Below are positions 1 to 42,374 of a stretch of DNA of 42,374 bases, piece after piece. Position numbers and translations under genes: made by a program. Position 1 is the stretch's first letter, and each line of letters opens with the position of its first letter. The notes under the pieces are model-generated. The model ran no database searches and was not told where the DNA came from. It saw nothing but the letters and a program-made list of their open reading frames with translations. Source of the stretch: Dehalococcoidia bacterium (lineage in GTDB: Bacteria; Chloroflexota; Dehalococcoidia; GIF9; AB-539-J10); assembly GCA_030602785.1 (NCBI GenBank), contig JAUVZB010000015.1:1-42374 (forward strand), read 5' to 3'.

Positions 1-2
1 TC

Positions 3-1163
3 AGTCTCTTTGTGACTCCGTTGCAGGACGCGTTCGGATGGGGACGCGGCCAGATAATGGCCGGCTTCACCATCTTCTTCGTGACGATGGGTGTCACCTC
101 GCCGGTGGTCGGTCGGTTCGTGGACCGCTACGGCGCCCGCCGGGTCATTCCAATTGGCGCGGTGGTGATGGGCCTGGGATTCGTTGTCGTCAGCCAGGTG
201 AGCCAGCTCTACCTCTTCTACCTCGGCTACGTGCTGGTCGGCGCGGGCGCCGCCGGCATCGGGCAGGTGCCTTCAAGCGCGATAGTCTCCAACTGGTTCA
301 AGAAGCGGCGGGGCACTGCGATAGGTCTCATGGCCGCAGGCGTGGGTGCGGGTGGTGTGCTCGCGCCTGCCGTCGGATTCATCATCGAGAACCATGGCTG
401 GCGGAACGCATATCTCTCGATGGCTATTCTCATCTGGGTGGTCGTTATTCCCCTCGGCGCGCTGGTTGTGCGTACCCGTCCATCTGAGATGGGCCTGTAT
501 CCGGACGGCGAGATCATGCCCCTTAACAACACGGGCGCGGTAGCGGTGGCTACCGACGAGCACGGTTTCACGTTGCGTCAGGCGATGGCGACGCTTCCCT
601 TCTGGCTCATCGCCGTGTCATTTCTCTTCGGCAACTTCAGCAACATGGGCCTTGTCCAGGCACCCGTCCCGTTCCTGCAGGATATCGGCTACCCGATGCA
701 GACCGCAGCCGCGGCCCTCGGCGCGATAGGCATTGGCAGTGCCCTTGGAAAGGTGTTCTTCGGCTGGCTGTGCGACAAGATACTCCCGAAGTACGCGTGG
801 GCCATCGGCCAGGGCCTGATGGCGGCGTCGGTCCTGGTACTGCTCACTATTCGTGCTGACTCGCCGACAGCGCTCATCTGGGCGTATTCGCTGCTGCTGG
901 GCTTCGGAGTGGGATCGTGGTTGCCCACGCTTTCGATCCTCGCGAGCAGCCACTTCGGCCTCGCGTTCTATGGCTCCATCTTCGGCGCTCTCAACCTGGC
1001 TCAGAGTCTCGGTACCGCCACAGGGCCGTTCTTCGCGGGCGTGATGTACGATGCCACGGGCGCCTACTACTGGACGTTCATCGTCTTCGCCGCCATGTTC
1101 GCAGTCGGCATCCCGCTCATCCTGCTGGTGAAGCGGCCGAAGCCGCTGCACCGCGACTCGTGA
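3..1163 (+). CDS. MFS transporter, 5' end outside window
   Basis: A major facilitator superfamily carrier of the oxalate/formate-antiporter-like (OFA/monocarboxylate) kind, predicted to sit in the cytoplasmic membrane. The reading frame is open from base 3. Alignment with the next gene shows that about 45 N-terminal residues lie before the window, so the gene is cut by the window edge. The MFS signature loop DRYGARR between helices 2 and 3 is present, as is the repeated signature FFGWLCDKI in the second half, followed by a run of hydrophobic helices. The substrate cannot be read from sequence; small organic acids are typical for this subfamily. It is followed 88 bp later by a close paralog, which points to a tandem duplication. 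Confidence 0.9.
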   Translation, partial: SLFVTPLQDAFGWGRGQIMAGFTIFFVTMGVTSPVVGRFVDRYGARRVIPIGAVVMGLGFVVVSQVSQLYLFYLGYVLVGAGAAGIGQVPSSAIVSNWFKKRRGTAIGLMAAGVGAGGVLAPAVGFIIENHGWRNAYLSMAILIWVVVIPLGALVVRTRPSEMGLYPDGEIMPLNNTGAVAVATDEHGFTLRQAMATLPFWLIAVSFLFGNFSNMGLVQAPVPFLQDIGYPMQTAAAALGAIGIGSALGKVFFGWLCDKILPKYAWAIGQGLMAASVLVLLTIRADSPTALIWAYSLLLGFGVGSWLPTLSILASSHFGLAFYGSIFGALNLAQSLGTATGPFFAGVMYDATGAYYWTFIVFAAMFAVGIPLILLVKRPKPLHRDS

Positions 1164-1251
1164 CTCCGCTCCGCGGCCTGGCACTCCTTTCCTTCGCCCC
1201 TTTTTCGCTTCTGGTACAATGGCCGACCGGTGTTGTGGCAATGAGGGAAGG

Positions 1252-2520
1252 ATGACCGCAGGCGCTCCCCGGGTCAGAGGGCGTATCTTCTACGGCTACT
1301 GGCTTGTCGCATTCGCTTTCCTGTGCATGCTGATACACGCCGGCTGTGGCCCCTTCGTGTTCGCCATGTTCGTGAAGCCTCTCGGGAGTTCGTTCGGGTG
1401 GGGCCGTGGTCAGGTGATGGCGGGCTTCACCATCTTCTACCTGATGATGGGCGTTGCCTCGCCCTTTGTCGGTCGGGCTGTGGATCGCTACGGTGTTCGT
1501 CCTGTGATTCCGGTCGGCGCACTGGTCATGGGCGTGGGCTTCGTCATCGCGAGTCGGATGAGCGACCTCTACGTGTTCTACATCGCGTGTGCTTTCAGTG
1601 GCACCGGAGCGGCCATCATGGGGCATGTGCCCGCGAGCGCGATGATTTCGAATTGGTTCGCGAGAAGACGGGGTACTGCGGTGGGTGTGATGGCAGCGGG
1701 ACTTGGTGCCGGAGGTGTGGTGATGGCGCCAATCACGGCATACATCATCGAGAACTATGGCTGGCGGGATGCCTACTTCGCGATGGCTGTCATAATATGG
1801 GTCACGATTATCCCGCTTGCCCTGCTGCTCGTCCGGACAAGACCGTCGGAGATGGGACTGTACCCGGATGGAGACAGCGCGCCCACCGTCGTGGTGCCGA
1901 AAGAAACGACCCGGGGGGTGGCATCGGGTCTCACCCTGAGACAGGCGATGCTAATGGTTGCCTTCTGGCTCATGGGCATCTCGTACGGGCTCAGCGCCTT
2001 CAGTGCTGTGGGGACTCTGCAGACAGTCGTCCCGTTTCTCGGGGACACGGGCTATCCCATGGCGATTGCGGCTGCGGCTATCGGCGTGATAGGTGTTGGC
2101 AGCGGCGTTGGCAAAGTGTTCTTCGGGTGGCTGTGCGACAGGGTTCAGCCGCGGTTCGTGTTTGTCATCGGCCTCTGCCTCCAGCTGGGAGGAGTGCTGA
2201 TGCTCCTGAATGTGCATGCCGGCTCGCCGTTGGCTGTCATCTGGACATCGGCATTGGTGCTCGGACTTGGCAACGGAAGCTGGCTCCCGACGATGTCGCT
2301 GCTTGTGAGCACCAGTTTCGGACTGGCGTCCTATGGTGCGGTGTTCGGGGCCATCACCCTCTTGCAGAGCACGGGGCTTGCGATAGGTCCCCTGTTCGCG
2401 GGCATGACATACGATGCAACCGGCACGTACTACGTGGCCCTGGTCGTCTTCGCGGGACTCTATGCCATCTCAATCCCAACGATTCTGCTCGTCAGACGCC
2501 CGAAGTCGCCCGGTTCGTAG
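1252..2520 (+). CDS. MFS transporter, tandem paralog
   Basis: A 422-residue, 12-helix major facilitator superfamily carrier, closely related along its whole length to the partial gene before it (shared blocks such as FGWGRGQ, VRTRPSEMGLYPDG and KVFFGWLCD). The ATG at 1252 follows GAGGGAAGG and gives the expected short cytoplasmic N-terminus ending in FYGYWLV. An upstream in-frame ATG at 1219 is possible but adds residues unlike the family. The signature DRYGVRP lies in the 2-3 loop. It is probably an importer or exchanger of organic anions; the substrate is unknown. The neighbouring arsenate reductase does not by itself imply arsenic transport, since arsenite pumps belong to other families. 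Confidence 0.88.
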   Translation: MTAGAPRVRGRIFYGYWLVAFAFLCMLIHAGCGPFVFAMFVKPLGSSFGWGRGQVMAGFTIFYLMMGVASPFVGRAVDRYGVRPVIPVGALVMGVGFVIASRMSDLYVFYIACAFSGTGAAIMGHVPASAMISNWFARRRGTAVGVMAAGLGAGGVVMAPITAYIIENYGWRDAYFAMAVIIWVTIIPLALLLVRTRPSEMGLYPDGDSAPTVVVPKETTRGVASGLTLRQAMLMVAFWLMGISYGLSAFSAVGTLQTVVPFLGDTGYPMAIAAAAIGVIGVGSGVGKVFFGWLCDRVQPRFVFVIGLCLQLGGVLMLLNVHAGSPLAVIWTSALVLGLGNGSWLPTMSLLVSTSFGLASYGAVFGAITLLQSTGLAIGPLFAGMTYDATGTYYVALVVFAGLYAISIPTILLVRRPKSPGS

Positions 2521-2841
2521 CGCTGTCAGCGGACGGCAACGCCTCCAACTGCACAGACTCGTTGATTCCCGCACTTGCAGCTTGCGGCTCGTGACCCGCC
2601 GACGCGGGCCACACGCGCTGGGATAAGTATGGTGTCCCCAGATTGTCACCCGCGCGTGGCGCGCGCAGGTCGTGCTAGAGTGAGGCAGTGGCAGAGTCGT
2701 CTTCATCCGTCTACAGCCAGAGCGCCAAAGAGAACCACATGGCGGCCAGCCGGGTGGGAGTCGCGCGCCGGTGAGGCACGAGTCAGCCCGCCGCAGGCGG
2801 GAGTCCGCACGTCCCGAGTCACGAGTTGGAAAAGAGTCCTG
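2521..2841. other. Intergenic stretch with a GC hairpin
   Basis: No convincing gene is seen here. An open frame continues upstream of arsC but lacks a start with a ribosome-binding site or any family similarity. A hairpin with arms CCCGCC/GGCGGG and loop GCA lies at 2787-2801, about 40 bp before arsC. It may be a weak terminator of the MFS unit or a leader structure. Confidence 0.35.
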
Positions 2842-3279
2842 ATGGAGAGAAGGCCGAAAGTACTCTTCCTCTGCACGGGGAACTCGTGCCGCAGCCAGAT
2901 GGCCGAGGGCTGGGTGCGGCATTTGAAGGCGGACGCCATTGAGCCGTACTCCGGCGGCGTTGAAGTGAAACCGGTGGACCCCTGCGCCGTGAAGGTCATG
3001 GCCGATGCGGGCGTGGACATATCCGGACAACGCTCCAAGCACGTGAGCGAGATGATGTACATCCCGTTTGACTACGTCATCACCGTCTGCTCACACGCGC
3101 GGGAGACCTGCCCATTCTTCCCCGGCAACGTGAAACGGCTGCACGTGGAATTCGATGACCCACCTTTCCTCACGAAAGACATGAGCGAAGGGGAAGAGAA
3201 GCTCGCGGTCTACCGCCGCATCCGCGACGAGATTCGCGAGTTTGTGGGAAGGATGGCGGAAGACTTGAGCGAGGGCTAG
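2842..3279 (+). CDS. arsC: Arsenate reductase, thioredoxin-linked LMW phosphatase fold
   Basis: A 145-residue protein of the low-molecular-weight protein tyrosine phosphatase fold, arsenate reductase branch, which reduces arsenate to arsenite in the cytoplasm. The phosphate/arsenate loop is C11-TGNSC-R17 (C-X5-R), followed by SQMAEG. Two further cysteines, C83 and C90 in TVCSHARETC, match the Cys82/Cys89 relay of Staphylococcus ArsC, and D105-D106-P supplies the general acid. All catalytic residues are therefore visible. The ATG at 2842 gives the family's usual N-terminus (MERRPKVLFLCTGN); a longer open frame upstream is not homologous. No ars repressor or arsenite pump is in the window, so this is an orphan arsC. 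Confidence 0.93.
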   Translation: MERRPKVLFLCTGNSCRSQMAEGWVRHLKADAIEPYSGGVEVKPVDPCAVKVMADAGVDISGQRSKHVSEMMYIPFDYVITVCSHARETCPFFPGNVKRLHVEFDDPPFLTKDMSEGEEKLAVYRRIRDEIREFVGRMAEDLSEG

Positions 3280-3342
3280 CTGCCATCCGTCGCGCCAGGC
3301 TCGCTGTTGGGCGACTCTGCCATCGCACTGGTGAGGGAAAAC

Positions 3343-3375
3343 GTGCAGATTTGCATTTCAAATGCAAGATTGCAC
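3343..3375. terminator. Nested inverted repeat between convergent genes
   Basis: An outer arm pair GTGCA (3343-3347) and TGCAC (3371-3375) encloses the inner palindrome TTGCATTT-C-AAATGCAA (3351-3367), with GAT repeated on both sides. It lies between arsC and the leftward membrane-protein gene. A two-way transcription stop is likely; a protein-binding site is the alternative. Confidence 0.5.
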
Positions 3376-3404
3376 AGAACGGCGGCACGATTGCCAGTGG
3401 CTGC

Positions 3405-4259
3405 TCACTCCCCTGCCAGCGCGTCCAGCTCCGCCGTGAGGTGCTCCGTCATATAGCCGTCCTTCCTCACGCGCAGGTCGAGGTAGATGAGGAGATTGCC
3501 AAGGGTGGTGAGGGGGGTTAGCACCAGTGCGAACAGGAAGGCGTCGATACCGGGAGCGAAGGCGGCAAGCCACAGCACCGGCATCTGCATAGCGCCGAGC
3601 AGAAGGGCCACGATGAGCAGCAGCCCGAAGGTGCGCAGCCAGGAGCCCGAGACGAGCTTCCAGCAGCGCACAATTGAGGTCAAGGGCCCTGCCTGCTCGA
3701 AAAGCGCGACGAGTGGCGCGAACATGAGCCGTACGGCGAGGTAGACTCCGGCAAAGATGGCAGGAACCGCGAGCAGGTAGTTGGCCACGCCTCCACCGGC
3801 GCCAAGCATCCCCCCGAAGCCGATGGGGATGCCTGCTGCCAACCCAACGATGATGCTTGCCCCGAGCATGGACGGCAGCCGCCTCAGTACCACTTCGTAC
3901 GCGCGCCCGATAGAGACATGGCCGGCAACGAGGTCTTGCGCGCCCGCCTGCGCCAACGCACCGCTCACAGCGAGGAATCCGAGAGTGTAGAGCGCTCCGT
4001 AGGCGGCGAATCCGAGAAAGGCAGCACCGGAAAGCGCCGGCATCGGCTGCTCGGCCGTGCCTCCCAGCAACAGCCCCATGAAGTCCGCCCCGAATGTGGC
4101 CAGTCCCGCGGCAATGAGCGGCACAGCCACGATGGCCGAGATGGCGATCATAGCCACGATGTTCTGACCGTAGAGACGGAACATCTCCACGATGACGCCG
4201 CCCGCGCTGCGCGGGCCAGGCCCCGGGGCCACGGAGAGTTCCTTGTTGTCCTGGTTCAT
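3405..4259 (-). CDS. Multi-pass membrane protein of unknown function
   Basis: A 284-residue integral membrane protein with a charged, proline/glycine-rich cytoplasmic N-terminus of about 25 residues followed by roughly six hydrophobic segments. The pattern resembles proteins annotated as glycerophosphodiester phosphodiesterase membrane-domain or DUF7544-like, but no catalytic residues are visible and the assignment is not firm. The start at 4259 (MNQDNKEL) is preferred because AGGAAGAAGG stands just before it; an ATG five codons earlier overlaps that ribosome-binding site. The gene stands alone and converges on arsC. Confidence 0.75.
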   Translation of the reverse strand: MNQDNKELSVAPGPGPRSAGGVIVEMFRLYGQNIVAMIAISAIVAVPLIAAGLATFGADFMGLLLGGTAEQPMPALSGAAFLGFAAYGALYTLGFLAVSGALAQAGAQDLVAGHVSIGRAYEVVLRRLPSMLGASIIVGLAAGIPIGFGGMLGAGGGVANYLLAVPAIFAGVYLAVRLMFAPLVALFEQAGPLTSIVRCWKLVSGSWLRTFGLLLIVALLLGAMQMPVLWLAAFAPGIDAFLFALVLTPLTTLGNLLIYLDLRVRKDGYMTEHLTAELDALAGE

Positions 4260-4719
4260 GCCTTCTTCCTGCATGCCAAAGCCCCGAATCGCGAGGCGTC
4301 CCGGGGCTCTACCTCAAATGGCGTGCAGCCTGCCACACGTGCTCCGTGGCGATGTGTCAGGCTAGCTTGACGGGGCTGTCTGTGTCAAGCGAAAGATGCC
4401 ACCGCGGTTGGCAACAAGCCGGCGCGGGTGGTTCTTGAACCGCCCCTTTGGACGGGCAACCACAGGGGGGGTTCACCATGCTGTTGCTTCTGGAGGGCCT
4501 CTGCCTGCTGCTTCACGCGCTCTCTTCTCAAGCCCCTCTGGGCGAAACACCCTTTCGTGAGGCAACACCATCCCTTCGGAAACGGGGATTCTGAGCCGAT
4601 CCGGCGCCATTCCGCATTCCGGCAGATAGACGGCTTGCTTAGCACCTGTGGGACATGGAATGCAGGACGCATCAGCACTGAGCTTGTGCGAAATGAGGCT
4701 CCCTGACTATAGTATAGAC
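4260..4719. other. Intergenic stretch, possible repeat sequence
   Basis: No gene is supported. A leftward open frame of 125 codons has no ribosome-binding site and unlikely composition. Bases about 4430-4485 are unusually rich in short self-complementary GC runs (GGTTCTTGAACC; CCCCTTTGGACGGG), as often found in dispersed intergenic repeats. No second copy was found in this window. Confidence 0.3.
4684..4713 (+). promoter_or_regulatory. Promoter, possibly for a leaderless mRNA
   Basis: TTGTGC (4684-4689), an 18-base spacer and TATAGT (4708-4713) form a reasonable vegetative promoter. The ATG of the membrane-protein gene begins only seven bases after the -10 box and no Shine-Dalgarno sequence precedes it, so transcription may start on the start codon. 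Confidence 0.4.
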
Positions 4720-5157
4720 ATGTCGCAATGCCCGATATCCCCCCGCACCCACGGTGCCGCACGCTTCTTCCTCACTGCCGTCGGCATCGCTGCCTCCGGC
4801 CTGGTGTGCGCATTGGTGTTGGTGCTTGCCGTATCGCTGCTGATGCGCAACGATTCGTCAGGATTCGGAGCGCTCGGCCTTGCCCTCGGAGCCGCCATGC
4901 TGGGCTACCCGCTCGGTGGGGTTGCCGGCCTGTTCCTCCTCAGGCGAGTTGTGCGGATGAGTGGGTGGCTGCTGCTGGGCATCATTGGCGCGTTCGTGGG
5001 GGCCGCCGTGCCAGTGGGGATTGCCTCCATTGCCAACGGCAGCATAGAGCCTGATGTACTCATCGGGGTCTATTTCGTAAGCGTGCCTGTACTCTGCGCG
5101 ATTGGTTTCCTCGCACGTGCCGGCACAGTGTCGTCGGGCGGCAACGCAAAGGGCTAG
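4720..5157 (+). CDS. Small membrane protein, four predicted helices
   Basis: A 145-residue hydrophobic protein with about four membrane segments (near residues 13-38, 45-65, 75-97 and 108-125 by eye) and short polar loops. No family is recognised. The ATG at 4720 (MSQCPIS) sits immediately behind a promoter-like TATAGT, suggesting a leaderless message; an in-frame ATG at 4693 (MRLPDYS) is the alternative. It ends 15 bp before the methyltransferase start and probably shares its transcript. Confidence 0.65.
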   Translation: MSQCPISPRTHGAARFFLTAVGIAASGLVCALVLVLAVSLLMRNDSSGFGALGLALGAAMLGYPLGGVAGLFLLRRVVRMSGWLLLGIIGAFVGAAVPVGIASIANGSIEPDVLIGVYFVSVPVLCAIGFLARAGTVSSGGNAKG

Positions 5158-5172
5158 TGGAGGGTGATAGCG

Positions 5173-5982
5173 GTGCCTGAGGAATCTCCGGAAGCAGCGA
5201 AGACCTACTTCGACCTGCAGGCCGAGTGGGGCATGACGAAACACGTCGGTGTTCTGGAGGCCACCCAAGAGCTGGCAGTGGAATGCCACGTGAGCACCGA
5301 CTCCTATGTCCTGGTTGTCGGTTGCGGCGTTGGAATCACACCCTGCTACCTCGCGAAGCAGCACGGCTGCAGAGTGGTTGGCGTGGACCTCTCGCAGAGG
5401 ATGGTTGACAGGTCGAATGAACGGGCGAAGAAGAAGGGGGTACAGGACCTGGTTGAGTTCAGACAGGCGGACGCGCAGGAGCTCCCTTTCGAGAACTCCC
5501 TTTTCGACGCGGTGATGTGTGAGTCCGTGAATGCGTTCATACCGGACCGGCGCAAGGCAGCGCGCGAGTACGTACGGGTGGTCAAGCCGGGAGGATACGT
5601 CGGACTCAATGAGTGCGTCTGGGTGGAGCCACCACTTCCGGGAATGGCGGACTACATGTGGCGCATGATGGGCGCGGAGTTCTTTCCCTCCCACGAAGGC
5701 TGGAAAGCCCTGCTGGAGGAGTGCGGACTGAGCGAGGTAATTGAGAGGATTCACACCGTCAACGTACTGAGCCAGTGGTACGACGAAACCAGGCAGTTGG
5801 GACCCCGGGAGATTGCCGCGGCATATCTGAGCTTTCCGCTGCAGTGCATCAGGAATCCGGCCGGTCGTCGCTTCATGAGGGAGGCGTTGCGGGTGCCACG
5901 GAGCCTGTTCAAGGTGTTCAAGTACTTCGGATACGGCCTGTACGTCGGCATAAAGCCCGGGAAGCCGGCGGACGTTTCTTGA
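5173..5982 (+). CDS. Class I SAM-dependent methyltransferase
   Basis: A 269-residue Rossmann-fold methyltransferase of the UbiE/sterol-methyltransferase-like group. Motif I is VLVVGCGVG, followed by the acidic strand-2 end GVDLS, motif II (DAVMCESV) and KPGGYVGLNE. The acceptor cannot be told; quinone, sterol or small-molecule C-methylation are all known for relatives. GTG at 5173 is chosen because GGAGG (5159-5163) lies nine bases upstream; the GTG at 5164 would overlap that site. It follows the small membrane protein by 15 bp, and its stop overlaps the likely TTG start of the next gene (TTGA), so the two are probably translationally coupled. Confidence 0.87.
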   Translation: MPEESPEAAKTYFDLQAEWGMTKHVGVLEATQELAVECHVSTDSYVLVVGCGVGITPCYLAKQHGCRVVGVDLSQRMVDRSNERAKKKGVQDLVEFRQADAQELPFENSLFDAVMCESVNAFIPDRRKAAREYVRVVKPGGYVGLNECVWVEPPLPGMADYMWRMMGAEFFPSHEGWKALLEECGLSEVIERIHTVNVLSQWYDETRQLGPREIAAAYLSFPLQCIRNPAGRRFMREALRVPRSLFKVFKYFGYGLYVGIKPGKPADVS

Positions 5983-6794
5983 CTGCCGCAGAGGACGTAG
6001 CCGGAGCTGCCTTTCGGCACTGCGGCGAGCTAGCTGCTTCGCGGGGGCGTGAGGAAGAGGCTCCCGCTTTCTGGCCGGGGTACAGAGTCAGGAAGAGTCC
6101 CCGCGCGCGGCAGGTGCGGTTGACGATGTCGCTACGCGACGGCCTTGTTGTGGTCGTTCCCCGCCGATTCGATGTCAGGCGTATTCCCGACTTGCTGCAG
6201 ACGCGGAAGGCCTGGCTGGAACGCGCCGCCGGGCGGGTCGAAGAGGAGCGGAAGAACCGTGAGACCCAGGCTGAGGTCACTCTCCCCGGACGTATCAGCC
6301 TGCCGGGAATCGGGCAGGAGTGGGCGCTGTACTACCGGGCTACTGACTCACGGCGCGTCATGGCAGCCGAACGCGCCGGCAACCGCCTAGTGCTCTTCGG
6401 AGACACCGGGAGGAGCGAGTCCTGCAGGGCTGCCCTGGGGCGCTGGCTAAACCGAAAAGGTCATGAGCACCTGGAGCCACAGCTCGTCAGCCTCGCCGCG
6501 GAGCGTGGCTTCGCCCTGAGTCGCGTGGTTGTGAAGTCACAGAGGACCCGGTGGGCAAGCTGCTCGCGGCGTGGGACAATCAGTCTCAATGTGAGGCTCC
6601 TCTTTCTACCGGAGGACCTTGCCCGTCATGTGCTCATCCATGAGCTGTGCCATACGGTTCACATGGACCACTCTCGCGAGTTCAGGGCACTGCTCGAGCG
6701 GCATGACCCGGACTGCAAGGAGAACAGACGAAAGCTCCGCGAGGCATGGCGTCATCTGCCTGCGTGGCTGGACAGCCGCCCGCGTAGCTGGTAA
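5979..6794 (+). CDS. YgjP-like (DUF45/M48-type) zinc metallopeptidase
   Basis: A protein of about 271 residues with the YgjP-like metallopeptidase domain (PF01863). The core H221-E-L-C-H225 with H231 in HMDHS gives the zinc ligands and catalytic glutamate, and the preceding block RTRWASCSRRGTISLN is diagnostic of the family. The N-terminal half carries the usual VRLTM...GLVVVVPRRF strands. The start is uncertain. TTG at 5979 overlaps the methyltransferase stop by four bases and would be coupled to it. The first 30 residues do not look conserved, so translation could begin a little later. The cellular role of the family is not settled. Confidence 0.85.
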   Translation: MTAAEDVAGAAFRHCGELAASRGREEEAPAFWPGYRVRKSPRARQVRLTMSLRDGLVVVVPRRFDVRRIPDLLQTRKAWLERAAGRVEEERKNRETQAEVTLPGRISLPGIGQEWALYYRATDSRRVMAAERAGNRLVLFGDTGRSESCRAALGRWLNRKGHEHLEPQLVSLAAERGFALSRVVVKSQRTRWASCSRRGTISLNVRLLFLPEDLARHVLIHELCHTVHMDHSREFRALLERHDPDCKENRRKLREAWRHLPAWLDSRPRSW

Positions 6795-6971
6795 CGCGGC
6801 CACGCTCCGCCTCCCCGCCTCTTATGGAGCCCCTCTTCGGGAGACGTGCCGCGTGACCGGATTGCTCTTGGCGGAGAAGGGATGGCGTCACGGTCGCGTG
6901 ACGAGAAGGCCTGTGATTGCCCTGCCTGCGTGACTCATCGCTGCCAGGGACCCGCAACAGGACCTGTCTGC

Positions 6972-7265
6972 CTATTCGTCTGTGGCGTCGTCCGTCGCGG
7001 CTGTTGCAGACGGCAACCCGCAACCCCTGCTGCTTGTCGTCTCCTCTTCACTATTGGCGTCCATGCCGGCGAAAAAGCCCGCCGAGTAGCCCTTGGAGTA
7101 GCCGTCGAGGTAACCCTGCTGATAGGCGTTCAGCATGGCCGGGTCCTGGCTGGTGGCCCCGGCGTTGTCCTCATCTCCGCAGGATGCGAGCCCGATTAGT
7201 GCAACGATGAAGAGCAGCAGTGTAGCTGCAGCTGCGATGTAGTAGAGAGTGTTCTTCTTGTGCAT
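6972..7265 (-). CDS. Small lipoprotein with GYxxG repeats
   Basis: A 97-residue secreted protein: positive N-terminus (MHKKN), one hydrophobic segment, and a lipobox LASC placing the acylated cysteine near residue 29. The mature part begins with an acidic stretch and contains a compact helical repeat, GYLDGYSKGYSAGFFAG, with glycines every four residues. The tail is polar and low-complexity. AGGAG stands seven bases before the ATG. No family is recognised. It is probably anchored on the outer face of the cytoplasmic membrane. Confidence 0.75.
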   Translation of the reverse strand: MHKKNTLYYIAAAATLLLFIVALIGLASCGDEDNAGATSQDPAMLNAYQQGYLDGYSKGYSAGFFAGMDANSEEETTSSRGCGLPSATAATDDATDE

Positions 7266-7662
7266 ACCTTTTCTCCTGCCGCGAGTGCACTATTCTGTAA
7301 ACGATAGTCGGGCCGTCATGGTTGCGGGACGGAAGGCCCGAAGTGTGTCGGATGTCAACGGAAATCCAGGGGTGTCCCCTGGAGCGTTCATGTACTGTGT
7401 GGCAGGCGTGTCCCGCCTCCGCGTAGTCGTCGCGTGTTTCGCACAGGGGGGAATCGAAGCCCGAGGATCCCGCTGAATTCCATGTTCTCCTGCGGGCCCG
7501 GGCCCTTCAGCGTGAGCTGCAGGAGTTGCCGATTGGTGGTGGTGAAGCGCTCTGCGGAGACCTGCGCGTCCCGCGGCAGCACTGCCGCGCCAGTGTGCAG
7601 GCAGTCTTCCTCCCTCATCGCCACCATACGCTTCCCGATCCGCACGGCGCCCGAGAAATGCT
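7266..7662. other. Mostly non-coding gap, one doubtful small ORF
   Basis: The only candidate is a leftward open frame at 7388-7645 (GTG start, 85 codons). Its first 60 codons have a high GC third position like real genes here, but the rest do not. It lacks a clear ribosome-binding site and resembles nothing known to me. An inverted repeat ACTAT...ATAGT lies just upstream of the lipoprotein gene. Confidence 0.3.
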
Positions 7663-7956
7663 CTAGGAGGAGTCCTTCTGCTTGCCGCGCTCTTGAGCTA
7701 TGCGCTCGTAGCTCTCGCGGGCTTCCTTTGCGATGCGCTTTGCTTCGTCGTAACCCTTGCGGGCTGCCTCGTTTGGGAAGACAAGCTGGCGCACGCCTTC
7801 GTAGGGTACTTCCTCCGGCGGGTAGAGGTAGTCGAGCGTGAGTTGCCAGACGCGCTCGTCGGCCGCCTTGTACTCGTCCAAGGAGCGCTGTACCTCACTG
7901 TCCTCCGCGATATGGTAGCCCTCGAATGCCTGACGACCCTTCTTCTCTTCTTCCAT
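7663..7956 (-). CDS. Small charged helical protein, unknown function
   Basis: A 97-residue, strongly charged, predicted all-helical protein (KRIAKEARESYERIAQERGKQK at the C-terminus, shown in part) without membrane segments or cysteines. AGAGGAGCGAAG precedes the ATG, a very good ribosome-binding site, and the gene starts 10 bp after the stop of the upstream lipoprotein gene, so the two form an operon. A 97-codon open frame on the opposite strand (7693-7986) is its antisense shadow. Function unknown. Confidence 0.65.
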   Translation of the reverse strand: MEEEKKGRQAFEGYHIAEDSEVQRSLDEYKAADERVWQLTLDYLYPPEEVPYEGVRQLVFPNEAARKGYDEAKRIAKEARESYERIAQERGKQKDSS

Positions 7957-7966
7957 CTTCGCTCCT

Positions 7967-8611
7967 CTAGCCCGAAGGCACGCTAACGGTGAAGTGGCAC
8001 CATGCTTCCTGTCGCGCTGTGTTCGCGAGAGTCAGCCAGTAGTAGTCGCTCTGGAGGGCACTGATGGCCCATCCAATCTGCCATTTGCCAGCGGTCCTCG
8101 TGAGCTTCTGGAAGTAGCCGCTGTTGCCTGTCTCCGTAGCGGGCAGGTAGTCGTGAGCGTGCGATGCGCCGTATGGCGCACTGCCCGGTATCAGCATGAC
8201 GGAAACACCTTCCATCGTGCCGCTCAGGTCGGCGCCGAGAGGCACGTTGGCCTCCATGATGATTTCTACAGTCTCGCCTTCCTGGAGGAAGAAGCGGGTG
8301 TAATAGCGATTGTAGCGCGTGAACGGCAGTCCCTGAGAGACGATATCGTCCAGTGTGAGGCCTTGCCAGAACTGGCTCTCCGTCGCGGTGAGAGTCTCGA
8401 AGTTCTGGAGCACGAAGCTGGCCTCGGCGATGAAAGGACCCTGGGTCATGTCGGGTGGGAGTGGGTTGTTCGACGGGGGCGGTTCGTTGCCTATGGTGCA
8501 GGCACCGACGATGATGAGGGCAACGGCGGCAACGGCGCCGCCGATGACGAAGAGAAGACGCTTGCCGCCGGGCCTTCCCTCAGACTGCTCGGGCTCGATG
8601 ACCGGTGTCAC
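7967..8611 (-). CDS. Membrane-anchored or lipoprotein-like exported protein
   Basis: A 214-residue protein with a polar N-terminus of about 18 residues, one hydrophobic helix (LLFVIGGAVAAVALIIVGA) ending in cysteine, then a Pro/Asn-rich linker and a beta-rich extracellular domain of about 150 residues. The domain has many aromatic residues (FTRYNRYYTRFFLQEGE) and resembles emp24/GOLD-like or jelly-roll sheets, though not recognisably. The start is a GTG at 8611 with no Shine-Dalgarno sequence. It is first of a two-gene operon with the helical protein that follows. Confidence 0.7.
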   Translation of the reverse strand: MTPVIEPEQSEGRPGGKRLLFVIGGAVAAVALIIVGACTIGNEPPPSNNPLPPDMTQGPFIAEASFVLQNFETLTATESQFWQGLTLDDIVSQGLPFTRYNRYYTRFFLQEGETVEIIMEANVPLGADLSGTMEGVSVMLIPGSAPYGASHAHDYLPATETGNSGYFQKLTRTAGKWQIGWAISALQSDYYWLTLANTARQEAWCHFTVSVPSG

Positions 8612-8631
8612 GATAGTATCAATTGTGACAC
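8605..8631. promoter_or_regulatory. Inverted repeat over the start of the exported-protein gene
   Basis: GTGTCAC (8605-8611) and GTGACAC (8625-8631) are perfect 7-base complementary arms 13 bases apart, and one arm contains the GTG start codon. It could be an operator, or a hairpin masking the start in mRNA that lacks a Shine-Dalgarno sequence. Confidence 0.4.
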
Positions 8632-8710
8632 AAGCGGCTGCAGAGGAACAGTCGCCGTTTGTACGGTACTCGCGTGGAGCAGACGCCCTGCCCTCGGGGT
8701 AGACTCATGT

Positions 8711-10138
8711 TCAGAGTGTGTTGAGGTTGCTGTTCGGAGCGTCGGCCTCCGGCGGCGCAGTCGGTTCGATGGGGTCAATCTTCGAGAACACGAATGTGTG
8801 CTCGCCTGCGGCGCCCGGCGCGATTCGGTCCGTGAATTGAACGTCGAACCGGATAGTCTCTCCGAAGTCGCCGGCGAACATATCGCGCACCTTCTCCCGC
8901 AGGGCAGCCAACTCCTCAGGTGACGGGACGCCGGCAGGAACCAGGTGCATGATGACAGTGTCCAGGTCCTCCTGGACTACCTGGTATTGCATGACCGGCA
9001 GCGAGGCGAGTCGGTCAAGGTACAGCCTTGCGGGGGAGATGCGCTGGCCGCTCCGGCTGTGGAGGTGGGTGTTTCGCCTTCCAATGAGCCCGCCGAGTCT
9101 GGGCAACTCCCTGCCACAGGGACACTTCTCATCGAGAAGGCTACCTGTGTCGCCAATGTCGTAGCGGATGAACGGCATCCCGTAGTTATGCAGGTTTGTG
9201 ACGACAATTCTTCCTTGCTGCCCCTGTGCTACGGGCACGCTGTTGTCGTCCAGGACCTCGACTACCACGTCCTCAGCGGCGATGTGGAAGCCGGAGTGGG
9301 CCTCACACTCGGAGGCGATATCGAACACCTCTGAAGTGCTGTATTTGGAGTGGGGTTCAGTGCCAAATGCTCTGGTTAGGACATGCCTTTCGCGGTCAGT
9401 TAGCTGCTCCCCGCCTGTGACGACCGATTGAAAGGCGAGACGTTGGCCGCTCGTCTGCTCGATGAACGATGCGATGACGTTGAGCGAAGCCGGGTAGCCG
9501 GTCAATCTCTGCAGGTGTGCGCGAGCCAGCCTCTGCACAATCGCAGGGAGGGCATCGTTCGTGAGACTGTTCGGGTCCACGTGGACCACTCTCCTGGCAC
9601 GCAAACCGAGATGGTGGAGCAGTTGCTCCCTGCGCCCATGGTCTTCGTGCAGTCTTCCCACGTAGGCCTGCCGGTCCCCAAGGCGAATTCCTGCCCACTC
9701 GCAGGCTCGCAGGGAGCGCGCGATACCACGGCTGGCCTGGTCCTCCCGAGTGCCATAGAAGGTCAGAGGAGTGCCGGTTGAGCCACTCGTCGTGCAGAGT
9801 CGTAGGTCGCTGTCCGGGAAACCTTCTGCGAGCAGGTCAGCGGGTCTCATGCGAACAACTCCCTTCGTGAGCACCGGCAGTCTTGCAAGGTCGGTGGGGG
9901 ACTGGATGTCGCAAGGCCTCAGTCCTCGCTCATCCATGAGCGCGCGGTAGTACGGCACGCGGGCGTAGGCGTGCTCGATGAGGCGCTGGAGCCGCTCGGC
10001 TTGGAGTTCCTCGATGGGTTCACGTGGCCACCACTGCGATTCCTCCAGCTCCGCGAGACAGCGCATCGTATGTGTGCCGCGAATGAGGTCCATCGAAGGG
10101 GCGAGTACGTGCCGTGCAAGCGTGTTGTAGAAGGTCAC
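8711..10138 (-). CDS. PaaK/CapK-like adenylating enzyme, copy E, altered active site
   Basis: A 475-residue member of the phenylacetate-CoA ligase / CapK / coenzyme F390 synthetase branch of ANL enzymes, which activate a carboxylate or phosphate as an adenylate. The ATP loop SGSTGTP, Y-x-x-x-E...EC...H...ED block, RYDIGD and the CPCGRELP metal-type motif are present. Two positions differ from its neighbours: the C-terminal catalytic GK is GE (AAGEHTF), and the post-hinge GR segment reads HLHSRSG. The adenylation step may therefore be impaired. The start GTG at 10138 overlaps the stop of copy D by four bases (GTGA) and matches the N-termini of the paralogs; a longer frame upstream is spurious. 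It forms an operon with copy D. Confidence 0.9.
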   Translation of the reverse strand: MTFYNTLARHVLAPSMDLIRGTHTMRCLAELEESQWWPREPIEELQAERLQRLIEHAYARVPYYRALMDERGLRPCDIQSPTDLARLPVLTKGVVRMRPADLLAEGFPDSDLRLCTTSGSTGTPLTFYGTREDQASRGIARSLRACEWAGIRLGDRQAYVGRLHEDHGRREQLLHHLGLRARRVVHVDPNSLTNDALPAIVQRLARAHLQRLTGYPASLNVIASFIEQTSGQRLAFQSVVTGGEQLTDRERHVLTRAFGTEPHSKYSTSEVFDIASECEAHSGFHIAAEDVVVEVLDDNSVPVAQGQQGRIVVTNLHNYGMPFIRYDIGDTGSLLDEKCPCGRELPRLGGLIGRRNTHLHSRSGQRISPARLYLDRLASLPVMQYQVVQEDLDTVIMHLVPAGVPSPEELAALREKVRDMFAGDFGETIRFDVQFTDRIAPGAAGEHTFVFSKIDPIEPTAPPEADAPNSNLNTL

Positions 10139-11544
10139 TGGTCCGTCCCGGTGGAGGCGCGCTTGAGCCACGAGTTCGGGTCTATCTTTGAGATGACGAG
10201 CAGGTGCTTGCCGCCCGCGGTGAGCTCTATGCGGTCAACGTATTGGACACGCACCGTCATGTCGTCGCCCACTATCTCGTTGAGCAGCGGGGGAATGCAC
10301 ACGCGCATGCTCTCCAGGTCTTCAGCGTTGGCGTCAACCCGGGGAACGACGCGCACGATGAGCAAGTCCAGGTCTTCCTGCACGAACTGGAATTGCCGCA
10401 CAGGCAGCAGCGCCAGCCTGTTCGTGCCCAGACCGGAGCCGGCAATGCGTCTCCCTGATGGTGTGTAGATGAAGTCAAACCTCCTGCCAACTACCGTGGC
10501 GAGACGAGGCAGTGCGCGGCCGCATGGGCAGTCACCCGCGACGAACGAACCAGAGTCGCCGGTCTCATAGCGGATGAAGGGCATGCCGAAGTTGTGCAGG
10601 TTGGTGATGAGAATGCGCCCGGTGTGGCCAGGCGGCACCGGGTTCCCATCGTCGTCAACCACTTCCACGATGAGGTCCTCCGCGTGCACGTGCATGCCGT
10701 TGTGTTCGCGACACTCCATGGCGATGTCGAAGAACTCGTTGCAGGCGTACTTGGAGTATGGTTCTGAGCCGAACACCTGCCTGATGGCAGCCCGCTGGTG
10801 TTCGAAGAGTTGTTCGCCACCGGTGACGACCGCGTCCAGCGCAGGACGATTGGCTCCCGTCTCCCGAATCCATGACGCGATGAAGCTGACCACGCTGGGG
10901 TATCCTCCGAGGAGGCGCATGTTCGGTTGCCGCAGAAGCCTCACGATATCGGGGAGGCTGTGAGTCGAGATGTGACGGGAGTCTATCTCGATCAGTCTCT
11001 CGACAGGGCGGCTCAGATTGTGCAGGAATCGTTCCTTTGCAGAGTTGTGTTGTCGTGCAATCCTGATGAGAACCCTGCGCTCACCCAAGGCGAATCCTGC
11101 GTACTCAAGGGAGCGCATGCCGCGGGCGAATCCGTGGGAGAGTTGGTCGTCCCTTGTCCCGAAGAAGACCAGTGGTGTTCCAGTCGAGCCCCCCGTTGTG
11201 GTGCGCCGGAGTTCCTGGCGTGGGAAGTGTGTTGAGACAAGGTCTTCGAAGTTGTTGCGGATGAGGTCTTTCGTAAGGGGGGGCAGCTTCAGAAGGTCTT
11301 CGGCCGTGCGGATATCCCCGGGAGTGAGTCGTTGCTCCTCCATCAGGTGGCGATAGTAGGGCACACTCGCCCACGAATGCTCCATAAGGTAGCTCAGGCG
11401 CTTCGACTGGAGCTGCTTGATGCGCTCGAGGGGCCACCACTGCGAGGTCTCAAGTTCGGCGAGGCTGCGCATCGCGTGTGTCCCACGCGCCAGGTCCAGT
11501 GATGGAGCCAGCATTTGCCGGGCGAGCCAGCTATAGGTGCTCAT
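10135..11544 (-). CDS. PaaK/CapK-like adenylating enzyme, copy D
   Basis: A 469-residue paralog with all recognised motifs intact: GGSTGTPLVFF ATP loop, SKYACNE and AMEC/H/AED metal-acceptor block, RYETGDSG, CPCGRALP, hinge region GRRFDFIYTPSG, and C-terminal GGK before HLLVISK. A GAGAGTGGT site precedes the ATG. It is the first gene of the D-E unit, driven by the promoter at 11622-11650. The acceptor is unknown. Relatives make phenylacetyl-CoA, activate capsule precursors, or adenylylate coenzyme F420, and nothing nearby decides among these. Confidence 0.9.
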   Translation of the reverse strand: MSTYSWLARQMLAPSLDLARGTHAMRSLAELETSQWWPLERIKQLQSKRLSYLMEHSWASVPYYRHLMEEQRLTPGDIRTAEDLLKLPPLTKDLIRNNFEDLVSTHFPRQELRRTTTGGSTGTPLVFFGTRDDQLSHGFARGMRSLEYAGFALGERRVLIRIARQHNSAKERFLHNLSRPVERLIEIDSRHISTHSLPDIVRLLRQPNMRLLGGYPSVVSFIASWIRETGANRPALDAVVTGGEQLFEHQRAAIRQVFGSEPYSKYACNEFFDIAMECREHNGMHVHAEDLIVEVVDDDGNPVPPGHTGRILITNLHNFGMPFIRYETGDSGSFVAGDCPCGRALPRLATVVGRRFDFIYTPSGRRIAGSGLGTNRLALLPVRQFQFVQEDLDLLIVRVVPRVDANAEDLESMRVCIPPLLNEIVGDDMTVRVQYVDRIELTAGGKHLLVISKIDPNSWLKRASTGTDQ

Positions 11545-11621
11545 ACCACTCTCATTGCTCTGCGGGGGGCGCTGAACGGCCGGCGTTCTGTGCGTCCTCG
11601 TCCCCGCAGGATTGCCTCACA

Positions 11622-11650
11622 ATTATGCGTACACGTGGTTCTTGAAGCAA
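11622..11650 (-). promoter_or_regulatory. Promoter of array unit D-E (CATAAT type)
   Basis: Reading leftward: TTGCTT (11650-11645), a 17-base spacer ending in ACG, and CATAAT (11627-11622). The mRNA leader would be about 70 bases. The same -10 box and spacing recur before the other two units of the array. Confidence 0.6.
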
Positions 11651-11750
11651 CATCGCGTTACAAGCCTGTACTGCTTGTGAGCAACCACTCGGCCCACGTG
11701 TCACCAGGATGACCCTATGACCAGAGACCTGGAGGGACTTCGGGGATGAC

Positions 11751-11834
11751 AGACAGGCGTTCTTCTCTGGTGACGTAGAAGACCAGTGGTTTGCCCGGGG
11801 CCCCGCCGATGTGATCCTGTCGAAGATCGTGGAG
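11751..11834 (-). pseudogene. 28-codon relic of another PaaK-like copy
   Basis: In the leftward frame, 28 codons read as the HDLR-(x)-GG-APGKPLVFYVTREERL block, matching the HDLR...GGTTGERLQFYSTREERL region of copy B around the ATP loop. Nothing homologous remains on either side. It begins one base after the stop codon of copy C, so almost an entire gene has been deleted here. The loop sequence itself (GGAPGKP for GGSTGTP) is degraded. Confidence 0.7.
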
Positions 11835-13232
11835 CTATTCACGGACCCTGTTGAGCCACGAATCCGGAGACACGCGAGAAACGACGGGTACGTATTTGCC
11901 TGCCGCTGTGGGTTCGATCCTGTTCACGAACTCCACCGTGATTCGCATGTCGTCGCCAAGGCTCCTATGCAGGATATCCTCGATGCCCCGGCGGACCCGC
12001 ACCACCTGCTCGGGCAGAACATCCGATGGTATGACAACGCGCGCTGTCAGTTCGTCCAGCGTCTCCTGGACTATCTGGAGCGCTGTGACGCCCAACAGAG
12101 CGAAGCGCGACATACCGACGGAGGTGCCTGTCACCCGCTTGCCCGAGGGTGTGTAGATGATGTCACACGTTCGGCCGGTGAGCCTGCTGAGAAGGGGCAT
12201 GGCACGACCGCACGCGCAGGGCTCCGTTGCCCATGCGCCAATGTCCCCTGTGTCATAGCGGATGAAGGGCATACCGCGCGCATGCAGATTTGTGACCAGT
12301 ACATGGCCATCGTCGCCGACGGCAACTGGTTGTGCGTCGTCGTCCACAATCTCAATCACGAGATCCTGCGCGAACATATGGAAACCAGAGTGCTTGTCGC
12401 ACTCCGTGCCGAGCAGGCTGTTCTCATGCGAGCCGTAGCGAGAGAATGGTTCTCGGTTGAATACCTCCCGCACGAGCGCCCGCTGGTGTTCGAACATCTG
12501 CTCGCCTCCGGTGAGTATCGCATGGAGGTCAGGGGCCGATTGCCCCGAATCCTTGATGTAGGACGCAAGGAGTGCGAGTACGCTCGGGTAGGCCGCGATG
12601 GCCCGTGGGCGCGTCCGACGCAGAGTCTGCACGATGGAAGGCAAGGTTTCATCGGATATGTCCCTGGCATCGAACTCGACAGCACGCCTGAATCGGCGGC
12701 TAAGCGGTGCCAGGAACCTCTCGCGCGCGTTGGGCCAGCCGAATGCGGTAGGGAAGGAGGCCACGCGGTCTGCCACGTCTACTCCCGCCCACTGCATTGC
12801 GAGCAGACCTCTAGCGCGCCCATGGGCGAACCAGTCATCACCAGTCTTGTAGAACACCAGCGGACTACCGGTGGAGCCTCCGGTTCGTGCAATCAACAGC
12901 TTGCGCTTCGGGATGTTGTCTGCCGTGAGTTCGTCGAAGTTCGCCCTTACGAGGGCCTTCGTCAGCATTGGCAGCTTCGTGAGGTCTGCCGCACAGGAGA
13001 TATCAGCCGGCGAAAGGCCCCGCTCATCCATAATGCGGCGATAGTACGCCACGTGGTCGTATGCATGAGTGATGGCCCCCTGTAGGCGCCGCGACTGCAG
13101 TTCCTTGATGTCTTCTGCACACCACCACTGTGTTTCCTCAAGGTCTTCAAGGTAGGCCGCCACGTGTGTCCCGCGGATGGCGTCGACGACCGGAATCATT
13201 ATGGTCCTCGCCAGACGGTTGTACACGTCCAT
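11835..13232 (-). CDS. PaaK/CapK-like adenylating enzyme, copy C
   Basis: A 465-residue paralog carrying GGSTGSPLVFYKTGDD, SRYGSHE, the TEC/H/AQD block (D after Q instead of the usual E-D pair), RYDTGDIG, CACGRAMP, GRTCDIIYTPSG and the C-terminal GK in AAGKYVP. The ATG at 13232 follows CAGGAGCAACTG and aligns with the other copies; an open frame 26 codons longer is not homologous. The start shares a base with the stop of the truncated copy before it (TGATG), so translation of the two is coupled. It is the most divergent full copy at the N-terminus (MDVYNRLARTIMIP). Confidence 0.9.
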   Translation of the reverse strand: MDVYNRLARTIMIPVVDAIRGTHVAAYLEDLEETQWWCAEDIKELQSRRLQGAITHAYDHVAYYRRIMDERGLSPADISCAADLTKLPMLTKALVRANFDELTADNIPKRKLLIARTGGSTGSPLVFYKTGDDWFAHGRARGLLAMQWAGVDVADRVASFPTAFGWPNARERFLAPLSRRFRRAVEFDARDISDETLPSIVQTLRRTRPRAIAAYPSVLALLASYIKDSGQSAPDLHAILTGGEQMFEHQRALVREVFNREPFSRYGSHENSLLGTECDKHSGFHMFAQDLVIEIVDDDAQPVAVGDDGHVLVTNLHARGMPFIRYDTGDIGAWATEPCACGRAMPLLSRLTGRTCDIIYTPSGKRVTGTSVGMSRFALLGVTALQIVQETLDELTARVVIPSDVLPEQVVRVRRGIEDILHRSLGDDMRITVEFVNRIEPTAAGKYVPVVSRVSPDSWLNRVRE

Positions 13233-13762
13233 CAGTTGCTCCTGGAAGCCAATGAGCGGCTCTGGGTTGGGGCTGGACTGCTGCGCCAATAGTGCCGGCA
13301 GCGACCGCATGACTGATACTCGAGATGAGGCAGTGGTGTTTGCCTGTGGCCATGGCAGCGTTGTTCATCAATGCTGCCGTAGAAGGGCAGGGGACTGCCT
13401 GCGGACTCGCTCGTCTGGCCCGGCACCAGCCGGTTTCGAAGAGGTCCTTCGGAGCACGTCTCCTCCAGGTTGTCGCGGATGATGTCTTTCGTGAGGATGG
13501 GCAGCTTTGGAAGGTCTGCGGCGGACTGGATGTCGTGGGGTCTCAACCCACGCTCGTCCATGAGCCTGCGGTAGTAAGGCACACGGTCGTACGCGTATTC
13601 AACAAGCTGCCGGAGCCGCTCTGACTGTAGCTGTTCGATTCGCTCGGGCGGCCACCACTGCGTCTCCTCCAGCTCTGCGAGGCACTTCATGGTGCGGGCT
13701 CCTCTGAGGAGGTCGAGCGAGGGAGCCAGAACGTGGCGAGCTACTGCGTTGTACAGGGTCAA
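13232..13762 (-). pseudogene. Truncated PaaK-like gene, N-terminal 138 codons plus tail
   Basis: A TTG start with ACGGAGAAAACACG before it opens a 176-codon frame. The first 138 codons are a clear PaaK-like N-terminus (MTLYNAVARHVLAPS...), and bases about 13349-13545 are nearly identical to the matching part of copy A. After RCHG the similarity stops abruptly, and about 38 unrelated codons run to a stop that overlaps the start of copy C. The ATP loop is already damaged (TSESAGSP for TSGSTGSP). An in-place deletion of roughly 330 codons is the simplest history. The frame is still open, so a short protein may be made. Confidence 0.85.
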
Positions 13763-13840
13763 CGTGTTTTCTCCGTCGTCTTTCCTTCGGGCCGGTGGTG
13801 GCTCCGACAGGCCCTGTCGTTCGAGGTCTTCGGTCGCCTG

Positions 13841-13869
13841 ATTATGCGCGCACAGGTTTGCGAGGACAA
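13841..13869 (-). promoter_or_regulatory. Promoter of array unit truncated-copy/C (CATAAT type)
   Basis: Leftward: TTGTCC (13869-13864), 17 bases, CATAAT (13846-13841). The leader before the TTG start is about 75 bases. Sequence upstream of CATAAT again ends in CG, as in the other two array promoters. Confidence 0.6.
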
Positions 13870-13910
13870 GGGCACGATGGCAGTGGTGCGGGCCGGTATG
13901 TGGAGACTCT

Positions 13911-15314
13911 CTACGGAAGGTCTGACTGGGCCTGTATGGCTGCTGGGTCGACCTTTGAGATGAAGGCCAGTCGCTTGCCCGACAGGTTCATCTCTATCCT
14001 GTCGACGAGCCGAAGCTCCACGCTCACGTTCTCAGCGAGTCTTGCTCTCAAGAGTTCTGTGAGGCGGCTTTCGACCAGGCCCCACGTATCTGCGCTGAGA
14101 TGGCCCGGAGGGACCACCAGCAGCACGAAGCTAGCGAAGTTCTCCTGCGAGAGCTGGTACTGGACCGTGCCGGGTGGGAGAACGCCCGCCACGTTGATAT
14201 CCATCGCGGCGATGCGCGCGCCCGACCCCGTGTAGATGTACTCGCGGGTCCTTCCTATCTGCGGGCTCATGAGAGGGAGTCCGCGCCCGCAGGAGCACAC
14301 ACCGGGCAACAGCGAGCCAATGTCGCCGGAATCGTAGCGAATGAACGGCATTCCGTGGTTGTGCAGGCTCGTAATGAGCATGCGTCCGCGCTGGCCAAGA
14401 GGCAGAGGTTTCCCGTCATCGTCCACCACCTCGATGATGAAGTCCTCGGCGAATATGTGCAGGCCACCTCGAATATCGCACTGGCCGGCAACCTCGTGCA
14501 GCTCGTTGGAGCCGTACCGGACGTACGGGTCGCTACCGAACACCTCCCGTATGACCGATCTCTGGCGGTCGAGAATCTGTTCTCCTCCCAGGCAGATGGA
14601 GCGCACATGGGGACAGGTCTTTCCTTCCGCCCTGACGTAGGAGGCAATCAGCGCCAGAGCGCTCGGGTAGGAGAATATGGCGCGGGGCCTCGCCTGCTGG
14701 ATTGCGGTAACGAGCCCGGACAGGTTCTCTTCTCGGACGGTCATTGTATCGACCATCTGCGCACGCTGGAGGCGCACGCTGATTCGCTTCAGCAGTTGCT
14801 CGCTCGACCTTCTCCGCCGTGGACCGTGTTGCCTTATGGACATGTGAGCATCGCCCAGCTTGACCCCCGTCCACTCCAGAGACCGTGCCCAACGGGCGTA
14901 GGCCCAGGTGAGTCGTTCCTCCCTCGTGGAGTAGAACTGCAGGCGCTCGCCCGTTGTACCTCCCGAGTTCCCCGGCCGCAGGTCATGTCGCGGAAAGCCC
15001 TCGGAGACAAGATTGTTGAAGTTGTCGCGTATGAGCTGTTTCGTGAGTGGAGGAATCCTGGCGAGGTCTTGCGTCGACTTGATGTCCTCCGGTTTCAGCC
15101 CGCGCTCATCCATGATACGTCGGTAGTACGGTACGTGCAGGTGTGCGTACGTGACAAGCCGTCGCAGTGCTTCGGTCTGGAGTTCCTCGATGCGTTCCCG
15201 CGGCAACCACTGCGACTGTTCCAGTTCAGCGAGGCGCTTCATCGTGTGCGTACCCCTGATGAGGTCGAACGTGGGAGCCAGTACGTGCCGCGTCAATGCA
15301 TTGTAGAGACTCAC
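13911..15314 (-). CDS. PaaK/CapK-like adenylating enzyme, copy B
   Basis: A 467-residue paralog with a variant ATP loop (GGTTGERLQFY, lacking the usual proline), VRYGSNE, the QC/H/AED block, RYDSGDIG, CSCGRGLP, GRTREYIYTGSG and C-terminal GK in SGKRLAF. GTG start with GGGAGG eight bases upstream. It lies 61 bp downstream of copy A without a promoter of its own that I can see, so A and B form a two-gene unit. The changed loop suggests a different nucleotide or acceptor preference within the same fold. Substrate unknown. Confidence 0.9.
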   Translation of the reverse strand: MSLYNALTRHVLAPTFDLIRGTHTMKRLAELEQSQWLPRERIEELQTEALRRLVTYAHLHVPYYRRIMDERGLKPEDIKSTQDLARIPPLTKQLIRDNFNNLVSEGFPRHDLRPGNSGGTTGERLQFYSTREERLTWAYARWARSLEWTGVKLGDAHMSIRQHGPRRRRSSEQLLKRISVRLQRAQMVDTMTVREENLSGLVTAIQQARPRAIFSYPSALALIASYVRAEGKTCPHVRSICLGGEQILDRQRSVIREVFGSDPYVRYGSNELHEVAGQCDIRGGLHIFAEDFIIEVVDDDGKPLPLGQRGRMLITSLHNHGMPFIRYDSGDIGSLLPGVCSCGRGLPLMSPQIGRTREYIYTGSGARIAAMDINVAGVLPPGTVQYQLSQENFASFVLLVVPPGHLSADTWGLVESRLTELLRARLAENVSVELRLVDRIEMNLSGKRLAFISKVDPAAIQAQSDLP

Positions 15315-15375
15315 CCGCGTGCCTCCCTAGTCAGTGCCAGGTCTGTCGGATGTCCGGCTTTTGCTGGGCAGGGCT

Positions 15376-16773
15376 TCATCTGCGTTCTCCCCGTGGCAGG
15401 GACCCGTGGTTCAATCGAGACAGTACTGGAAGATGCTTGCCGGCGGCAGTCGGCTCTATGTGTTGGGTGAACTCCACTTCCATGTGCATGTCAGGGCCAA
15501 GAGATGGAAGCAGGAACTCCCTTGCACCGTTCTCGACAGCCTCTTTCGCTGAGGCAGTTGTCGCTGCCGGTGCGGTGAGGCGCAACAGGATGCGACCCGG
15601 CTCATCCTGGACGATCTGGTGCTGTGTGATGCCCAACAGTGCGAGCCGGTTGAATGGTACGCTGATTGCGGCGACACGCCGACCCGACCCCGCGTAGATG
15701 AAGTCGGATATCCTACCGAGCAGACTGTCGAGCAGCGGCAGTCCTCTGCCGCACGCGCACGGGACTCCGGCGAGGCTGGAGTAGTCGCCGTTCTCGTAGC
15801 GAATGAACGGCATTCCGTAGTTGTGAAGGTTGGTGATGAGTATCCTTCCCTGCTCGCCCCGGGGTGTCCGGGCGCCTCCTTCATCCACGAGTTCAAGGAT
15901 GATGTCCTCGGCATTGACGTGCATTCCGCTGTGTGAAGGACACTCGCTCGCAATCTCCCAGTTCTCGAAGGAACTGTATTTCGAGTACGGTTCAGGGCCA
16001 AACACGTCCCCAATCAGTTGGCGCTGATGGTCTTGAAGCTGTTCGCCTCCTGTGATGATGGCGAGGGGATGGGGCGTAGAGAGCCCTGAGTTTCTTATGA
16101 ATGAGGCGATGAAGAAGATGATACTCGGGTATGACTCGAGATAGAACGGCTCCATGCGCTTCATTTGCTCGATGATTCCGGGCAGCGTGTGTTCTGAGAT
16201 GCTGCACCCGTCCACGTCTATAGCTCGCTTGAGTTCCTGCCTGACCCATGCAGCAGAACGTTTTCTTCTCGACGATGGCTGAACCTGCAAGTGGATATGC
16301 AGACTTCGGTCGCCGAGTCTCACTCCCGCCCATTCCCGCGCCCGTATGACCCTGGCAAGGCCGTGGCAGCGTTGTTCATCAATGCTGTCGTAGAAGAGCA
16401 GGGGACTGCCTGTGGACCCGCTTGTGTGGGCCGGCACTAGCCGGTTACGAAGAGGTCCTTCGGAGCACATCTCCTCCAGGTTGTCGCGGATGATGTCTTT
16501 CGTGAGAATGGGCAGCTTTGGAAGGTCTGCGGCGGACTGGATGCCGTGAAGCCTCAGCCATCGCTCGACCATCGCTCTTCGGTAGTAGGGCACGTTGGAG
16601 TATGCGTGCTCAATGAGCTTGTGCAGGCGTTCTGACTGTAGCTGCTCGATGCGGTCGCGCGGCAACCATTGGGAACGTTCCAGTTCAGCGAGGCGCTTCA
16701 TCGTGTGCGTGCCTCTCAGAACGTCGAGGGATGGCGCGAGGACGTGTCGGGCGAGTGTGTTGTAGAGACTCAA
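15376..16773 (-). CDS. PaaK/CapK-like adenylating enzyme, copy A
   Basis: A 465-residue paralog and first gene of the array. Motifs: TSGSTGSPLLFY ATP loop, SKYSSFE, EC/H/AED block, RYENGDYS (asparagine where the family normally has T or S before GD), CACGRGLP, GRISDFIYAGSG and C-terminal GK in AAGKHLP. The start is TTG at 16773 with AGGGAAC before it, giving MSLYNTLARHVLAPS like the other copies. Its DNA between about 16360 and 16555 is almost the same as in the truncated copy near 13.4 kb, a sign of recent duplication or gene conversion. Confidence 0.9.
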   Translation of the reverse strand: MSLYNTLARHVLAPSLDVLRGTHTMKRLAELERSQWLPRDRIEQLQSERLHKLIEHAYSNVPYYRRAMVERWLRLHGIQSAADLPKLPILTKDIIRDNLEEMCSEGPLRNRLVPAHTSGSTGSPLLFYDSIDEQRCHGLARVIRAREWAGVRLGDRSLHIHLQVQPSSRRKRSAAWVRQELKRAIDVDGCSISEHTLPGIIEQMKRMEPFYLESYPSIIFFIASFIRNSGLSTPHPLAIITGGEQLQDHQRQLIGDVFGPEPYSKYSSFENWEIASECPSHSGMHVNAEDIILELVDEGGARTPRGEQGRILITNLHNYGMPFIRYENGDYSSLAGVPCACGRGLPLLDSLLGRISDFIYAGSGRRVAAISVPFNRLALLGITQHQIVQDEPGRILLRLTAPAATTASAKEAVENGAREFLLPSLGPDMHMEVEFTQHIEPTAAGKHLPVLSRLNHGSLPRGERR

Positions 16774-16835
16774 TTCTGTTCCCTGTGCCTCTTTCGTGAA
16801 GGCATACGCGGTGATTCCCGCGGGTTCTCCGTGCC

Positions 16836-16864
16836 ATTATGCGTGAGCAGCATACGGCGGGCAA
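16836..16864 (-). promoter_or_regulatory. Promoter of array unit A-B (CATAAT type)
   Basis: Leftward: TTGCCC (16864-16859), 17 bases ending in ACG, CATAAT (16841-16836), leader about 60 bases. The -10 hexamer and spacing are identical to those at 11622-11650 and 13841-13869. Confidence 0.6.
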
Positions 16865-16943
16865 CACGTTCGTGGCTCTGGCATCTCGGGCAGGTGGGGG
16901 ATTGGCGGCCCTCGTGTGAGACGGTGTCGCTGCTGCAATCGGA

Positions 16944-17006
16944 GCCGGCGAAAGGCGAGGTATGCACTCCGAGGGTCATCTCGACCGCAGGTTCGCTCAA
17001 CTCGAT
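16944..17006 (-). pseudogene. 21-codon relic of a second typA/bipA gene
   Basis: The leftward frame reads IELSEPAVEMTLGVHTSPFAG. This matches IEIGEPTVEMTFGVNTSPRGG of the intact typA 1.9 kb away and the same conserved block of BipA proteins generally. The relic keeps the usual SPFAG, which the intact copy has changed to SPRGG, so it is not simply a piece of the present gene. Flanking codons show no similarity. Confidence 0.6.
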
Positions 17007-17175
17007 GTGAGTTGACTCGAAAGGGAGGCGACAACTAGAGTTGCCTGTGTCGCTGCTGTGGGAGGGTGTGTGACTGTCTTGTCTATCTCTCCCGCGAAGC
17101 AGATGGTGGCAACGGACTCAGGAGGAAATGCAAGGAGGTTGCCGGAGCCTGTCAGAAGGTCCCGGCGTGCACGTG

Positions 17176-17913
17176 ATGGCAGACGTTATTGAGGGGAGAA
17201 ACCCTGTCCTGGAGGCACTCAGGTCTGGCCGGTCTGTGAATCGGGTGCTCCTGGCAATCGACACGGGACGGCACAGCGGAGTCGCGGAAATCCTGCGGCT
17301 CGCCCGAACCGGCAAGATACCGGTTGACTATGTACACAGGAGTGTCATAGATGAGGCGAGCATGACCTCCGCACATCAGGGTGTCATCGCGTACGCGGCG
17401 GCGAAGGACTATGTGGACTTGGAGGACCTGCTGGAACTCTCAAGAGAGCGAGGCGAACCTCCTCTGTACTGCGTACTCGACGGCATAGAGGACCCTCATA
17501 ACCTGGGGGCCATACTCAGGACTGCAGAAGCGAGCGGCATCCATGGCGTGGTTATCCGCTCCAGGCGGGCTGTGGGTCTGACCGCGGCAGTGGCGAAGGC
17601 ATCGGCCGGAGCTGTGGAGTACGTGCCTGTGGCGAGAGTGGCCAATATCGCTCAGGCGATAGGAACGCTGAAGAAGAACAACGTCTGGGTGGTTGGCATA
17701 GACCTCGGTGGAGAGGCTGACTACACTCAGGTGGATTTTTCATGGCCGACTGCCATCGTGATAGGGGCGGAGGGCAAAGGTGTGTCAGACCTTGTGCGCA
17801 AGAAATGCGATTCGATCGCGTCGATTCCGATGAAGGGGCAAATCAGCTCTCTCAACGCCTCCGTTGCAGCCGCACTGGTGATGTACGAGGCTTCCAGACA
17901 GAGAGGGTGGTAG
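17176..17913 (+). CDS. rlmB: 23S rRNA (guanosine-2'-O)-methyltransferase RlmB-like, SPOUT/TrmH family
   Basis: A 245-residue TrmH-family 2'-O-methyltransferase. An N-terminal substrate-binding domain (EGRNPVLEALRSGR...HQGVIAYAA, about residues 5-80) is followed by the knotted SPOUT catalytic domain with LDGIEDPHNLGAILRTAEASG, IVIGAEGKGVS and IPMKGQISSLNASVAAAL. It most likely methylates G2251 of 23S rRNA in the P-loop. The ATG at 17176 gives the normal family N-terminus. An upstream ATG at 17128 sits behind AGGAGGAA but with too short a spacer, so it is less likely. The gene converges on typA, with a short GCGCG-GAA-CGCGC hairpin at 17961-17973 between them. Confidence 0.9.
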   Translation: MADVIEGRNPVLEALRSGRSVNRVLLAIDTGRHSGVAEILRLARTGKIPVDYVHRSVIDEASMTSAHQGVIAYAAAKDYVDLEDLLELSRERGEPPLYCVLDGIEDPHNLGAILRTAEASGIHGVVIRSRRAVGLTAAVAKASAGAVEYVPVARVANIAQAIGTLKKNNVWVVGIDLGGEADYTQVDFSWPTAIVIGAEGKGVSDLVRKKCDSIASIPMKGQISSLNASVAAALVMYEASRQRGW

Positions 17914-17982
17914 GGGTCCCAGGACTGAAGTGCCCGCGAAGGAAGGGGCAGCAACACTTCGCGCGGAACGCGCTGACAGCGC

Positions 17983-19812
17983 CTATACCTCCACGCCCTT
18001 GGGAGAGGCATAGGCCCTCAGACGCTGCGTTTGAGTCAGGAGCTTCTTTCTCAACCTGATGTTCTCCGGGGTTACCTCAACCAGTTCATCCTGTGCGATG
18101 AAATCGATTGATTGCTCAAGGCTCAGGTCTATCGGCGGCGCCAGTTTGGTGGCGATATCGGCCGTGGAGGAGCGCATGTTGGTCTTCTTCTTCTCCTTGC
18201 ACACGTTGACGGCGATGTCTCGGATGCGTGGATTGGTGCCCACTATCATGCCTTCGTAGACCACGGTGCCGGGGTGGACGAAAGTGAGGCCCCGACCCTG
18301 GGCATTCTCGATGCCAAAGGCGGTGACCTTTCCCTGCGCCGATGCCACCAGAACGCCGCTTCTGGAAGATACTAGATCGCGTTGCCACGGCTTGTAGCCG
18401 ATGGGGGTTGTGTTCATTATGCCGTCGCCCCTGGTGGCAGTCAGGAAGCTGCTGCGAAAACCGATGAGTCCCTTGGTGGGTATCTGATATTCAAGGCGGA
18501 CATTGCCCTGTCCATCATTGTGCATGTTCTTGAGAGCCGCCTGACGCTTGCTGAGCATCTCGGTGAGGATGCCGATGTAGCCTTCCCTCGTGTCGATAAG
18601 AAGATCCTCGACGGGCTCCATGAGCGTGCCGTCGACTACCTTGGTGATGGCCTCGGGCTTCGACACCTCGAACTCGTAGCCCTCCCTGCGCATGGTCTCA
18701 ATCAGAATCGACAGGTGCAATTCACCTCTCCCTTTCACCAGGAAGGTATCTGCGGTGTCAGTGTCCTGCACCCTGAGACTCAGATTGATCTCCAGTTCTC
18801 TGTAGAGGCGGTCTCTGATATGGCGTGTCGTGCAGTAGACGCCCTCGCGTCCGCCACGCGGCGATGTGTTGACACCGAAAGTCATCTCCACCGTTGGTTC
18901 GCCTATCTCAATGCGCGGCAGAGCCTCAATCTGCTCCGGACTGGAGATGGTGTCTCCGATGGAGGCTTTCTTGATGCCGGTTACCGCCACGATGTCGCCT
19001 GCCTCCACTTCATCTGCCTCAAGCCGGGCAAGTCCAAGGTGCGTGAAGACCTCGGCAATCTCGAACGGAGTGGCGATACCATCCGCGTCTATGGAGACTA
19101 TCTGGTCGCGCGGGGCTACCTTGCCTCGCCATATTCTGCCGATAGCAATCTTGCCCTTGTGATTGTCATAATCCAAGTTAGAGACCAGCATCTGGAACGG
19201 GCCGGTCTCGATTCGCGGAGGTGGCACCGTTTCCAGGATGGAATCCAGTAGCGGGAAGACATTGCTGCCCGTCACTCCGGGTTCTGTAGAGACAACCCCC
19301 TGTTTGGCATTCGCGTAGAGCACGGGGAAGTCGAGTTGTTCCGCAGTGGTGGCGAGCTCCAGGAAGAGGTCCTGCGTTAGATGCAGCACTTCGGGTATTC
19401 GCGCGTTCTTCCGGTCTGTCTTGTTGATGACGACAATCGGGACCAACCCTCTCTTGAGCGCGTGGCGTAGCACGAATATGGTCTGAGGCATAGGTCCTTC
19501 GACAGAGTCAATCAGGAGCAGGCAGCCATCGGCCATGCTGATAACACGCTCCACTTCACCGCCGAAGTCCGCATGACCGGGCGTATCGACGATGTTTATC
19601 TTCACGCCCTTGTAGATTATGGCAGTGTTCTTGGACATGATGGTGATGCCCCTCTCTCGTTCGAGGGCATTCCGATCCATCACCAACTCGCCTACCTTGT
19701 CATTGTTCTTGAAGACATTGCTCTGCTTGAGCATGGCATCCACCAGGGTGGTCTTGCCGTGGTCTACGTGGGCAATAATGGCTACGTTGCGTATGTCTTT
19801 GCGATAGTTCAC
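17983..19812 (-). CDS. typA: Ribosome-associated GTPase TypA/BipA
   Basis: A 609-residue translational GTPase of normal length. G1 AHVDHGKTT, G2 region RGITIMSKN, G3 DTPGHADFGGE and G4 NKTD are all visible in the first 150 residues. Domain II, then the EF-G-like domain (RGELHLSILIETMRREGYE) and the BipA-specific C-terminal domain (GIENAQGRGLTFVHPGTVVYEGMIVG, shown in part) follow. BipA acts in ribosome assembly and stress adaptation. The start is GTG at 19812, six bases after GGAG. One oddity is SPRGG instead of the usual SPFAG/SPFCG after VNT. It stands alone and converges on rlmB. Confidence 0.95.
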   Translation of the reverse strand: MNYRKDIRNVAIIAHVDHGKTTLVDAMLKQSNVFKNNDKVGELVMDRNALERERGITIMSKNTAIIYKGVKINIVDTPGHADFGGEVERVISMADGCLLLIDSVEGPMPQTIFVLRHALKRGLVPIVVINKTDRKNARIPEVLHLTQDLFLELATTAEQLDFPVLYANAKQGVVSTEPGVTGSNVFPLLDSILETVPPPRIETGPFQMLVSNLDYDNHKGKIAIGRIWRGKVAPRDQIVSIDADGIATPFEIAEVFTHLGLARLEADEVEAGDIVAVTGIKKASIGDTISSPEQIEALPRIEIGEPTVEMTFGVNTSPRGGREGVYCTTRHIRDRLYRELEINLSLRVQDTDTADTFLVKGRGELHLSILIETMRREGYEFEVSKPEAITKVVDGTLMEPVEDLLIDTREGYIGILTEMLSKRQAALKNMHNDGQGNVRLEYQIPTKGLIGFRSSFLTATRGDGIMNTTPIGYKPWQRDLVSSRSGVLVASAQGKVTAFGIENAQGRGLTFVHPGTVVYEGMIVGTNPRIRDIAVNVCKEKKKTNMRSSTADIATKLAPPIDLSLEQSIDFIAQDELVEVTPENIRLRKKLLTQTQRLRAYASPKGVEV

Positions 19813-19947
19813 ATGTTCTCCACAACAGGTCTCGGCATCGGGGCCGGGCTGTACTGGCTCACGGCAATCGGTACGACAGGGGTTCTGTGTTTCGGCGCCT
19901 CAGACGGAAATCCGGACGGATTACAGGTCCGGGCTCGGTGCCGGGCC

Positions 19948-20367
19948 TCAGCAGTTCGCGACATCGGTTTGCTGAAGAGCCGGGAGCAAGGCTCTCCTCT
20001 TCACAATCCGATGCCAGTCCTTGTAGCAGTAGATGCCTTGGAGGACCAGTCCGCCGAGAATACCGTAGAACAGCTCCGGACGCACCAGGAAGAAGCCTTG
20101 CACCGCGCTGCTGATGGCCGCCACAGTAGCGAGGAACCAGTGGTGCAGATGAAGCTCGTATCTCCGCAAGGGGATGATGATTGATCTCACCCGGCCCGGC
20201 GTGCCGCTTTCCCTTCCACCACAGTAGTGAGATATGACAAATCCTGCGGCGCAGCTGAGGTAGAAGATATAGCCCCAGGCTATGCCCGAGGGCAGCAGGA
20301 CAAGCAGAACAAGCTTCCTGCGCAGACCGCCGTCTTTCCAGTGCAGCAGTCGCCTGAAATGCTGCAT
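19948..20367 (-). CDS. Small membrane protein with HLHHW motif
   Basis: A protein of about 139 residues from the ATG at 20367 (MQHFRRLLHW), with a basic N-terminus, a hydrophobic segment (KLVLLVLLPSGIAWGYIFYL), a conserved-looking polar stretch ELHLHHWF, and two further hydrophobic segments. The histidine cluster next to a membrane face could bind metal or heme, but no family is recognised. A longer open frame to 20514 adds residues without a better start. The ribosome-binding site is weak. Confidence 0.6.
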   Translation of the reverse strand: MQHFRRLLHWKDGGLRRKLVLLVLLPSGIAWGYIFYLSCAAGFVISHYCGGRESGTPGRVRSIIIPLRRYELHLHHWFLATVAAISSAVQGFFLVRPELFYGILGGLVLQGIYCYKDWHRIVKRRALLPALQQTDVANC

Positions 20368-20635
20368 GGTGGGGAATCTAGCGATAGTGGTGGCCGTAGT
20401 ACGGCAGCCAACTGCGGCTTCTGCCGGAATCGGCTGCGGGCTTCGATTCACCTGGACGCTTTCTCTTCTCACACCGGCCATCTTACATACGAGAAACGCA
20501 CGGCATGGGAACATGGGAGTGCCGCGCTCGACATAGGATAACCCATCTCCTTGTCATCTGCCAAACCCTCGAATTGCTTCCACGTACTCTGTCACGCTCG
20601 CTCCACTTATGCTCCTCTCGGCAACAACTATTGTG

Positions 20636-20656
20636 AGGCAATTCGTGGTATTGCCT
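20636..20656. promoter_or_regulatory. 21-bp inverted repeat, candidate operator
   Basis: AGGCAAT (20636-20642) and ATTGCCT (20650-20656) are perfect arms around seven bases. The right arm overlaps the -35 box of the promoter that follows, the classic place for a repressor. Confidence 0.5.
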
Positions 20657-20679
20657 TCCCGCATATGTATGCATAGAAT
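20651..20679 (+). promoter_or_regulatory. Promoter of the 55-residue membrane protein
   Basis: TTGCCT (20651-20656), 17 bases, TAGAAT (20674-20679). A transcript would start near 20686, leaving a leader of about 23 bases that contains AAGGGGGA before the ATG. Confidence 0.55.
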
Positions 20680-20708
20680 CAGCGCAGTCTCGTGCAAGGG
20701 GGATTCAA

Positions 20709-20876
20709 ATGCTGACACCGGGCATGCTCCTCGTGAGTGGCATACTGCTGGTGCTTCTGGGACTCGGCAAGAGCTGGAAGCCTCTCGCCTGGCTTACACC
20801 GGGTGGTTTCATGGGTAGGGTCGCACTCGTCATCGGCGTCGTCGACATCGTGCTGGCAGTGATGGCGTTGAGCTAG
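20709..20876 (+). CDS. 55-residue membrane protein
   Basis: A short gene with a full set of signals: promoter, AAGGGGGA six bases before the ATG, and a sequence made of two membrane helices. Helix 1 is GMLLVSGILLVLLGLG, and helix 2 starts after the loop KSWKPLAWLTPGGFMGR. No family is recognised. Its own promoter overlapped by an inverted repeat suggests tight regulation. Bases 20877-21087 downstream hold nothing that I can identify. Confidence 0.6.
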   Translation: MLTPGMLLVSGILLVLLGLGKSWKPLAWLTPGGFMGRVALVIGVVDIVLAVMALS

Positions 20877-21087
20877 CCCCGTGTCGCTGATAGCATGGGT
20901 GTTGGTAGAGAGGGCCCCTTGTTGGCACGGAACGCCGCGAGGCGACCCGGGCCCAGATTCGTGGAGGTCTGAATGATACTTGGACGGGCATGGTGCCAGG
21001 TGACCGCCCTGCACACAGCTGCCGAAGCTGCCGCGCTCATCAGTCCGGACGAGGAGCATCACCGCGGCCTTTGCGCTACGTACGGGC

Positions 21088-22083
21088 TCACTGTTCGTGG
21101 GGTGGAGGCGCAGAGCCCAGCCCTGCCACTGCGCGGATAACTTCCGCCAGTCGCTCCGGGTGGTCGGAGCCGATAAGGCACTTCTTGCCCGCGCTCGTGC
21201 TTAGCAGAACGCCCTTGCCGCCTCGCAGGAAATAGGCCTTCATTTCCCTGTTCCCCCGTATCCCGTAGCCGCCGAAGTCCTTGAGGGGCCGGAAAGCGTG
21301 CAGCTCAACTGACACGACATCGCTCGGGCTGAGCTTCAGCACCCTGATGCCGGGCATGCCGAAGCGCACCGCTATTTCGTCCCTCGTGACGACGGTCCGG
21401 AAGCCGCCGTACATGAGGCCCATCAAGATGCCGAGGGCGACTTCCAGAATGGCAATCATGGGCGCGACGAGCCAGTTCGAGGCCGCACCGGCGAACATCA
21501 CCACCGCCACCGCGATGGCCACGATTCTTACGTAGACAGGATTCTGTGACTCCCAGTGGACGAGCGCCGCGCCGCTCTCCATTCGCAGCTCCATCTCCTT
21601 CCTGAGTACGGACGTGTCCTCGGCCGCGACTGGCTCTTCATGAGGGGTGAACGGCCGCAGCTTCTCCAGCAGCACCGCGGCGCCCACAACCGGAATGGTG
21701 AAGGAGAGCAACTCCTGTGCCGGGACTCCGAGGACCTCCTTGCCCTGCTGTATCATGTGGAGGTAGCCGAGACTCATGCCTGCGAGGCCACTGATGACCA
21801 GTTCGTCGAGCAGCGTAAGGAAGTTGAACGTCTTCTCCCGCTCTTGGCGGGCCCACAGTTCGTCGAGCCAGACCGAGAGCAGCAGGAAGCCGACCGACAG
21901 TCCTGCGAACAGCGCGAATGCCGTCAGGGGCGAGCCGTAGGCATCGGGTTGGCCGTCAGGGCCGAAATGTATCGGCACGTCGCCCGGCAGGGGCCCTGCG
22001 TTCGCCAATGTGCCGAAGAGCACGGCGACCGCAGCCACAGCGGGTATGTGTATCCAGAGTGGGTGAGTGAAGCGTGGTCTCAT
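21088..22083 (-). CDS. DUF1648-containing membrane protein with PH-like tail
   Basis: A 331-residue membrane protein. The N-terminal region carries the DUF1648 signature (LPGDVPIHFGPDGQPDAYGS, about residues 32-51), as in SdpI-type immunity/signalling proteins, followed by several helices. Residues about 225-310 form a soluble beta-rich domain like the bacterial PH domain (VVTRDEIAVRFGMPGIRVLKLSPSD, shown in part). The start overlaps the stop of the GntR regulator by four bases (ATGA), with AAAGGAG upstream, so it is translationally coupled and co-regulated. GntR-DUF1648 pairs are common in Firmicutes and Chloroflexota; the physiological role is unknown. Confidence 0.82.
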   Translation of the reverse strand: MRPRFTHPLWIHIPAVAAVAVLFGTLANAGPLPGDVPIHFGPDGQPDAYGSPLTAFALFAGLSVGFLLLSVWLDELWARQEREKTFNFLTLLDELVISGLAGMSLGYLHMIQQGKEVLGVPAQELLSFTIPVVGAAVLLEKLRPFTPHEEPVAAEDTSVLRKEMELRMESGAALVHWESQNPVYVRIVAIAVAVVMFAGAASNWLVAPMIAILEVALGILMGLMYGGFRTVVTRDEIAVRFGMPGIRVLKLSPSDVVSVELHAFRPLKDFGGYGIRGNREMKAYFLRGGKGVLLSTSAGKKCLIGSDHPERLAEVIRAVAGLGSAPPPHEQ

Positions 22084-22490
22084 CTTCTCTCCTTTGAATC
22101 GCTTTCCGGCGCACTGCCGTGTCCCAGGTGCCGGTCGAGCAGGGCGTGCAGCTCATCTGCCGAAAGTCCCAGCAGAAACGCGTCCGCCGCCAGTTCCCTT
22201 AGCTGTCCACTCAACGCCATGTCCGCCTCCGTCGGTGTCGCCGGTATGTGGCGTGGCCGCGCAACCCTGGCCCTGCGGCCCAGGCGAAGGTTGATGACCC
22301 CCTGGTCGCGCAGCTTGAGGTAGGCGTTGCGCACGGTGTGGAGGTTGATTCCAAGACTGTCCGCAAGCTCCCGCACCGGCGGGAGCTCATCGCCTTGCTG
22401 CAGTTCGCCCCGCTGAATCTGCTCCTTGACCTGTGACGCTATCTGCTGGTAGATGGGGCGTGCGTCTCTCTCGTCTATCGCTATGAGCAT
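22080..22490 (-). CDS. GntR-family (YtrA type) transcriptional regulator
   Basis: A 136-residue regulator with a winged-helix domain in residues about 10-75 (PIYQQIASQVKEQI, GDELPPVRELADSLGINLHTVRNAYLKL in its parts) and only a short helical C-terminal part, the YtrA layout that usually responds to cell-envelope stress. The ATG at 22490 starts the family's usual MxIxIDxxDxRPIYxQI; a longer open frame upstream runs through the promoter. It probably represses its own operon through the inverted repeat at 22509-22529. Confidence 0.92.
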   Translation of the reverse strand: MLIAIDERDARPIYQQIASQVKEQIQRGELQQGDELPPVRELADSLGINLHTVRNAYLKLRDQGVINLRLGRRARVARPRHIPATPTEADMALSGQLRELAADAFLLGLSADELHALLDRHLGHGSAPESDSKERR

Positions 22491-22508
22491 GTTGCCTGCA
22501 CGTTGAAG

Positions 22509-22529
22509 TGTTATGTGTATTATATAACA
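22509..22529. promoter_or_regulatory. GntR operator candidate
   Basis: TGTTAT (22509-22514) and ATAACA (22524-22529), nine bases apart, form an AT-rich palindrome that covers the -10 box and transcription start of the gntR operon. Position and symmetry fit autoregulation by the YtrA-type protein. Confidence 0.6.
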
Positions 22530-22546
22530 ATCTGCAGAGATGTCAA
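22519..22546 (-). promoter_or_regulatory. Consensus promoter of the gntR operon
   Basis: Leftward: TTGACA (22546-22541), 16 bases, TATAAT (22524-22519). Both boxes are perfect consensus, the strongest promoter in the window, which makes sense if a repressor normally holds it shut. Confidence 0.75.
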
Positions 22547-22680
22547 GGCCTCGAGACGTGATGCCCGAGGGGGAAGGTGATGTGAATCGGTTCCTGTTAC
22601 TCTCGCAGGGGGCTACTGCAACTACCTGCAGCAGGGAGTCGAGCCGACGCACCCTCCAGAGAGCGTCCGGCTGCTGTGGC

Positions 22681-22968
22681 TCAGGCGATGCCGAGCAAGA
22701 AAAGTAGAAACGGTCTGACGCATATGGCGAGCACGAGCCAGAGGATGGCGGTGCTGAGAAACGCGACGAACCACGACATGGCGCTGCGGAGGACTCTGTA
22801 TGTCCGGAAGGCGAGAAATGCGCAGACCACGATGCCGGCGGCGTTGACCGCCGTCACGGGCCATCTTGGAGGGAAGGGAACCAGCAGCACCGCCCAGACC
22901 ACGAAGGTGAGGAGTCCGAGCAGAATGGTGGCTGCGAGTCTCTTGACGGTGTCTCGTCTTGTGTTCAC
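22681..22968 (-). CDS. Small three-helix membrane protein
   Basis: A 95-residue protein with a basic N-terminus (MNTRRDTVKR) and three hydrophobic segments: AATILLGLLTFVVWAVLLV, then a segment through VNAAGIVVCAFLAF, and FLSTAILWLVLAICVRPFLL. The start is a GTG at 22968 with a weak ribosome-binding site. No family is recognised. An in-frame rightward open frame on the other strand covers it, but the hydrophobic pattern and codon third positions favour this strand. Confidence 0.55.
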   Translation of the reverse strand: MNTRRDTVKRLAATILLGLLTFVVWAVLLVPFPPRWPVTAVNAAGIVVCAFLAFRTYRVLRSAMSWFVAFLSTAILWLVLAICVRPFLLFLLGIA

Positions 22969-23281
22969 GGTGTGGCTATCCCCGCTCCCAGACTACCTTC
23001 TCCCCCAGTCCTTGTGTCTACGAGATACGGCTCAATTCGGACTATTGTGTGTGTGGGGGGCTTCCCGTCGGGGGATTGCGGTGCTACCATGGAAGCGTAG
23101 ACGGCTGCTTCCGCGTCCGAGAACGCGTGCTGCGAAGAGAGGGAAGGGTCCTGTGCCCGTGATGCTCTCGCGGAGCGATTCGCTTGTGGACCGTGCCGCG
23201 ACTCCCTTCCTTGCCGTTGCGGTTGGGCCGCGTCGCTGCCCGCTGTGTTCGGGGCGAAGCAGAATATGGAAAGGAGAGCGC
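22969..23281. other. Intergenic stretch without recognisable features
   Basis: Long overlapping open frames on both strands are typical GC-rich artefacts; none has a ribosome-binding site. I see no promoter or hairpin that stands out. Confidence 0.3.
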
Positions 23282-23644
23282 ATGGAAGATAAGCAGAAGG
23301 AATTGCTCTGGGACCAGCTTGTGGCACGCGTTGGAACCGAGGGCGCCACCGCGGTATTCGACGTGGTGGGGCTTGGCAAGAAGGCTGACATGAAGCCGCT
23401 GGAGGGCCGTTACTGGCTCGCGCTCGTGGATGGGGAGGCTGCATTGCCGGACTGCCCGTTCCTCCGGGAGGCGAAGGCACTTGAGACTCGCTTCCGTGAA
23501 GAAGCTGACCAGGGCAGTGTCCAGGAGACCCATGCGGTGTATGACCGCCTGAAGATGGCGGAGTGCAGGTGCGACGGGTGGGCTCACGCCTGCGCGGACG
23601 TCGTCGGCGCTGGCTTCCACAAGGTGATTGCGCCCGCGAAGTAG
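23282..23644 (+). CDS. Conserved-looking hypothetical protein, 120 residues
   Basis: A soluble 120-residue protein (MEDKQKELLWDQLVARVG...). AAAGGAGA stands before the ATG. It is mostly helical, with three cysteines (PDCPFL and ECRCDGW) whose spacing does not form a clear metal site. An in-frame open frame continues 200 codons upstream but that part lacks coding character. No family is recognised. An inverted repeat ACCGTGG/CCACGGT at 23752-23771 lies between it and the converging GNAT gene and may terminate transcription. Confidence 0.6.
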   Translation: MEDKQKELLWDQLVARVGTEGATAVFDVVGLGKKADMKPLEGRYWLALVDGEAALPDCPFLREAKALETRFREEADQGSVQETHAVYDRLKMAECRCDGWAHACADVVGAGFHKVIAPAK

Positions 23645-23786
23645 CCCCCGGTGCTTGAGCATCCCGGCCCGGCCCCTCATCAATCTGCCGCACTCGCGCA
23701 GGGCTTCAGTAGTCGTCGGCGTTCCCATCTGCTCGTCAACCATTTACCCGTACCGTGGGTGGCTCCACGGTCCGGCGATGTCTGTG

Positions 23787-24434
23787 CTAGCGCACGGCGG
23801 AGCGGGCTTGTCTCAACATGGTCCAGATGCTAAGTCCCGTCTCGGGGATTTCGGATTTCTCGAGCAGTTCAAAGCCCAGGTGTTCATACAGCCGGACGTT
23901 CTTCTCGTCCAGCGTCTCGACGTAGCACGGCAGGCCCTCCACGTCTATCCGGGAAAGCATCGGCCGTAGCAGTCTGCCTGCGTAACCCTTTCCCTGAAAC
24001 CGGGGATCCACGCCAACTATCTGCAGGAACCAGTGTCTGAAAGGAGCCAGATGCGCGTGCGTTGCGTCCAGATAGGCGCCGACCTTCCTCATTCTGCCGG
24101 TGACGCCACCCCTGCCAAGACTCAATATCACTGACAGTGGAACGGACCGTATCACTTTCCACGGTGTCATGGGATAGCTGTCGGAGGTCAGCCAGCCAGC
24201 CACACCTTCCAGATTGGCGGATGAGGCGTGGACTTCGCCGTACCGGACGCAGTAGCTTAGCATGTACTCAATAAGAGGAGAGGGAGCTTTCCTCTTCATT
24301 TCGGACTGGTCGGAGAAACCATGCCCCAATAGAGGGTCGTCTTGGAATGCGCGAGTCAGCACTTCGGCGGCAGCTTTGACGTGCCTCTTGTCCAGTGCCA
24401 CTAGATCCGCCGGGGCGATGCTGGCGTGGCTCAT
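23787..24434 (-). CDS. GNAT-family N-acetyltransferase
   Basis: A 215-residue acetyltransferase. Acetyl-CoA-binding motif A is VDPRFQGKGYAGRLL (residues 142-156), preceded by the beta-4 strand WFLQIVG, and the C-terminal ENVRLYEHLGFEL-like motif B (DEKNVRLYEHLGFEL, 176-190) is intact. The N-terminal AFxxDPLLGHGF pattern is that of the small-molecule GNATs often found in antibiotic clusters and in housekeeping roles. The acceptor is unknown. No partner gene is adjacent. Confidence 0.88.
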   Translation of the reverse strand: MSHASIAPADLVALDKRHVKAAAEVLTRAFQDDPLLGHGFSDQSEMKRKAPSPLIEYMLSYCVRYGEVHASSANLEGVAGWLTSDSYPMTPWKVIRSVPLSVILSLGRGGVTGRMRKVGAYLDATHAHLAPFRHWFLQIVGVDPRFQGKGYAGRLLRPMLSRIDVEGLPCYVETLDEKNVRLYEHLGFELLEKSEIPETGLSIWTMLRQARSAVR

Positions 24435-24650
24435 CGTGTTCTGATTTCCCCCTTTCTGCCATGCATTTCCCGTAGCGAGGACTGCTGTCGGGACAACTCA
24501 TGCCCTGTCAGCCTTGACGGACGGCAGGCGACTCCCTGTTCTAATCGATTCCCCATGCTCGGCTTCTCTCGTAGAAGGGGTTGGGATGCTTCCCAACGGC
24601 AATGTTGACAGAGCGGTTGCCGGCCGCCTGCCATTTCCACCGGACGCAGT

Positions 24651-25097
24651 TCATCCGCTCAAGTCAGGGCGCTTTCGCTTGAGGAGAAGGAGCAAGGCGT
24701 TGAGAGCCTGGCTATCTCCCTCGAGCCGTAGCGGCTCCGCGTGTGTGGCCGAGCTTATCTCCAGAACGCGGGACTTCATGAAAACACCCAGGATGATGAG
24801 CGCCGCTCCGGTGACCGGAAACACGGAGTTGAATCCGCTCATTGCGATGAAGGCAGCGCCGCAGAGAATGAACCACACGTTGTACCGGGTGGACTCTCTG
24901 ACACCTGCCGACCCCGGGTAGTCGTAGCTCGTGACGTCCTTGCCACGCACCCTGATGAGCCGCGTGCTGGTTGCATAGACGACGCATCCCGTCATCCGGA
25001 AGCCCTCCTCCAGCGTCTCGCCCCGTGCGAACATCTGCGTCACGTACTCCGGTGCGTTGACCGGTTCCTCGCCGTGCGCGGCTTCACGCCTCCTCAT
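24651..25097 (-). CDS. Small membrane protein with PH-like N-terminal domain
   Basis: A 148-residue protein. The soluble N-terminal half has the bacterial PH-domain feel (GETLEEGFRMTGCVVYATSTRLIRVRGKDV in parts, where a residue strand pair ends in TSTRLI). Two membrane helices follow (YNVWFILCGAAFIAMSG and FPVTGAALIILGVFM), then a short cytoplasmic tail ending in LLLLLKRKRPDLSG. The ATG at 25097 is the first in frame; its ribosome-binding site is not obvious. Function unknown. Confidence 0.6.
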   Translation of the reverse strand: MRRREAAHGEEPVNAPEYVTQMFARGETLEEGFRMTGCVVYATSTRLIRVRGKDVTSYDYPGSAGVRESTRYNVWFILCGAAFIAMSGFNSVFPVTGAALIILGVFMKSRVLEISSATHAEPLRLEGDSQALNALLLLLKRKRPDLSG

Positions 25098-25338
25098 GAG
25101 TAGAGGCTAGTTGCAGTGCGCGTTGTTGTCAAATGGAAAGCAGTGCATTGCGTTCACTCAGCCGACGGCTGTGCTGCTCTACGGTCCTGCATCCCGGGCG
25201 CAAGGCGGGGTGGAGGACGGAAGTGATGGTACGAGCAGTCGCCCGCTCCGTGCAGACTGTGGGGGCGAGTGTGCTGGCAAGCTGTCACGTGTGGCTCGTG
25301 CCGGGAAGCAACAGGAGGTGGTGCTTGTGGTGAAGAGC

Positions 25339-25644
25339 CTATTCCTTGAGTTTCCTGCCGGTGGCCTTGCAGAAGGTCTCGAGGGAGGAAAGAGAAACGA
25401 GGTATGCGCGGCCAACGCGAAAGGCCTCAAGCTGAGTGCCGTTCACTCCGCGCTTTATCCACTGGTGTACAGCCTGCCGCGTGACTGCCGGCTCAACGCG
25501 CTGTCCCGCCTCCTCAACACTGAGGTAGTCACGCGTCTCTTCGTCGGGGCCAGCCCGACTTCTTTCGCGCCGTTTGTTACCGGAACGGCCGACTCGGAAG
25601 TGCGCAAGGGTGTCACTGAGGTTCACGAGTGTCAAGCATACCAC
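25339..25644 (-). CDS. Excisionase-like helix-turn-helix protein
   Basis: A small DNA-binding protein of the excisionase/MerR-like HTH_17 type. The core DYLSVEEAGQRVEPAVTRQAVHQWI, written in parts, then AFRVGRAYLVSLSSLETFCKATGRK, is the usual helix-turn-helix plus wing. The GTG at 25644 gives 101 residues. The first 35 are Arg/Ser-rich and probably not conserved, so the true start may be later, but no better one is visible. No integrase or phage gene is near, so it may be a stray regulator. Confidence 0.7.
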   Translation of the reverse strand: MVCLTLVNLSDTLAHFRVGRSGNKRRERSRAGPDEETRDYLSVEEAGQRVEPAVTRQAVHQWIKRGVNGTQLEAFRVGRAYLVSLSSLETFCKATGRKLKE

Positions 25645-25687
25645 ACCTTCATCGTGTGTGCGACGTCTCTCAGGCCATCTGTTTTCC

Positions 25688-25716
25688 TTGACTCGTACAC
25701 GGACTCTCCCTATAGT
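25688..25716 (+). promoter_or_regulatory. Promoter of the first enolase-superfamily gene
   Basis: TTGACT (25688-25693), 17 bases, TATAGT (25711-25716). This predicts a long leader of about 160 bases before the ATG at 25883, which may carry control elements; no known riboswitch was recognised in it. Confidence 0.65.
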
Positions 25717-25882
25717 GCCTCATCAGCAAGGCGCATTTCTGTCATCTGGCAGTCGGCCGCGTGCCGCCGTGGACAGTCGCCTTGTTGGGGCTGGTATGTG
25801 ATTGCAGTCGGCTGGCATTCTCGAGATTGGCCCGGCCGTGCAACGCCGAATCGGCGATAAATGAGACAGGGGGGACTCCTGA

Positions 25883-27082
25883 ATGAGAATCACCGCGATC
25901 GAAACCATCCGGCTTCCAGGCTCTCCGAATCTGTTGTGGGTTGAGGTCCACACCGACGAAGGCGTCGTCGGCCTCGGCGAGACGTTCTACGGGGCCGGCG
26001 CCGTCGAGGCGCACATACACGAGACTGCAGCGCCAATGATACTTGGCAAGGACCCGCTGCGCATCAATGACCTCGCGCGGTACACGGTCGGCTATGTGGG
26101 CTTCGTCGGCTCGAGCGCCGAGATGCGCGGCGCCTCGGCGATTGACATCGCGCTGTGGGACCTGTGGGGCAAGTCAACGGGACAGCCTCTCCATCAGTTG
26201 CTTGGCGGCCGCGTGCGAGACTCGATTCCGGTCTACAACACCTGTGCGGGCACCCGCTACGTGCAGGACGGCGCCACGCAGGACACGCGTTTCTACGGAC
26301 TCGACAAGAAGGACCCGAAGGGATACGAGGACCTCGACGCGTTTCTGAACCGCGCCGACGAGCTTGCGCTCAGCCTGCTCGAAATGGGCATCACAGGCAT
26401 GAAGATATGGCCCTTCGACTTTGCTGCCGAGCGCTGGCAGGGTAGTCATATCACCAAAGAGGAGTTGAAGAAGGCGTTGGAGCCGTTTGCCAAGATTCGT
26501 AAGGCGGTTGGCGACCGCATGGACATCATGGTCGAGTTGCATGCGATGTGGCATCTGACTCCGGTGCGGCGCATTGCCGAGGCGCTTGAGGAGTTCAATC
26601 CGTTCTGGATTGAGGACCCCGTGCGCATGGACCACCTGTCCAGCCTTGGCGCCTTCGCCATGGGAACCAACGTGCCCGTCGCCACCGGCGAGACGCTGGG
26701 CGGCATCGCCCAGTACAGGGCACTCATTGAGATGCAGGCGGTGGGCTACGCCATCATGGACCTGACATGGTGTGGTGGACTGACCGTCGCACGCAAGGTT
26801 GCGGGCATGGCCGAGGCATGGCACCTCCCTGTCACGTTCCACGATTGCACGGGTCCGGTTGCGCTGGCGGCGTCGGTGCACGCTGCACTGGCGGTGTCGA
26901 ACAGCTTCGTGCAGGAAGTGGTGCGGGCGTTCTACTATGGCTGGTACGGCGACCTGGTGACGCAATTGCCTCCGCTGAACAACGGCATCATCGAGGCCCC
27001 GCCCGGACCGGGTCTTGGCCTCTCCCTGCAGCCGGATGTGAAGACGCGGCCCGGTGCGAGAGTGCGTCGCACCGAGCTCTAA
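25883..27082 (+). CDS. Enolase-superfamily dehydratase, GalD/mandelate racemase-like
   Basis: A 399-residue protein of the mandelate racemase/muconate lactonizing enzyme group. The N-terminal capping domain (VEVHTDEGVVGLGE) is followed by the barrel with K174 (MKIWPF), E218-x-H220 in VELHAMW, E244 in WIEDP, E270 in TGE and H320-D in FHDCTGP. The D/E-x-H pair and the late histidine match galactonate dehydratase-type active sites, with glutamate replacing the usual first aspartate. It probably dehydrates an acid sugar; the substrate cannot be named. AGGGGGGA precedes the ATG. It converges on a second member of the superfamily. Confidence 0.88.
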   Translation: MRITAIETIRLPGSPNLLWVEVHTDEGVVGLGETFYGAGAVEAHIHETAAPMILGKDPLRINDLARYTVGYVGFVGSSAEMRGASAIDIALWDLWGKSTGQPLHQLLGGRVRDSIPVYNTCAGTRYVQDGATQDTRFYGLDKKDPKGYEDLDAFLNRADELALSLLEMGITGMKIWPFDFAAERWQGSHITKEELKKALEPFAKIRKAVGDRMDIMVELHAMWHLTPVRRIAEALEEFNPFWIEDPVRMDHLSSLGAFAMGTNVPVATGETLGGIAQYRALIEMQAVGYAIMDLTWCGGLTVARKVAGMAEAWHLPVTFHDCTGPVALAASVHAALAVSNSFVQEVVRAFYYGWYGDLVTQLPPLNNGIIEAPPGPGLGLSLQPDVKTRPGARVRRTEL

Positions 27083-27156
27083 CAGGAAGGCGCTGAAGCG
27101 ATGCCCGGCCGTGTGGCCGTGGCACATCGGTTGTCCTGACGGTTCAAGAAAGCCAT

Positions 27157-27184
27157 TGGTCCGCCCTCGTACGAGGGCGGACCA
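27157..27184. terminator. 28-bp perfect palindrome between convergent genes
   Basis: TGGTCCGCCCTCGT (27157-27170) is followed directly by its exact reverse complement (27171-27184). In RNA from either strand it forms a very stable hairpin with loop GTAC or CGTACG. There is no T-run. A two-way terminator or an RNA-end stabiliser is likely. Confidence 0.65.
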
Positions 27185-27251
27185 TGTTCGTCGCGCGGTA
27201 TTCCCCTGGAGTGACCTCAATCAGTCACCCCTGCGCAACCGACTCACGTTG

Positions 27252-28409
27252 CTATCCGGTCGACGGCTGTCGCGGTGAACGCCAGAAGCTGCTTAGATCA
27301 TGGTAGACATACGGCCTATTGGTGGCCTGCAGTTTCTCCTCATCTATCTCTATCCCAAGGCCTGGCTTGGTGGGAATGTCCAGGAATCCGTCTCGTGGAG
27401 GAGGGAACGGCTCTACAAGGATCTCGTTCCAGTGAGGGAGGTCGAAGGGGAAGAATTCATTGGTCACGAAGTTCGGCATACAGGCGTCCAGGTGAAGACT
27501 GGCGGCGTTGAGAATGGGCCCCGCGGAGTTGTGGGGAGTTACGCCTACGTAGTACGCATGTGCCATGTCGGCGATCTTCTTGGTTTCCAGTATTCCACCG
27601 GCGTGCGCGATGTCCGGGTTGATGAACGTCACGGCACGTTTCTCGAACAGGTCTCTGAAGCACCAGCGCGTGGGAATGCGTTCTCCGGTGACTATGGGGA
27701 TGTCGGTTGAGGCTGCCACTCTGGCCAGGCCCTCAGGGCTCGCGTCGATAGGAATGGGCTCCTCGTACCAGGACTGCCTGTACTTCTCCACGGCGCGAGC
27801 GAACTGGATCGCAGTGTTGGGACTGAAACGACCATGACCGTCGAGCATCAGTTCCACATCGTCTCCGACCACCTCCCGGACTCGCCCCACGTTCTCGACG
27901 ATGCGGTCGAAGTCAGCCCTTTCAGTGGTGAAGACATCGCATCCCCAGAAGGGGTCCCACTTGATGGCTTTGGCGCCCCTTTCCTTCACTTCCCTCTCAG
28001 CGAGACCGACATAATCATCGATGCTCGTGGCTTCGAACCACCAGCCATTGTGGTATATCTTGATGCGGTCGTGACATGGTCCGCCCAGCAAGGCGTGGAT
28101 GGGCATGCCGAGGCTCTTGCCAAATATGTCCCACATGGCTATTTCCAGGCCGCTCATTGCACATGTGACTATGAGAGACGGGCGCCAGAAAGAATCCCGG
28201 AACATGGTGCTCCAGTGCCGCTCGATGTGACGCGGGTCCTTGCCCATCAGGTAGTGTGCAAGGTTCTGAATCGAAGCCTCGACGTTCCTTTCCTGTCCCT
28301 GCGTGGTGGCCTCTCCCCAACCGACGATTCCCTCGTCTGTTTCTATCTTGACGAGTATCAGGTTCCAGTGCGGGCTGTGGATGAACGTCTTGATGTTGGT
28401 GATTTTCAC
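27252..28409 (-). CDS. Galactonate dehydratase-like enolase-superfamily enzyme
   Basis: A 385-residue protein close in layout to Escherichia coli GalD: KIETDEGIVGWGE cap, K150 (AIKWDPF), D190-G-H192 in LDGHGRFSP, the WYEEP metal motif, E243 in TGERIPTRW, H293 in TPHNSAGP, and the C-terminal TKPGLGIEIDEEKL. All the catalytic residues expected of an acid-sugar dehydratase are present. GTG at 28409 is chosen because AAGGAGG stands nine bases upstream and it gives the normal VKITNIKTF start; an ATG at 28460 is 17 codons earlier without a site. An inverted repeat TCAGA-TG-TCTGA (28453-28464) lies about 45 bp upstream. Confidence 0.9.
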   Translation of the reverse strand: MKITNIKTFIHSPHWNLILVKIETDEGIVGWGEATTQGQERNVEASIQNLAHYLMGKDPRHIERHWSTMFRDSFWRPSLIVTCAMSGLEIAMWDIFGKSLGMPIHALLGGPCHDRIKIYHNGWWFEATSIDDYVGLAEREVKERGAKAIKWDPFWGCDVFTTERADFDRIVENVGRVREVVGDDVELMLDGHGRFSPNTAIQFARAVEKYRQSWYEEPIPIDASPEGLARVAASTDIPIVTGERIPTRWCFRDLFEKRAVTFINPDIAHAGGILETKKIADMAHAYYVGVTPHNSAGPILNAASLHLDACMPNFVTNEFFPFDLPHWNEILVEPFPPPRDGFLDIPTKPGLGIEIDEEKLQATNRPYVYHDLSSFWRSPRQPSTG

Positions 28410-28464
28410 TGCGGGGTTCCTCCTTGTCGTATTCCGTCTGATTGGTTCGAATTCAGACATCTGA

Positions 28465-29082
28465 CCACTGAGGATTCAATGCCCTGCGTTCATGCCGTCA
28501 CGCATGCTACAGGGGCATGTGCGCCACTCCGGTTTCCCCCGGGCGCACACTGCTGGTGGAACGCAGTGTCGCGCCGCCGACCATGAGGAGGCGAAGGCAG
28601 AGAAGTACAGGGAGCACCCGGAGACCGGCCTGCCTGTGGCAATAGTATCTATACGGCAATTTGTGGCATGTCAATGCCTCTTTGACTCGGAATGACTGTT
28701 GCCGTAGCGACCGGCGTCGCCTCAGAAAGAGGGATGCCCCGCAGGAGGGAGAAGGCGAGGGGCACGAGTGGGTTCTCACGCTGAGTGAGATAGCGCGGGA
28801 AGACGACAGATCGGCCCGTCCGCGGCAGAAGTGATACCGGCGAAGCCGCGAGCGAGTCATAGCCCTGCCATGGTACGGGCCGGCGGTGAAGGTGGGCCGT
28901 TCCCGGACTGGACCTCGCCCTCTGGCCCCCCGCTTCCGGAAGGCCTGCCCTGGTTTCTCACTGCCTTTCCACGGTCGCAAGCCTGCTGCTTCTGCTTCCG
29001 CCTGGCTCAGCGCAGGACTGTTGTCACCGCTACGATTGTCACGTACCATAGGGGCTGGATGTTCGACCAAGGAGGTTTCGCC
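28465..29082. other. Divergent intergenic region
   Basis: This holds the control region of two divergently read genes. A rightward promoter candidate is TTGTCA (29021-29026), 17 bases, TACCAT (29044-29049), with TTGTCAC repeated at 29021 and 29036. The rest, about 28500-29000, shows no supported gene: long open frames on both strands lack starts with ribosome-binding sites. Confidence 0.4.
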
Positions 29083-30537
29083 GTGAAGAGGCGCACTGCA
29101 TTGCGGCTGTTTCCATTGTTGCTTGTTACGGCACTGTTGTTGTCGGCGGGCGGCGCCGTCTTGGCCGATGTGCCGGACAAGGAGTCCTTGCCGCAGGATC
29201 CGGGACAGCCTCCAGACAACCTCGTTGTTCTCAGCAACGGCATCTATGAGCTGACCGTCTCGGACGACACGGAGATAGAGGAACTCGGAGGTGAAGCCTA
29301 CCCCGGCATCTACACCGTGTGCACCGGAGATGACCATCCGTTCCCCAACGCGGACGTGCTCTACAATGGCGCGGATCACAGCCCCGGGTCATCGTACTTG
29401 AGCGTGCGGGACTATACGATGGGAGTTGTCTATACCTCCCTGCCAGAGCTCTCTTCACCGGAGCCGTCGGGCAGCTACGCCATTGCCTGTCTAGGTGGCG
29501 GCGGTTCGGATTTCAGCGTGAGCGGGAATCGCGCGACGACGACATGGTATCCTGGCGGAGACCTCGAGGTGGAGCAGGTCACAGCCGTCGAAGGCACGAA
29601 GCTCTCCAACTCGCGCGTGCGAATCACGACGAAGGTCACGAACAACGATACTGAGATACACCAAGTCGGCATCCGCTACGAGTGGGACCTGATGATTGCG
29701 GACGATGATGATGCCTGGTTTGCGACGCGTGACCCCGACTCTGGATTCATGCAGGATGAGAAGGTCTACACGCCTCCCAACTTCGACCGCTTCGAGACTA
29801 CGGATGACCCGGGCGATCCCTCGTTCTCCGTCTTCGGCTCGGTCGACGGGCCGCAGGGCGCGTTCTCTCCCAATCCCACGCCTCCTGACCGGTTCATCTT
29901 TGGTGAGTGGGCCGAATATGATGCGTGGGACTACTTTGAGGGCAGTGACCCCGGTGAAGACAGCGCGGTCCTCTACTACTGGGGCTACGATGACGGCAAC
30001 TCGCCTATCACTCTCTCTCCCGGTGCGAGCGTGAGCGTAACCGCGTACCTCTATGCTATCCCGCCGGGCTACGAGGAGCCGGGCCAGGAGGAAGAGGAGA
30101 AGTGGGCGCCTCCCGAGAGGGAGAAGCGGCCTCTCGAGCCCGCGAAGATGGGAGCGAACTACTTGAGCGTTGACCCGCGGCAGGTGCTGCCGGGGCAGGA
30201 AGTACGGGTATCGGCGAACGTGTGCAACAGTGGAGAGGAAAAGGGGTCGCTCACGGCTGTTCTGGCGGTGAACGGCGCTGCCGAGCAATCCCAGAGCGTC
30301 GCGGTGTCCGGCGGGTCCTGCAAGCAGGTTGTCTTCACCACAGCGAAGGCCGTGCCCGGCACCTATCAGGTCACTGTCAATGGCATGCAGGGCCAGTTCA
30401 CGGTGCTTGCTCCGCGTCTTGTGCAGGCATCGGTGCCATCCGCACAAGCCAACGGTCTGGGTACCGCGGGTATCATCGCCATCGTGGCTGTGGCACTGGT
30501 GCTCATCGGCGGACTCGTCGCAGTCTTCAAGCAGTAG
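29083..30537 (+). CDS. Secreted surface protein with C-terminal membrane anchor
   Basis: A 484-residue exported protein. GTG at 29083 follows AAGGAGG and opens a textbook signal peptide (MKRRTALRLFPLLLVTALLLSAGGAVLA). An acidic ectodomain of about 310 residues follows, then a charged PE-rich linker, and a CARDB-like beta sandwich (about residues 360-450: LSVDPRQVLPGQEVRVSANV in part, NSGEEKGS, VPGTYQVTVNG). A final membrane helix (GIIAIVAVALVLIGGLVAVF) ends in KQ. The protein is therefore probably held at the outer face of the membrane. The large domain is not recognised. A longer open frame upstream is non-coding. Confidence 0.82.
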   Translation: MKRRTALRLFPLLLVTALLLSAGGAVLADVPDKESLPQDPGQPPDNLVVLSNGIYELTVSDDTEIEELGGEAYPGIYTVCTGDDHPFPNADVLYNGADHSPGSSYLSVRDYTMGVVYTSLPELSSPEPSGSYAIACLGGGGSDFSVSGNRATTTWYPGGDLEVEQVTAVEGTKLSNSRVRITTKVTNNDTEIHQVGIRYEWDLMIADDDDAWFATRDPDSGFMQDEKVYTPPNFDRFETTDDPGDPSFSVFGSVDGPQGAFSPNPTPPDRFIFGEWAEYDAWDYFEGSDPGEDSAVLYYWGYDDGNSPITLSPGASVSVTAYLYAIPPGYEEPGQEEEEKWAPPEREKRPLEPAKMGANYLSVDPRQVLPGQEVRVSANVCNSGEEKGSLTAVLAVNGAAEQSQSVAVSGGSCKQVVFTTAKAVPGTYQVTVNGMQGQFTVLAPRLVQASVPSAQANGLGTAGIIAIVAVALVLIGGLVAVFKQ

Positions 30538-30604
30538 CTTCACCTGTCATGTGAACCAAGAGTGGGTCCTTCGGGGTCCCCTTCTTCTGTGCCGCCCTGT
30601 CTTT

Positions 30605-30623
30605 CTCCGGGAGGGTCTCCCGG
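30605..30623 (+). terminator. GC hairpin after the surface-protein gene
   Basis: TCCGGGAG-GGT-CTCCCGGA is a perfect 8-bp stem between the surface-protein gene and the Fe-S operon promoter. No T-run follows, so termination is probable but not certain. Confidence 0.5.
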
Positions 30624-30650
30624 AAACTTGTCACCTGACGCCCTTCGTGA

Positions 30651-30692
30651 CTTGACATCCCGTCCGTTTTGTTTCTAACATATGTCAGAAAC
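30651..30692 (+). promoter_or_regulatory. Promoter and palindromic operator of the Fe-S operon
   Basis: A consensus -35 TTGACA (30651-30656) is followed by a weak -10 around 30674-30681. Covering the -10 is a 22-bp palindrome: arms GTTTCTA (30671-30677) and CAGAAAC (30686-30692) around the self-complementary ACATATGT, with only one mismatched pair in eleven. Its place makes it an operator for the whole DUF134-to-mrp operon. The DUF134 protein encoded 25 bp downstream is the natural candidate to bind it. Confidence 0.65.
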
Positions 30693-30716
30693 ACGGATGA
30701 GTGGAGCGAGCGAGAG

Positions 30717-31310
30717 ATGCCTAGACCGGTAAAACTGAGGCAGGTTGCATGGATGCCAGGCGGGACGAGGTTGTTCAAGCCTGTCGGTGTGCCTGTCAGT
30801 ACGCTCGAGGATGTGATTCTCGCCCTTGAGGAGGTGGAGGCCATCCGCCTGAAGGACATCGAGGACCTGCACCAGGAGGACTGTGCGAAGCAGATGGGAG
30901 TCTCCCGCGCCACCTTTCACCAGGTATTGAAGTCTGCGCGCGGGAAGCTGGCCGATGCCATAGTGAGCGGCAAAGCGATTCGAGTTGAAGGTGGCAGTTT
31001 CGCCTTTCCCGGTGCTCGCTTCCGCTGCCGCCGCGACGGACATGAATGGGCGCTGCCACCCGGACCTCTGCCCGGCGCCTCGTCGGTTGCCTGTCCATCC
31101 TGTAACGGTAGAGATGTCCAGCCGCTTTTCCCTCCTCGCGGTCCCTGGCCGGGTGGACATGGGCGCGGGCGCGGTCATGGCCCCGGTGGCTGGGGTCGTG
31201 GAAGGTGGGACGGTCCATGGGGACCTCCCGTGCCGGATGTGCGTCGAGGGATGCCCCGTGGACAGCAGTGGAGCGAGGGAAGCGACTCTCGTGGAGGAGG
31301 TGAGAAGTGA
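30717..31310 (+). CDS. DUF134-family helix-turn-helix protein with zinc ribbon and Gly-rich tail
   Basis: A 197-residue protein. Residues about 1-90 are the DUF134 domain: RPVKLRQVAWMPGGTRLFKPVGVP, in parts, then EEVEAIRLKDIEDLHQEDCAKQMGVSRATFHQVL, a sigma-70-region-4-like helix-turn-helix. A C/H...CxxC cluster (FRCRRDGHEW...ACPSCNGRD) looks like a metal site, and a Gly/Trp/Arg-rich tail resembles the DUF5320 proteins downstream. ATG at 30717 begins the family's MPRP. It heads the Fe-S operon and probably regulates it, perhaps sensing metal or Fe-S status through the cysteines. Its stop overlaps the next small gene (GTGA). Confidence 0.88.
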   Translation: MPRPVKLRQVAWMPGGTRLFKPVGVPVSTLEDVILALEEVEAIRLKDIEDLHQEDCAKQMGVSRATFHQVLKSARGKLADAIVSGKAIRVEGGSFAFPGARFRCRRDGHEWALPPGPLPGASSVACPSCNGRDVQPLFPPRGPWPGGHGRGRGHGPGGWGRGRWDGPWGPPVPDVRRGMPRGQQWSEGSDSRGGGEK

Positions 31311-31417
31311 ACAGAAAAACAGACAGAATGGGGCCGGGAGGGAGAACAAGCCCTGGTTTCAGGCGTGTGTCTCCGCCCTGGCCCCACGCATCTCGAGATT
31401 GTGGTGGTTGTTGGTAG
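31307..31417 (+). CDS. 36-residue microprotein ending CGGCW, translationally coupled
   Basis: A GTG start overlaps the DUF134 stop by four bases and is preceded by GGAGGAGGTGAGAA, an excellent ribosome-binding site. The frame codes 36 residues: a basic start (MNRKTDRMGPGGR), a proline/tryptophan-rich centre and the end DCGGCW, a possible CxxC-type metal ligand pair. The Gly/Pro/Arg flavour fits the neighbouring DUF5320 proteins. Its mRNA contains the long hairpin at 31329-31386. No homolog is known to me. Confidence 0.5.
   Translation: MNRKTDRMGPGGRTSPGFRRVSPPWPHASRDCGGCW
31329..31386 (+). other. Long imperfect hairpin in the Fe-S operon mRNA
   Basis: The 17-base arms 31329-31345 (TGGGGCC...GGAGA) and 31370-31386 (TCTCC...GGCCCCA) pair at 14 of 17 positions, and the loop contains a small CCTG-GTTT-CAGG hairpin. 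It lies inside the microprotein gene and before the first DUF5320 gene. It may act as an attenuator, a processing site or a stabiliser of the downstream mRNA. Confidence 0.45.
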
Positions 31418-31465
31418 CGTGGAGGCACGCATTGGTGGCAAGTATCTGGGAAGGAGGATAAGACG

Positions 31466-31768
31466 ATGCCAAGAGGTAATGGAACTGGACCGATGGGTAT
31501 GGGCCCAATGACCGGTCGTGGAGCAGGATACTGCGCGGGGTACGGGATGCCCGGATTCGCGAACACGCCCCGTGGTTGGGGCTATGGAATGGGCTATGGC
31601 TTGGGACGTGGTTTTGGCCGGGGTTTCGGAAGAGGTTTTGGCTGGGGCTTTGGGCTGGGTCGTGGCTTCGGCATGGGCCGGGGTTTCGGAAGAGGCTTCG
31701 GGCTGGGCCGTGGCTTCGGCATGGGCCGTGGCTTCGGCTGGAGGGCGCGTGGCGTTCCCTGGTGGTAG
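31466..31768 (+). CDS. DUF5320 protein with GRGFG low-complexity repeat
   Basis: A 100-residue protein. Its first 35 residues are the DUF5320 signature ([19 protein letters not shown], then [12 protein letters not shown]). The remainder is made almost wholly of G, R, F, W and M in [14 protein letters not shown] units, ending RGVPWW. The DNA holds matching repeats: a 20-base exact repeat at 31617-31636 and 31677-31696, and a 29-base repeat at 31652-31680 and 31700-31728 with one difference, so the length is likely to vary between strains. AAGGAGG precedes the start. It lacks the coiled-coil tail of the next gene. The operon suggests a role in metal or Fe-S handling; the mechanism is unknown. 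Confidence 0.82.
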
Positions 31769-31807
31769 AAACCCGATTCATGAGTGTCAAAGAAGGAGGA
31801 TAAGATG

Positions 31808-32191
31808 ATGCCAAGAGGAGATGGAAGCGGACCGATGGGCATGGGCCCGATGACAGGTCGAGGAGCAGGATACTGCGCGGGCTTCGGAATGCCCGGATTT
31901 GCGAACGCGCCTGGCGGACGGGGCTATGGCATGGGCTACGGCTGGGGCCGAGGGTTCGGGCGAGGCCGTGGCTTTGGCTGGGGTTATCCCGGCGGCTACA
32001 ATGCCGGCCCGATGACGCCCCCTGCGGCAGCAGGTCCCTGGGCCAATCCGTGGGGTGTCCGGGAGATAAGTCGTGAGGAGGAACTCAGCTACCTGCAAGG
32101 TCAGGCCTCCTCGCTGAAGGAAGACCTGGACGCCATCATGGGGCGTGTGAAGGAGCTGGAGAACGAGGCTGGTGCCGTGGGTGACGAATGA
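31808..32191 (+). CDS. DUF5320 protein with coiled-coil tail
   Basis: A 127-residue paralog of the gene before it: the first 45 codons and the ribosome-binding site (GAAGGAGGATAAG) are nearly the same DNA, showing tandem duplication. After a shorter Gly/Arg/Tyr-rich part comes a helical tail ([20 protein letters not shown], then [14 protein letters not shown]), the normal DUF5320 C-terminus, likely to form a coiled coil. The ATG at 31808 matches the start of the paralog; the ATG just before it (31805) is equally possible. Its stop overlaps the NifX-like gene by four bases (ATGA). Confidence 0.85.
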
Positions 32192-32772
32192 GAGTCGCCG
32201 TCTCTGCTCCCGCGCCATCGCTGGATGCAACCGTTGACCCGCGCTTCGGACGCTGCGCGTACTTCGTGGTCATAGACCCCGCGACGATGCAGTTCGAGGG
32301 ACTTGAGAACGTGAACGCAGGCTCTCCGCAGGGCGCCGGCATCGCCACCGCGCAGATGATTGCGGGCAAGGGTGTCGAGGCTGTTCTGACCGGCAACTGT
32401 GGGCCGAATGGCTACCAGGCCCTTGAGGCCGCAGGCGTGAAGGTCGTAACGGGAGTGACAGGCACCGTTCGAGAAGCGGTTGAGGGCTACCGCGGTGGGC
32501 GGTACCAGCCGACCTCGCAACCGAACGTTGCGTCGCACTACGGGATAGGTGTGGGGGCAAGCGGAGGGATGGGGCGCGGCATGGGTGGTGGCATGGGCGG
32601 TGGAATGGGTGGTGGCATGGGACGGGTTGCTGCATCACGCCCTGCGCCTTCGGGTCCCCCGGAATCCGGACTGATGGAAGTTCTGAAGGAGCTCAAGGTA
32701 CAGCTCGATGACCTTCGACAGCAGGTTGGTGACATCAACCAGCGAATCGAAAAACTGCACGAAGACGACTGA
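32188..32772 (+). CDS. NifX/NafY-type (dinitrogenase Fe-Mo cofactor family) protein with Gly-Met linker
   Basis: A 194-residue protein. Residues about 1-105 form the PF02579 domain (VDPRFGRCAYFVVID; GNCGPNGYQALEAAGVKVV), known from NifX, NifB tails and related carriers of Fe-S or FeMo-cofactor precursors. A linker rich in GGGMG repeats (about 125-145) leads to a coiled coil (VLKELKVQLDDLRQQVGDINQRI, in parts). No nitrogenase genes are near, so it probably handles another Fe-S or metal cluster. It is coupled to the DUF5320 gene by an ATGA overlap, and the similar coiled-coil tails suggest the two proteins pair. Confidence 0.88.
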   Translation: MRVAVSAPAPSLDATVDPRFGRCAYFVVIDPATMQFEGLENVNAGSPQGAGIATAQMIAGKGVEAVLTGNCGPNGYQALEAAGVKVVTGVTGTVREAVEGYRGGRYQPTSQPNVASHYGIGVGASGGMGRGMGGGMGGGMGGGMGRVAASRPAPSGPPESGLMEVLKELKVQLDDLRQQVGDINQRIEKLHEDD

Positions 32773-32837
32773 CTGAGGCTGGTGGTGGAGGGTTGTTCTT
32801 CGCTGGAGGAAGGCTCTCCATCGCCGTACCACATGAC

Positions 32838-32859
32838 GGCAGTGCCCCGGGGCACTGCC
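32838..32859 (+). other. 22-bp perfect palindrome inside the Fe-S operon
   Basis: GGCAGTGCCCC is followed at once by its reverse complement. In mRNA this is a 9-bp stem with a CCGG loop, 23 bases before the zinc-ribbon gene start. An attenuator, a processing site or a protection of the upstream mRNA 3' end would each fit. Confidence 0.55.
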
Positions 32860-32882
32860 CGCATGAATACGGAGGTGTGATT

Positions 32883-33107
32883 ATGCCACGGGGTGATGGA
32901 ACTGGACCGGGTGGACAGGGACCGGGAAGCGGCCGAGGACTGGGGCGGGGTGCCGGACGCGGCCGAATGGCAGGCAACCGCGCGGGCGCCGGCCCGGGTG
33001 GCGACTGTGTCTGCCCGCAGTGTGGCGCACGGGCGCCGCACACAGTCGGCGTGCCCTGCTACGATCAGACCTGCCCGCGCTGCGGCGCGAGAATGGCGAG
33101 GGACTAG
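32883..33107 (+). CDS. Small DUF5320-like zinc-ribbon protein
   Basis: A 74-residue protein. It begins with the same MPRGDGTGPGG...GSGRG block as the DUF5320 proteins, then has a Gly/Arg-rich stretch, and ends in a zinc ribbon: CVCPQCGARAP and, 16 residues on, CPRCGARMARD. GGAGG stands eight bases before the ATG. An open frame 30 codons longer has no start signal. It is probably a metal-binding partner of the other products of this operon. Confidence 0.75.
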   Translation: MPRGDGTGPGGQGPGSGRGLGRGAGRGRMAGNRAGAGPGGDCVCPQCGARAPHTVGVPCYDQTCPRCGARMARD

Positions 33108-33111
33108 CGCG

Positions 33112-33972
33112 GTGATAGTCTCTATTGCGAGTGGAAAAGGCGGCACGGGCAAGACCCTCATCGCGACGAGCCTCGCCCTTGTTCTGAAGGAAAGAGGGCC
33201 TGTGACGCTCCTTGACTGCGATGTCGAGGAGCCAAACGACTATATCTACATGAAGCCGACGCAGACAAGGTCTGAGCCGGTTGCCATCCCTGTGCCCTTC
33301 GTCGACGAGTCGAAGTGCATCGGCTGCGGCATGTGCCACGACGTCTGCGCGTTCAATGCCATCGTGGTGCTGGGCAAGACGGTCCTGGTGTTCAAGGAGT
33401 TGTGCCACGGCTGCGGCGCGTGCACCCGTTTCTGCCCCGTGGGCGCCATTACCGAGGTGCCCAACGAGATAGGCGTGGTGGAGGAGGGCAAGGTAGAGGG
33501 TATCCGCTTCTTCGATGGCGTGCTTAGCATCGGTCAGCCGATGGCGCCGCCTATCATCAGGGAAGTGAGGAAGCACGCCGGCACCGACGGTGTCACCATC
33601 ATTGACGCCTCACCCGGGACCTCGTGCCCTGTGGTCGAAGCGGTCAGAGACAGCGACTTCTGCATCCTGGTTACGGAGCCGACTCCCTTCGGGCTGAACG
33701 ACCTTCGACTCGCCGTGGAGACGGTACGGGAACTGGGACTGCCGCACGGCGCCATAATCAACCGCGCCGGAGTGGGTGATGACCGAACCGAAGCCTACTG
33801 CCGCAGCGAGGGCATACCCATACTGATGACGATACCGCTCGAGGAGCGGATAGCGCACACGTATTCCAGGGGCGTCCCTCTCGTGGAGGCGCTGCCGGAG
33901 TACGGGGAGCGCTTCCTGGAGATGTTCGACAGGATAAGGGAGATGGTGAATGAGAGAAGGCGTAGTACTTAG
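33112..33972 (+). CDS. MinD-superfamily P-loop ATPase with inserted ferredoxin domain, first copy
   Basis: A 286-residue SIMIBI-class ATPase with deviant Walker A SGKGGTGKT (residues 7-15). A ferredoxin insert carries two 4Fe-4S sites: C69-C72-C75-C79 (CIGCGMCHDVC) and C98-C101-C104-C108 (CHGCGACTRFCP). The ATPase core then resumes (IIDASPGTSCP, Walker B region). It starts at GTG 33112 just after the zinc-ribbon gene. These ATPases always occur in pairs in such operons and are thought to act in Fe-S or metallocofactor assembly, perhaps coupling electron transfer to ATP use. It overlaps its partner by 23 bp. Confidence 0.92.
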   Translation: MIVSIASGKGGTGKTLIATSLALVLKERGPVTLLDCDVEEPNDYIYMKPTQTRSEPVAIPVPFVDESKCIGCGMCHDVCAFNAIVVLGKTVLVFKELCHGCGACTRFCPVGAITEVPNEIGVVEEGKVEGIRFFDGVLSIGQPMAPPIIREVRKHAGTDGVTIIDASPGTSCPVVEAVRDSDFCILVTEPTPFGLNDLRLAVETVRELGLPHGAIINRAGVGDDRTEAYCRSEGIPILMTIPLEERIAHTYSRGVPLVEALPEYGERFLEMFDRIREMVNERRRST

Positions 33973-34822
33973 CGGCAAGGGCGGCACAGGCAAGACGAGC
34001 GTTGTCGGGGCCTTCGCTGCGCTCGCGAAGCAGAAGGTGCTTTCCGACTGTGATGTGGACGCTGCCGACCTGCACCTGCTCCTGAATCCCTCTGTGAAGG
34101 AGGAGCACGAGTTCTGGAGCGGCAAAACGGCCGTCATAGATCGCGAGGCCTGCACGGAGTGCGGCCTCTGCGTTGAGGCGTGCCGCTTCGATGCGATACA
34201 TGACTTCACCGTCGACCCCATTGGTTGCGAAGGTTGCGGCCTCTGTGCGCGGGTTTGCCCCGTGAATGCCATCACGATGAAGGAGAACCTCGCAGGCCAC
34301 TGGTTCATCTCGGAAACTCGTTTTGGACCGCTCGTGCATGCGCGACTCGGTATCGCACAGGAGAACTCCGGCATGCTCGTGCACCTTGTGAGAAAGAAGG
34401 CGAAGGAGACCGCGGAGCAGGCGGGATTGGATTTGACCATCAACGATGGCCCTCCGGGCATCGGTTGTGCGGTCATCTCGTCGCTGTCGGCTGCGAGCCT
34501 TGCCTTCATCGTCACGGAGCCTTCGGTCTCGGGCATCCATGACGTGGAGCGTGTGCTCTCGGTCTGCCGCCATTTCAGCGTGCCCGCGCTGGTGTGCATC
34601 AACAAGCACGACGTGAACGAGGAGGGGACACGGCAGATAGAGGAGTATTGCGCCGGGCAGGGCATAGACGTGGTGTCGCGGATTCCGTTCGACACGAAGG
34701 TGACGGAGGCCCAGGTGCAGGGAGTGCCGCTCGTGGAGTACACGGACGACCCCCGACTGGTGGGACCGCTGGAGGAAGCCTGGAGAGCAGTCACGAAGCG
34801 ACTCGACGATGCGGGCGCTTGA
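33950..34822 (+). CDS. MinD-superfamily P-loop ATPase with inserted ferredoxin domain, second copy
   Basis: A 290-residue partner of the preceding protein: Walker A SGKGGTGKT (8-16), DCDVDAADLHLLL switch strand, 4Fe-4S sites C68-C71-C74-C78 (CTECGLCVEAC) and C93-C96-C99-C103 (CEGCGLCARVCP), and INDGPPGIGCAV as the second switch. It starts inside the end of the first gene with GGGAGATGGTGA before the ATG, so the two are made in equal amounts and probably form a heterodimer. An inverted repeat TTACGC/GCGTAA at 34839-34868 follows in the gap to the next gene. Confidence 0.92.
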   Translation: MREGVVLSGKGGTGKTSVVGAFAALAKQKVLSDCDVDAADLHLLLNPSVKEEHEFWSGKTAVIDREACTECGLCVEACRFDAIHDFTVDPIGCEGCGLCARVCPVNAITMKENLAGHWFISETRFGPLVHARLGIAQENSGMLVHLVRKKAKETAEQAGLDLTINDGPPGIGCAVISSLSAASLAFIVTEPSVSGIHDVERVLSVCRHFSVPALVCINKHDVNEEGTRQIEEYCAGQGIDVVSRIPFDTKVTEAQVQGVPLVEYTDDPRLVGPLEEAWRAVTKRLDDAGA

Positions 34823-34886
34823 GTTGTACCATTGGCCGTTACGCCGCGCCGCGCCTGTGAGCGCGTAAGAGGCTGAGGAGTAGAGA

Positions 34887-35225
34887 ATGAGATATGCAAT
34901 GCCGATCAAGGGCGACAAACTGTCGTCACACTTCGGTCCGTGTGAGGCATTCGCACTTTTTGACGTTGACGAGAACACCAAAGAGATAGTCGGTCGTGAG
35001 GAGATTCCGTCACCCGGTCATGAACCTGGCGTATTGCCCGCCTTCCTCGCTGAACAGGGGGCATCAGCAATCATTGCAGGTGGTATGGGGTCACGTGCCG
35101 TGAGTCTTTTCGAGGACAATCGTATCCAGGTGGTTCTTGGAGCACCGGAGGCCGACCCGGAATACGTGATGAAGGCGTATCTGTCAGGTGTGCTTAGCAC
35201 GGGAGAGAACGTCTGCGACCATTAG
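34887..35225 (+). CDS. NifX-like (PF02579) protein, second copy
   Basis: A 112-residue single-domain member of the dinitrogenase iron-molybdenum cofactor family: MRYAMPIKGDKLSSHFGPCEAF, in parts, then EPGVLPAFLAEQGASAIIAGGMGSRAVSLF. The GGMGSRA segment replaces GNCGPNG of the first copy, so the two probably bind different partners. GGAG precedes the ATG. It lies between the ATPase pair and mrp. Confidence 0.88.
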   Translation: MRYAMPIKGDKLSSHFGPCEAFALFDVDENTKEIVGREEIPSPGHEPGVLPAFLAEQGASAIIAGGMGSRAVSLFEDNRIQVVLGAPEADPEYVMKAYLSGVLSTGENVCDH

Positions 35226-35246
35226 GACCGGTGCGAGGAGAAACCG

Positions 35247-36248
35247 TTGATTGACGATAAGAAGATAGAGCGGGCGCTCGATTCGATCCTGGTGCCGGGC
35301 GCGAACCGCAGTCCTGTGCAGCTCAATCTCGTGAAGAGCGTTGAGCGCAACGACAGGCTGGTGAGAGTGGTGCTTGCCGACGCGGCGCTGACCGGCGAGG
35401 TCAAGCAGTCGCTGGATGAAAGCGTGCGCGTGGCCGTGGCGGCCGTCACGGGCGACGATGCGCGGGTGGAGTTTGTAGCAGCGAAGCCGGAGGAAGTGAA
35501 CGAGATACGTCACACCGTAGCCGTGATGAGCGGCAAGGGTGGAGTGGGCAAGTCACTTGTCACGGGGTTGCTTGCTGCCGAGTTGAGGCGCCGTGGCTAT
35601 GGCGTCGGCATCCTGGATGCGGACCTGACCGGCTCCAGCATGCCCAAGATGTTCGGAGTGGAAGACCGCCCTCTCGGTAGCGAGAGCGGGATACTTCCCG
35701 TGCTCACGCGCAGCGGCATGCCTATGATAGCTATGAACCTGCTGATCGAGCGCGACGACCAGCCGGTCATCTGGAGGGGCCCGCTCATAGACAAGGCCAT
35801 CAGGCAGTTCGGCCAGGAAGTGCTCTGGGGCAAGCTGGACTACCTGTTAATCGACCTGCCGCCGGGCACTGCGGACGCCGTGCTGACCGTGATGCAGGCG
35901 TTTCCCATAGACGGTGTGGTTGTTGTGTTCACGCCGCAGGACCTGGTGGAGATGATAGTCCGCAAGGCGCTCAACATGGCGGAGATGATGCAGAAGCGTG
36001 TGCTCGGCGTTGTGGAGAACATGAGCTATCTCTACGTGCCGGAACTCGACAAGAAGTTGGAGCTTTTCGGCCCGGGCAGGGGTGAAGAGATGGCGAAGGT
36101 CGCCAATGCCCCGCTGCTGGCGCAGATACCGGTTGATCCCACTATCGCGAAGCTCTGTGACGCGGGCGACATCGAGAGCTATGACAGCCATGTCGTTACC
36201 GACCTCGGTGAGAACTTGCTGAGTGCGCTCGGAGTGTCGGCGCGGTAG
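35247..36248 (+). CDS. mrp: Mrp/ApbC-type Fe-S carrier ATPase, without C-terminal CxxC
   Basis: A 333-residue Mrp/NBP35-family protein, the expected Fe-S cluster carrier. Residues about 1-85 form a MIP18-like (DUF59) domain. Walker A SGKGGVGKS follows at about 93-101, then DADLTGSSMPKMFG, IDLPPGTADA and the long VVVFTPQDLVEMIVRKALNM stretch, in parts. The usual CxxC after ENMSY, which holds the bridging 4Fe-4S cluster in most Mrp proteins, is replaced by ENMSYLYVPELDKK. Starts with TTG at 35247 behind AGGAG. It is the last gene of the operon. Confidence 0.9.
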   Translation: MIDDKKIERALDSILVPGANRSPVQLNLVKSVERNDRLVRVVLADAALTGEVKQSLDESVRVAVAAVTGDDARVEFVAAKPEEVNEIRHTVAVMSGKGGVGKSLVTGLLAAELRRRGYGVGILDADLTGSSMPKMFGVEDRPLGSESGILPVLTRSGMPMIAMNLLIERDDQPVIWRGPLIDKAIRQFGQEVLWGKLDYLLIDLPPGTADAVLTVMQAFPIDGVVVVFTPQDLVEMIVRKALNMAEMMQKRVLGVVENMSYLYVPELDKKLELFGPGRGEEMAKVANAPLLAQIPVDPTIAKLCDAGDIESYDSHVVTDLGENLLSALGVSAR

Positions 36249-36283
36249 GCCATGGTCTCTGTTTGCATGAGTCTTGCCCGGGA

Positions 36284-36298
36284 CGGCTTCTGAAGCCG
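36284..36298 (+). terminator. Terminator of the Fe-S operon
   Basis: CGGCTT-CTG-AAGCCG, followed by CCCCTTTCCTT, begins 35 bases after the mrp stop. It is the only hairpin near the end of the operon. Confidence 0.55.
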
Positions 36299-36750
36299 CC
36301 CCTTTCCTTCTCCCGGTGACAGAGCGGGCGTGGCGGTGTGCCAGTGGCGGTCGGCAAGCGCCCTTTCCCGTGATGCTGTGCCAACGTTTGTGCCGCCGGG
36401 TGCTCTCAGCATCCACATTGCGGGGATGTGCAGCCATATTCCACTACGCGCTGCTGTGCGTGATTCAGCAGAGGCGGGTTTGGAACCCACTCGCCGCAGG
36501 ATGGCGCCTTGCTCGAAGATTGCAGACAGTGCCCGTGATGTTTGCGGCAATGGACGCGCAGTAGATCGCTTCCCGCAACTAGCGGCCTCAAGGAATGCCT
36601 TCCAGCTCTCATGCAGATGGCATATCCTCTGATGCTTGTTCGTGTAACGCAGGCATGGGTGGGCTATGCATCATCCATTTCGTTGGTATGTTTCTATCCG
36701 CCAAGTTGAAATAGCAGCGCACTGTGTTTTAACATGATGCTGTAATCTAA
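36299..36750. other. Intergenic stretch, AT-rich toward the Fic gene
   Basis: No gene is supported. Composition falls from GC-rich to clearly AT-rich after about 36680. AATAGCA followed by GCGC occurs near 36711 and again at 36751, and CATGATGC occurs near 36733 and 36756, pointing to binding sites before fic. Confidence 0.35.
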
Positions 36751-36769
36751 AATAGCATGATGCGCTATT
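36751..36769. promoter_or_regulatory. Inverted repeat upstream of the Fic gene
   Basis: AATAGC (36751-36756) and GCTATT (36764-36769) lie seven bases apart, 20 bases before the chosen Fic start. It may be the site of autoregulation through the C-terminal winged helix of the Fic protein, or a hairpin in the leader. Confidence 0.45.
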
Positions 36770-36789
36770 ATAGGTTCGAAGGACACAGG

Positions 36790-37953
36790 ATGAACAGAGG
36801 GCTTCAGGGACGCTATGTGCCGGCCTCGGTGGTGGGCGAAAACGTGCAGGCGTTTGTGCCTGCGCCGCTCCCGCCTCAGCCACCCATTCGTTGGACTCCG
36901 GAACTTCGCAGCAAGTTCGACCAGGCGCTAGTGGCTCTTGGCCGGTTGGACACCGTCTCCACACTGCTGCCGGATACCTCGGTCTTCCTGTATACGTACT
37001 TGCGCAAGGAGGCCGTGCTCTCCTCCATGATTGAGGGGACGCAATCGTCCCTATCCGACCTGCTGCTTTTTGAACTCAATCAGGCCCCCGGAGTTCCGCT
37101 GGACGACGTGCGCGAAGTGAGCAACTACGTCGCTGCCCTGACCTATGGGTTGAATCGTATTGCGGAAGGCTTCCCCGTGTCGCTTCGACTGTTCAAGGAG
37201 ATTCATGGCATTCTCCTGGCCAGAGGCCGCGGTAGCAGTCAGACGCCAGGCGAGTTCCGGAACAGCCAGAACTGGATTGGTGGCACGCGACCCGGCAATG
37301 CAGCGTATGTTCCTCCACCGGCAAACCAGGTGCTTGAGTGTATGGGCAGACTGGAGTTGTTCCTGCATGATCAGCCGGAGCCGGCTTCGGTACTGCTTAA
37401 GGCTGCACTGACACACGTTCAGTTCGAGACAATCCATCCGTTTCTGGACGGCAACGGCCGCTTGGGGCGGTTGCTTATCACCCTGTTGTTGTGTGAGCAG
37501 AAGGTACTACGGGAGCCGCTGCTGTACCTGAGCCTCTACTTCAAGACGCATCGACAGGCCTACTACGAACTGATCAACAACGTAAGTCTCACCGGAGATT
37601 GGGAGGCGTGGCTCGACTTCTTTGCCGAGGCGGTTATTGTGACGGCAACCCAGGCTGTGGACACCGCGCGGCAGTTGCTTGACGTGTCGAAAGAGGATCG
37701 CAAGAGAATAGGCTCGCTTGGTCGGGCGGCGGGCTCCACTCTGCAGGTGCAGCAAGCGCTGCTTGAGCGGCCCATCGCTACGGCAGGCTGGATTGTGCGG
37801 AATACCGGCATCACCCCGGCCACGGTGAACAAGAGTCTGGCGCATCTGGAGCAACTCGGAATAGTGCGCGAACTGACCGCTCGAAAGCGCAACAGGCTGT
37901 TCAGCTACACGCGATACGTCGACATCATGAACCGGGGTATTGAGCTGCCCTGA
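36790..37953 (+). CDS. fic: Fic-family AMP-transferase, class II, with C-terminal HTH
   Basis: A 387-residue Fic protein. The catalytic motif HPFLDGNGRLGR (residues 216-227) is complete and should transfer AMP from ATP to a hydroxyl of a target protein. The inhibitory helix motif SSMIEG (78-83, S-x-x-x-E-G) is N-terminal, which makes it class II and self-inhibited. Residues about 310-375 form a winged helix (AGWIVRNTGITPATVNKSLAHL, in parts). ATG at 36790 has AAGGA upstream; an ATG at 36757 lies in the loop of the inverted repeat. There is no antitoxin gene next to it, as is usual for class II. The target is unknown. Confidence 0.92.
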   Translation: MNRGLQGRYVPASVVGENVQAFVPAPLPPQPPIRWTPELRSKFDQALVALGRLDTVSTLLPDTSVFLYTYLRKEAVLSSMIEGTQSSLSDLLLFELNQAPGVPLDDVREVSNYVAALTYGLNRIAEGFPVSLRLFKEIHGILLARGRGSSQTPGEFRNSQNWIGGTRPGNAAYVPPPANQVLECMGRLELFLHDQPEPASVLLKAALTHVQFETIHPFLDGNGRLGRLLITLLLCEQKVLREPLLYLSLYFKTHRQAYYELINNVSLTGDWEAWLDFFAEAVIVTATQAVDTARQLLDVSKEDRKRIGSLGRAAGSTLQVQQALLERPIATAGWIVRNTGITPATVNKSLAHLEQLGIVRELTARKRNRLFSYTRYVDIMNRGIELP

Positions 37954-38746
37954 GTTTGGGGGACACTGTACGGTTCTGTTTCCTCAGTGATTCACGGCTG
38001 TTGCCAAGCAGAGCAACCTGGTGTGGGTAGCCAGGCACAACGAGGCCTGAGAGTGATGCCGCCTGGTGGATACTGGCTCTGCACGGCACGCGGTTTCAAG
38101 GAATAGGCATGGTGTCCCCGGAATCCGCGCTGTGGAAGCGACGCATGCGTCGCCCGTGCCGTCATCGCCGGTTCATCCAGGCGGTCGGCAGTGCGTGCCA
38201 CCAACCTCGCAAGACTGCTGACGGCCAGGAAACCCGGCGATCCTCGTTTTCGCTGACGCCGTGGCCATAGCTCACAGCGTCCCTCGGTTTCATCACCGTC
38301 GCTTCACGAGTTCTTCACATTCCCCTGCTAGCATTCTCGCGGGCTCAATGGAGGAGCACGGCACGTCCCGGCTCGCGCTGCTGCCAATTCGCCGGGAGGT
38401 AAGAACGCGTGTCGGGCGGCCGGGCTTCATCCCCGGGCCAGACAGGAGGCGAATGTGGATGCTCTCTTGATGTTGCTGTTCGCACTCTGCACCACTCCCC
38501 TGGTGCTGGCGCCATACGACATGCGCCTCTCTGAGCATGAGGGATGGGCTCCTTCGGCGTGGCCTGGTCTGAAGGAGTCAGGGTCATGCTTGGGTGTGGG
38601 GAGTCCGTCATCAGCTCCGACGACATGCCCGTAGGCGGGTAGGGAACCGGGAGTGTCTCCGCCGCACGGTGCAGGAGCGGCATTCCGGACTGCTGTTGGA
38701 ATCACCCGGTGCACAAAATGGACGGGGGATAGCATGCGCGCTATTC
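37954..38746. other. Long gap with one possible small secreted-protein gene
   Basis: About 800 bases without a firm gene. Several open frames on both strands lack ribosome-binding sites. The exception is the 59-codon frame at 38455-38634, listed separately. No tRNA or known RNA was recognised. Confidence 0.35.
38455..38634 (+). CDS. Possible 59-residue secreted protein
   Basis: ACAGGAGGCGAAT directly precedes a GTG that opens a 59-codon frame. The first 19 residues (MDALLMLLFALCTTPLVLA) form a convincing hydrophobic signal segment. The mature part is short and polar with two cysteines (SCLG, TTCP) near the end. Codon third positions are typical of genes in the first half only, so the tail could be out of frame. 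No homolog is known to me. Confidence 0.3.
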   Translation: MDALLMLLFALCTTPLVLAPYDMRLSEHEGWAPSAWPGLKESGSCLGVGSPSSAPTTCP

Positions 38747-38766
38747 TTGACTAAATCGGTCAACAT
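38741..38766 (+). promoter_or_regulatory. IscR type-1-like operator
   Basis: TTGAC-TAAATCG-GTCAA (38747-38763) is an inverted repeat whose sequence, with flanks, follows the Escherichia coli IscR type-1 consensus (GACT, four A/T bases, then a pyrimidine and AGTC) at about 20 of 25 positions. It ends 23 bases before the Rrf2 gene. Autoregulation by that protein is likely. Confidence 0.65.
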
Positions 38767-38786
38767 ACTCAACAAGGGAGGCGGCC

Positions 38787-39293
38787 ATGAAGCTCAGCAC
38801 CCGGACCCGCTATGGTATGAGAGCCGTGCTGGACATCGCACTGCACAGCGGCGGCGCGCCCGTGCGTCTCAGGGACATCGCCGCTCGCCAGGAGGTCTCC
38901 CTCTCCTACCTGGAGCACATCATCGGGCCGCTCATCGCCGGCCGCATCCTGCGCAGCACGCGTGGTGCGGGAGGGGGCATCTCCCTGCTGAGGGAGCCAG
39001 GCAGGATACTGCTGAGCGAGATAGTGAGCCTCCTCGAAGGGCCGCTGGCGACGGTCGACTGTGTCTTCCACCCGGGCGTTTGCCCTCGCTCGGACTCCTG
39101 TGCAACACGCGGTCTGTGGATGGAGATGGCGGAGGCGATGGACTCGGTCCTGGGGTTGAGAACACTGGCCGACCTCATGGAGACCGACGACGGGGCTGAG
39201 GCAGTCTCGTGTGCTCCGACTGCTCTGAGACCGCAACGCAGTCCTGTCACTGGTGTCGCATCTGCCAGAGGGAACGGCGACATGGAGAGATGA
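38787..39293 (+). CDS. Rrf2-family regulator, IscR-like with three cysteines
   Basis: A 168-residue Rrf2-family regulator. The winged helix spans residues about 1-75 (STRTRYGMRAVLDIA; VRLRDIAARQEVSLSYLEHII; GGGISLLR). C92, C99 and C105 (DCVFHPGVCPRSDSC) sit almost exactly where IscR has its [2Fe-2S] ligands (C92, C98, C104), so the protein probably senses Fe-S status. Together with the IscR-type site 23 bases upstream this supports the role. AAGGGAGG precedes the ATG. The C-terminal 40 residues extend past the usual length. Its stop overlaps the next gene (ATGA). Confidence 0.88.
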   Translation: MKLSTRTRYGMRAVLDIALHSGGAPVRLRDIAARQEVSLSYLEHIIGPLIAGRILRSTRGAGGGISLLREPGRILLSEIVSLLEGPLATVDCVFHPGVCPRSDSCATRGLWMEMAEAMDSVLGLRTLADLMETDDGAEAVSCAPTALRPQRSPVTGVASARGNGDMER

Positions 39294-39961
39294 TGAAACT
39301 CGCACTCGTTGCTGCTCTCCTCTTGCTCGCTGGCCTGAGTGTCGCATGCGTGGCCCCGGACGATGTGGCCGAGGCGCCCGCAGGCACGCAGGAAGCCAAT
39401 AGTGGAGACGCCTCGGGTGAGGCGCTGCCGTCCGCTGACCTCGATGCGCCGGAGGCGGCCGAGGAACTTGCGCCTGCTCCACCATCCAGACGGGCGGCGC
39501 ATGTGTGGGTCGAACCACAGATAGACAGAGACGCCGTGACCATCCCTCTCGATGTGGAGGAGAACGCCGGTCACGTGCACTTCAGCTTGCCCGCGGAGGA
39601 GGAGGAACTGGAGTACATCGGCTACATGCTTGACGGAGCATTCTATGTGCGCGCGGCCGTCTGTCCCTCCTGTGGCTCGCAGGGGCTCTCACACGGTGGG
39701 ACTATGCTGGTCTGTCACTCGTGCTCGACGATGTTCGACTTCGTGACCGGGGAGGCTGACGACGAGGAGAGCGCGAGCTTCCCACAGGGCCTGCTGCCCT
39801 ACGGCGTAGCCGACACCCTCATCAGAATGTCGTTTGCAGAGCTGGTGGAGTCCTACGAGAGGACTGCTGCCGGGGAGGACACGCTGTTCGAGGTGGTGGT
39901 AGAGACGCCCCCGGACGATGAAGACGAAGACACCTCCTGGCCGAGATGTTGTGCGCGGTGA
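39290..39961 (+). CDS. Lipoprotein with DUF2318-like CxxC pair
   Basis: A 223-residue exported protein. A signal segment (KLALVAALLLLAGLSVAC) ends in a lipobox-like cysteine at residue 20, followed by an acidic, Ala/Pro-rich linker and a domain with two CxxC motifs, C125-PS-C128 and C142-HS-C145, around LSHGGTMLV. This layout is that of DUF2318-like and Rieske-like metal sites outside the membrane. The C-terminus is very acidic and ends CCAR. Start at 39290 or the next ATG at 39293. It is coupled to the Rrf2 gene, so expression probably follows Fe-S or metal status. Confidence 0.75.
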   Translation: MMKLALVAALLLLAGLSVACVAPDDVAEAPAGTQEANSGDASGEALPSADLDAPEAAEELAPAPPSRRAAHVWVEPQIDRDAVTIPLDVEENAGHVHFSLPAEEEELEYIGYMLDGAFYVRAAVCPSCGSQGLSHGGTMLVCHSCSTMFDFVTGEADDEESASFPQGLLPYGVADTLIRMSFAELVESYERTAAGEDTLFEVVVETPPDDEDEDTSWPRCCAR

Positions 39962-40098
39962 TGATTGGCCGGAATTCCGTCTGGACGATACTGTCCCGGC
40001 GCCTCACGTCGTGTCAGGAGACATGTATGGTGTGTTCCAGGAACCAGAGAACATGCCGGAGCCCGAGCCTGGCTCACGAAATGCGATGAGTCTGGCTT

Positions 40099-40707
40099 TC
40101 AGATCGAGGGAACATACCAGTTGAATCCATTCTCCGTATCCTCATAGAGGGTCTCACGACTATGCCGCCGAATCTTCCAGGCCATGAAGAGATCCCCGAC
40201 TGAGCCACTCGCATTCATCGCCGCTGCCAGTATCGCCAGAGTTATGACGAGCTCAGTATTTGCCAGTATGCCTGTCAGCAGGAAAACCGGTGTGAGCAAG
40301 AGAAATGGGCCCAGCATAACCAGGAGATACTGATTCCTCAGAACAGGCGCTCCGGAGGTTGCGTAGAACGCCACTGGAAGGAACCTTCCGGCCACCTTGA
40401 CCCCGAAACGGGGCTTGCCACCGAAAACGCGAAACAGGGCGCCGTGGACACCCTCGTGCAGGACGATGTGCGCCACGAATACTCCCAGAACAAGCGGAAT
40501 GAAGAACTCACCAAGATTGGCGGGCCCTTCCAGGTATCCTCGAAGCAATCCTCTGATAGTGAGCCCAAGTACCATGGTCAGTCCGAAAATGGCGGCCCCG
40601 ATGACCAGCAAGACGACCAGGGTCCATCCTTTCAAACTCAACAGCCATCGACCAGCCAGTTGATAGTCATCCGGTATGCTCTGACCGCGCTCCATGTCAT
40701 TCTTCAC
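40099..40707 (-). CDS. DUF3267-type membrane metalloprotease-like protein
   Basis: A 202-residue membrane protein with four or five helices and the zincin motif H84-E-G-V-H88 at the end of a helix (VAHIVLHEGVHGALF), characteristic of DUF3267. The later NASGSVGDLFMAW block provides the expected third-ligand aspartate region of this family. GTG at 40707 has AGGAGGG upstream; the ATG four codons on has none. It may be an intramembrane peptidase; the substrate is unknown. Only a short non-coding gap separates it from the converging lipoprotein gene. Confidence 0.82.
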   Translation of the reverse strand: MKNDMERGQSIPDDYQLAGRWLLSLKGWTLVVLLVIGAAIFGLTMVLGLTIRGLLRGYLEGPANLGEFFIPLVLGVFVAHIVLHEGVHGALFRVFGGKPRFGVKVAGRFLPVAFYATSGAPVLRNQYLLVMLGPFLLLTPVFLLTGILANTELVITLAILAAAMNASGSVGDLFMAWKIRRHSRETLYEDTENGFNWYVPSI

Positions 40708-41026
40708 TGCGGGTTCACCCTCCTGCCCACAGCACTACCAGGTGAATAGTACCCGAATTCCATCAGGGCAACGTAGGACTGGTAGTCTCCATCTGAGAAA
40801 AGGGTCTGCTGCCGGCGGCTGCCACGTGGGGCAAAGTCATGCGGGAAATGCGCCACAGGAATCCTGCGATTGCTGCCCTCCTCTGGCTAGGAGCCTGACT
40901 GACTAATCCGTCCTGAACCTTTCGCTATCATCTGTGGTGGAGATTACCATTGGGAGGTGACGGTCGGAGGTGTCTTGCTTTGCCGGAACGAGGTCTCCTC
41001 GGATCGCAGTGGGGTGCGTCCTCGGC
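40708..41026. other. Gap containing one end of the insertion sequence
   Basis: No gene is supported. The downstream end of the IS1182 element must lie within about 40930-41026, but its terminal inverted repeat cannot be confirmed because the other end is outside the window. Confidence 0.35.
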
Positions 41027-42374
41027 CTATGCCGCGGCCACTTGGTTCCAGAACTCCTCTCCGACCAACCCGGCGTTGCGCGCTCCGAACAGCTTGAGCA
41101 GGTTGTGCCCGGTGCAGATGAGTTGCCACTCGCCTCCCACTTTCTCCTTCCCCCTGAGCAAGAACTGGCGGAAGCCTCTCGCCTGTTTGATCTGGCCGAA
41201 CACCGGCTCGGATAGCTCCTTCCTCAGTCCGTAGCGCTTCCGTCCCTGCTTCGTCCTCAGCTTGCGCCGCATCCTATCCGCTGTCGAGAGACCCTTCGGC
41301 GTCCGGCCTCGGGGCGCCTCCGGCTGCCCCTGCCTGTGCCCCATCCTGTCCGGCGGCATGTACACGTCTATGCCTCTGGCGCTGAGCTCCTGCACCGCTT
41401 CGCTCGAGAAGTACCCGGCATCGGCTGACATCTCCCGGGGCAGTCCGCCTGTATTCGCCTGTACCTGCTCCATCAGCGGCACTGCTTGCCCCTTGTCCGA
41501 CGGCTGCTGCGTCACCTCAGCCGCCACGATCACCTGGCGCCCACTGTCCACAGCAGCCTGGGCGTTGTAGCACTGCTCGAATTGCTTGCCTCCAGGCCCC
41601 GGCATGATGCGTGATTCCGGATCGGTGAAGTTGCGCTGCGCCTTGTCTGCGGGCACGCCTGTCGCCTTCCCTCCTTTGCCGTCCGCGCGCTCGGCCTCAG
41701 CCTCAAGGGCGGCTTTGGCCTCTCTGATCTTCGCGAGCCTGCCCTCCCTGAACGCCAGTTCCGGCGGCAACTCGTCGCCTCTCTTGTCCCGGCCATACCT
41801 GCGGTCCTCTTCCGCATCCTCAGCCTCAGCTTTCTTCAGCAGCTCCGCTATCTCCGCCTCCAACCGCGCCTCCTCCTCCCTCATCCTCTTGTAGCTCATC
41901 GCCTTGTGCTTGGACGCGTTCGCCTTTATCTTGGTCCCGTCAAGCGAGACGTGCCCCACCTTCACTAACCCTGCCTTCTGACACAGCCTCAGCACCTGCA
42001 GGAACAGCGCCGCCAGCGCCTTGAGATGGTCCTTGCGGAAGTCCGAGATGGTGCGGAAGTCAGGCGTGTTGTTGGCCGCAAGCACACGGAACCCGATATC
42101 CTCCTCAAGCCGCTTCGCTATCTTGCGGGAGGACGGCACGCCGATGCAGTACGCATACAGCAGCACCTTGACCATCATCGCCGGATGATACGGCGGATAG
42201 CCCCTCTCTTCGTCGTAGCGACTCCGGATGGCGACCAGGTCCAGATGGTCCACTACGTCGGATACGAAGTAGACCAGATGCTCTTTCGGCAGCCAGTCCT
42301 GCAGCAATGCCGGCATGAGAAACATCTGCCCGGGCTCGTATGGACGGAACGTCTTGCTCACGCGTCTCCCCCTC
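40930..42374 (-). mobile_element. IS1182-family insertion sequence, cut by window end
   Basis: The element carries a single intact transposase gene. Its transposase-upstream end lies outside the window and its other end is only approximately placed, since the terminal repeats cannot be compared. Confidence 0.6.
41027..42361 (-). CDS. IS1182-family transposase
   Basis: A 444-residue transposase, full length and open. The N-terminal DUF772 domain (PALLQDWLPKEHLVYFVSDVV, in parts; YHPAMMVKVLLYAYCIGVPSSRKI in parts) precedes the DDE catalytic domain with D141 (SLDGTKIKA), D314 (SADAGYFS) and E385 (EPVFGQIK), with a charged coiled insert between D141 and D314 as usual in this family. There are no visible frameshifts, so the element may be active. 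The start is ATG at 42361; sequence before it leaves the window after 13 bases. Confidence 0.92.
   Translation of the reverse strand: MSKTFRPYEPGQMFLMPALLQDWLPKEHLVYFVSDVVDHLDLVAIRSRYDEERGYPPYHPAMMVKVLLYAYCIGVPSSRKIAKRLEEDIGFRVLAANNTPDFRTISDFRKDHLKALAALFLQVLRLCQKAGLVKVGHVSLDGTKIKANASKHKAMSYKRMREEEARLEAEIAELLKKAEAEDAEEDRRYGRDKRGDELPPELAFREGRLAKIREAKAALEAEAERADGKGGKATGVPADKAQRNFTDPESRIMPGPGGKQFEQCYNAQAAVDSGRQVIVAAEVTQQPSDKGQAVPLMEQVQANTGGLPREMSADAGYFSSEAVQELSARGIDVYMPPDRMGHRQGQPEAPRGRTPKGLSTADRMRRKLRTKQGRKRYGLRKELSEPVFGQIKQARGFRQFLLRGKEKVGGEWQLICTGHNLLKLFGARNAGLVGEEFWNQVAAA

Follow-up and report, generated by a model that had tools for sequence, protein, structure and literature searches.

Organization of the array

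The window, a stretch of 42,374 nt from a Dehalococcoidia MAG (a draft genome of 2.57 Mb, G000), contains five full-length genes for PaaK/CapK-like adenylating enzymes (A to E) and two relics, which together fill positions 8711–16773 of the minus strand (Table 1). The five open reading frames stand at the coordinates and on the strand given in the initial annotation. The encoded proteins are 465–475 residues long and share 41–48% pairwise identity. No other coding sequence lies between the copies and relics from 8711 to 16773. The array span also lacks any gene for a thioesterase, carrier or dehydrogenase, an absence that had correctly been noted as unlike catabolic clusters. Both previously described relics were recovered, T by alignment to A and the P-loop piece by tblastn, with best E values of 2.4e-7 to B and 2.2e-6 to D. 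T is about 95–98% identical to A over roughly 240–360 nt from its start and about 70–87% identical in the remaining alignable part. The stretch of high identity is best read as a probable product of gene conversion.

Table 1. Features of the array and its flanks, in positions of the window
Feature	Position	Strand	Details
Copy A, PaaK/CapK-like adenylating ligase	15376..16773	-	465 aa, TTG start
Copy B, PaaK/CapK-like adenylating ligase	13911..15314	-	467 aa, GTG start
Copy C, PaaK/CapK-like adenylating ligase	11835..13232	-	465 aa
Copy D, PaaK/CapK-like adenylating ligase	10135..11544	-	469 aa
Copy E, PaaK/CapK-like	8711..10138	-	475 aa, GTG start
Relic T	13232..13762	-	N-terminal 138 codons alignable to A, degraded P-loop, unrelated tail
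Relic between C and D	11751..11831	-	81-nt (27-codon) P-loop fragment, tblastn
Promoter-like TTGCCC-N17-CATAAT before A	16836..16864	-	pattern match
Promoter-like TTGTCC-N17-CATAAT before T-C	13841..13869	-	pattern match
Promoter-like TTGCTT-N17-CATAAT before D-E	11622..11650	-	pattern match
Flanking gene, RlmB-type rRNA methyltransferase	17128..17913	+	translation resemblance; flank kept in G004 and G006
Flanking gene, typA GTPase	17983..19812	-	resemblance
Conserved neighbour, 214-aa protein of unknown family	7967..8611	-	hydrophobic N-terminal segment
24-codon fragment like typA residues 300–323	16938..17009	-	also in G006 (L204 1210–1281)

The genes are laid out in pairs, A-B, T-C and D-E, and this layout, with a promoter for each unit, is real. 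The gap from A to B is 61 nt, T and C overlap at a TGATG junction, and the GTG start of E lies in the stop codon of D (GTGA). The pattern TTG-N20-CATAAT, with its 17-base spacer, has exactly three matches in the window against 0.07 expected, and these stand before A, T and D, bearing out the proposed promoters as pattern matches. Genome-wide the pattern has 12 matches, and the reversed control has none. Identical promoter geometry starts the array of the sister species G004, both single copies of G004 and a pair of copies in G001. A dedicated regulon marked by the common promoter was considered and dropped, because the pattern also lies near genes that have no relation to the array, both in the window genome and in its sisters; it is thus regarded as an ordinary sigma-70-type promoter and no proof of a regulon. 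Before the single copies of G004 (L105 9215–9260; L106 9950–9996), CATAAT ends ~10 nt ahead of the GTG that is the likely start codon, so these two genes are probably transcribed with little or no leader.

The array is positioned between typA/rlmB and the gene of the 214-aa protein. The genes named rlmB and typA, like some of the cluster genes described below, are presumed to be such from resemblance and not from a family search. In G002 and G005 the site is empty: the 214-aa gene comes straight after typA, with no relic in the interval of about 180–300 nt. The typA-like fragment at the array edge, beside rlmB and near the intact typA, appears to mark a past rearrangement and is possibly the scar of the one that brought rlmB. 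Elsewhere in the window are a Fic/DOC-family gene with a Fic_N domain and an HTH-like C-terminus (36757–37953, plus strand) and, at the window end, a DDE transposase gene (41027–42361, minus strand).

Enzyme family, motifs and fold

No Pfam family was assigned to any copy at the gathering cut-off, with AMP-binding appearing only below threshold. Among the NCBIfam models, the copies match the DVU_1553-type, FlxY, PaaK and F390 synthetase models, all far below the cut-offs. The top-scoring model, the DVU_1553 family AMP-dependent CoA ligase (NF045666), gives 132–158 bits, about half of its cut-off of 300. The copies score 72–100 bits with PaaK (TIGR02155, curated cut-off 646.3) and 56–81 bits with coenzyme F390 synthetase (TIGR03335, cut-off 458.7). 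Membership in all three families, and on score in FlxY, was rejected. The kinship to F390 synthetase and PaaK that the initial annotation proposed therefore holds at the level of the superfamily but not of the equivalog.

The motifs of the PaaK/CapK-like branch of the ANL enzymes are present in A to D and in the related single copy C78: the P-loop (S/T)G(S/T)TG, the A7 aspartate (GD), the A8 arginine and the A10 lysine. In A to D they are retained as the P-loop, FIRY(D/E)xGD, CxCGR and GK. The earlier statement that the motifs are kept is right for all copies apart from two departures. B has an arginine after the P-loop Gly-Glu, and in E the sequence GEH replaces GKH, placing a glutamate at the A10 lysine, a key adenylation residue (PMC8388817). 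The ortholog of E in G006 retains this lysine, indicating that its loss is a change in the lineage of the window genome.

The AlphaFold2 model of D (pLDDT 88.7) has a PaaK-type fold (TM-scores 0.60–0.70), with PaaK1 (2y27) and BT_0428 (4r1l) as the best PDB matches (E about 1e-31, probability 1.00). The array copies resemble PaaK (2y27, 2y4o) in fold, P-loop, A7/A8 region and size, and A to D also in the A10 lysine. However, the identity in the structural alignment is 22–23%, the array copies have an extra conserved N-terminal helical region, and no paa pathway genes accompany them. The fold and the adenylating motifs are likewise shared with NatL2 (6siw), AjiA1 (6wuq) and ClxA (9s3l), but at 20–22% identity. 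Closer similarity was found to CapK-like proteins encoded in glycan clusters of Zixibacteria, Sedimenticola, Zoogloea and Dehalococcoidia (labelled 'phenylacetate-CoA ligase family'), which show about 32–35% full-length identity, have the N-terminal QWW...LQ...L stretch and the motifs in common with the array, and branch adjacent to it. No characterised close relative was found in the literature on CapK and PaaK-like ligases.

Conservation of the copies

In the sister species G004, a single array at the same place comprises the orthologs of A, B, C and D. The existence of orthologous arrays in related genomes excludes an assembly artefact. Each of the four ortholog pairs has a tree support of 100/100. 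The identities and dN/dS values are 69% and 0.22 for A (L103 11945–13414), 71% and 0.17 for B, 80% and 0.21 for C (L103 13411–14814), and 78% and 0.20 for D. This range of dN/dS (0.17–0.22), at dS of 0.6–1.2, indicates that the A to D orthologs are under purifying selection and that the array is old and has been kept. The ortholog of E is a fragment in G006 (L108 3973–4590), with a dN/dS of 0.44.

The two relics, the putative gene conversion between T and A, the lysine loss in E and the empty sites in G002 and G005 would all be expected if the copies were weakly selected, redundant tandem duplicates turned over by recombination. However, A to D are distinct orthologs with low dN/dS at considerable dS across species, making redundancy highly improbable. 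Further comparison showed 11 alignment columns that are identical inside all four ortholog pairs and different across all four paralogs, two of which (D272 and D276) sit just after the conserved glutamate of the A5 region. This pattern suggests that A to D may take distinct substrates, and the strong divergence of the copies noted earlier, with orthologs conserved, fits such a difference.

The gene order is A-B-T-C-D-E in the window versus C-A-B-D, behind one promoter, in G004, where C and A overlap in ATGA and A and B in GTGA. G004 also has a relic of the beginning of a paralog, shorter than T, which precedes C and ends in TGATG. B and D of G004 form one 983-aa open frame (L103 8997–11948); the linker between them resembles intergenic, read-through sequence, and the alignment depth is nil over the first half of the frame, which is treated as a candidate fusion only. 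In G001, a pair of copies follows typA, the second copy being truncated. Across 97 loci of this and other phyla, runs of at least three copies occur in this genus only, and pairs occur also elsewhere.

Other genes near the arrays were also noted. A pair of mandelate racemase/enolase-superfamily genes lies in the window (25883–27082, plus strand; 27252–28460, minus strand), and another gene of this type, by resemblance, near the G004 array (L103 17738–18940). A DegV gene of the fatty-acid-binding type is located beside the G004 array (L103 15047–15904) and near the G001 array (L104 4246–5136). DegV was rejected as an array partner; it is absent at the window array, and three DegV genes are found elsewhere in the window genome.

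Duplication history and possible pairing of the copies

All array copies, together with the single copies C54 and C42 and the G001 copies of the genus, form one clade (array clade support 100/99), in agreement with the proposed tandem duplication within one lineage. The array is best explained as a lineage-specific expansion of CapK-type ligases. The further proposal of the initial annotation, that a two-gene module was copied as a unit, fared less well. Such copying predicts that B, C and E, each the second gene of its unit, group together. This clade was rejected with p=0.023, modest evidence as eight groupings were tested, and D and E are instead sisters (93/90). The G004 order with its one promoter indicates that the units were reshuffled. 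Intact copying of the module is thus disfavoured, although A-B and T-C may still be related in this way. None of the groupings A+D, B+E, B+C, A+B and D+E was rejected when tested alone, so that several deep branching orders are compatible with the data.

The pairwise layout with overlapping stop and start codons raises the question of whether neighbouring paralogs act as heterodimers whose members share the work, with E as a partner that does not adenylate. The dimerisation through the N-domain that PaaK1 needs, its P-loop being otherwise isolated (PMC8388817), is consistent with such pairing, as are the single frame of B and D in G004 and the absence of the A10 lysine from E. However, the pairs are not conserved between the two species, the B-D linker has the read-through character described above, the G006 ortholog of E keeps its lysine, and single copies exist (C78, C54 and C42). 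Pairing of subunits is accordingly held to be quite unlikely. A heteromeric acyl-activating machine, in which paired paralogs would complete active sites across the dimer, non-adenylating members such as E would serve as selectivity or transfer subunits and combinations of copies would widen the surface acyl range, is considered very unlikely.

Genomic context of relatives and proposed function

The tree places C78/G6_C38 and G136, which are single CapK-like genes, as the nearest outgroups of the array (99/98). The operons of the C78 copy (with C38 of G006) and of the G136 copy also encode GNAT-like and Acetyltransf_6 (FemAB/CelD-like) proteins, and the G136 operon additionally includes an asparagine synthase gene. 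A neighbouring protein of 239 residues is predicted by its structure model to fold as a GNAT. Among wider relatives, glycosyltransferases are neighbours at 20 of 38 loci and O-antigen ligase-type proteins at 14 of 38, and further neighbours in other phyla are polysaccharide deacetylase, flippase, exosortase and asparagine synthase. Relatives within the class adjoin genes for a WecB-type epimerase (UDP-GlcNAc 2-epimerase), a DegT aminotransferase, DUF354, WbqC and PGA_cap proteins, and a distant group within the genus adjoins DUF354, glycosyltransferase-like and FemAB genes. Among the CapK-like ligases the array branches first with the CapK genes found in acyltransferase operons and then with glycan-cluster proteins, a surface-polysaccharide context that the initial annotation did not contain. 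However, the CapK-like proteins of glycan clusters are encoded singly or in pairs within those clusters, whereas the array has five copies in a row outside any, and it contains no acyltransferase or glycan gene itself. The G004 single copies C42 and C54 also lie outside glycan clusters. No co-expansion of Acetyltransf_6 with the array was found, the window genome having one Acetyltransf_6 gene versus six CapK-like copies.

The association of relatives with acyltransferase and polysaccharide genes suggests a role in the acylation of surface glycans. We give about an even chance to the array encoding CapK-type ligases that make activated acyl groups for N-acylation of a surface glycan, with substrates specific to each copy. 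Each intact copy would bind ATP through the P-loop and adenylate a carboxylic acid to an acyl-AMP, from which the acyl group would most likely pass to CoA. GNAT and FemAB/CelD-type acyltransferases encoded elsewhere would then transfer the activated acyl groups to the nitrogen of amino sugars or of other amines in a cell-surface glycan. The copies probably take different acids, as different residues are fixed near the active site. Motifs and fold point to the enzyme chemistry; that CoA is the acceptor, that the products modify glycans and that the substrates differ between copies is proposed more tentatively.

Direct attack of the acceptor on the adenylate has been proposed for the natural-product PaaK-like ligases NatL2 and ClxA. 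Both are among the structural matches, and an asparagine synthase gene stands beside a close relative, so that the array copies might be CoA-independent amide or ester synthetases with an amine or hydroxyl acceptor. However, no natural-product cluster was recognised in the window, and the close relatives adjoin genes of the GNAT family, which uses acyl-CoA; a CoA-independent reaction is therefore judged distinctly improbable. Alternatively, the copies could be catabolic CoA ligases, each activating its own aromatic or other environmental acid ahead of breakdown, in line with PaaK being the best characterised relative and with the location of the G004 single copy C42 near genes that look catabolic by resemblance. 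Degradation is nevertheless unlikely, as no degradation gene lies within or beside the array, no protein of the genome exceeds the PaaK cut-off, from which all copies are far, and the closest outgroups belong to acyltransferase operons.

The locus presents a real, conserved and unusual arrangement of enzymes of a known kind. Surface-polysaccharide clusters commonly encode CapK-like ligases, but the reactions of these enzymes are scarcely known. A single genus here offers four paralogs that separated long ago and were kept by selection, single copies that have acyltransferases as partners, and sister species in which the site is empty, so that comparison within this natural set can test which acids and acceptors CapK-type ligases use. 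Knowledge of the host lineage comes from MAGs, and little has been learned about the surface of such cells.

A compact operon in another Dehalococcoidia family (L171 160–7084) encodes an asparagine synthase, a CapK-like ligase, a GNAT and two FemAB/CelD-like acyltransferases, and is a clean candidate pathway for surface-sugar acylation.
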